From assembly GCA_963921795.1 (NCBI GenBank), contig OY997660.1, forward strand, positions 1,502,135 to 1,566,134: a stretch of DNA of 64,000 nt, written 5' to 3'. This DNA is from Nannobrachium achirus (taxonomy: Eukaryota; Chordata; Actinopteri; Myctophiformes; Myctophidae). A program made the translations under genes and the position numbers. Below are positions 1 to 64,000 of the stretch, in pieces (the first letter of the stretch is position 1; every line of letters starts with the position of its first letter). A model generated the notes under the pieces. It saw only the letters and a list, made by a program, of their open reading frames with translations, did no database searches and had not been told where the DNA came from.

Positions 1-76
1 TTTAAGTTAATCATCTGGGGACCCCTCCAAAAGGACCCCCCTGGGGGTCCCGACCCACAAGTTGAGAACCTCTGGT
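1..76. mobile_element. right end of a hAT-like element
   Basis: AATCATCTGGGGACCCC through GACCCACAAGTTGAGAAC matches the right end of the hAT element at 47518-47933. The rest lies outside the window. Confidence 0.7.
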
Positions 77-1064
77 ATAGATGGGTTCAGAGAGAGTTCT
101 CCCTGCTTGTGGTGAACTGCAGTGTTTTGAGGAACAGAGAATAATTAGAACAACATTCCATTCCTCTCTGCTGCTTCGTTAAACCAATTCAATTAAACTA
201 AAATAAACGAGCTGCAGACAACGTCTGGAACATTCTCTACTGGTTCACTTCTCTCCACAACAACCTGCTTTAATACTGGTTTTGTTCTTTAAAGTACAAC
301 CATTTGATTACAATGATTTTACCCCCATTGATTACCAAATGCATTTGGGTCCCCATCTGGCATCAATGGGGGTAAATTTACTATAATAAATGTTTTGTTT
401 TCGGAATGCGACAAATACTGTACAAAAAAAAAATATTATTGAACTCAAGTCTCCATGGCGTGAGTTATCAATAGAGAAAAATATATTTTGGGGGTGAACT
501 ACTCCTTTAATGACGTTTTAGTTCTGACTGGTCATAGTGCTGTGTTCTGATTTTCCTCGTTAGGGGTTCCAGGTGGCCCCCAGCTAAATGATGGAGAGTT
601 GGAGACCAAATGGACCCTTATAGATCTGTAACTCTCGAGAGTGTGAAATGAAACCCTTACAGGTCCATTTGGTTTCATTTTAAGCTTCCAGGCTCACCAG
701 ACTCTACTTTAGCTTTTGCCCATTCTTTTGTTAGGATCTTAGTTAGGTAGGTCTCAGTCCTGGCTTCACCACATTCTCCCTACAGTATATCAGTACTGTG
801 TTTGTTGGTGATTTGTTGTTGCAAAGCTAATTACCATTTGATGTGTTGTGTGAATGTAAAATAAACTTCAATGCATTTTGAGAGCTGACTCTGTCCTGTT
901 GTTATTGTGTTACAGCCAATGGTTTAGTGACCGTAACAACATGTCTCTTGGAAGCTAAATGGAAGCCACGCCGCTCCCCAAAGACAACGGTCGGGGGCGT
1001 GGCGCCTGACGGAGCACCTGATGGAAAAACGGTGGAAGGAGTAATGCAGCAACATTTGGGTTGC

Positions 1065-1091
1065 TCTTAAAAGAAAGAAAGAAAGAAAGAC

Positions 1092-1166
<75 letters not shown>

Positions 1167-1170
1167 AAAG
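1065..1170. repeat. (AAAG)n microsatellite
   Basis: About 25 AAAG units with one CAG interruption. Between it and the left end only a decayed ACCAAATGGACC hairpin copy (about 560-680) was recognised. Confidence 0.95.
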
Positions 1171-1739
1171 TCGGCCAAGTACTACAGTGTGGTTGTCCTT
1201 TCAGGCAACTTATGACATTTAGGTTAGGTTAATGGGTGACTGTGACAGTGATGAAAAACTCCCATATCTACTGGGTGAAGTACGACTATGTGCAAACACA
1301 GGAGCAAGATGTGTGAGCTGCTGTGATAGAAGAAGGATATCAAATGGAACACAACCACCTTAAAGACTACTGATCATGGTGTATACAGTACATCCCTGCA
1401 CTGTCTGCATCCAGTAATGTCCATACATGAAAACAGTTCCACTCCTTCAAATGGTACATATTTTATTTTGATTGTATTATATTGTACACTTCTGCTTTGG
1501 CAATGTAAACGTATGTTTTCTCATGCCAGTAAAGCCCTTTGAATTGAATTGAATTGAATTGACTGTGGTTAACCAACACAGCCACATTAAGGTTAGGTTG
1601 ATAGTAGTGGTAGTGGTTGGTTTGTACACTTTATAGAGGGTATGCGCATGCATAAAGTGAATGGCAAATCGAGTGGCAAATCGAGTGGCAAAGTGAGCGG
1701 CAAACTGAGTTTAACATTGTTTAACATTGTTTAGTGCAA

Positions 1740-2662
1740 TCAGATAGGACTTTTCTGTGTGGACGTATGGGCTGTCAAGGCCAGAAAGTAGTTTTCTGTG
1801 TGGACGTATGGGCTGTCAAGAGAAGACCAGAAAGTAGTTTTCTGTGTGGATGTATGAGCTGTCAAGACCATAAAGTAGTTTTCTGTGTGGATATATGGGC
1901 TGTCAAGACCAGAAAGTAGTTTTCTGTGTGGATGTATGGGCTGTCAAGGCCAGAAAGTAGTTTTTTTTTTTTTTTTTTTATATAATTTTTATCCCACAAT
2001 TTTGTAACCCATTTTTTCACCCAGTGCTAATTGCCTATGTAATCCTGGGCTCTGCTCTCCCTCTGCCGCGCCAAGGGAGACATCGGACTGACCTCATGCT
2101 TCCTTCTATGCATGAGGAGTCCAAGTTGCTTCTTTTCACCTGACAGTGGAGATTTCCCTGGTTTGGACGTAGCGTGTGGAAGGAACACGTTATTCCAACC
2201 AGTTCCTTTCCCCTCCATCAGGCACCCCGGCTGGCCAGGGGGAGGCATTATTGAGACCAGGATTACGTGCATGTTTTTGTGAGGGTATCAACCCTAGGAG
2301 ACACGGGGAGAACATGCAAACTCCACACAGAAAGGCCCTATCGCCAACCCCACCTAGGGTGTGGGCGCTGATGACGCGGAGGAGGAACACGCCGCCAGCG
2401 CCCACAGCATCCCCCGGCGGGAATCGAACCCGCAGGACCTTCTAGCTGTGAGGCGAAGCACTAACCACTGCGCCACCGTGCCTCCAGAAAGTAGTTTTCT
2501 GTGTGGATGTATGGGCTGTCAAGACCAGAAAGTAGTTTTCTGTGTGGATGTATGGGCTGTCAAGGCCAGAAAGTAGTTTTCTGTGTGGATGTATGGGCTG
2601 TCAAGACCAGAAAGTAGTTTTCTGTTTGGATGTATGGACTGTCAAGGCCAGAAAGTATTTTT
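1740..2662. repeat. about 42-bp minisatellite interrupted by a SINE
   Basis: Units read AGTTTTCTGTGTGGATGTAT plus GGGCTGTCAAGACCAGAA. About five copies lie left and four right of the SINE at 1962-2486. The sister MITE at 33.1-33.6 kb has only one unit, so the array grew after the families separated. Confidence 0.9.
1962..2486 (-). mobile_element. tRNA-derived SINE
   Basis: On the minus strand the head is tRNA-like: GGCGCAGTGGTTAGTGCTTC (A box) and GGGTTCGATTCCCGCC (B box), then CTTTCTGTGTGGAGTTTGCA, a sequence common in fish SINEs. The minus-strand 3' end is a long A run (T run at about 1961-1980). CAGAAAGTAG on both sides may be the target duplication but is also part of the host tandem repeat. 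Confidence 0.85.
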
Positions 2663-2734
2663 TTGCCACTCAGTAGGCGTTCCCGCATAACTTCCGGGTA
2701 TGCTGATGATGTCACGAGCATACCCTCTATTGGC

Positions 2735-4385
2735 GGGCCAGGTTGGGGCGGTCCCGCCCAAATAATATATAATGCGCAGCAAGCGTCCTTCACTGCTCGC
2801 AGCCAAGCTGTCTAGAGCGTCCCTTGGAAGTCAAGGGATGCTTGCTGGTGGTGTGTCCGTGTCATGTCATTCTAATTTAGTCCATTGTACTTCCTGTAAG
2901 TAGACTTAAAAATAAAACCAGTTGCCTAATCATATTACGGGAGTATCTTATTTTGAAATCCACCGTTTTGAGAGGAAGTGCTTCTGCTTGTTGTTATTGG
3001 CTAAAACTAAAGATCATATATGACATGAAAACAATGCTCCTGTGACTTAAAACAATGTAAACACTTTGAAGGTTTGTTAAACTGTTGAACCTCCACAGCA
3101 GATTAGGTAAGGAGCTGGTTAATTACTTTCTGCTGGTTTGGCTGCTGTTGTGCTGTGGTGAGAGCATAGATTGTAGAAAATATGTTGAGAGGAGTCAGCA
3201 TAGAGCTGTTGCTTCGGTATTTTCTCTTTATAGTTGTTTATTTTGTCTTGCTCCAGCGACTAGGCTACTGGATCCTCAACATCTCTCTGTGATACAGTTG
3301 TGCTATGCAGGAGCATATGGAGCATGTGTCCTAAACATGCTCAATGTATAGGCGTGTTGTCATTTAAAATAAGCATGTCGTCATGCTGTCATGTAGTTAA
3401 CGGTTCATTGCTTTTAAATGTTGGAAAGATATTTTGGCTCTGTTGCACTGCACTGTTATGTGCTCTAAATCAGTGCTGAAAGTCTCTCCTCTAATGATGC
3501 CATTCTGTTCTTGCACAGTTGGAATTGGCTGCCTTAAAGATGCAATGCTGTGGCTTAGTTCCCCCCCTAAAAGATGATTCAGGTATTATGATTATACTAG
3601 GAAGAAGATTTAAAGTTATACCATGTAACTTTTTTTATAAAACAAATCTTAAAATTGTCCTAACTGTTAAATCGCTAAAGTTTTAGAACACCCACTCCGT
3701 TATTTTCAGCTTCTAAAGCCTTCTCTTTATATGTTTTCTATGATCCTTGCCGGGGTCCGGATTTCGCGGAAAAATGACGTCATCTGCATCATCCGTATAC
3801 GTTGTGTATACGTTGGCCAATCACATTGCGGATCATACACACATGATACACTACCGGCCAATTACAGTGCATCTTGCGTCTCTTCAGGAAATAGCTTGCT
3901 TCAACAGCTTTGTTTACGCTGGTCTAGAAGTCTAGCATGTCCCCAACCGCTGCTCGTAGAGGGACACGAGAGACCTCTATGGACGCGGTGGTCTGAAGGC
4001 CCGGTCCGCGGCGAAAAACGGCCGAAAAAAGCAGACGCGACCGCGGTTTGCTATACTGCTACAGCCCACTAGTTGAGCAACTTACACAGTATATAAAGTT
4101 AAAATTAGGTTTTAATGTGGCCACACCCACCAGTTCATTAAGTATGCCTGGTTATCATGGTGGGTGGCGACCCAGCTGAAGTTAGCCACACCCACAGTGT
4201 TGGGTGAAAGGTAAAAGGTAAGGGGAGGAGTTTATGATATCATTATATCAGTGTTTTCGGCACTTTTGACCCACAAGGTGTCAGCCTCCAGGAAGAAATC
4301 CAAAATACAAAGGGAATACATGATTGCTCATAACAATCACACCAGGGGGTCTAATGAAGTGCTGTCAACACATCACTAGTTGATA
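2735..4385. other. no gene seen; presumed wif1 intron 7
   Basis: I searched both strands for EGF-type cysteine patterns and the WIF1 C-terminal motif and saw none. Short frames lack similarity to anything I know. A GC-rich patch with ATTTCGCGG and CCGCGGTTTGC occurs at 3740-4050. Confidence 0.6.
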
Positions 4386-4480
4386 GGTGACTGACCAACA
4401 CAGCCACAGTAAGGTGGTTAAGGTGATTAAGCTCAGGTTTAAGGTGATTAAGCTCAGGTTTAAGGTGATTAAGCTCAGGT
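4386..4480. repeat. about 21-bp tandem repeat next to wif1 exon 7 donor, plus (CA)n beyond the exon
   Basis: GGTGATTAAGCTCAGGTTTAA is repeated three times, ending about 15 bases from the splice donor. A faint likeness to the exon edge is not strong enough to call it an exon-edge duplication. Confidence 0.8.
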
Positions 4481-4494
4481 TTGAGGAGACTCAC

Positions 4495-17405
<12,911 letters not shown>

Positions 17406-17487
17406 CCTGGACAGATGATGATGTTTCTCCTACAAAGATCTGATGAAGATCTGATGTCTGTTACTGTGATCCTATGGTCACTGATCT

Positions 17488-17539
<52 letters not shown>

Positions 17540-17654
17540 CTCCTCTGGAACAACTCTACTTTTCTTTTTCTTTTTTTCTCTTTTTCTCCGCCTCTCATTG
17601 GTCCAGAGTCTAGAATGAAGAACCTCCCTGGCTTCACTCACGTTCTCTTTGAAG

Positions 17655-17734
<80 letters not shown>

Positions 17735-17762
17735 GCGTGTGCGTGTGTGTGTGTGTGAGTGA
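17488..17762. repeat. (CT)n and (GT)n tracts upstream of wif1 exon 1
   Basis: A pure CT tract (17488-17533) and a long GT tract (17659-17757) lie 80-350 bases upstream of the chosen start codon, in what would be the 5' UTR or promoter. No TATA box is clear. Confidence 0.9.
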
Positions 17763-17849
17763 GAGACGTGCATGCGCACCACTGGGGGTGTAGGATGCTT
17801 GCACGGCCACAAGGTGGCAGAATCGCACTAAATGTAAGATTCCTCAAAA

Positions 17850-17975
17850 AGCTCTCCATTGATAGATTGATTGAAGAATGTATTCTCACTAGCATAGCTA
17901 CAGTTTCATGACGGTACAGTTCACTGGTACAAGATCAACTAAAAGGATGAACACCACAATAAATCTTCTGGGCTT
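17850..17975 (-). mobile_element. LINE 3' end fragment, reverse orientation
   Basis: GATTGATTGAAGAATG then CAGTTTCATGACGGTACAGT and ACTGGTACAAGATCAACTAA is the reverse complement of the 3' end of the LINE at 18.4-19.7 kb. Confidence 0.75.
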
Positions 17976-18262
17976 GTTTTAATTGGGGTCCTTTTACTCA
18001 TATAACAGACGGATAGAACAGTTCTCAACCTCTGGGTTGGGACCCCCAGGGGGTCCGGGTCCCCACATTATTGTGGGGGTTCCCCAGACGATTAACTTAA
18101 TGTGCAACATTGTTTTCTCTCTCAACAGTAAACAAACCAACATAAAGTTCAAGTGTATAGCCTAGAGCATATCTGCACATTTCTAAAGTGACAATTTAAG
18201 GACTTTTTAATAACGTAGGCCTGCCGCCTACACAATGCAAGATGGACACTACCTGACTAAAC

Positions 18263-19627
18263 CAGTGTTTTTCAAACTTTTTTGACTCAGGTCACCCCTG
18301 TAAAAACACTGTTAACGTTTAGAATCTTACATCATATTACACAACGTACAGTAAACATAACATGCACATCTTTCTACCTGAGATACAGTAGTCTATGTCA
18401 CAGAGAAATATCAGTTTCCATCAGAACTGACTGGAATTGACCACTGTTGTTCTTAATATACGTAAACGACATGTCATCTGCTTGTGACTGCAATCTGTTT
18501 CTGTTCGCGGATGACTCGGCTCTCCTAGTCTCAGGCAGAGACATATTGCAGGTTGAAAAGGCCCTTAACTGTGAACTTAACAAGATCTGCACCTGGCTCA
18601 ATGACAACAGACTCTCAATTCACCTAGGCAAAACTGAATGTATCCTCTTTGGATCTAGTCAGAAACTTAGCCTAGTTGAGAACTTCACAATTAAAGTAGG
18701 TGACACTGTGATAGAAAGAAAAAAACACATCTGCTACCTGGGTCGCATCCTGGAGGCTAACCTATCCAGTGAAAAAATGACCACCAAGGTAATCAATAAA
18801 GTCAATCAACGAATCCGCTTCTTGCAAAGAGTTGCCCCGCTGATCAATATTAAATCCCGAAAGACACTATAGGAGGTGCTCTTATTGGGCCCCTCATTGA
18901 TTACGGAGTCCTTGTCTGGTATCGCGACGCCCCAGCTGCCTTAAAGCTTAAGCTCCAAACAGCCCAAAACAAACTAATTAGGGTTGTGCTTGGTCTCCCT
19001 CCTCTGACCCACCTTACCGAGCATCACCACGAAAGCGTGGGGTGGCTCAAAGTAGCTGACAGAGTACAGCATCTTGCAATGGGCCTGGTGTACAAGATAC
19101 ACTACACCTCCAAGATTCCCATGTACTTGACAAACTACTTCTTAAAGGTCAAGGATGTTCACGATCATAACACCAGAGGCAGCTCCACTAATCATCATCA
19201 GCGTAGATTTAACACTAAACAAGGTGCTAACTCGTTCTCCTGCTATACCATCAACATGTGGAGCGCCCTTCCACAAGCCCTAAAGGAGAGCAAATCCCTA
19301 GCCTCCTTCAAAATTGGTATGAAAAGTCACCTTCAGTCAGCAGCTACCCGTGACTTGTAAATAGACTAAGCCCCCATGCTCCCCCCCCCCCTTTTCTTTG
19401 TATTCTGCTTTTTTGTATTTGATGTTATGCTTTTGAAACTGATATGATCCTAGATAAAGTACTATGTTCTATCCGTCTGTCTTTCAATGTTATATGAGAT
19501 ACTTAAAGTGTGGTTCCTGTGGAAATAAGCCTCGGCTTTCTAGGATCTCCTTTTAGTTGACCTTGTACCAGTGATTTGTACTGTCATGAAACTGTACTTT
19601 TTTCTATTGCAAACTTCTAATAAATTC

Positions 19628-19697
<70 letters not shown>

Positions 19698-19980
19698 TAC
19701 TTGATGTTTAACCACTTGAACCCCAGGCCCCAGCATCCCTATTCTGCGGAGAAGGTTCACCAAAAATAGCTGATCTATAGCTTGTAGATCGTCTATTTTT
19801 GGTGAAGAGAGTTGGCTGTAGATGGAAAAATAACTCATCAAGTACAGTGCAAATCAGGTCTCTTTTACTGATCACAGTGATGAATTCCACATATTATCAG
19901 ATTATTCTGAGACATCCCTGGACTGGCATCACTGCACCCTATAGTGCCACGTACGGCACCCATTTTGATAAACCCTGGTC
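18263..19980. mobile_element. hAT-like element interrupted by a LINE
   Basis: It begins CAGTGTTTTTCAAACTTTTT and ends TTTTGATAAACCCTGG. The flanks GACTAAAC and GTCTAACC agree at 6 of 8. The left part (TCTACCTGAGATACAGTA) and right part (AACCACTTGAACCCCAGG) match the uninterrupted copy at 33.85-34.06 kb, which shows the LINE at 18420-19700 entered later. The palindrome copy at 19759-19803 is inside. Confidence 0.7.
18420..19700 (+). pseudogene. 5'-truncated LINE: reverse transcriptase C-terminal half
   Basis: A reverse transcriptase of a non-LTR retrotransposon copies its RNA at the target site. The frame PLLFLIYVNDMSSACDCNLF runs into the catalytic FADDSALL motif, then the thumb-like region with CYLGRILEANLSSEKMTTKV. 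A frame break near 18870 is followed by LGLPPLTHLTEHHHESVGWL and a typical W-x-x-LP..FK..L ending. The 3' UTR ends in a pure (TCAA)n tail at 19628-19697. The 5' half (endonuclease, palm start) is missing. The clade (CR1/L2/Rex-like) is my best guess. The same 3' end recurs at 16.1, 17.9, 21.5 and 44.1 kb. Confidence 0.9.
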
Positions 19981-20415
19981 TAACCACACGGCCACTGAGC
20001 TGATAATGAGCTGGGTGATAAATTAATGGATAATAATGGAAAGTTTCTCTGCACGACAACAAATATTCACACATTTACATATTGTAATATATGACATAGG
20101 AAATGTAATTCAGGGGTGCAGTGGTCGAACAAAACCTACACCCAGTGTGAATGGGAGCGTGCCAATATTTCGACAAAACGATTGTTCTACGTCCCAGTAT
20201 TTCGACAAGGGTGAATGTTAACCTGGTGAAATGCTAACCCATGCCGACACTGGTGAATGTTAACCTCTATGCCTAAACCTAACCCTAAACTCAGTAACCC
20301 TGACACTGGTGAGTAGCTATAACCTGCCAACGTTGGTGGTCGAGGTAATGACACATAGAAATAGTGAGATTTCACTGTGTGAAGTGAGTGGTGCACTTTA
20401 TGAGTTAAGTTCATT

Positions 20416-20562
20416 TCAGTCCGAGTGTATCAAAGGGTGCGTTCGGAAATGCGCACCGGGTGTGTGCTCAGTGTAGTGAGTGCCTAAACCTAACCCTAAT
20501 CCTAACCCTAACCACACCCGGTGCGCATTTCCGAACGCACCCTTTGATGATACACTCGGACT
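20416..20562. repeat. foldback with telomere-like loop
   Basis: Arms CAGTCCGAGTGTATCAAAGG plus GTGCGTTCGGAAATGCGCAC and CGGGTGTG pair with the right-hand arm almost perfectly. The loop contains CCTAAACCTAACCCTAATCC and further CCTAAC units. Confidence 0.85.
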
Positions 20563-20880
20563 GAACCACCAGCAGAAAACACTCTCCCCTGGGGGTACAG
20601 CAAAGCTGTGTGTGGGCCACCAAAATGGGTTGCAGCCAGGGCTGGTTCATGGCCTAAGCAATATATGCGGTCACGTAGTGCCACAACCACTAAGGGAGCC
20701 ACATCACAGGGAGAACATTTGTTTTGTCATGTATCTCTATATTATTATATTATTATTTAATATGCAATAAAACGAAGACCTCACACAGGACAACAGAATA
20801 CTTTATAATATGCCACTGCTGCTGTGGTTTGTGTGTTCCAAAAGGACCAATCCTGCAACAATTGGAATTCAACGTTAGCC

Positions 20881-20960
20881 AATGGACCAATCCCCAATCA
20901 CATACACACCCATTGTAACTGTTACAATGGGTGTGTATGTGATTGGGGATTGGTCCATTA
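20881..20960. repeat. near-perfect palindrome with one-base loop
   Basis: AATGGACCAATCCCCAATCA plus CATACACACCCATTGTAAC is followed after a single T by its exact mirror. Arms are 39 bases. Confidence 0.9.
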
Positions 20961-20962
20961 AG

Positions 20963-21504
20963 GTAGTAGTCTATATGAAATATTGTATGAATCCGTCTTG
21001 ATCACATGACTATAGAGATACTGTGTATTTATTTGATTTTTGGATCAAATCCGATGGAGTAAAGTTGCTCTGAATGCCCTCCTACATCCTTACCCTAGGG
21101 ATAGTTCAGATTTGTGTACTTAAAGCTTGATGTAATACTTGCATGGATGCAAATTAAAGCAAACTTGAATAGGCCTAGGCTGCTTTTTTAAGTAAATACT
21201 CCAGCAGTTTAAGTACAAATGTACACATTTTTGCTTAGTAATATTTAACCATAAGTATCTAGATATTTTGATTCAAGTACTGGGGTTGTTGAGTACTTTA
21301 GATGACCACTGCCAAAAACATAAATCCATTCCATGCAGAGCCTGTCTAAAGCCAGCTCTTAAACTGAACCAGCTGAGATGGTGTAGATTGCGGACCCACA
21401 CTCAGTCCAGAAAATGTCCATAATTTGAAATGCTTTGAGTGTGCTTTTGTAGGATGCTTCAACCAGATGAAGAGACGTGTGTTTACTAATAGGTAGTGCG
21501 CAAT
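20963..21504. other. no gene seen
   Basis: AT-rich sequence with AAGTACTTGA-type motifs typical of the hAT families here. Nothing else was recognised. Confidence 0.5.
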
Positions 21505-21625
21505 GCATTGATTGAATACTTTATTAGAAGTTTGCATAGGAAAAAGCACCGGACAGTACAGTTCACTGGTACAACTAAAGAGCACAAGGAAGCTGTTAGG
21601 CTTGTTTGCATTGAGGGCCCATTGT
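21505..21625 (-). mobile_element. LINE 3' end fragment, reverse orientation
   Basis: TTGATTGAATACTTTATTAG then AAGTTTGCATAGGAAAAAGC and ACAGTTCACTGGTACAACTA is the reverse complement of the same LINE 3' end as at 19.5-19.65 kb. It ends about 260 bases upstream of the THAP start codon. Confidence 0.7.
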
Positions 21626-21891
21626 GGTTTGTAGTCATAGTTTGTACTGTATTCATACAAGCTGCTGGGTGAGGGTCATACAGTCCAGAGGATGGCGCTA
21701 GTGCATCACAAAGTTATTTGCCAGCATCGACCCTGCATGTTTAACTTCCGAGTCAATGGCAGCGTTAATATTTTGGAAAATGCTTCGAGCACGAGTGATG
21801 CCGTTGAATTCAACGTTTCCACCTTGTCTATTATTACTTTGTTGTGTTGAATGCTGAGCTTGTCATTTTTAGAGCACTTCATGGTCCCAAA

Positions 21892-22246
21892 ATGCCACAC
21901 TGTGCTGCTATCGGTTGCAAAGACGGTCACGGCAAGGAAAAGTGTGTGAGTCTTCACGGCTTTCCCAGAGACAAGACCTTGCGAAAGAAATGGGAAAATG
22001 CTTGTGGAAGAGAACGACTTCCCAAAATCCCCAGTCTTTGTTCTCGCCACTTTTCTCCGGATTCGTTCGAGAGACGTGCACAGCTGATGAAGGAGCTCAC
22101 AGGAGCTGGTTGTAGGGCGAAGCTGAAACCAGATGCCGTGCCTACTATATTTCCTCACATGGAGTCAAAACGGCCCCGGACAGCAAGTGAAAACCGAGCT
22201 CAGAAGCGTCAAAGGCAGGAGACTCTGGATGCGCTCCTGCTGGGAG
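21892..22246 (+). CDS. exon 1: THAP domain
   Basis: The frame MPHCAAIGCKDGHGKEKCVS shows the THAP C2CH start (C-x2-4-C), then FPRDKTLRKKWENACGRERL with the invariant Trp, LCSRHFSPDSF for the second Cys/His pair and a terminal AVPTIFPH, the AVPTIF box. Length of about 85 residues is typical. I start at the Met just before HCAAIGC, not at the upstream in-frame Met at 21844, because THAP domains begin within a few residues of the first Cys. The donor GGGAG|GTAATA is phase 1. Confidence 0.9.
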
Positions 22247-25200
22247 GTAATACTATAGCCCTGATGCATCCCTGCTAGAAAAACCAGCACAAGACCAGCA
22301 CAAACCAGCGCATGTTGTGTTTTACTGCTGGTCTGTGCTGGTCCCACCATCTAAACCAGCATGAACCAGCACAGACCAGGGGGTCCCCCGGGGGTCCCTG
22401 ACCACACCAGCACAGACCAGCACCAGCACAGACCAGCAGTAAAACACAACATGCGCTGGTCTGTGCTGGTGCTGGTCTGTGCTGGTGTGGTCAGGGACCC
22501 CCGGGGGACCCCCCTGAGAAGTGGACCAGGTCTTTGCTGGTGTAATTTGCTCTTTGCTCTGGTGCTTGAATCCTGTTCTGATGCTCTGCTCCATGGGTAA
22601 TGACATTATTTTTGACATTGTGAGTGGGATTCGAACTTACTACCTCTGGCACTTCAGTCCTGCACTTATCCTCGGCGCCACTGAAACCAGCACCAGCACA
22701 GACCAGCACCAGCACAGACCAGCAGTAAAACACAACATGTGCTGGTTTGTGCTGGTGCTGGTCTGTGCTGGTCTATGCTGGTTTATGCTGGTTCATGCTG
22801 GTCTGTGCTGGTGCTGGTCTATGCTGGACCAGCACCAGCACAGACCAGCAGTAAAACACAACATGTGCTGGTTTGTGCTGGTGCTGGTCTGTGCTGGTCT
22901 ATGCTGGTTTATGCTGGTTCATGCTGGTCTGTGCTGGTCTGTGCTGGTGGACCTGAACCAGCATAAACCAGCACAGACCAGTATGAAAATTGTGCCGGTC
23001 TGTGCTGTTTTTTCTAGCATTGCATGACTCTCATATTCATGAGAGTCATGAGATTCCCTTAACATGAGGAGTAGTGGGGAATCGAGCCCTCAACGGTTTG
23101 AGCTAGGAACGTCAGATTTCATAAATAAAGTGCTTACCCAAGCCAACTCTGCTAATGATTTGACGCCGTGCAACGTTCGTTACATGCCGCTGCCGGATTG
23201 TTGAATAAAAAGCCTTCTGGCCGATTTCCTGTTTTTCCCCCAAAGTGCGAAACTGCCCCATCTATCGGCTGTAACTGAATCTAAACACACGCTGTGAAAA
23301 CCTACCTGTTACAGCGAAATACACCTACCAAGCATGTGGGGGCGCTGTGGCGCAAGCCAGGCGCAGGCTAGATCATCATTTGGGATAAGCGAGGAAATGG
23401 GCCGGTAAGCAACATAATTTCGGATAAAAATGCTTTTTATTCAACAATCCGGCAGCGGCGTGTAACGAACGTTGCACGGCGTCAAATCGTTAGCAGAGTT
23501 GGCTTGGGTAAGCACTTTATTTATGAAATCTGACGTTCCTAGCTCAAACCGTTGAGGGCTCGATTCCCCACTACTCCTCATGTTAAAGGCCCACCTCACC
23601 CCCAAAACAACACAATTTTATTGTAAATGTGTTTGGGAGTAATAATAAATACATTCAAGGGTTCATTTTCATGTTCAAAACATTTTTTGTTTTATTTATA
23701 TTTCAAATGGGACTGCTTTTCAGTGATAAACTCAAACTCCCAGAATGCTTTGCATATCACCATTCTTCGACTCCTCCTAAAATTCCCTCCCATAGGAGGT
23801 CCTTCCCTCTAGACTCTGCCCACACAAAAAATAAACAAACACACATGTAGTAGTCACATGGTGTCCATGTGTGTTGTTATGGATTGCAAAGTTGCAAAGT
23901 ATTCACCTCAAACCTTTTGCTAGTTTTACAACTGAGATATATGTAATGTAAACATATGTTTTTTTCACGCCAATAAAGCCCATTGAATTGAATTGATATA
24001 TGCATTGTTGTGTTAAAATAGGCCATTGTTTGCTCTGATGTAAATTCATCTCACTGACGACTCTGAAGATTAAACATGAGGATGCTCCAGTCCTTTGTGA
24101 AGCCTTTGTCTGGTTGTGGGATGGCCAGCCTGGGTCCTGCATTGGAATTCCATCATGCACCGTCCAGCACAGCACAATTTATATTGTATATATGTATATA
24201 TTTCAGCTACAACCAAAACATGCTTCATTATACAGTATAGACAGACTATGCATATGTGTTCTAAACATAATTGAATAATATTCAGGTAAATTATTACCAG
24301 TTGAATACACAGGGAATATGCAAGTAGAACTATATATAGTTATAAAAAACATGGAATTATACCGAGGTGGGGAAAGGACTAACATGTCTTACTTGAGTGA
24401 AAGTATCAATACTGCAATATAGCAATACTCTGTTAGGGTGCCCTCACACCAAAATACCTTGGGTGGAACCCACCAATGCATTTCAGCGAGAATGAGCGTT
24501 TTTGTTTTGTTTTTTGCCAGTAGGGGATTTCTGCAAAAAAACGCTCCATTCTCATTGAAATGCATTGGCGGATTCCACTCTAGATATTTACTCAAGTAAA
24601 AGTAGTCGTGGGTCGCGCGCCCCTGACGACCCATATACCCCCCGAAATTCACACCTCGACAACTGTTTAACAAAGAAACTACACTATTTGCATATCAACA
24701 ATAGACCTGTATCGTAGCCTAGGTGTCGAGCGACGTTCGCGACCCCCCAAATATTGAATCACCCACTGCACCACTGAAAATAGGCATATATAGCCTCAAA
24801 GTACCAAAAGTAAAGTACAAACTATAAATGTTGAAAATAGCAGATCTACAAGCTCACAATGCGTCGCGATGCCACACGTTGTGAGTTGAGAAGCCTAGAA
24901 GTAAAAGTAGGCCTACTGAAAACTAGAAATACAAGTAGGCTAAAGTATAAAATACCAAAAAAATTGTACTAAGGTCAGAACTTGAGTAAATGTACTTAGT
25001 TACTTTCACACCACTGGCATTTAGACCAAATGATCTCATATCCATATTCAACCAAATGCTTGTGCAACATGATGAAGAAATAGTCGTGTAATAGAATGAA
25101 TTGCAGTTTTTATTTACACAAAGGAATAAGGATTGGCATTACAAAGTATTATAGCAGCAGACTAGCTATTTGATGATCAATGTTGACTCCATTACATCTG

Positions 25201-28200
25201 CAGCTGTCGTTTCATTTTCTGTAAGTGGCTTGCAAACGCTGTTGTCTGAAAAATAAATAAATGAAACATCATGTAAGTAACATAGATCGGTAGGCATTAT
25301 CATGGCAGGCTAGACAGAAACTCAGCTACAATCTGCTGTTTGGCCAATTTTGCACGTGGGTCTAAACTAGCACAACGGTTCAGATAAAAATATACTTATA
25401 CTTATTTAAGTCTCACAGATGTCATAATATGTTACGCTCAAGCAGAATTACCCGAATCTTCCGTATTGTTTAATAAACAGCATTTTAATCCGTTCGGTCG
25501 TCATTTCCTCAAAAGGTTTCGATGTATCAAAGTGCAGTACACCTCGCAACCGATGGGGTCGCATGGCTGAAAGTATGGAGAACAAAAAACAGGAAATGGC
25601 CACTGATCGGATTAAAATGCTGTTTATTAAACAATACGGACAATACGGATAATTCTGATTGAGCGTACCATATTGTGACATCTGTGAGACTTCAGTAAGC
25701 ACTTTATCTTTGAAGTCTGAACGTTTGTGTAGACGAACCTAGCAAATTGATTAAACTGCTCAACGCCAGGTTGGCGTGAATCTATCACGGTCGCCAGCGA
25801 TCGTCACATTCAGGGCTATTGTTTTTGATTGTTCACTCAAAGCAAAGTCGTTTACTTACTCGTGTCGAGATTCCGACGCTGTCCATCCACCGATTCTTCT
25901 GCTCTGGAATTATTCCTGTGTATTGGGGGAGGCTGTGTCTCTGACTCAACTATATAACTTGGAAATAGCCTACTAATTTCGCTCCAGTCGAGTGCTGTGT
26001 GCCTGCCTGCTGCAGCCACCATGATAAACACACTGAGAGAGGCAGGCAGCAGCGTGGGGGTGCGGTCAGATAGCGTTCTGGGTGGCACAAATTCTCGGGG
26101 ACACCCCGTGGCGTGATTGGAAATGACACCCGAGCTCCAGGGAAACCCCGCCCACCGAAGCTTTTGATTGGCTGAAGCGGAGCTAGGGAGCGCTCCATTG
26201 TAGTCGCTTGGACAGGGCGTTTATCGTGGGCTTGCCCAGGCCTTACGGCCTGGGCATAAATATAACGATTGCATTCACCACGGCTTCGTAACTCGCGCGG
26301 CGCTCCGCCGGCCGCGCGGCCCTGGCCCGCTCTTCGCGGCCACTGGGCCAAGGTCCGCTGGCCTGCGCGCCGCTTGCAGTGTCGTGGACAATCGAGCGGC
26401 TCCGCCTGGAGCTCGGGTGTCATTTCCAATAACGCCACCCCGTGGGCTGTCTGTGCAGCTTGTGACGTTGTCTGACTGAGAAAAGGGGTGTAGTTTTTCC
26501 GCGTCCGCCGCCGACCGCCTGGTGACGTAATTATCGTCATACGCACAGCGTTTATAACGACATTTCTTAAAACACACATTGAACACCAAAATGAGACCAG
26601 AAAGGTGTCCCTTGTCTCCCAATTGACTTAAAAATCAGGGTTTTTGTCTCAGGGGTGAAGTGTCCTTAAGGGAATCTCATGACTCTCATGTATATGAGAG
26701 TGTATCATGTATCAGGGCTAGTACTACTACTACTCCTCAACCCGAGGATCTTGAGCTTCCAGCTCAGTCAGTATTACAGGTGTCTGTGAGACATCAAAGA
26801 CAGTCAGGATATAAACAAGTAGTAGTTACAGACTTTAACGGTGATGAGTCAGTTCAGTGTTTACCAAGGACAACTGATCATGCTGCAACTCAGATATACA
26901 AAGACATGTCAGATGCTGCAGTGCATTTTCCAGCTGATAGGTCTATAACACATCCAGTTCATATTTACCATAATTACGCTAAAGACATTATCTTGGATAT
27001 AGCTGGTAATAACCATGCAAAGACATGTCAAGGACCAGTGTAAAGTAACTAAGTACATTTACTTAAGTACTGTACTAAAGTACACTTTTGAGGTATTTGT
27101 ACTTTACTTGAGTATATCCAATTTCCAATACTTTTACTTCTACTCCACTACATCTTGGATTCAAATATTGCACTTTTACTCCTCTACATTTATTTGAACA
27201 CTTTAGTTATTAGTTACTTTGCAGGTGTAAATTATAATATTACAAAACACACATTAACCCCAGTAGTGCTTTGGGGGCCGGACGGGGCCGGATGCCATGT
27301 GGCACGCGCACGGGCACGGACGGCACCGAACGGTGCACGACCGTGTAAACGCGTGCATACCCCCCCGCGAGAGCCGCGACAACCCCCCATCCCGCGAATC
27401 CGCGATAACTACAAGCAATAGCCTACTTTAATCAGTGGCTACTACTATGCATAAGGCCTAACAAAAAAATATTTTGGATTCTGGTAGGCGACCGACCCTA
27501 TTAAATACGTGCGACCCAGATGATTTTATTGGCATTTGGAGTAAAAAAAAAAAAAAAGGCAAAATCCGACCGAGTCGATCAAAAACGTCTTACAAAAAAT
27601 ATATTTGCTGCACCCACACTCGCGAAGTCAGGACCTGTCCCCGGTTCCCGAGGCTAAACTAATGTGAGTTTACGTAACTAATGTGAGTTTACGTGACAAC
27701 GTGTATTCCTCCAAACAGACACACACGCGCGCACACACAATCGGGGGACAGACTGAGTGGTGCTCAGTCAACAAGTGGCAGCGATGCTAACAACATTAGC
27801 AGCTCAGACACCAGTACAGCTCAGCCCTGCACAGCCACAGAGAGACGTGATATGGAGACTAAACATTTATGACAGCGTGGCATTCCTCTGAAAGACTGCG
27901 CGGCAACAGTGCTTGTGTTACGGACCCCCATGTGTCTCTCTCAGTGCCGGGCAAGCTGTATACGTAGGGCACCGCCGATCTAAAGGCTGCATGGTTAATC
28001 CTTTTCAAACGATTAGCGAATCGCAAAGGCCCTCTGCGAAGTAGACTTCCCAATCAATATGGAGACGTTTTAATTTTTGAAATCCCTTCATAATTGACTA
28101 AGGAATGATCAAATCAAACGTGGTGACTTCTTTGCTTCCGAGCATCCACATGCTGAAAGTGAAAGTGAATTTGGCACAGTGGCTGCTGTGCAGGACTCTG

Positions 28201-28515
28201 CCAGTGCAGGGGCGTAGCCAGGAATTACATTTTGGTAGGCGAAATGCCTACCAAGGGGTAGGCAAGGGGGCCTAGGGGTGCTGCAGGTGTTCCAGCGCCC
28301 CATGGGGGAGTTTTCATTTTTTTTAAATAAGAAAAGAACAAATCAAACATAGCAAAAATGCATTGCCTGTTGTTGTCGTTTTTTATTTATTCATTTATAT
28401 AATATTTCCATTAAAAAATGGATTAAAAAATTAAAAAAAGAAAAAAAAATTAGGCCTATTATTTTTCAAACATAGCAAAAATATGTTGCCTGTTGTTGTC
28501 GTTTTTTATTTATTC

Positions 28516-28561
<46 letters not shown>

Positions 28562-31500
28562 ATTATAAAATGGATTAAAAAATGATACAAATAATTAGGC
28601 CTAATATTTTTTCGTGGGCGCTCGCTACGCTCGCACCCGCAGGAAGGCCCCATAGCAGAATCACGCTTAGGGCCCCCATGGGCCCAGAAACGGCTCTGGT
28701 CTCTCTGCCTGGGTGCGGTGCGTCTGCGACTATCACTGCTCGCTCGCTCGCCAAGCTGTGTTCCTTTGTAAAATCTAAGCTGGAAAATCTAACACTTCCG
28801 GTGGCCAATCTCTTCAGAATAAGATATGTTGCCTAGCAGCCTAGCAGCAATTATACTTCCAGACGGTGGTCGACTTCTTAATCTCTTCAGAATAAGAGAA
28901 GACATTGAAATATGTTTTCATTTGTATAATTCATTAAAACTGTAAATTAAACATTAAAATGTAATTCAAAATTGCTGTTTTTTTTTATTTATTAAAACTG
29001 TAAATTAAAAAAAAAAAAAAAACTACCTACCCATCCTTCCCATGAGGAAATAAAATAAAATTCCTTGCTACCCATCATGCCCACAAAAAAATAAAAATCA
29101 AAAATAAAATAAAATAAATTCCCTACCTACTCAGCCCTAAAATTACAGCCAACCGGAACCCAATGTTTTATTTTGTTAGGCCTAACAGGTTTCTAGTGGT
29201 GAATGTGTGAGCGTCCTCAAGCCTCTATTCATATGGATATATAGCCTACTTAGGTTTCCAGCTGTGACTGCATGTGTCGATGTGTGTGCTGTGTCCTCAT
29301 ACATGGCTCCATATTACTGTGGTATAAGTGTTTGAGATTCGTTCAAGGCAAACTTTGTTTCTCTATCCTACTGCAGCGCTGTATTTTCTAAATGAATTTA
29401 AAGAAAGTAGAACATAAAATCTTAAGTAACGATGCAAATGTAATTAAGACTAAAAACTATTGTTTTCCCACCATTAGATCTGCTGACATCCTTTCTATCT
29501 AAATAGCCTCTAGAGGCGCGTGCACGCGCGCCGTGCACGTGACGTCAATAAATGACCGTCTGCCCGGGAAAAAAAATCCCAAAGCACCACTGATTAACCC
29601 ACTTTATTCCTATTTTATAACTAGGCTATTTGAAAATAGCCGATCTACAAGCTCACAACACGCGTTGTGAGCTTGTAGATCTGCTATTTTCAAACATTTA
29701 GTACTTTTTACTTTTGGTACTTTAAGTACATTTTGATGCCAATACTTTCATACTTTTACTCAAGTACGTTTTGAATTCTGGACATTTACTTGTAACGGAG
29801 TACATCTACAGTAGCAGTATTGATACTTTTATTTAAGTACAAAATGTGTGTACTGTTTCCACCACTGTCAAGGACAAGATAAAGCTGCTGTCCTGCCACA
29901 GCAACCCGGTCCTGCAGTTGCAGCCTTTGAAAGTGAACCACCTAACAGCACAAACCCGGTACAGGATGAACTGGGATCGACTGACACTGGAATCAGCATC
30001 CCAACACTCCTGATAGGTCCTGAAGGAACATCTTTCCTGGCATATGCAAATGAGGTTGAAGATTTTAATCAGTGTTTTCCGTGTTGATACCTTATACACA
30101 TATATTACAACTGCAGCTAACAGTTAACCTGTACAATTTTACAATGTGTTATGAAATATGGCCAGGCCTTGAATATGTTTAGCTCACTTTTTTACTGGAG
30201 GGGTACTGCTATCAAGCTAAAATAGTGTTGCAATGTAATGCAACAATCATTCCAACCGCAGACTTAAAGGACAACTCCGCCCTAAATCACTTCTAGGCTC
30301 ATTTTCCTACTTATATTGATCCAAAAAGACTGTCCATGGGGTCTATTATACAGAAATGCACCTGGTGTCCAGTTTCCCCAGCAGAACCCATCAGCTCTCA
30401 TAGCATAGAGTGGAGCATATAAGCCTATCGCTTTTACACTATTTGGTGTGGTCAAAAGTGATTTCTTTTTTTTCATGAATGTGTTACTAGTTGTCATTAC
30501 AAACACATCCATGCCTTGTTTGCTCCACACAAGCCACCACAGTCTCATAAATAATGTTTTGGGGTGAGCATTCGGCACAACTGCCAATCAAAGTGACTTT
30601 ACTGGCCAATCACAGGGCATCTTTTCCGAGACTTGGTAAAACACATAAAATTATAACATCTGTTTAGCAGAGTGTGATGGCTTTTGTGGGAAAATGATGG
30701 CATGGATGTGTTTGTAATGACAACTAGTAAAACATTCATGAAAAATAAAATCACCTTTGACCACAACAAATAGTGTAAAAGTGATAGGCTTATAGGCTCC
30801 ACTCTATGCTATGAAAGCTGCTGGATTCTGCTAGGGAAACTGGACAACAGGAGCATTTGTGCCTAATAGACCCCATGGACAGTAATTTTGGATCAATATA
30901 AGTAGGAAAATGAGCCTAGAAGTGATTTAGGGCGGAGTTGTCCTTTAACTATACCGGTCATCTGATTTCTTCTCCATCTAACTTTCTACAGGCAGTACCC
31001 TGGGGTGACCCTCATACCAGTGATCCAGAAAGTTCTGCTGCTGAAATTACAGAAATTATTGCTTTTAGTGATGAAAGTGACTCCTCGGATGAAGGACAAA
31101 GTAGTGAGGTGGATGACGGAGACTCCTCGGATGAAGGACAAAGTAGTGAGGTGGATGACGGAGATCGCGATTCAGACAGAGATTGGAATCCACCGGCGCA
31201 CCAGGATGGAGATGGTGAGCTTGCAGAGAGTGAGTCAGATACAGAAGAGGAAGATAACCGTGACGCGGATGGACCAGTTGTCCTAAACTCTGGCCGCCAA
31301 CGCCGCCAACTCTGTCCTGAATGCGGAACGTTTTTCCGCGCTCAGAAGGCTCACACGTGCGAGTACAAAATCAAGCCCTATTCTTGTAATGTGTGTGGCA
31401 AAAGATGTTCCGCTGAGCGTCATCTAAGAATTCACAAGAGAATCCACAAGGCAGGCTACAAACACACGTGCTTGTACTGCCTCTCCACCTTCACAACGAA

Positions 31501-32098
31501 GCCAGCCAAACTTGCTCACGAGCAGAGCCACCTCCCTGCAGAGAAACCCTATCAATGTCCTGACTGTCCAGAAGTGTTTGCTAAGATGCCAGAGCGCCGT
31601 GACCACTTGCTGAGTCACAGAGGCCCCAAAACACCCATTTGTCACATATGCGGCATGGTGTTTCCCCGTCCCTGTGAGCTGGAGAGACACAAGGTCGTGC
31701 ACACAAAAGCAAAGCAGTTTGTATGTGAGGTGTGCCAGCGCTCATTCACCCAGTCGTGCAACCTCAAATCCCACATGCGCCTCCACACAGGAGAGAAACC
31801 CTACCAGTGTAAGCTCTGTGACAAGTCCTTTAATCACAATGTTAGCCTGAAAAGTCACATCCAGCGTTATCATGGAACTGTCCCTGAGCCAAGGATGAAA
31901 GTTCAGATGAAAGAGACATTATGCAATGCTGAAAATGCTGGCGATGAGGAGAAGCAAAAAGAGAGCGGGTGTACAAAGAAGCGTAACTATAAGCGCAAAT
32001 ATAATAGGTTGGGCAGACCTAGAGGAAGGCCTAAGAGAAATGTAGATTATGTGGAATGTGGATCGCCTCGAATTGAACAGACAGTTATGCAACGATAA
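21892..32098 (+). CDS. THAP / C2H2 zinc finger / AT-hook gene (three exons; exon 2 broken by a transposon)
   Basis: Not a gene I can name. Proposed exons are 21892-22246, 26763-27035 joined to 29876-30054, and 30992-32098. With the inserted hAT removed, phases fit (1, 0) and one frame of about 637 residues runs to the TAA at 32096. Order of parts: THAP zinc-binding DNA domain (about 1-90), a low-complexity linker, an acidic stretch with a duplicated DSSDEGQSSEVDDGD unit, six C2H2 fingers plus one atypical, and a basic tail with an AT-hook (GRPRGRPKR). It would be a nuclear DNA-binding protein, perhaps a transcription regulator of transposon origin. Human has no gene here between WIF1 and LEMD3 that I know of. 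In the sequence as given the hAT adds a stop (QGPV*) right after the junction, so this allele, or this assembly, is probably non-functional unless the element is removed by splicing; I found no in-frame splice. Confidence 0.65.
22280..23025. repeat. inverted and tandem array of ACCAGCACAG / CTGTGCTGGT words with a tRNA-like insert
   Basis: Five or more blocks of ACCAGCACAGACCAGCAC alternate with their reverse complement, some mirrored around GGGGGTCCCCCGGGGGTCCC. A segment at about 22600-22680 has a tRNA-like B box on the minus strand (AGTTCGAATCCCACTCAC). The whole lies in intron 1 of the THAP gene and can form very large hairpins. Confidence 0.85.
23063..23582. mobile_element. TTAA-target foldback MITE (piggyBac-like)
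   Basis: TTAA copies at 23059-23062 and 23583-23586 bracket arms starting CATGAGGAGTAGTGGGGAAT and ending in the exact mirror. The arms are about 150 bases. The arm contains a tRNA-B-box-like GGGAATCGAGCCC. No coding sequence. Confidence 0.9.
25405..25693. repeat. foldback with about 100-base arms
   Basis: AAGTCTCACAGATGTCATAA and CGTATTGTTTAATAAACAGC on the left recur inverted on the right. Confidence 0.85.
26110..26445. mobile_element. foldback with GC-rich structured core (copy 1)
   Basis: Arms GGCGTGATTGGAAATGACAC and CCGAGCTCCAGG are mirrored at the right. The core at 26217-26391 is nearly identical to 39577-39781, with hairpin GCCCAGGCCTTACGGCCTGG and GGCGCTCCGCCGGCCGCGCG, although the outer arms of the two copies differ. 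Confidence 0.75.
26763..27035 (+). CDS. exon 2, left part (5' of the hAT insertion)
   Basis: The acceptor GAGCTTCCAG|CT was chosen because it matches exon 1 phase; the frame is open further upstream, so this start is tentative. The translation (QSVLQVSVRHQRQSGYKQVV and on to HNYAKDIILDIAGNNHAKTC) matches no domain I know. It stops being coding where the hAT begins. Confidence 0.55.
27261..29592. mobile_element. second hAT element nested in the first, TSD ATTAACCC
   Basis: Ends CAGTAGTGCTTTGGG and CCCAAAGCACCACTG are exact or near-exact inverted repeats. The flanks are ATTAACCC at 27253-27260 and 29593-29600. It has GC-rich subterminal sequence (CGTGCACGCGCG-type) and holds a third element. 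Confidence 0.93.
27448..29189. mobile_element. third nested element, sister of 58405-59325
   Basis: Starts AGGCCTAACAAAAAAATATT and ends GTTAGGCCTAACA, with subterminal GCGACCGACCCTATTAAATA and ACAGCCAACCGGAACCC. The copy at 58.4-59.3 kb has the same ends and core (TAAGCTGGAAAATCTAACAC) but lacks the middle 28.1-28.7 kb segment with its (TA)n tract. Superfamily not determined. Confidence 0.75.
29876..30054 (+). CDS. exon 2, right part (3' of the hAT insertion)
   Basis: With one copy of the 8-bp target duplication removed, the codons continue directly from the left part (CQGQDKAAVLPQQPG). The end at GAG|GTTGAA is phase 0 and fits exon 3. The donor is weak, so the exact end is uncertain. The region is Pro/Ser/Thr-rich with no recognised fold. 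Confidence 0.6.
30268..30944. mobile_element. TTAA-target foldback MITE in intron 2 of the THAP gene
   Basis: TTAA copies at 30264-30267 and 30945-30948. Inverted ends AGGACAACTCCGCCCTAAAT. Arms extend over much of the element. Confidence 0.92.
30992..32098 (+). CDS. exon 3: acidic region, C2H2 zinc fingers, AT-hook
   Basis: The acceptor TTTCTACAG|GCAGTACCC is strong and phase 0. The exon opens with an acidic Ser/Asp/Glu stretch including two tandem 42-bp copies of DSSDEGQSSEVDDG. Fingers: CNVCGKRCSAERHLRIHKRI, CLYCLSTFTTKPAKLAHEQS, CPDCPEVFAKMPERRDHLLS, CHICGMVFPRPCELERHKVV, CEVCQRSFTQSCNLKSHMRL (followed by the HTGEKPY linker) and CKLCDKSFNHNVSLKSHIQR, preceded by an incomplete CPECGTFFRAQKAHTC. 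The tail KKRNYKRKYNRLGRPRGRPK is an AT-hook. The stop is TAA. No poly(A) signal was positively identified. Confidence 0.9.
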   Translation, partial: AVPWGDPHTSDPESSAAEITEIIAFSDESDSSDEGQSSEVDDGDSSDEGQSSEVDDGDRDSDRDWNPPAHQDGDGELAESESDTEEEDNRDADGPVVLNSGRQRRQLCPECGTFFRAQKAHTCEYKIKPYSCNVCGKRCSAERHLRIHKRIHKAGYKHTCLYCLSTFTTKPAKLAHEQSHLPAEKPYQCPDCPEVFAKMPERRDHLLSHRGPKTPICHICGMVFPRPCELERHKVVHTKAKQFVCEVCQRSFTQSCNLKSHMRLHTGEKPYQCKLCDKSFNHNVSLKSHIQRYHGTVPEPRMKVQMKETLCNAENAGDEEKQKESGCTKKRNYKRKYNRLGRPRGRPKRNVDYVECGSPRIEQTVMQR

Positions 32099-33131
32099 TG
32101 AGAATGTGGAAGGTCAGGGCATTGAGCTGTTGAAGAAGAATGACAGGATACTGGAACACACATTATAGTAAAACGGTCAATTAGATTGTGTATAAAGCAT
32201 CTGTGTTATCCCGTGCCTCTGTATTTGGGGCCCTCTGAATGTATCCTCTTTCCACTGTCTCTTTAGTCTGGGATCACTTCACTTTTCGGGTTTGTAACCG
32301 GTCTGGAGCGGAAACCACAAAACGTCATGTTGTAGTACTCACTACTCAAGGACTACAATTTGCCGGAAAGATCAAACCAGATTCAGTTTTAACCTCAAAT
32401 ATTCCCGTGGCGCTCAAGGACATACTTTTAGGTCCTGCCTAATAAACTCCTTGATGCGGAGTAGTTTTGCTTTTGAAAAATGTGTTTGGTGTATGCATCA
32501 TTTAGTCCAACTTTTAGCGACTGGCAAGACTACACTAGACTACTCGAGCATTTTAATAGGGATTTGGGGAAACAAACAGAGGGAAGCAAATCAAAGCGAC
32601 GCCGCTTCTTCTAGTGGTTTCCGCGCTTTAGGCGGAAACCAAACAGGCTGTTGTGAACGAACACCAGGCTTTCTCTCTGAAAGCCTGGTGGGCGAGGTTA
32701 CTGTCTCTTGACCACTCAGGGAAGGTCTGTGAATTTCAATCATATATATTCAGCCTGTAGCAAAGACAAAGGCAGCTGTACTCCTGTTTTCTCCTAAAAA
32801 GAAATAGAAAGGTGCAATTCTGGTACATTGCAAGTGTGGTTGCTTATTTATAGGCTATAGGCATCCATTGAACTCATTGGACTTTTGGGGTTACTCTATA
32901 AAGTTGGGAGAGAACTATAGTCTGTTGCCGATAGGCAACCACACTACTGAATAAGTAAGTTGGTGTGGTCCCATTGACAACTTTGTAAAGTAGTGAAAAG
33001 ATCCTGGGCTGATACTAGATATTTGTGAAGAGTGTGTTAAAAAGATGAATACATGTTGAATTATCACAGTTGTAATGGGTAAAAAATAAGATAAAGACTC
33101 ATAATATTGCTTTAAAGTGTACACCTCGTTA
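32099..33131. other. presumed 3' UTR and intergenic DNA, no gene seen
   Basis: Directly after the stop the sequence is unremarkable. Short hairpins occur (GGTTTCCGCGCTTTAGGCGG, CCAGGCTTTCTCTCTGAAAG). A poly(A) site could not be assigned with confidence. Confidence 0.5.
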
Positions 33132-33615
33132 TATAGAGGGTATGCACGTCCACTGGGACCCTCTCCCTATTCTAGACTGAGTGGCACAACATTGAGCAGC
33201 ATGGAGCATTGGAGTTTGGAAGCGCTTGTTGCAAATCACTCAACGGCCCTGCATACCACCTGTTTCTAATTTGCACATAATGCAGGAGGCAGCAGGATGT
33301 TGTGTTGAAAATGTGCGCTTCCAAACTCTGAGACTTGGACAAATAAAAACCTGCACAGAATGTCTTGACAGAAAGTAGCTCATAACATGCCTATAGTGGA
33401 TTTTTCTGAAACAAACCCTTTGCAGATAGAAAGAGGATAATTCAAGCTTTCAGTACAGCCGCAATGTTGGTGAGTTTAACGTTGTTTAATGCAATCCGAT
33501 AGGACTTTTCTGTTTGGATGTATGGGCTGTCAATGGCAGAAATTAGTGTTTTGCCACTCAGTAGGCGTTCCCACATAACTTCCGGCAACAGTGATGTCAC
33601 ACGCATACCCTCTAT
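33132..33615. mobile_element. MITE with TIR TATAGAGGGTATGC (compact copy)
   Basis: Ends TATAGAGGGTATGCACG and CACGCATACCCTCTATAG. It contains a single unit of what became the minisatellite at 1740-2662. Confidence 0.85.
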
Positions 33616-33839
33616 AGCCAGACATAATTCAATGCCTGATTTAATATGTATCCTTTGGAAGGATCACAATGGTACCTGGTTTGTTCATTATTAGGTATGC
33701 ACCAGATTTATCCAAAACGTTTTGTACCAAGTGAAGCCAAATCAATTCATGGAGTTCATAGGAACATTTTTATAGGGCTGGGCTGGGGTTTTCAATTTTC
33801 TTTCTTTTTTTTTTTTTTTTTTTTTTTTTTACTAAGGGA

Positions 33840-34256
33840 ACCCCTGTAAATAATAACCTTTTAATCCACGGCACCCCTGAATTTTTAGAATCTTGCATCA
33901 TATTACGTGACGTAAATATGGACATCTTTCTACCCGAGATACAGTATGCTATGTCACAGAGAAATATATGTTTCCATCAGAACTGACTGAAAATAACTTT
34001 ACACTGACAATAACTTTACATTGACGTTTAACCACCTAAACCCAGCATCCCTATTCTGGGGGGAAGGTTCCAGTGGTGTAAAGTAACTAAGTACTTTTAC
34101 TTAAGTACTGTACTTAAGTACAATTTTGAGGTATCTGTACTTTACTTGAGTATTTCCAATTTCCAATACTTTTACTTCTACTTCACTACATCTCGGATCC
34201 AAATATTGTACTTTTACTTTTGAAAACTTTAGTTACTAGTTACTTCGCAGTTATAA

Positions 34257-34309
<53 letters not shown>

Positions 34310-34741
34310 ACATTAACCACTTTAGCCTTATTTTATCCCTTGGCTATTTGAAAATAGCCGATCTACAAGCTCACAACGCGTCGCATCGCGACGCGTTGTG
34401 AGCTTGTAGATCTGCTATTTTCAAACATTTTGTACTTTTACTCTTGTTACTTTAAGTACATTTTAATGCCAAAACTTTCATACTTTTACTCAAGTACATT
34501 TTGAATTCTGGACTTTTACTTGTAACGGAGTATTTCTACATTGCTGTGTTGATACTTTTACACGTGAGTACTTTTTACAACTCTGGAAGGTTCACCAAAA
34601 ATAACCACTGTGACGCGTTGTGAGCTGGTAGATCGGCTGTTTTTGGTGAAGGGAGTTGGCCATAGATGGAAAAAGAACTCAATCAAGTATAGTGCAAAGC
34701 AGGCCTGATTTACTAACAATATTGATGATTATAACAGCACC
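33840..34741. mobile_element. hAT-like element fragment hosting another hAT
   Basis: Shares TCTACCCGAGATACAGTA and AACCACCTAAACCCAGCATC with the element at 18.26-19.98 kb, here without the LINE. The 34071-34585 hAT splits it, and a degenerate palindrome lies at 34596-34643. Confidence 0.65.
34071..34585. mobile_element. hAT non-autonomous element, TSD GAAGGTTC
   Basis: Ends CAGTGGTGTAAAGTAACTAA and TTTTTACAACTCTG. TSD GAAGGTTC at 34063-34070 and 34586-34593. Contains an (AT)n tract (34264-34301) and the palindrome at 34347-34428. Same family as the element inside the THAP exon. Confidence 0.95.
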
Positions 34742-34749
34742 CTAGGGCA

Positions 34750-35309
34750 GTGGTTCTCAAACTTGTTGGGCTTCAGTACCCCCTTTTCTTGATTGTTGAA
34801 CCCAAGTATCCCCTTTAATCCATTGGTTCTCAAAGTGGATTCCAGGGACTGTGGGCTCCTTTAGGGGGGGTCTAAATTGACCCATACAAGTCTGTAACTC
34901 TAACAGTGTACAAATGGAACCAAATGAACCCTCATGACGGGTTCATTTGGTTCCATTTGTACACTGTCAGAATTTAAGGGGAGACCTTGAAATGTGATAG
35001 TTTGAGAAACACTGCTGTAATCGACAACATTTTGACTAGAAAATACTGAGATCAAAAGTCCAGTTTTGATGTCAATATGTTGAAAATAAAAGTAAGTAGC
35101 CTGTTTTCTATTCAGTAACAGTAAAATTCATACTTAATTTGGTTTAAAGCTACGTATACAGAGAAGCACGTTCACATACATTTGTCAATGTTTTATCAAT
35201 AAACATAACGGTAAAATAAATGTTTCCATGTTCCATGTTCTCTCAAGTACCCCCTGCAGTACCTCTGCGTACCCCTAGGGGTACACGTACCCCCATTTGA
35301 GAAACACTG
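34750..35309. mobile_element. hAT non-autonomous element, TSD CCCTAGGG
   Basis: Ends CAGTGGTTCTCAAACTTG and ATTTGAGAAACACTG. TSD CCCTAGGG on both sides (34742-34749, 35310-35317). Contains the AACTCTAACAGTGTACAAAT / mirror hairpin at 34880-34985. Confidence 0.95.
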
Positions 35310-35787
35310 CCCTAGGGTGCCGGGGAACCCTTTGGGAAACCCTGCCTTGTGATTCAAGGCGGTTAATGATCTCTTATGTATACTGTATGCATTCAGTGGC
35401 TGGGAATGAAGAATATAACCAGACAGTATGTGGGTGTCTGAAAAACACATTCAAGTTAAAATCACAGAGCATTTCTCAGGGAGGGCTAGTTAAGTTATTT
35501 TGCATCATATGATGCAGCATGATGATGAGTCGTATTATGCAAAATGCATCATCATTCATGCTGAAATACTAAAATATCTCAAAACACAGATTGAACACAA
35601 AAAATAACACAGGATTGTGTTGATCTTGTCCCAAACAACAATAAAATAAGATCTGGTTGTCCCAGAGGTGAACTGGCCCTTTAAAAGATGTTATCCTAGA
35701 ATGCTACAACTTGCAACAACATAGTTGATTCATTCAAGTAGGTATCTTCAGAATTCTCGCCTTACCTCCCTCCTTGGCATATATTAA

Positions 35788-36219
35788 AGGACAAATTCGT
35801 TTTTTTACAACAAGGGTTCATATTTTAGATTGTGATTCGAGTAAATAAAGAAAAGATGAGTGAAAATGTTTTAATTTACTGCCTTCTATCGTTTTAGTGA
35901 TTTTGATTTCAGTGGGTGGGGGCATGCGTACAAGTGGCTAAACCTGTCTTTTTAGACCCAATAAGCCGGTGATTTCTTTATTACTATTTACAGTAACACA
36001 TGCATGCATGATAAGTCTCATCTGCCCATGAAAGATCATCTTGGGAATGGGCTTTGTCTAAAAAGATATGTTTAGCCACTTGTACGCATGCTCCAACCCA
36101 CTGAAATCAAAATCATTAGAATCGCTAAAGTAAAAGAAAACATTTTAACACTCTTTTCTCCAATTACAATCTAAAATATGAACCCTGTTGTAAAAAACAA
36201 ACAAACAAAAAGTTGTCCT
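35788..36219. mobile_element. TTAA-target foldback MITE
   Basis: Inverted ends AGGACAAATTCG and TTGTCCT beside TTAA (35784-35787, 36220-36223). Arms include CAACAAGGGTTCATATTTTA and its mirror. Confidence 0.9.
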
Positions 36220-36304
36220 TTAAAATGACCAATTGAGAGAACGGGATTGAACCATTTGAGAGATCTTTCTTTTTTTCAATGGAGGAAATAGTATATTATG
36301 CTCA

Positions 36305-36463
36305 TTGAGCGGTGGTCACAACGCTCCTATACGTGGCGGTGTGTGTGGGTCTGTCTGTCTCCGTCCGTGTCTGTAGCCTGCAGTAACCTTTTCTGACCAC
36401 ACATGTTAAGGGAGGGGCGCTGTTGTTCAGACTCACATTCACACACACACACACACACGCACG

Positions 36464-36506
<43 letters not shown>

Positions 36507-36540
36507 CCTCCACCGCTCAGTTCACACGAGTGTGATTTTT
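36305..36540. mobile_element. element with ends TTGAGCGGTGG / CCACCGCTCA (copy 1)
   Basis: Shares TGACCACACATGTTAAGGGA and ACCGCTCAGTTCACACG with 60558-60800. Both contain CTGT and CA runs in the middle. Confidence 0.7.
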
Positions 36541-36717
36541 TTTTAAAAGTTTGACAATGAACCTTAATATCGCAGAATATTTGCTGTTCACAAATCACAT
36601 TCAAGAGAGCTGCCATGTTATAGCTTGTGTCAATGAATTCTTTCTTTCACCAGTAAGTTTAAGCAGGCTTTTAGAAGAATCGGACTAATATTTTGTACAG
36701 TATTTGTGGTACAAGCT

Positions 36718-37126
36718 CAGGGGTCTTCAACAGGGGGTCCGCGACCCCTAGGGGGTCCGCGGAGGTATTGCAGGGGGTCCGCGAAATTATTGCTTAAAAA
36801 AAAAAAGATTTCAAAAAATGTTTTTTTTTTCACATTTATGTAAAAAAATAAATCATGATTCTATCCATTTTGAATAGCTTGAATACATGATTACTATGCA
36901 ATTGACAGATTGTTGATATTATTGACATTGGTTCTCAGTTAATAAATAGTATGTTTAGAAATGGTAGTTGTACGGCCCACCCTGCTCGCTGTAACTTGTA
37001 CATGTTTAAAATAAAAAAAAATATGTCGTAGCCCTGACCCACCCACCCTACGAGGTGGTAGGGGGTCCCTGCTCCATCTCCCCATCAGTTTGGGGGTCCC
37101 CGGCCTGAAAACGTTGAAGACCCATG
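36718..37126. mobile_element. hAT-like element, CAGGGGTCTTCAACAGGGGG family
   Basis: Ends CAGGGGTCTTCAACAGGGGG and GAAAACGTTGAAGACCCATG, same family as 6577-7063. No clean target duplication. Confidence 0.8.
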
Positions 37127-37436
37127 AGCTAGGCTGTTGAAGTGATCTCTGAAACATTTCTATCCATATGCGTTCACTGGCAGGGAATGAAGAAAGACTA
37201 TAACCAGGCAGTATGTGGGTGTCACCTTGAAATGAAACACATTCAAGTTTAAGTCCTTTACACATTAAACATGGAGGAAATGTCATACTAGGACATGTTA
37301 GAATAATACTATCATGGCTCTGAACACTGATATAATAGACCAATGACTGTATATAATGTATGTATGGATATAATCATATATATTACCCCAAGTGAACACA
37401 GGAGGGCAGTCATGAAAATGAACCAAAGTCAACCAA

Positions 37437-37985
37437 AACCTCCACCGGCTGTCTGTCTGTCCGTCCGTCTGTCTGTCTGTCCGTCACACGTCACACTTTT
37501 GCCCTGCTCATATCTCCGCAACCGTTGCCCCGATCCATGCCAAATTTTGCGCACATACTCCTTGCCTGCCAAACCACAACCAATCAATTCTCACATGGCC
37601 CTCTTCTAGCGCCACCATGAGGCTGATTCTTGAAAAACACATTTTTGGACACTGCTCCTAAAACCTTTGCCCTAAAATCACGTAAATCGGTACACAGTAT
37701 GTTTACACTCATGTCATCAAAATGGATCTGTCCCATATAGTGCCACCATCAGGCTGATTTTTTCAAACACATTTTTGGACACTGCTCCTACAGATTTTGC
37801 CCTAAAATCACGCCAATCGGTACACAGTATGGCTACACTCATCTCATCAGCATGGATCTGTCCCATATAGTGCCACCATCAGGCCGATTTTTACAAACAC
37901 ATTTTTGGACACTTCTCCTACACATTTTGGCCTAAAATCACGCTGCGACCTGACGGTCGCTTATCTCCCGATTAGGGAGTCTTAC
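37437..37985. repeat. dispersed repeat with about 118-bp tandem units
   Basis: A CTGTCTGTCCGTC stretch and ATATCTCCGCAACCG lead into three tandem units containing GCGCCACCATGAGGCTGATT and CAAACACATTTTTGGACACT. The right edge CGACCTGACGGTCGCTTATC is a hairpin. A reverse-oriented relative is at 41175-41710. Confidence 0.8.
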
Positions 37986-39424
37986 TGGTTTTACCTGTGA
38001 GAGTGGATTCTGCCAATGCATTTCATAATGGGAATGGAGTGTTCTTTTGCAGAAAACCTCAAATGGCAGCAAACAGTTCCATTCCCATTGAAATGCATTG
38101 GCAGAGTCCGCCCTTGTAACTAGAATAAAAGTGCTGTATCACTGTGCCCTTAGAAAATAAACTGTTCAGTAAAAGCAAACATAAGAGAAGAACTGTTTAG
38201 TAGAAACCAAACTTAACCGAAAAACATTAGTAACATCCAAACATAACAGAAAAACTGTTTAGTAAAAGCCAAACATAATACTAACAAAGAACACACATCT
38301 GTGTGATAACACCACTGCCCTGGAATACAATCTTTAGCCTGGAGCTTCAGGGGTTTTGGATAATCTGTAAAAAAAATAAAAAAATAAAAAAAAATAAGAA
38401 CATGGAAAGTTGGTTAATAGAATAGAAATACTTGTGTGTATAAACCTTTAACCCTGGAGATTGACAACCTTTTGAGTTGCAGTTTGATATGCATGAGGCC
38501 GCAGACACATCATACACATCATGCCCATAAGTAGCCATTTGGAACCAACCTCAAGGAAACATGAGGGCCCCTAGACCCCAACTTGGGACCCACTGGTGTT
38601 TCTAGTGACCCAGGCATGCACAATATTAGCACCGTGATTTGGTTTTACCAGAATTAAACAAAGCCTTCATTATTCAGTATCATTACTAACACCTGTGAAG
38701 GAAGTAAGGAAAAGGCCCAATTTCTTTTCAATATGGCTGCTATGCATAGAGTCTATTTAGGAGAGAGTTACAGACCTCATAAGTCCTCAAGGACCCCTGG
38801 GGGTTCCCCAGACCAGTGTTTGGCCTGATGGTTCCCAGTAACATCAGGGCTCCACTGCAGCCATGAGGCGTCATGCCTGCGTCGATGCAGGGAATGTTCC
38901 CTTTTTAATCACCGGCAAGACACACAAGCTGCAGTGGAGCCCTGGTGTTAGTAATCAGAAGGTTCAGAGACGGTACCTTGTTCTGTGGAAGCGGAGTTCT
39001 TATTCTCTCTGCAGCAGAGTCTGGAACACACGTTGACAATGTCACATTAAGTACTTGGTTTATTCAACTGAGGGCAGCATTGAATCAGCCTTATTTATTC
39101 ACATAGACCATGCCAACATAATTATTATGTCAACTCTAAGCAATTTCAACCTGACATCCCTATTTTGGTTGTCACTATAGCTAATAAATAGCCACCTACA
39201 ATCAAAAGTATTAAAGTCTCCATCTTCCAAATGGATGGTTGCGTTTGGACAAGGATTATTTTCCAATTCTAGGACACTCTTGGGCGTCTTTTGAATGCTC
39301 GCATGTGTGGATCGGAGCGACGCAGAATATTCAGCGATTTTTCAAAGGTTGGTGAAAAAAGCTCTGAATCCCGCCAGTCAATGACTTGAGAGCATGACCA
39401 TCCCTCCAGGCTATGGCATTTAGA
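37986..39424. other. intergenic repeats, no gene seen
   Basis: Holds a foldback with CCAATGCATTTCA arms (about 38010-38115, like 24440-24590), a loose tandem repeat of AAACTGTTTAGTAAAAGCCA (38160-38285) and a foldback around GGGCTCCACTGCAGC (38840-38950). Confidence 0.6.
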
Positions 39425-39850
39425 CTCTTACCATGTAACGTCCTGTGCGGTAGGCGAGTGTTCCTACCATAGGAGACGCGTGTGCATAAATTAGAAAGCG
39501 CGGCCTGTGATTGGCTGGAGCGGAGTTCTGGAGCGCTCGGCTGTGGTCACTTGGACTGCGCGGGCGGGTGTGAATGCGTTTATCGTGGGCTTGCCCAGGC
39601 CTTACGGCCTGGGCATAAATATAACGATTGCATTCACCACGGCTTCGTAACTCGCGCGGCGCTCCGCCGGCCGCGCGGCCATGGCCCGCTCTTCGCGGCC
39701 ACTCGCGCCTGCAGCGCTCGGGGGCGAAGAGCAGGACCAAGGTCCGCTGGCCTTCGCGCCGCTTGCAATGTCGTGGACAATAAAACGAGCGCTCCTTCAA
39801 ACGGCGTCTCCTTCAGTAGGAATAATAGCGTACGGTAGCCACACATGTAC
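39425..39850. mobile_element. GC-rich structured element (copy 2)
   Basis: The core 39577-39781 nearly equals 26217-26391. It has GTGAATGC..GCATTCAC around the CCCAGGCC-TTAC-GGCCTGGG hairpin, then GCGGCGCTCCGCCGGCCGCG. The outer arms (GAGTGTTCCTACCATAGGAG and a mirror) differ from copy 1. Confidence 0.7.
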
Positions 39851-41174
39851 CAGGCCTGCAGGGTGCTGGAAAGGGTTGCCACAGCGACCGCGTCAACGTC
39901 CTTGCCATGTTCCATTGCCAACAGAGGAGGAGGAAGAGGAGGACAGTTGCAGGTGACCGAAACCTGTAGAGGAGAAGAACTTCTGAGTAACTGTACAAGT
40001 TCTACTATAAGATATATTAACACTTATGCTGCAATGATTTTTTCTCTTCAATGTCTCGCGTTGCCATGGTTACCATAGACTTCCATGTAATTGTGCAATT
40101 GTGTAAAAAGTGCACGCCCATGCCTAGATGATGCACCACGTGTGTAGATGCTGTTCACAGCTTTCAAACAAAAAAATCCGCTTGGAAATCTGTTCAGGCA
40201 TTCATGATTTATCAGCCATTATGTTTTCTTCAGATGTAAACAAACATGGCTGCCATGTTTGAAAGAATGAGTTGGTATGGGGGTTAAACATGCAATTTCG
40301 CGATCGCGATCATGCCTAATACATTTCTGGAGGTCCAAAAAAAAATTTGAAAAAAAAAAAAAACATTTTTTTTTTTTCAAAAACGGCCCAAACTTGGGAA
40401 ACTCGGGGTTGGCACAGCGGTAGTACCAATACAAACTCGGGAAACTCGGGGTTGGCACCATATGTGTTAATATAAAACTATAACAGTCAACATCTTTGCT
40501 TCTTGTTTTTAAAGCCCTACATGGTATGGGCTTACCTGACTTTCGCCAGATGGTGGCAGCATTGCGTTGCATTGCTTTACCATCTGGGCTCGGTCCGCCA
40601 GCGTTGATAACACTCGTAAAGTCCCGGGCCGGACCAATCAGCGGCAGCTATGGGCGGGCTCTGAGCGGCTCTGAGCCAATAGAGTGACGTTGCCTGAGTG
40701 CATGACGTTGCCTGTCTGCAACGTCATGCAGACAGGCCAATATGAGTGGTTGGAGTTGGCACTCCCAGACTGTGATAGAAACGGCCACATCCAATCACCT
40801 GCTACAGAAATTCAAAAAATGGCCCGCCCCTTACATAGAGTCTGGCCGAGAGATCCCAGATGTAAGGCAGAGCGTTACGCACTGCTGCAACTATCTGGCG
40901 AAAGTCAGGTTAGGTATGGGCCCAGCCCATCACAAGTACTCAAAATATATAGGCCACAGAGTACTTCTTCAGCAGGACTATTCAGATTAGAGTTAATACC
41001 CAGAAAGAATTGGTTACGCGGCATATCAAAGAATCTGTTTTACATAAGTTGGCCTCCTGGTGGCGCTATAAAAGGCAAATGTGAAAAATGCAGGGCAAAG
41101 GTTCGTCCTTGGCCTCTAGGGAGTGCGCATACAACGTTTTTCACTGATCGGTGGAGTTAAAGGTAAAAACACAA
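39851..41174. other. intergenic, no gene seen
   Basis: Contains CTGACTTTCGCCAGAT and its inverse at 40540 and 40900 and repeats of ACTCGGGAAACTCGGGGTTG near 40400-40455. Possibly the arms of another foldback. Confidence 0.5.
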
Positions 41175-41710
41175 ATGGGCTTGTCATAGCGCCACCATGA
41201 GGCTGATTTGAAAAAAAGATTGAAGTGGTATTTATTCCTCTGCCTAGTGGGAATGTGCGTGCCCAATTTGATCAACATTGCACACTGTGTTCATGATTTG
41301 AGGCATTTTGTTCAAAACGGGCCAATCCTGCAAACTTTGGCAATTTTAGCCAATCAGGATGGAATATGGAAAATTAGACAGATCCATGTTGATCACATGA
41401 CTGTAGATAGGCTATAATGTCTACCGATTTGCATGATTTGTGAACAAAATCTGTAGGAGTAGTGTCCAAATATGTGTTTTGCAAACAACAGCCTCATGGT
41501 GGCGCTAGAACAGGGCCATGTGAAAAAACATGGGGCAAGGTTCTGAATCGGCATCCAGGGAGTGTGTGTGCACAGTTTGGCCGTGACAGGGCCAACGGCG
41601 CCCAGAGATTAGCTGGTAATAAACTAATTGGACACATGGACGGACGGACACGCGGACAGACGGACAGGGGCGAAAACATATACTCTCTCCTGGCAGCGAC
41701 AACAATAAAT
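41175..41710. repeat. reverse-oriented relative of the 37.4-kb repeat
   Basis: CAGCCTCATGGTGGCGCTAG, AGGGCCATGTGA and a GACGGAC-rich tail mirror features of the 37437-37640 block. Confidence 0.7.
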
Positions 41711-41876
41711 AACAAATACAAATAGGCTAAAGGCTAAAGGGGATATTTACTAGTAGGAACCAGATTATATAATGACTGTGTCATTTCTAGTTTACCATTA
41801 AGACCCATAATAACAATTGGTCCGCGACCCATCGTTTGGGAACCACTACGTCACATCCTGCCCAGACAGACAGACG

Positions 41877-41877
<1 letters not shown>

Positions 41878-41922
<45 letters not shown>
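41878..41922. repeat. (GT)n microsatellite
   Basis: A pure GT run after CAGACAGACAGAC. Confidence 0.95.
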
Positions 41923-41928
<6 letters not shown>

Positions 41929-41997
41929 TGTGTATGTCTATGTGTGCACACAGCTCATTGTCTATGTGCAGTGTGTGTATGTACTATGTGGGATTTA

Positions 41998-42550
41998 TGG
42001 CTCTTTGAAGTGAGCCGGATCTCTGGGATCCGATCCTTTCAAAGAGCCGTTCAAAAGACTGGCTCATTTTAGTTACTAGTTACGTTTTAGATTTTGATTA
42101 TAATTACAAATCACTACAACCCTATACATTTTGGCCTTATATATATACATTTCCGCCATTTGAAATTAGCTGATCTACAAGCTCAAAATGTGTTGCAACG
42201 CGATGCATTGCATTGTGAGCTTGTAGATCTGCTCAAATGATTTTTCTACATTTTATTCATTGGAAAACCTGTGAAACAGGAAATTCTGCATAATGAGTAC
42301 TTTGTGATTTTAAGTATTAAGTACATTATGATTTTGATACCAATACGTTTGTACTTTTTTATACTTGAACTTCTACTTGTGGCAGAGTAGTTCTACATTG
42401 CAGCACTTAAGACTTAAGTACTGCAATGTAACAAAAACATCTTACTCACATGTTCATTAAAGGAACGGATCCCAGCTAGTGTGAACCGGATCCCATCGTT
42501 CATTTCAAAGAGCCGTTCAAAAGACTCGATTCGTTCGCGAACGTCCCACC
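41998..42550. mobile_element. decayed hAT-like elements upstream of lemd3
   Basis: The inner part (TTTAGTTACTAGTTACG..palindrome 42158-42239..AAGTACTGCAATGTAAC) is a worn copy of the GTAAAGTAACTAAGTAC family. It is bracketed by two copies of TCAAAGAGCCGTTCAAAAGA, one with GGATCCGATCC and one with GGAACGGATCC. It ends about 150 bases before the start codon. Confidence 0.6.
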
Positions 42551-42573
42551 CCCTCCAGTGAACAGACAGTGTG

Positions 42574-42632
<59 letters not shown>
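42574..42632. repeat. (GT)n in the lemd3 5' leader or promoter
   Basis: A GT run 62 bases upstream of the ATG. No TATA box was seen; the GC-rich first exon suggests a CpG-island promoter. Confidence 0.9.
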
Positions 42633-42635
<3 letters not shown>

Positions 42636-42694
42636 ACGGTTCAGTGTCTATGGGCAGTGTGTAGTAGCGTGTGTGTCTACAGCGATCAGACAAC

Positions 42695-43520
42695 ATGGCG
42701 GCCCATGGCGGCGGCTCTCTGTCGGACTCAGAGCTTTTCTCGGAGCTGCGGAGCCTGGGCTTCACGCCGGGCCCGGTGACCGAGCAGACCCGGCCCGTGT
42801 ACCTGAAGAAGCTCAAGAAGCTGCGGGAGGAGAGCAGCTCCGCGAGCCGGCCAGGGGAGCGAGGGGAGCGGGGAGCCGGAGCGGCGGGAGCCCCGGCCTC
42901 CCCGGGGCTCCAGGACAGAGCCAAGCCCGGCAAGACGCGCAGCTCGGCGGGCAGCGCCGTCCACGACAACACCGCGGCTTCCCGGGCCTCGGCGGCGGGA
43001 GGAGGAGGAGGCCGCGGCGCCGCCGCCTCTCCCAAGACCCGCAGCGGGGCGAGCAGCTACTGCGACGCCGAGGCTTCAGCGGGAGGCCTGGGCCTCCTGC
43101 TCCGCTCCTCCTCCTCTTCTCCCCTGAGCAAGCAGCGGGCAGTAGGAGCCGCCAAGCTGCTGGGCTTCAGCTCCGACGAGTCGGACGCCGAGGCTCTGCC
43201 CCGGAGGAAGGCCTCGCAGGCCGGCCTGAACCACAGGAGAGACCGAGGCTCCGGGGGAGGCCTCCTGCCCGGGAGTCCACCACAACAACAACAACCACAA
43301 CAACCTCCTGCTGCTGCCCGGAGGAGAGCAGGGGGGTCCGCGGGGGACCCCTCTCTGCTGCTGGCTCCAGACGGACAGAGGAGGTCCGGCTCTGGGTCAG
43401 GCTGGGGGGTCCGCCGGTACAGAGGAGCCCGGGAGGAGGAGGTGGACGAGCCGGAGGAGGATGAGGAGGACCAGCCAGCCTCCTCTTCCCCTCCACGGAG
43501 GAGCAGCCGCTCTGTGAACG
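42695..43520 (+). CDS. lemd3: lemd3 exon 1: LEM domain and GC-rich linker
   Basis: The start [20 protein letters not shown] followed by [20 protein letters not shown] is a clear LEM domain (about residues 8-48). An upstream in-frame ATG at 42671 adds eight residues; I prefer the second, which matches family N-termini and lies in a better context (AACATGG). The rest is Gly/Ser/Arg/Ala-rich with SSDESDAE, of high GC. Ends TGAACG|GTAAGG, phase 1. Confidence 0.93.
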
Positions 43521-46500
43521 GTAAGGCTGCTGGGGGTCCGCGGACCATTCACTGTACCTCCTTAAGACAGGGGTTTCTTATCAGCGTTTTTAGCTGAGAG
43601 ACAGATGAAGCAGGGACCCCTTAGCTGAGAGAGAGAGATGAAGCAGGGACCCCTTAGCTGAGAGAGATGAAGCAGGGACCCCTTAGTTGAGAGAGAGAGA
43701 TGAAACAGGGACCTCTTAGCTGAGAGAGATGAAGCAGGGACCCCTTAGCTGAGAGAGAGATGAAGCAGGGACCCCTTTGAGAGAGAGAGAGATGAAGCAG
43801 GGACCCCTTAGTTGAGAGAGAGATGGAGCAGGGACCCCTTAGCAGAGAGAGAGATGAAACAGGGACCCCTTAGTTGAGAGAGCGATGAAGCAGGGACCCC
43901 TTAGCTGAGAGAGATGAAGCAGGGACCCCTTAGTTGAGAGAGTGATGAAGCAGGGACCCCTTAGCTGAGAGAGATGAAGCAGGGACCCCTTAGTTGAACA
44001 ACCTGTTCATAGATTCCATATAGTTTCATTGTTTGACAGCACAATCATCAGTGTATTTTGGATTCATGCATAGTACTGTGTTCTATCCGTCTGTCTTTCA
44101 ATGTTATATGAGATACATAAAGTGGTTCCTGTGTAAATAAGCTGTGAAGCTTAATAGGATCTCCTTTTAGTTGACCTTGTGCCAGTGATTTGTGCTATAA
44201 TGAAACTGTACTTTTTCCTATTGCAAACTTTTATTAAATTCTTCTATCAATCAATCAATTCTTAATCATATTGTGATTCAACAATTTTGTTGCGATTCGA
44301 TATTATGCTAACCTGGTGCTTAAACCTAACCCAAACCCTTAGTCAAAGTAACTTATGACACGTAGAAATATTGAGATTTACTCGCCCCAAATTACTTGGC
44401 TTTTATATATACTAGAACATACATTTTGGGGTGAGGGGGTCGCAATAAATCGTAATATCGAATCGCAACAATCGTTGCATGGCAATATGATTAATAATAA
44501 TCTCAATATAAATCGAATCGGCACCTTATGGAGATGGTATCGTATCGGAAGGCGATTCACTGATACCTGCCTAGACTCAATGACCATACATGGTTTTTAG
44601 ATCATCTTCTATCTGTTGCTTATAACCTTTTTTTATTGATTAGGTGCTTGGTCTACCTATGTTCTTCTACTATTGTTGTGCATTTGATGTGTTGATGTTG
44701 ACCTTGCTTATTCTAAGTTTACTATAAATGTACCACCGATCAATGGGGGTACATTTACTAAAATCTAAATTATTGTCTTAGAAATGCGACAAATACAAAA
44801 AAAATATTATTGAGCTCAAGTCCTCCATGACGTGAGTAATCAACAGAAAAAGTCATGTTGGGGGTGAACTACTCCTTTAACATCCTGGCATTAAAAACAT
44901 CACCTCATATCAGGGGTAGAGCAACCATAGGTGCCAACATTGGCACAGGGGAGGGTGATCAGTGATCACTGGCACACTGAGAGATGTATGAGAGAGAGAT
45001 TTTAAAATAAAATATTGTTTTATATTGTTTTAAACATGGTCAATTACATTTAGTCACCACATTTGCAGCAAATTATATCCATACTTCTACATTCATTTAA
45101 ACTCTGAACTCTGATAGGTGGATTATTGCTGATAGGTGAGTTATTGAGTCTAATGATGATCATAACAATGTCCTGACAATCAAAATACATCTGGTGTTTT
45201 GTTGGGTTGTCATTAAAATGTATGTTGACATGACACTCTGACTATCTAGAAAATAAAATCATGGCATTTCATTTCAAAAAGGTTGCTGACCCCCACTTGG
45301 CCTTTGGTGTTGTCCATTTTTTGAGGGCACAAATGCCAAATGCCAGGGTAGGAAGGCCATCAAATAAAACAAGATTTTAGTCTATTGAAAGAATTAATTG
45401 AATTTAAGGATTAAATGTAATACGTGGAATATCTGCTGTGAAATAAATAATTGTGTATTTACAATCTGATGCTCAGCCCTGCACAAAGATCAGCATCAAA
45501 GATACTGGATTGGTTTAAACATGTGGACTCAACAAGACACTGGTGTTTACATGACAAGAAAGAGACACTGGTGTCTACATGACAAGAAAGAGACACTGGT
45601 GTCTACATGACAAGAAAGAGACACTGGTGTCTACATATTGACAAGACCGAGACAGCAGGAAGTGGTCCAGTCAGCTGGGGCATTAAGGCCACTGTGGCCT
45701 CAGGTCATGCCATTGGTTTGAGGGGCACAAGGCCAAACTGAGGGGCAACGACGGCCATGGCCTTCATGAAATTCCTGCCCTGAATGAAACTATCTTTTTA
45801 CCTTTTTAGCCATATTCTGAGAACTTTAGCCGAAAATAGCCGATCTACAAGGTCACAACGCCTCGCAGCGTGAGGCGTTGTGACCTTGTAGATCGGCCAT
45901 TTTCGGCAAAGAGGTTTGGTGTAGAGGGGGGAAAAGAGTTTATTATGTGTCGACGGTTCAAGTGGTTAAATATCTGAAAACACAAATTGACATGAATGCA
46001 TAATACACTGACGATTGTGCTGTCAAACAATGAAACTATATGGAATCTATGAACAGGTTGTGGGGGTCCCTGCTTCATCCCTCTCTCAACTAAGGGGTCC
46101 CTGAGCTGAAAACGTTGATATCAATGAAACTATCTTTGTTTTTGTCCTCTCCAGTGAACGGCAGCAGAAGCAGCCCCTCATCCTGGGACTCCAAACCGGC
46201 CGCAGATTACTCTGACTCCGAGGAGGAGGACGAGGAGGAGGAGGAGGAGAACGGGGGAACGGAGAGACACCGTCGTCTGTCTCCTCCGTCTTCCTCCAGA
46301 CGCTCTCACAGCCTCCACCACCTCCACCACCACCACCAGCCTCCATCACCTCCTCCTGCTGCTCCTCAGGGGAGTCTGGAGCAGCGGGGAGCGGAGGAGG
46401 AGCAGGAGGACAGCAGAGCAGGAGGTAGGAGTGGACCATATGTCGATGAATACGCTGGGACCATATGACAATGTCATGTCACAGTTTAGGCATTTAGCAG

Positions 46501-49500
46501 ACTCTCAGAGCGACTTACAATAAGCAAGATAATACATCCTGGGGCGTCACACCAAATTCCCTGGGCCCTGGGTACAAGTATTCACTGCGGGCCCCCCATG
46601 AATGTTAACTATGGAAAAAATATATACAAGCTGCTGCGAGCTTGTAGATCTGCTATTTTTGAAAAAAATTGAAAATGTGTGCAAGAAACCTATATATTTC
46701 CATGTCAGTGGTGCTCAAACATTTTTCATGTCAAGGACCCCCAAGATGATATGTATTTGGCCACGGACCACCATCTCAAAATATTTAGTTCCAGGGAGTG
46801 GGGACCCCCCAGAAGCAAAAAATACGTATATTCAGAGATTTGCACAAGTTTTCACAACTTTTAACCCATTTAGGCCTAGAATTATTGACTGTTTTAACCA
46901 GTGAAAAATAGCAGATATACAAGCTCACAGCGCGGCACCGAGTGCCGCGCTGCGAGCTTGTAGATCTGCTATTTTTGAAAAAGTCATGAAAATGTGTGCA
47001 AATCTTTGAATATATGTATTTTCAAAGTGAACGTTTGTAACTCAAATTTTGCTTCTGGGTGGTCCCTGGAACAAAATATTTTGAGATGCGGGTCCATGGC
47101 CAAATAAATATCATTTTGGGGGTCCTTCACATGAAAAGGTTTGAGAACCACTGACATAGTAGTCTCTCAAGAACAGACTAACTGAGCTCCAGTTAAGTGA
47201 AAAGGACCTTTTCTTTGACGATGGCTGGCCAGATTGCTGACATAGAAACATAGGTTTTTTCCAAAAATCTTAGAAGGATTCAAAAGACAGGTCAAAATTC
47301 GAATTTTCACGATTTTTCAAAAATGGCAGATCTACAAGCTCGCAGCGCGGCACTCGGTGCCGCGCTGTGAGCTTGTATATCTGCTATTCTTTCATATTTA
47401 AAGCATAAAAATATTGCGTCATATTGTGTTCAGGCCTAAATAGGACCACTGGTCTAAAGGATCTGTTACTCCTTTTTTCTTACCTTGTATGCTGTAGTCG
47501 GTTGTTGTACTGTAAAGCAGTGGTTCTCAACCTCTTCAGGCTGCGACCCCCAAGATAATCATATTTTAACTGGGACCCCCCCCCCGACGAGGACTAAGAG
47601 ATGAGGAATTAAATTTTGTTTAACACGGTTCTATTGTGAAAAAAGCAGATCTGCATGCTCGAGCATGTAGCATGTAGATCTGCTATTTTCACAATTTCTG
47701 CCTCTAATATTTGACAATTTGGCCAATGTTTAATTTGTAATTTTAGAGGTATTAAAAAACTCCTTGAAATTGTCACTTTAGAAATGTGCAGATACCCTCT
47801 ATACACTTAAACTTTATGTTGGTTTGTTTACTGTTGTGTGAGAAAACAAGGTTGCACATTAATCATCTGGGGACCCCCAATAATAATTTGGGAACCACCC
47901 TGGGGGTCCCGACCCACATGTTGAGAACCCCTGCTGTAAAGTAACTTAAACGTAAAAAATAACCATTAAAAAGAACCGTGATAAGATGGTGTATCGTGAT
48001 AGCGCTTGGAGAAATATTGTGTATTATATTGTATTGTTCCGTCTGTCCCACCCCTAGGAGGCGCTGTAGGAGGCTCGGTGCTCAGGAGGAGTCCCAACCC
48101 CAGGACCTCCATCTACGTGTCTCTGGCCTCAGGAGGAGGAGGAGGATCTTCATCCTCCTACAGCAAGAACCACGTAAGATCTTCTAGAAGCTGTTATTAT
48201 TGTCATTATGATGATGATGATGATTATTATTATTATTATGAGGTGGTTGAAGTTGAGAGACATTTAATAGATAGATAGATTTAATAGACAATGAGCTTGT
48301 TGTTAACTTTTGTAAAAAGAAGGTGCCTATCTCACCTGTCATCATCAAAGGGCAGGAGGTAGAAATAGTTCAGTCCTATACCGTAAGTATCTTGGTGTCC
48401 ACCTGGACAGGAAGCTGGACTGGAAGATGAACACAGATTCTGTGTTCAAGAAAGCTCAGTCTCGACTTTTCCACTTGAGAAAGCTCAGATCTTTTGAGAT
48501 CAGTAGGCCACTCCTTCATGTATTCTACCAAGGTATCCTTGCTAGTGTCCTCTTTTATGCTGTGCTCTGCTGGGGGGGCAGCATCACGGCCGATGATAAA
48601 AACCGAATCAATAAATTGATTAAAAAGGCTGGCTCAGTGATTGGCCTCCCTCAGGATACTTTGGATATCACTATAGCCAAGCGAACGAGGACCAAATTGA
48701 ACACTATTCTTTCCTTCGAAGGCCATCCTCTCTATAAGGTATTTAATGACCTGCGTAGCAAGTTTAGCAACAGGTATTTGATTTTGATGCCTACAATATC
48801 TACTGAGCGAATGAAGAAATCCTTTGTTCCTGCTGCTGTTAGATTCCTTAACGTTAACGTACATCGCTAGCTTGGTTTTGGGAGGGTGTCATGTAATTTG
48901 TAAAGTCTGTTATTGTTATTTGTTGTGTATTTGTATGTTTGTTATATGTTGTCTTTGATTTGGTGTATTTGTATTCGCTCTGGTGGCAAAACGTGTTTCC
49001 CTTTGGGGACTAAGCAATAAACACAATACCCAATACAATAATAAAAACAAAAAAAATAACTATTTTGTCACATTTTGACTACTACATCTTCAACTCTGTC
49101 TTTAACTATCACACATCGGGCTGGGGTAGACAGGTCTAGCCTACTACACACCTAGGCTGCTGCTGCCTACTAATGAGAGAGATTGCACTTCTTTGAATTG
49201 GCAAAGGCAGAGAAGCAGGGCTCATATGAAGTGAGGGCGACTCGCAAACTGTGATGCAAACGCTGGTTTGTCAAGGAGGCACGCGTGCTTGTTTTTATGG
49301 CGTTGATGTGAGGGAAGCTGTTGATCCCGACATAGTCAACACAAATATGGCCAAGTTTATGTGTTGGGGAATTTGTTCACATGAACACACTTTGTCCAAA
49401 ATGTTGTTAATCCCTCCTTTTCTTGATGTGCCTGCTTCAGAGCAGAAGATTCCTGCATGTCAATGATTTGTAGTTGGAAGGAACCTTCATCAATATCAAG

Positions 49501-52500
49501 TGATGCAAGGAACTCTTGTCCCTTGGTGGAAATCACAAAATGCGGCATGTTAAAGTCATCAAATTGTGCTGTAAATTTATGCCTGCATCTATCCATGAAA
49601 TCTGACATTATTTGAGTGACTTTGGCACTGGCTGATGACTTGATAAAGTGTTGGGAAAGTGCAGCATTCTATTAGTGAGATGATCAGAAGAGAAAAGAAC
49701 AAATTTCTTTTGAAACGCAGTTGGACTTTCAACAACATCAACCACAGTTTTATTTCTCCCTGCAGTCCCAGATTCAGTTCATTCAAATGATGAAAGATGT
49801 TGCTTAAAAAGCACATCTATGACACAAATCCATCATCCAGCATTTGCAACAGAATCGTGTTGGCTTTCTTGTGCTTGCTGTCACGGAGTAAAGCTACTTT
49901 TTCCTCTCTGAGGTCACATACCCTCTTAACCGATTTAGTGCCATTCCCGAGATATCTCGCGAAATTCCCTTTGATGTTCGCAGTGCCAATCCCGAGATAT
50001 CTCGCGAAAAGTAATATATTACTGTAACGGCGGTTATCCTACCGGGTACAATGGCGGAAGGTCCAGAGCCGATCTCCCTCGCTGATTTATCATCATCACG
50101 GATCCACGAGCACAAAATAGTAATCCCATAACATTGAGCAGTGATGTTACTAGGTTTTCAATGTAATGGGTCCCGGGACCCACAGGTGGTCATTCAAATG
50201 GGTCCCAGAAAAGTTTTATGAGTCCTCGATATAAAGTTTACGCGCGCAAAATGGCGTCGGACGTCGGTGGAATCAAAACATTGACGTTTCTATCGCCTGT
50301 TTAAGACTTTCTACGTGGATTTTATTTGTGTTAACATAGGGTAAAGTAGGATGCTTTCACCCATGAACAATGGTGGTGTCTGTGGAATTTCTTTTTTTTT
50401 TCTTTTACCGCGATGCGGTAAATTATTTTAACATGGACTCCAATGGAGGCGCATCCCTGGGACCCCAGGACCATGACATGAATGAGTCCCTGGGTGACTT
50501 GAATGAGTTTTTGATGCGGGATGCGCACGTAATGACATCACTGCATTGAGGCAGACAGGGAATATCATCTTTAATGTCCATTATCTCAAAACAACACTTT
50601 CAAAGCGAGGATGGAGGCAGATGCTCGCTTATATAACACATGTTGAAAAGCACCGATCCGATCCGCCATTACACCCCGTAAACAATGATCGATTCCGGTG
50701 AAGGACGTGATGACGTCAGACCGGAAGTGTTTACGCTATGGACTTCTGGCCTTCAAAATAAGACAACGCTAGTGAATGCAGCCTGAGGGAGGCATCGTGG
50801 ACATTTTAATCCGTTAATTTCTGGGGCACAGAATGGGTTAAGGGCATTGGCCTTGCTTAGCCACCGGACATCATTATGTAAGAGCAAATCACTATGATCA
50901 GCTGACATATCGGCAAAGAGTTGACGAAGCAGACGGTGTTGAAGACTGGAGGTCGCTCTGATCAAGTTAATCATAGCCATAACTGAGTCCATTGTATCTT
51001 TCAACTCACTACTGAGTCTGGTGCACAGTACACTCCGGTGGATCAAGCAGAGGGGTCCACCATTAGACGGGTCCCCCATTAGAGGGGTCCCCCAATTCAT
51101 TGTGCTGGGATGGCGAGCACAGGAACACTCAAAATAACAGGGTTTTCAGACACAATATTCTCCAGAGGCATGGCCAAAGTAGGTCGGGAGAGGTTTATTG
51201 TCGGTATCAGCCGGTAACACGCAGGAGTCTGTCCCCGTTACAATGTGCTAGACCCCTACTCATACGCTGAGTTGGCGGTGCCCGGAATCGAACCCATGAC
51301 CTTGCGGTACAAAGGCGAGAGCTCTACCGACTGAGCTACCCGGGCACGTTAGACATTAAGTTTGCAATCCACCCCTCAATTAAAACTGGGTTTGATTTTT
51401 TTTTATACTTGAGGCTCCCCTTCCTATGTAAATTCATCTCGAGATAGCTTGTGAAAATAGCAGATCTCGAGGCATTGTGAGCTTGTAGATCTGCTATTTT
51501 CACAATTTCTGCCTCTGATATTTGACAAATTTACCCAATGTTTAATTTGTCATTTTAGAGGTATTAAAAAGTCCTTGAATTGTCACTTTAGAAATGTGCA
51601 GATACCCTCTGTAACACTAAAACTCTATGTTGGTTTGTTTACTGTTGAGAGAGAAAACAATGTTACACATTAAGTTAATCATCTGGGGACCCCCCAAAAT
51701 AATGTTGTGCCCCTCCTGGGGGTCCCGACCCCCAGGTTGAGAACTGTAAACTGCTAGCCAATTAGAAGTGAGAGCCCAGACCAGGAAGGTTTGATATATT
51801 GAGCTGCTAGAGATAAGAAAGCTCACAATTCTCCATCGTACGGGCGACTCTGTTGACTGAACCGTGTGTGTGAGCGCGCTCTCTGTCTGTGGTGGATTAA
51901 CGACTTAAACCCTCGTCAAATACCAGGCTTGTATTTTGTGTTATCTTCATTTGCTGTTCATATTTCACGATGTGGCAAATCTTCCTTTTGTATTCTGATA
52001 AGGTGTAAGACATGAAATATGCAGAGTTTTAGGCTCACTTTGATCACGGTGTAACGGAAGCGGCCTGCTCACTCCTCATGCTCTGAAGGAAGCATGAGCT
52101 CAGTTCAGGGCTCTCCCCAGGTTGTCAGGTGATAAGAAGCAGCTTGCTCTCTCCTCATGCACTGCAGGAAGCATGAGCTCAGTTCAGGGCTCTCCCCAGG
52201 TTGGCAGAGGGAGAGCAGAGCCCAGGATTACAGACTTCAGTGATAACTAAAAAGCCATACCGCCCTATTCAAATGACAGGGATGCTTTCCAGGTGGAAAT
52301 GGGTTAAAGAATTGGTGCTCAGTGTGTTTAGGGGACCCCCTGGGGTCTTTGAGGGAGTTCCAGGTGGTCCCCAGCTAAATGATAGTTATATTATGTAACT
52401 CAGAGAGTGCACTAATGGACCTTTCCATTTGTGCACTCAATTAACATTGTATTTTTACAATATAGATTGGGGTCTCAGAGATAGAAATGCCGTTAAAGGC

Positions 52501-54219
52501 TGCATTCTCATAGCCACGATGCAATATTTATTTACAGAAGAGAAACCCAACGTTTCCACCTTTGCAGGTCTTCTTCAGGGGAATGACTGGGGGTCCTTGA
52601 AATTAAAATGGTTGAGAATGAGGGGGTCCCTGGCTATCTTTTAAAATGTATTTTTATTTAGAGGGGACAATGCATGTTAATGGACATCCCCACATGAAAA
52701 CAAAAGATAAAATGGGGGTCCACTCGTGGGCTGATGAGTGTAAATTTGGGGGTCCTTGACATGAAAAGGAAACACGGAGGTCAAAGCATAAAGAGTCATT
52801 GTTGTATTCATGGAACAGAAGGAAGGCAGCCGTGGGTGAAAGATCTGATTTGCACTTTTTCCTGGAATTATTTTATACACTAACTATTGAAAAATAGCAG
52901 ATATACAAGCTAATCTTGAAAACTTGTGCAAATCTTTGAATATGTATTTTTCTAAAGCAAACTTTTGTAACTCAAATCTTTACCACTGGGGGGTCCCTGG
53001 AACAACATATTTTGAGATGGGGGGCCCGCGGCCAAATACGTGTAATTTTAGGGGTCCTTGACATGAAAAGGTTTGAGCACCACTGACATAGAAACAAGGA
53101 TTTAGAAGACACTTTCTAAAATCGGGTCAAAATATTCAAAGACTTGCTCACATTTTCTCAATTAAAACAAAAATAGATCTACAAGCTCACAGCACACTGT
53201 GAGCTTGTTTCTCACCCACAGTTTGATTATGACATTTTACATTTTACATGACCATTAATTGTCACTCAAATAACTGGGTTTATGATTTAATTGTGTTTTT
53301 GTTGTTGACACTTACATTCCTGTTTGGCTTGTAGGCTTTGAAGTTGCACATGGCAGATATGACACATAACCTAAATATACAATTAAATGACTGACACATT
53401 TGACAACTTTATACTTGAAAAAGAACATTGATAGTGGAAATAGCCGATCTACAAGCTCACAAATTCATGTGATGTGAGTCACGTTCTATTCATTGTCCTC
53501 CAGGCACGTGCACACATAGACATAAAAGGGGGCTTGAGCCCCTGCCCTTTTACCCGTCTGTAAAAAGTGCCCCCTCTCTCCAGACCATGCATGCAGTTTT
53601 TACTATGGTGAAAGAAATGCAAATGTCCTCTTTCCATGCCATACCTGAAGGCAGCATTCAAGAGAATTGCCTTGTCCAAACTCTCCTGAACTTGAATGCA
53701 GCATCTTATGTTGAAAGAATTGCCCTCTCTGTGTAGAAATCCATGCTGTTACGCCACATCTCAGTATTGACTTGATTATGCTCAGTTCAGTGTGGTATCA
53801 AGTGCTGACAATAGCTGACCTCCAGCTTGGAGGTCTGCTATTTTCAATATTTCCACCAAAAGGCCCTTTTAGAAATGTCAGCCCCTGCCTCTCTAACATT
53901 CTCTGCACGTCCCTGGCCTCCTTCAGAACCACATGGACCCCTGTCGATTAAAGTTGTGTTGTATTCTATTCATCCAGAACCACATGGACCCGGAGGGAGA
54001 AGCTAACAGCAGCGGCAGCGCCCCCGGTGGCGGCAGTGGGCGCTTCAGCATCGGCCTGAGACCTCGCTTCTCCAGCTACAGGTATGAAATATTAACTCAT
54101 TCACTGCTTTACCACGAGTTCACAAGCTCACAACGCCAGCCGTTGTGAGCTTGTGGATCTGTATTTTTGGCTAAAGTTCTCAGAATATGGACACTAGGGT
54201 TCAAGTGGTTAAAAAAAAG

Positions 54220-54291
<72 letters not shown>

Positions 54292-54645
54292 AAAATAACT
54301 TTCTATCACACAAAGATTTGGAGGACCCCCTGTAGTAACTCTGAGTTACTACAGGGGGTAGTAGACCCATGTTGTAAATCTCTCTGGATTAAGAGTTTCT
54401 TCTACCTTGTGCAGCGCGCTGTCCCAGGCCTACCAGCGGACCCCGTCCTCCTCCAACCACCACCCCCCCACCTCCAACCACACCCCCCCGCCCAACCACG
54501 CCCCCGCAGCCTCGCCCTACGGCCTGCAGGGGGGGCTCAAGCACCGCAAGATGGCCGACGCTCCCGAAGACGAACTCCTGCAGCAGTTCAAGAGAGAGGA
54601 GGTCAGAGTGCACTGGGCGCACGCACACAGACACATGTACTGTAG

Positions 54646-54707
<62 letters not shown>

Positions 54708-56236
54708 ACACACACACACGGCTGTCATGATGATAAACATTTTACGCGACGATTAATTGTCACGCGTATAATTGCGGGTAACAATTTTAATTGTGTTTTT
54801 TGTCGCTGAACACTGGAGTGAATAAAAATGACATTTCTTGTTTGGCTTTGAAGTTGCACGTGGCAGATATGACATAACCTAAATATACAAATGAATGACT
54901 GGCATATTTAATCACTTTATTCTTTATGCGTTCATAGTAGAAATAGCTGGTCTACAAGCTCACAACGCATCCCATCGCGATGTGTTTTGAGAGGCTATTT
55001 CCACTACATTTTGAAAATGTTTGAAAATGTAAGAACATTTCTCAACATGGTGATTATGACAATTATGACAAAATAATTGTGATTACCTCAAATAATTGTG
55101 ATGAGACGTTTATGTAATGATTGTGACAGACCTACACTCACACATTTAAACATTACATCATGACCTTGACTAGTACAACTGTTATTGAATAGAAAGCAAT
55201 GTTTATTTGCCATTATGCTGTTTTATATTGAACATATTGGTATGGGAACTGGACTTTTGATGAGCCTTTTCTAAGCAAAATGCTGTAGTCATGGGAAGAG
55301 GGGGTACATGGCTTCAGGAATCACTATCCACGAGTTTCCAACGCCCCATAGTGCATTGCGCAGACGCTGTACCGAGCTTCCGGCGCCGCAGCCGAGTGTG
55401 ATTTACAAGCTCACAACAGGCTGCATCTGCGACGCGACGTGAGCTTGCATGTCTGCTGTTAAACAGACCAAGTGTGTGGTCCAAATAATCTCCAGTCTCC
55501 TCCAGCAAACTCCCGCGGAAAGAGGTGGATTGGGTTTGCCAATTGTAGCCCTAGAGCGGCCATATTTTGGGTCAAACACAGCCTTACACAGGTGTTCTGA
55601 TTGGAGCAGATCATTAGTTCTATGCCAATCAACCAATTGAAACACCTGTGTTTGACCCAACATATGGCCGCTCTAGGACTGCAATTCACCCTTTGTCAAG
55701 TCCCGCCCATTGTCCTGCCCCTCTCCACACCCATTGGTTGCTTTGACTTGGAGGGACATTCAGTGGGACATTCCATCCACTGCCATGTTAATTCAGTTGC
55801 TTCATATTGTTATTCTGTGTGCTCAATTCTAATTTCAAACTTTGTTTCAGTCAATTGGAGCTGCTCAGTGGCAGCATAGTGAATCAGCATGTTTTTAAAT
55901 GTTTTTATTTCTCCAAAAATTATGTTTTAGCTAATTCAACATAAAAAAGGCGGAACCAGGGCGGGACAAGGCAGATAGAGCCTGCTGGTTGGTCAGTCAG
56001 GGACCAACCAGGAGGCTAACAAAGGGTGAATTGCGTCACCGTTGGCACACACTATAAGGGTTACTGCACTCTCTGCTATATTAACATGTTATTTATCTCT
56101 ATACAGGTGTCCAGTAGGGGGCGTGTTAGTGCCCACTATCTGTCCATGTTCCTGCTGACAGCAGCCTGTCTGTTCTTCATTCTACTGGGACTGTTATACC
56201 TGAGGATGAGAGGAGGGGTCCCTGGGGGGGTCCCTG
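42695..56236 (+). CDS. lemd3: lemd3 (MAN1), inner nuclear membrane LEM-domain protein (gene span, exons 1-6; 3' end outside window)
   Basis: LEMD3/MAN1 sits in the inner nuclear membrane, binds BAF through its LEM domain, and its C-terminal domain binds receptor SMADs and limits BMP/TGF-beta signalling. Exons: 42695-43520, 46155-46424, 48058-48173, 53978-54081 (or from 53927), 54415-54601 and 56107-56236, all with GT..AG and matching phases. The product so far runs LEM domain, Ser/Gly/Glu-rich nucleoplasmic region, then the first transmembrane helix. The second helix and the SMAD-binding RRM-like domain are not in the window. As I recall, human LEMD3 has this N-terminal part on one long exon; here it is cut by introns of 2.6, 1.6, 5.8, 0.3 and 1.5 kb, most of them transposon-filled, and introns 1-3 have direct repeats across their splice sites. 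Confidence 0.95.
43580..43995 (+). repeat. about 30-bp minisatellite from a hAT end, in lemd3 intron 1
   Basis: About 14 units of AGAGATGAAGCAGGGACCCC plus TTAGCTG, the reverse complement of the wif1 intron array at 8915-9226. The adjoining ACCTGTTCATAGATTCCATA is the interior of the same family. Confidence 0.92.
44067..44262 (+). mobile_element. LINE 3' end fragment
   Basis: ATGCATAGTACTGTGTTCTA to CTATTGCAAACTTTTATTAA and a short (ATCA)n tail: the same 3' end as the LINE at 18.4-19.7 kb. Confidence 0.85.
45536..45645. repeat. 28-bp tandem repeat, four copies
   Basis: GACACTGGTGTCTACATGAC plus AAGAAAGA. The sequence from 44263 to 45535 is AT-rich intron; a decayed repeat at about 44270-44570 has AATCGAATCG motifs and the rest shows nothing recognised. 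Confidence 0.85.
45829..45907. repeat. perfect palindrome copy with compensatory stem change
   Basis: GCCGAAAATAGCCGATCTAC plus AAGGTCACAACGCCTCGC and its mirror. Most copies have AAGCTCAC; here GGTCA pairs with TGACC. Confidence 0.9.
46155..46424 (+). CDS. lemd3: lemd3 exon 2: acidic, Ser- and His-rich segment
   Basis: Reads [20 protein letters not shown], then a Glu/Asp run, then [20 protein letters not shown] and so on. No folded domain. Acceptor TCTCCAG|TG; donor GGAG|GTAGGA; phase 1 both sides; 270 bp. Confidence 0.85.
46862..47445. mobile_element. MITE-like element with paired palindromes (copy 2, inverted)
   Basis: Starts TAACCCATTTAGGCCTAG and ends CAGGCCTAAATA. It is the reverse complement of 7319-7917, with palindromes at 46903-46975 and 47320-47392. 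A further partial copy precedes it at 46610-46860. Confidence 0.8.
47518..47933. mobile_element. hAT non-autonomous element, TSD CTGTAAAG
   Basis: Ends CAGTGGTTCTCAACCTCTTC and ACATGTTGAGAACCCCTG. TSD CTGTAAAG at 47510-47517 and 47934-47941. Contains a palindrome variant at 47636-47692. Confidence 0.95.
48058..48173 (+). CDS. lemd3: lemd3 exon 3
   Basis: Reads [20 protein letters not shown] then [18 protein letters not shown]. Low-complexity nucleoplasmic linker. Acceptor CCCCTAG|GA, donor CCAC|GTAAGA, phase 0 out. Confidence 0.85.
48303..49040 (+). pseudogene. LINE fragment: reverse transcriptase C-terminal region
   Basis: IVQSYT then, after a two-base frame slip, [20 protein letters not shown] and [17 protein letters not shown], typical of the end of CR1/L2-like reverse transcriptases. 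It runs to a stop at 48870 and has an A-rich 3' end near 49020-49060. 5'-truncated, and a different lineage from the LINE at 18.4 kb. Confidence 0.85.
49230..51100 (-). pseudogene. decayed hAT transposase (ZBED/GTF2IRD2-like)
   Basis: Minus-strand pieces in order: [20 protein letters not shown] and [16 protein letters not shown] (catalytic-core HTDVRWLS region), then [33 protein letters not shown] and a later [20 protein letters not shown]. Frameshifts and a stop break it, and a TTAA-target element splits it after NAL. It cannot be active. Confidence 0.85.
49930..50837. mobile_element. TTAA-target (piggyBac-like) element inside the hAT transposase
   Basis: TTAA copies at 49926-49929 and 50838-50841. 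Ends CCGATTTAGTGCCATTCC and GGGGCACAGAATGGG are imperfect inverted repeats. Removing it rejoins the transposase codons (NAL-KRVCDL). Interior contains CCCGAGATATCTCGCGAAA twice. Confidence 0.88.
51180..51355 (-). mobile_element. tRNA-derived SINE head
   Basis: The minus strand reads GTGCCCGGGTAGCTCAGTCG, GTAGAGC and GGGTTCGATTCCGGGCACC. It has good A and B boxes, but the T and anticodon stems do not close properly, so a SINE is likelier than a working tRNA gene. Confidence 0.65.
51420..51745. mobile_element. hAT-like element fragment with palindrome
   Basis: TTTCTGCCTCTGATATTTGA through AATCATCTGGGGACCCCCC and CCCAGGTTGAGAAC is the interior and right end of the 47518-47933 family. Palindrome at 51451-51504. 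Parallel fragments lie at 17990-18165 (inverted) and 61975-62190. Confidence 0.7.
51746..53789. other. lemd3 intron 3, mixed repeat remnants
   Basis: Two copies of a roughly 75-bp unit with GCATGAGCTCAGTTCAGGGC (52070-52205), then worn pieces of the ATTTTGAGATGG / GGGTCCTTGACATGAAAAGG family and half palindromes at 52890, 53167 and 53437. No exon seen. Confidence 0.6.
53790..53926 (+). mobile_element. transposon end supplying the 3' end of lemd3 intron 3
   Basis: GGCCCTTTTAGAAATGTCAG then CCCCTGCCTCTCTAACATTC and TCTGCACG is the reverse complement of 12735-12800, ending about 20 bases before the first exon 4 acceptor. A compact palindrome with GACCTCCAGC/GCTTGGAGGTC stems is at 53807-53845. 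Confidence 0.75.
53978..54081 (+). CDS. lemd3: lemd3 exon 4 (alternative acceptor at 53927)
   Basis: Reads [20 protein letters not shown] then [14 protein letters not shown]. Acceptor CATCCAG|AAC; donor TACAG|GTATGA, phase 2 out. CAGAACCACATGGACCC is duplicated 51 bp upstream with its own AG (TCCTTCAG|AAC); using that acceptor adds 17 codons in frame with no stop. Confidence 0.8.
54082..54414 (+). repeat. lemd3 intron 4: almost all transposon fragments
   Basis: Contains a palindrome copy (54118-54172), a (TA)n tract (54223-54290) and a hAT end with CCCCCTGTAGTAACTC and mirror. No direct repeat at its splice sites. Confidence 0.8.
54415..54601 (+). CDS. lemd3: lemd3 exon 5
   Basis: Reads [20 protein letters not shown] and, after a His/Pro stretch and [16 protein letters not shown], ends [14 protein letters not shown]. 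The charged end just before the membrane helix fits MAN1. Acceptor TTGTGCAG|C, donor GAG|GTCAGA, phase 0 out. Confidence 0.88.
54646..54720. repeat. (CA)n microsatellite 45 bp past the exon 5 donor
   Basis: Pure CA run with one interruption. After it, 54938-55005 is a worn palindrome copy and the rest to 55395 shows no gene. Confidence 0.95.
55395..56030. mobile_element. foldback element in lemd3 intron 5
   Basis: Arms TAGAGCGGCCATATTTTGGG TCAAACACA (55553-55580 region) and mirror at about 55645-55675. GGGTGAATTGC-type words flank it at about 55680 and 56020. A worn palindrome lies at 55400-55458. Confidence 0.6.
56107..56236 (+). CDS. lemd3: lemd3 exon 6: first transmembrane helix
   Basis: [20 protein letters not shown] then [16 protein letters not shown]: a clear membrane helix, matching human [20 protein letters not shown]. 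Acceptor ATACAG|GTG phase 0; donor CCTG|GTGAGT phase 1. The last part and donor are duplicated downstream. Confidence 0.92.
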
Positions 56237-56239
56237 GTG

Positions 56240-56296
<57 letters not shown>

Positions 56297-56375
56297 CCTG
56301 TGTGTTCTTCATTCTGCTGGGTCTGTTATACCTGAGGATGAGAGGAGGGGTCCCTGGGGGTCCCTGGTGAGTACA
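56237..56375 (+). repeat. duplicate of the lemd3 exon 6 3' edge and donor after a (CA)n tract
   Basis: After (CA)n at 56243-56295, GCCTGTGTGTTCTTCATTCT and CTGTTATACCTGAGGATGAG with GGTCCCTG|GTGAGTACAC copy the exon. It differs in a few bases and lacks two G in a G run (5 versus 7), so the frame differs. The CACACAG before it could act as an acceptor. Confidence 0.9.
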
Positions 56376-56508
56376 CTGACCCCACACACCCACGCAGAAA
56401 GAGCTGCTATCTGCAGGGTTTTCTCAGAGTGGGGGCCATGGGACCCTAGGACAGATCCTCACATAACTGAAGCTGGGGCCCCAGGGGCCTCTCACTTCAC
56501 ACTACCAG

Positions 56509-58227
56509 TAGGGCAGTCACGATTAATACATAATCGTCTAATCGCGATTATTTTTCATATTCGCGAATATTTTTCATATTCGCGATTATCGTCAATTATC
56601 TAATGTAATTAAAAGGTAGTGAGTTTTGACAATAAAACCATTCTTAACACCTTCTAAGCCAAGGGGAGCCCCTTAATGTTAAAACCGTACTATATCGCAC
56701 ATCCCCCCAGGGACTCTCAGCCACGTCGTACATTCCCGGACTTTGTCTTTAAAACCGGAATAAAAGCTTTTGATCCGAAAATCGGCGATCGTCTAACCTT
56801 CCCTAGTCACCACTCGTGCACTGATAGCTCATGCAGACCGTGCATGAAGCAGAGGTGACGTCAGCGCCTCTCCTTCTCCAAGGCTACTCCCAGCCATCCA
56901 TTTGCTGTCTGCACACTCGAGCTCCTACAGCAGCCATGCTTGGGGCTATGCTAGCGAAACTTTTCAGTTCTGTTCTTCAGTCACACATGGACTATTTGCG
57001 GGGACATTTACGTGAAAGGATCGCGCACGCGAAACGCACGGGGACATCGACGATCGGCCAAAACCCCCATTCTATCCCAACGGAAATCGAGAAAATCATG
57101 GTGAGTTACTGGCCTGGGGGAAAAAAAAAAAGAAAAAACAGCGGCGCTGTTCAAGATGGAGGGGCTGCGGGGTCATGTTTATAAACATAATATTATGTCT
57201 CAGATCACAATACAATAATAGAAATGTCACGGCTAATCTACCAACCACCATTCTATTTCGGACGTCAAGGTGTTAAACAAGTTAAACTTCACGTCAACAC
57301 TTGCATTCTTGAATGCGCCTCCCCCTTGTTGCCACAGGGACCCGTGAACGCTCAATGCTGGTCCTCCTCAGTCAGTCAACACAACGCACTGCCGTCACAC
57401 AGCACAGGCAGGCTGGCTGGCTAACTAAAAATGCTTAATGTTTGTTTCAACCGATTCGATCAATTACTTTTTCCAGACTGTCGGAACAGACACATGTACC
57501 ATACACATCCCGGGACTATATTCCTTTTGATACGATACAGAAAAAGGCGTTCACTTCACTTTCGTTTCAACACAGAGGACTGGAGTCAATGCCTTTACTG
57601 CAGCTTAGCTTAGCACTGCTGCTCTGCTATGGAGGGGATGATGATGAATGATGATGATGATGATTGATTACACACCGACGGCGACGAGCTATAGATGTTG
57701 GATCGTGTCATGATAAACATTATAGGCTACTGTCGCCATTTTCAGCGTCGGCTATTTTTGCAGTTGTCTGCTATTTTCACAACGCACCGCGACGTGTTGT
57801 GAGCTTGTAGATCGGCTATTTTCACAACGCACCGCGATGCGTTGTGAGCTTGTAGATCGGCTATTTTCACAACGCACCGCGACACGCTGTGAGCTTGTAG
57901 ATCGGCTATTTTCACAACGCACCGCAACGCGTTGTGAGCTTGTAGATCGGCTATTTTCAAATAGCTACGGTATAAAATAGGGCTAAAGTTAGCAAGTAAA
58001 TTAGCAAGTAAATGTACTTAATAGTTACTTTACAGTTTACACCACTGAACTGATGTTTAAAAAGCAATTAAATTGCTCTTCATTAAGGTACAGTACGAGT
58101 ATGAGCTCAAAGCCTATTATCATAGTGGCATAAAATGAAGGGGGAAAAAAGACGATATATTTGTCAATCGCCGATTATTTGTATGACAATTAATCGTCTG
58201 GAGAAAGTCCTAATCGTGACAGCCCTA
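56509..58227. mobile_element. hAT element, TSD ACTACCAG
   Basis: Ends TAGGGCAGTCACGATTA and TAATCGTGACAGCCCTA. TSD ACTACCAG at 56501-56508 and 58228-58235. 1.7 kb, interior not recognised as coding, contains the tandem palindromes at 57764-57960. Confidence 0.95.
57764..57960. repeat. tandem array of half-palindromes, 45-bp unit
   Basis: Four units of GCTATTTTCACAACGCACCG plus CGATGCGTTGTGAGCTTGTA and GATCG, with small changes in the ACCGCGATGCG centre. Confidence 0.95.
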
Positions 58228-58235
58228 ACTACCAG

Positions 58236-58390
58236 CTCAGTGGTGTTGTGGTTAGAGTGTCCGCCCTGAGACTGGGAGGTCGGGGTTCGATCCCCGGTCG
58301 GGTCTGTTAATCCAGTGTCTCCTGCTTGCCACTCAGCATCAAGGGATGGACTGGGGGGGTGGGGGGTCCCTCCCTCATGATAAGTGATAG
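58236..58390 (+). mobile_element. tRNA-derived SINE
   Basis: CTCAGTGGTGTTGTGGTTAG and GGTCGGGGTTCGATCCCCGG are A and B boxes, followed by CTGCTTGCCACTCAGCATCA, a SINE body common in fish. The hAT at 56509 inserted in its head. Confidence 0.8.
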
Positions 58391-58404
58391 AGCCCTCCCT
58401 CATG

Positions 58405-59325
58405 ATTAGGCCTAACAAAAAAATGTGTTGGTTTCCGGTTGGCGACCGACCCTATTAAATACGTGCGACCCAGATGATTTTATTGGCATTTGGAGTGAAA
58501 ATAAAAACATAAAAAAAATTAAGTCAAAATCCGACGAGTCGTTCAAAAACGTCTATAAAACACGGGCTACACTACGAAGGGCGCACACTCTGAATTGGGA
58601 AGCGGCTCTTGTATTCCTCCAAACACACACACACAAGCGCACACACAATCGGGGGACAACTACGTTTCCACTCGGTCAACAACAACAGCGATGCTAGCAA
58701 AATTATCAGCCCATCCACCAGTACAGCTGAGCCCTGCACAGCCACAGAGAGACGTGAGATGGAGTCGAAACATTTATGACAGCGTGGCATTCATCTGAAA
58801 GACTGTACGGCAACAGCAACAGTGCTTGCGGACCCCCGCGTGTCTCTCTGGGTTATGGTGCGACTGCGGGCTCACGGCTCAGCTCTCTGTCGCTCGCTCG
58901 CCGAGCTGTGTTATTTTGTCAAATCTAAGCTGGAAAATCTAACACTTCCGGTAGCCGATCTTTTCAGAATAAGATATGTTGGGCTAGCCGCAATAAGACT
59001 TCCAGGCTGTGGTCGTTTTCGTAATGCAATAATACTTCAAGACGGTGGTCGACTTCTTAATCTCTTCAGCATAAGAGTATCGCTGAAGACATTGAAATAT
59101 GATTTCATTTGTCATAATTCATTAAAACTGTAATTAAACATTCAAATTCAATTACAAAAAAAAAAAAAACTACCTACCCATCCTTCCCATGAGGAAATAA
59201 AATAAAATTCCTTGCTACCCATCATGCCCACAAAAAAATAAAAATAAAATAAAATAAATTCCCTACCTACTCAGCCCTAAAATGACAGCCAACCGGAAAC
59301 CAAAGTTATTTTTTTTTAGGCCTTA
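58405..59325. mobile_element. sister of the element at 27448-29189
   Basis: Ends TAGGCCTAACAAAAAAATGT and TTTTTTTTTAGGCCT with GGTTTCCGGTTGGC and GCCAACCGGAAACC inside. An (A)n stretch and AAATAAAATAAA repeats mark the right part. Confidence 0.75.
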
Positions 59326-59751
59326 GTGATAGAGCTTCTTAGGTTTTATTGATAATGAGCACCTTATCCATCCTGCTTATTGATCCAGGCTTTTATCAAG
59401 CCCACTATTGAGCCTTTTCTAATATTTTGTGGAAAGATGTGAGACGACAAATTCTGACAGAACTTTTATCTTTTTTATTGGCCAGTTGTTGTGACTGTGA
59501 GTTTGTGGCTGACCACCATCTATGAAGATGACAATATTGACAAAAGTAACACATATTATCATTAAATATCATTAAAACAATCATTCATTAGTGTGCAATA
59601 AGTGTTAAATGGCTTTATATTATGAATAGTAGGTTACTGTAATAATTTATTGATGGCCTCTTGTCATGGGCCGCTATGCTCAATAACAAGCCCAGAGCTT
59701 ATTGATACCGAGTAATCAATACATTTGTCAGAGTTTGTAGCAGACCCTTTA

Positions 59752-60411
59752 GCCGGGGAGCCACAGGCCCAAAAGCTCAAAGAATAGGGTTTTACCTGTG
59801 ACGTCATGACATACTTTTTATTTTAGTTTTTTCTATTCATTTGGTCATTAAGGTACACAGAATGAGAGGCCTGCTCTGCCGGAAACTCTGCGAAAAAAAG
59901 TTATGGCCATTTGTATATTCACTCCATCGACTTCAATATACAGGAAAGAAACACACCAAAATAAATCTGCTTTAAGTAGCATGTGAGGGGTCAAACTAGG
60001 GGTTCTTGATGATTCTGAATCCATTGCAAGCATTTGTTTTGCATGAAAAACATTCCTTGGGCTAGAAAACAGACCAAAATAAAGGTGAAAAGTGATGACT
60101 CATCACTTTTCACAGGTTTGAGAGGCTGAAATCTAGCCCAAGGAATGTTTTTCATGCAAAACAAATGCTTGCAATGGATTCAGAATCATGAAGAACCCTT
60201 AGTTTGACCCCTCAAATGCTACTTTTTTTGGTGTGTTTTTTTCCAGTATAGTGAATGAAGTCAATGGGAAACTTTTTTTCGCAGTGTTTCCGGCAGAGCA
60301 GGCCTCTCATTCTGTGTACCTTATTGACCAAATTAATAGGAAAAACTAAAATTTGGAGTATGTCATGACATCACAGGTCTTCTCTCATTTTGGCACAGTG
60401 GCTCCCCGGCT
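59752..60411. mobile_element. large foldback MITE
   Basis: Arms about 300 bases from TAGCCGGGGAGCCACAGGCC to its mirror GGCTCCCCGGCTA. Centre AAAGTGATGACTCATCACTT. Target duplication unclear. Confidence 0.88.
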
Positions 60412-60557
60412 ACTTGTTTCCAGCTCCATTCCTACTTGTGTTGTGACGCTTAAGAGCGTTGAACGTTTTTTTTTTTTACCCTTTATGTATATATTCTTCT
60501 TTATTGTGTCTTGTTCTTTTTGACTGTACACAACAGTACCGTACATTTCTTTTCTTT

Positions 60558-60800
60558 TTGAGCGGTGGTCACACCGTCTCCATAGCGTGGCCGTGTGTGT
60601 AGGTATGTATGTATGTGGGTGGGTGGGTCTGTCTGTCTGTATGTAGCCTCAAGCCTGGTGTAGTACCTTTTATGACCACACATGTTAAGGGAGGGGCGCT
60701 GTTTTCAGGCCAGGCACACACACTCACACACACACGCACACACGGGGGGGGGGGGGGGGGTGGTGGGTAAACCACCGCTCAGTTCACACGGGTGTGATTT
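60558..60800. mobile_element. element with ends TTGAGCGGTGG / CCACCGCTCA (copy 2)
   Basis: Pairs with 36305-36540. Contains a (G)n run at about 60745-60760. Another G run lies at 60931-60950. Confidence 0.7.
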
Positions 60801-61084
60801 TTTTCATACTTCTCTGTAACTTTGTAAATAACCGTAAAAACCGATGTGCTGCCTCTGGGCAACTGATTTCCCCCTTGGGATAATGAAGCTGCCTACTGTA
60901 CATGACTTCACCCTAGGCGTGGGTTTATTTGGGGGGGGGGGGGGGGGGGGATTTCCTGTCTCTATTCCCCAGCCCTCAGATGACTGACAGGTCATCTCGG
61001 GTTGTATTTCTCCTCCGTGAGGTGTGTCACAGCACTGAGACCTTGGCTTCTCACAGTGCTGTGAAAGAGCAGAGCATCTTTATC

Positions 61085-61550
61085 TGGGCTTAACTCATCT
61101 AGACCGCAAACGCATTATCTTATGCTTTAACTATTGAAAAACAGCAGATATACAAGCTCACAGCGCGGCATCGAGTGCCGCGCTGTGAGCTTGTAGATCT
61201 GCTATTTTTGGAAAATCGTGAAAACCTTTTGACAAATCTTTTTTTAAAGCGAACATTTGTAACTCAAATATTTACTTCTGGGGAGGGGGGTCCCTGGAAC
61301 AACATATTTTTGAGATGGGGGGGGGGGGGGTTCCACGGCCAAATAAATATCATTTTGGGGGTCCTTCACATGAAAAGGTTTGAGCACCACTGACATAGAA
61401 ACATAGGTTTTCCACAAAAAAAAACCTTATAAGGATTTACTTATAGGATTTGCACACATTTTCACTTGGTGAGCTTGTAGATCTGCTACTTTTTCAAATT
61501 TCAATAGCTAAAGCATATCATATTGCGTGATAACGCGTTCCCGGACTAAA
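61085..61550. mobile_element. decayed copy of the paired-palindrome element
   Basis: ATGCTTTAACTATTGAAAAA, a full palindrome at 61133-61211, GGGGGTCCTTCACATGAAAA, and a half palindrome at 61469-61494, in the same order as 7319-7917. Confidence 0.7.
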
Positions 61551-61999
61551 TGTTTTAAAAGGGAGTGTGCCTGGCTGTCTGTTTTTATCTGGCTTTAAGA
61601 GGGAGTGAGTCTGACTCTGGCTTTAAGAGGGAGTGAGTCTGACTCTGTTTTATAATGAAGTGTTTGTTTAAGATCTAACAGTCAAGGATGTGGCCTTCAC
61701 CCAATCTCACAACCCTCGCACATCTCTATCTGCACCTGTGTTTGTTTACCTCACATTCCTACACCAATCATTTGATAATAATAAAAAAGAGCCGAATTTA
61801 TGCGGTTGGAATTGGCTCTTTGTTTAAAAAAAAAAAATAGCCGATCTATAAGCTCACACCGTTGTGTTGTGTACAAGTGCAGAGCAAATCAGGTCTGTTT
61901 TACTAAGCACAGTGAAGTGATATTGATGTTAGTGATATACAGTATCAAATTATTCTGAGGCGAGTTGAGGCATTACATTTTGTATAACATCGGTTCTAT

Positions 62000-62190
62000 T
62001 GTGAAAATAGCAGATCTACATGCTCACAACGCCTCGCAACGCAGCATGTAGATCTGCTATGCATGTAGATCTGCTATTTTCACCATTTCTGCCTCTAATA
62101 TTTGACAATTTGACCAATGTTTAATTTGTCATTTTAGAGGCATTAAAAAGTCCTTAAATTGCCACTTTAGAAATGTGCAGATACCCTCTA
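62000..62190. mobile_element. hAT-like fragment with palindrome
   Basis: GTGAAAATAGCAGATCTACA palindrome at 62002-62086, then TTTCTGCCTCTAATATTTGA as in the 47.5-kb element family. Confidence 0.65.
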
Positions 62191-62192
62191 TA

Positions 62193-62762
62193 CCAGGGGT
62201 GCCCAACCTTTTTTGACCCAAGGTCTACTTTGAAAATGTGCCACCTAGCTGAGGGCTACCAGCCCAAAATGTACCGTAACACCCATTCAATATACATGTA
62301 AAAAACAGAAAATATTAATAGATATTATAACATTGTACTCACTGTACTGTACTGTAATCATACTGTATAGTAGGAATTGTAATTGAATGAAACGATTGCA
62401 ACTTCTCACATTGGGCATACAGACAGCATGACCATTTATTGCACACTCTGCATATTATGCACTGACAACACAGTTTAGTTTTTTTTTTTTTTTTGTTTTT
62501 TTATAGTTTTTTTTATAGTTTTTTTTATAGTTTTTTTTTGTCCTTTATTCCATGTCAGTCTCTCTACCTTAGTGGGAAACCTGGCACTGGGAAGAGGAGG
62601 CTAGCTTGTCAAAGTCAGGGTTGTATGAGCTGGTTGCAAGTTTTAGGCAGGCCACAAGGTGCTCATCTGTCATTGTGGCTCTGTACTTTGACTTGATGAA
62701 CTTCATGTGAGAAAAAGCAGACTCACACAGGTAGGTTGATCCAAATTCAAATGGGTCTGAGC
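62193..62762 (-). mobile_element. right end of a hAT element with transposase C-terminus
   Basis: The element end is CAGGGGTGCCCAACCTTTTT. At 62569-62761 the minus strand encodes PFEFGSTYLCESAFSHMKFI, KSKYRATMTDEHLVACLKLA and a stop after CQVSH: the hAT dimerisation domain. A younger hAT cuts the frame at 62763. The 5' part beyond 63296 was not recognised. Confidence 0.88.
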
Positions 62763-63287
62763 CAGGGTTGTCAACATTGGACTGTCAGAATCCAGGAGAT
62801 TTATTTTTGGGGGCGCGCGGAACTCCCCAACCGGGGTCTGGGGGGTCCTCTCCCCAAAACGTATTAATAGATATTTTTTCCTGTGTTCTGTTGAATTTTG
62901 TGCATGTTTGATACATTTATCAGGCTTACTTTACTAGCATGGGTACAATTTCAACCTTAAAATGCCAAATGTTGTTGTACAGATTTGATGACTGAAGCAA
63001 AAGGACATCTTTAATAATTATTTCTCATCTTTAAGTCATTACTTAAGTGAATATCTGTATGATCTTTCTTGCATGCATTGCCCCCACCCCTAAAGCGGGG
63101 GGTCTGGGGGTCCTCCCCCAAAAAATTTTTAACATAGTAGATGTAATTTCCTGTGTTCTGGTGAATTTTGGGAGTTTGATACAAAATCCAGGAGAAATCC
63201 AGGAGATTTGCCAATCCAGGAGACTCCCAGGAGAGGGGTTCAAAATCCAGGAGACTCCTGGGAAATCCAGGAGAGTTGACAGGCCTG
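62763..63287. mobile_element. hAT non-autonomous element, TSD GTCTGAGC
   Basis: Ends CAGGGTTGTCAAC and GTTGACAGGCCTG. TSD GTCTGAGC at 62755-62762 and 63288-63295. Interior repeats AATCCAGGAGA words. Confidence 0.95.
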
Positions 63288-63295
63288 GTCTGAGC

Positions 63296-64000
63296 GGCTT
63301 TGGAGCGAGGAATTTCCTCCGCTCCGCTCCGCTCCAAGCCGACCCTATTGGGGCCGCGCGCCGCATGTTTCCAACAAAACAGAGCCGTGCGCAGTAGCCT
63401 ACTAGTGCAGTGAAGCCTTGTTGGCACCGCGGAGATGGAGAGGAGAACAGACAGAGAATTCCCTTTATCACGATTTCACTCATCCACACACGTAGGCTAT
63501 GTTTATAATACATAGCCTACCTTGTGTCAGTTAAGTTATATATCACCAGCCAGTCAACGGATACGAATTCAAGTGAGACTGATTGAAAAATACACGCCAC
63601 GACTCGCCTCCGTCTCTCGGTTGTGGTGATTAATCAATAACCAGCTGGATTTAATATTGCCCGTCTTATTAAAAAATACAATGCCTTAGATTAGATGGCG
63701 TCTTTTGTAACAGTGAACGCAGGTCTCCATCAAGCCGAGGCTCACGTAACGTTACCGCAGGCATTTGTGTTGGGAACACTTGTTGTGCAAAGCAAAGGAG
63801 AAAGTGTTTCGCATATGGTAGCAAAATCCTTTTTTTATTTTGGCTGGTGACTCTGATTGACGGCCCTGAGCGGAGCGTGGAGCGAGCGCGGAGCGAGAAA
63901 TGCGAAAATCAACGTGAGCGACGGAGCGGCGGGGAGCGGAGCGGTGCGGTGGCCGACCAGAGCGATGAGCGAGCGGGACAAGAGCCCTCTGGAGCGCGGA
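63296..64000. other. no gene seen; GAGCG-rich repeat sequence
   Basis: CCGCTCCGCTCCGCTCC near 63320 and GGAGCGTGGAGCGAGCGCGG near 63870-64000 are GAGCG-type low-complexity runs in opposite orientation, probably two ends of one repeat. No lemd3 exon was found between 56.4 and 64.0 kb. Confidence 0.5.

Follow-up and report, generated by a model that had tools for sequence, protein, structure and literature searches.

Intron 1 of lemd3, a gene lying in the window (the whole 64,000-nt stretch of DNA analysed here), was probably gained in the ancestry of this fish through an at least partly hAT-derived insertion at an 8-bp staggered cut and was later enlarged by a nested element, a reading to which we assign a probability of roughly 60%. 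The gene is lemd3/MAN1, as indicated by a LEM domain in exon 1 (Pfam, E 2.4e-16); the human LEMD3 sequence used as tblastn query (below, the human query) is an unverified one. Coordinates refer to the forward strand unless stated otherwise. Exon 1 (42695..43520) extends from the LEM domain to SRSVN plus one nucleotide, ends in phase 1, and is delimited by Pfam and by tblastn to residues 5-246 of the human query; intron 1 (43521..46154) is a GT..AG intron of 2634 nt in phase 1; and exon 2 (46155..46424) matches residues 238-299 of the human query by tblastn. Intron 2 (46425..48057) very probably lies inside the region that is exon 1 in human, the exon 3 that follows it was modelled from frame and splice signals without a tblastn match, and intron 3 (48174..54427), whose acceptor was chosen by frame, possibly lies inside human exon 1 as well. 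Later lemd3 exons resemble the human query; its two best matches towards the C-terminus (74-80% identity) fall within the 10 kb that follow the window. The only PDB match was the LEM-domain chain of LAP2, and no second lemd3 copy was found in the genome, where the search returned a weak LEM-domain match on C1 (E 0.013).

Both edges of intron 1 carry the exact 8-bp sequence GTGAACGG, as an earlier note on this DNA had reported. The intron begins with the last G of the left copy (43514..43521), and the first G of the right copy (46154..46161) completes the acceptor AG. When all GT dinucleotides in 43490-43560 were paired with all AG dinucleotides in 46100-46200, four pairs were stop-free and in frame, and 43521/46154 is the only strong one of the four, since its donor (ACG|GTAAGG) fits the consensus and its acceptor follows a pyrimidine tract (TTTGTTTTTGTCCTCTCCAG). 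Splicing at this pair is predicted to leave 6 extra nucleotides (VN) and to keep the frame, giving the product SRS-VN-VNG-SR, in agreement with the earlier note. The same note had described split splice sites, in which donor and acceptor are each half repeat and half insert, and this arrangement is supported by the register of the repeat together with the in-frame GT-AG pair. Intron 1 thereby shows splice sites placed at the border of a target duplication, which is a trait of introners, and an 8-bp target duplication (GTGAACGG twice), which is a trait of introns made by hAT elements. No such junction repeat is present at intron 3.

At the corresponding site, human LEMD3 presumably reads SRT-VNG-SR. 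In the tblastn comparison, fish exon 1 matches the human query through SRTVNG and fish exon 2 matches it from VNGSR, the two exons overlapping on the human sequence at VN. We read this alignment as SRS-(VN)-VNGSR in the fish against SRT-VNGSR in human, with VN as the probable fish surplus; the MAFFT gap at the junction is 3 residues, as against the 2-residue VN gap of the preferred reading. A literature search for human peptides around the site found none, and TVNGSR comes from the unverified query, which agrees with print at the flanking primer peptides. Human LEMD3 exon 1 is covered by four amplicons in Table 1 of PMC2912259. Six of the eight exon-1 primers in that table encode peptides of the human query, at positions 97, 139, 229, 263, 344 and 398, and the outermost two, e1-1F and e1-4R, have no match to it, which would fit a location beyond the coding region. 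Since the site (aa 243-246) falls within both amplicon e1-2 (aa 97-268) and amplicon e1-3 (aa 229-402), the printed primers of that table place it within human exon 1, and the human stretch appears unbroken at the position of intron 1. The claim that an insertion entered coding sequence and duplicated an 8-bp target there is supported both by the position of the site inside human exon 1 and by the presence of VN in both fish exons against a single human VNG. No description of lemd3 gene structure in other fish was found among the papers listed (10 of 17, judged by titles and the starts of abstracts).

The frequency with which such a repeat arises by chance was estimated from sets of 300,000 simulated introns. 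A straddling repeat of at least 8 bp occurred in 338 of them (0.11%) with random exons and in 1,319 (0.44%) with the GC-rich coding sequence of lemd3, a composition control that includes the lemd3 locus itself. Counting repeats that merely touch the junctions gave 518 to 3,260 cases (0.17-1.1%), and taking exon halves that are adjacent in coding sequence gave 2,737 (0.9%). The genome has approximately 200,000 introns. A straddling repeat is thus unusual for any one intron but is expected hundreds of times across the genome, so that the repeat alone proves nothing; what lends it weight is the location of the site within human exon 1, together with a surplus that is the duplicated VN. These same two features weigh against the view that this is an ordinary intron holding hAT scraps whose flanks happen to share 8 bp, given that the surplus VN sits precisely at the junction of an otherwise matching SR-[ST]-VNG-SR motif. 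Coincidence draws some credit from the simulated rate of 0.1-1.1% per intron, from the low complexity of the exons and the 6-bp straddling repeat at lemd3 intron 2, and from the abundance of hAT scraps in the genome, and we regard it as quite improbable. The repeat at intron 2 is AGGAGG, which lies across both splice sites (46420-46425 and 48056-48061), is of low complexity and is perhaps itself due to chance.

The position of the site inside human exon 1 could also be explained if the intron were old and had been lost in tetrapods, where either a deletion between the GTGAACGG copies or an exact loss followed by GTGAACGTGAACGG slippage would leave VNG. Fish intron 2 very probably, and intron 3 perhaps, also fall within human exon 1, which could reflect several gains in fish or one multi-intron loss in tetrapods, and a single loss of this kind would explain all of them; microhomology-mediated intron loss is, moreover, a published idea, cited in PMC12357937. 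Such a loss, however, requires an ancient intron that already carried a straddling 8-bp repeat (0.1-0.4% in the strict simulation), and intron turnover is reported in the available text of PMC12357937 to be higher in teleosts. For the first of these reasons gain of intron 1 is more likely than loss, and an old intron is unlikely. A wider version of the gain, in which two or three new introns broke lemd3 exon 1 in the fish lineage, at least one of them via a hAT-derived insertion whose 8-bp duplication made both splice sites, would amount to a vertebrate introner-like gain and is put forward only tentatively, as doubtful.

Most of intron 1 is filled by a nested hAT-like copy that spans 43568..46118 between its ends (no strand assigned), with a probable left end CAGGGGT.. 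and a right tip that was lost near 46118. Sequence from the right-hand portion of the intron, as far as 46118, recurs at 39 other scored places with 95-97% identity, all ending at 46118-46119 (1172 candidates, 40 scored including the intron itself), and on the left side the non-self matches that were listed, part of a total of 411, all start at 43588 or later. The left target site of the nested copy, CCTTAAGA (43560..43567), fits nnnTAnnn. In twenty 8-kb stretches around other copies, exact CAGGGGTCT precedes 13 of 31 family ends and most of the remaining ends carry near variants of it, while L039 and L047 each show one end with unrelated sequence. Among family ends with no more than 4 substitutions, TA stands in the middle of the 8-base flank in 23 of 29; once identical flanks are merged, TA occupies positions 4-5 in 19 of the 25 distinct flanks and is found in 0-8 of the 25 at 18 other offsets. 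The flanks at the two ends of a single family copy agree at best at 6 of 8 bases (L035 and L038), and in the window the right copy is lost. The nested element shows hAT-type ends, multiple copies and a target signature. A TA-centred 8-bp flank is what we take to be the target of Buster-type hAT elements, and the nested copy shares with hAT elements that have Buster-like targets both CAGGGGTC..-type ends and TA-centred 8-bp flanks, differing in the loss of its right tip and right target copy. The difference between Ac and Buster targets is mentioned in the available text of PMC3942097, in which the motifs are not given.

The earlier note had taken the body of the intron for the worn remains of its maker, and on this point the results disagree with it. 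The nested copy has its own ends at 43568 and ~46118, set back from the donor by 47 nt and from the acceptor by ~36 nt, and its family uses TA-centred targets, which GTGAACGG does not fit; it was rejected as the maker of the intron and seems to be a later passenger. The transposon that occupies an intron can thus differ from the one to which the intron owes its origin. Classification of the nested copy as a Tc1/mariner-type element, based on the TA beside 43581 and 46118, was dropped on finding that other copies have the further CAGGGGTCT end. The left arm of the nested copy contains a minisatellite with a unit of ~31 bp (GAGAGAGATGAAGCAGGGACCCCTTAGCT) at 43590-44005, and arrays of the same unit occur elsewhere in the genome. 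An exact 15-nt repeat, AATGAAACTATCTTT, is present at 45783-45797 inside the nested copy and at 46123-46137 just beyond its right end, and may be tied to the loss of the right tip.

Outside the nested copy, intron 1 retains 47 nt at its left side and no more than 36 nt at its right. The left remnant holds GGCTGCTGGGGGTCCGCGGACC (43525..43546), a worn hAT-like end piece that corresponds to the inner part of a multicopy end with the typical form CTGGGGGTCCCCGGACCCCACTTTGAGAACCACTG; CACTG follows nearby at 43550-43554, with a flank that is not TA-centred. The piece is identical at 21 of 22 bases to a hAT-like end on C4, and that place is the only near match to the 25-base start of the intron (3 mismatches). 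The view that the left remnant is single-copy was withdrawn, its near match on C4 being a hAT-like end of a large family. Ends of the form CTGGGGGTCC(C/G)CGGACC..CACTG with a TA-centred flank occur at 247 places, against 0 for the control. When up to 2 mismatches were allowed, a 21-base core taken from the intron start had 329 occurrences, its own among them, and the reversed pattern had 4. In 277 kb, the pattern of the left piece with up to 5 mismatches was found at 6 places including itself (control, 1). The alignment score of the left remnant against 21 such hAT-like ends was reached by 0 of 300 shuffles, but 89 of 946 window stretches of matched GC content, simple repeats among them, scored equally well, which indicates that hAT scraps are common here. 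The right remnant (46119..46154) carries the pyrimidine tract and AG, and a search for its relatives found none. A genome search with the 94-nt empty (joined) intron returned only itself; this search also missed the hAT-like ends later found by pattern. The two ends of the insert do not form inverted repeats (3 of 8 bases agree, and 1082 of 2000 shuffles attain the local score), and thus the terminal inverted repeats that characterize some introner families are lacking. Nor do hAT tips adjoin the duplication on both sides, the left side being an inner piece and the right side matching nothing.

The hAT insertion proposed by the earlier note consequently holds in part: the left remnant does contain a worn hAT-like end piece, but this comes from the interior of such an end, short of the tip, and it does not belong to the family of the hAT-type element at 15460..15942. 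That element is flanked by the 8-bp duplication ATATTAAC and has the ends TAAGGCTGG/CCAGCCTTA; 40 places, itself included, were scored out of 1746 candidates. The left end of the intron does match its first 8 bases, as had been pointed out, but the match stops there, its TAAGG is sequence that any donor would supply, and the family is a different one.

The repeat, the reading frame and the two hAT-like pieces are present at the locus, and from there we infer the direction of the gain, the splicing, the order of events and the maker. In the favoured account, an insertion would have entered the V-N-G codons of a long first exon, the 8-bp staggered cut duplicating GTGAACGG. The duplicated target would have supplied one base, and the insert the other, of both the donor G|T and the acceptor A|G, and splicing would leave 6 extra nucleotides (VN) with the frame intact. 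The insert was probably at least partly hAT-derived, given a worn end piece that extends almost to the donor. Since the left edge corresponds to internal sequence of a hAT-like end and lacks the tip, the insert may have been a hAT copy that later lost its tip or a hAT-derived scrap captured in break repair. A longer hAT-like element with TA-centred targets would later have landed inside, increasing the intron from ~80-94 nt to 2.6 kb.

The second of these two origins, in which a staggered double-strand break was filled during repair with a hAT-derived scrap and without transposition, is a narrower version of the favoured account, and its share is included in the probability given above. Short direct repeats flank 43% of gained introns in Daphnia and are interpreted as filled-in staggered breaks in the available text of PMC3443670, and lemd3 intron 1 resembles these in the short direct repeats at its edges and in an insert without inverted repeats. 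The inner position of the hAT-like piece at the left edge is likewise consistent with repair. Unlike the Daphnia introns, however, the left part of the lemd3 insert is hAT-derived and 8 bp is also the standard length of a hAT duplication, as described in PMC3942097; furthermore, a hAT copy with a lost tip would look identical, and no relative of the right remnant was found. Repair without transposition is on balance a possible but rather unlikely origin. Tandem duplication of an exon segment (AGGT-type), which PMC3443670 presents as a generally well-supported route of intron gain, is highly improbable here: the intron ends share only 8 of 46 and 7 of 35 in-register bases with the exon beyond the repeat, 1666 and 145 of 2000 shuffles attain the corresponding local scores, and AGGT is absent at the site.

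The favoured history, an insertion followed by enlargement, has a close parallel in intron 3 of notothenioid slc26a2, which according to the available text of PMC12357937 was made by the element NTE-1 with 4-nt direct repeats and enlarged by a second element. Both cases concern a coding exon of a fish gene, an insertion with short direct repeats and a second element nested later, and the location of GT-AG in the direct and inverted repeats of the slc26a2 intron is counted here as a further likeness. NTE-1, however, is recognised at both ends (inverted repeats tgt..aca, 4-nt repeats), whereas lemd3 retains only a worn left inner piece and an 8-bp repeat. As the slc26a2 intron has the same kind of history, the lemd3 intron is probably a further example of a type already described. 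A survey of introners in 3,325 genomes (PMC9860276) found vertebrates to give no evidence of a pattern of gain. As in introners, the target duplication at lemd3 supplies part of the splice sites, and one Aureococcus introner family in PMC9860276 likewise adds nucleotides to the mRNA; introners, however, are families of similar introns, whereas the search with the 94-nt empty intron brought up no similar intron here. In vertebrates, few intron gains have a mechanism that can still be read. Should fish relatives lack the intron and carry a single VNG, the locus would show how a single insertion created donor and acceptor together in frame, and how such a young short intron was later enlarged by a second transposon.

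Two further repeats were observed in the window. In lemd3 exon 5, which encodes the transmembrane segment, 67 nt at 56162-56228 recur at 56294-56360, 132 bp downstream, with 96% identity, and GTGAGT stands after the repeat copy; this partial exon duplication could serve as an alternative exon. The sequence GAGCTTGTAGATCNGCTATTTT occurs with up to 2 mismatches at 38 places in the window, where none is expected, including 57801-57957 (four in a row), 46638, 46954 and 34400, and its copies often lie close together in opposite orientation, forming an abundant hairpin-like repeat family.
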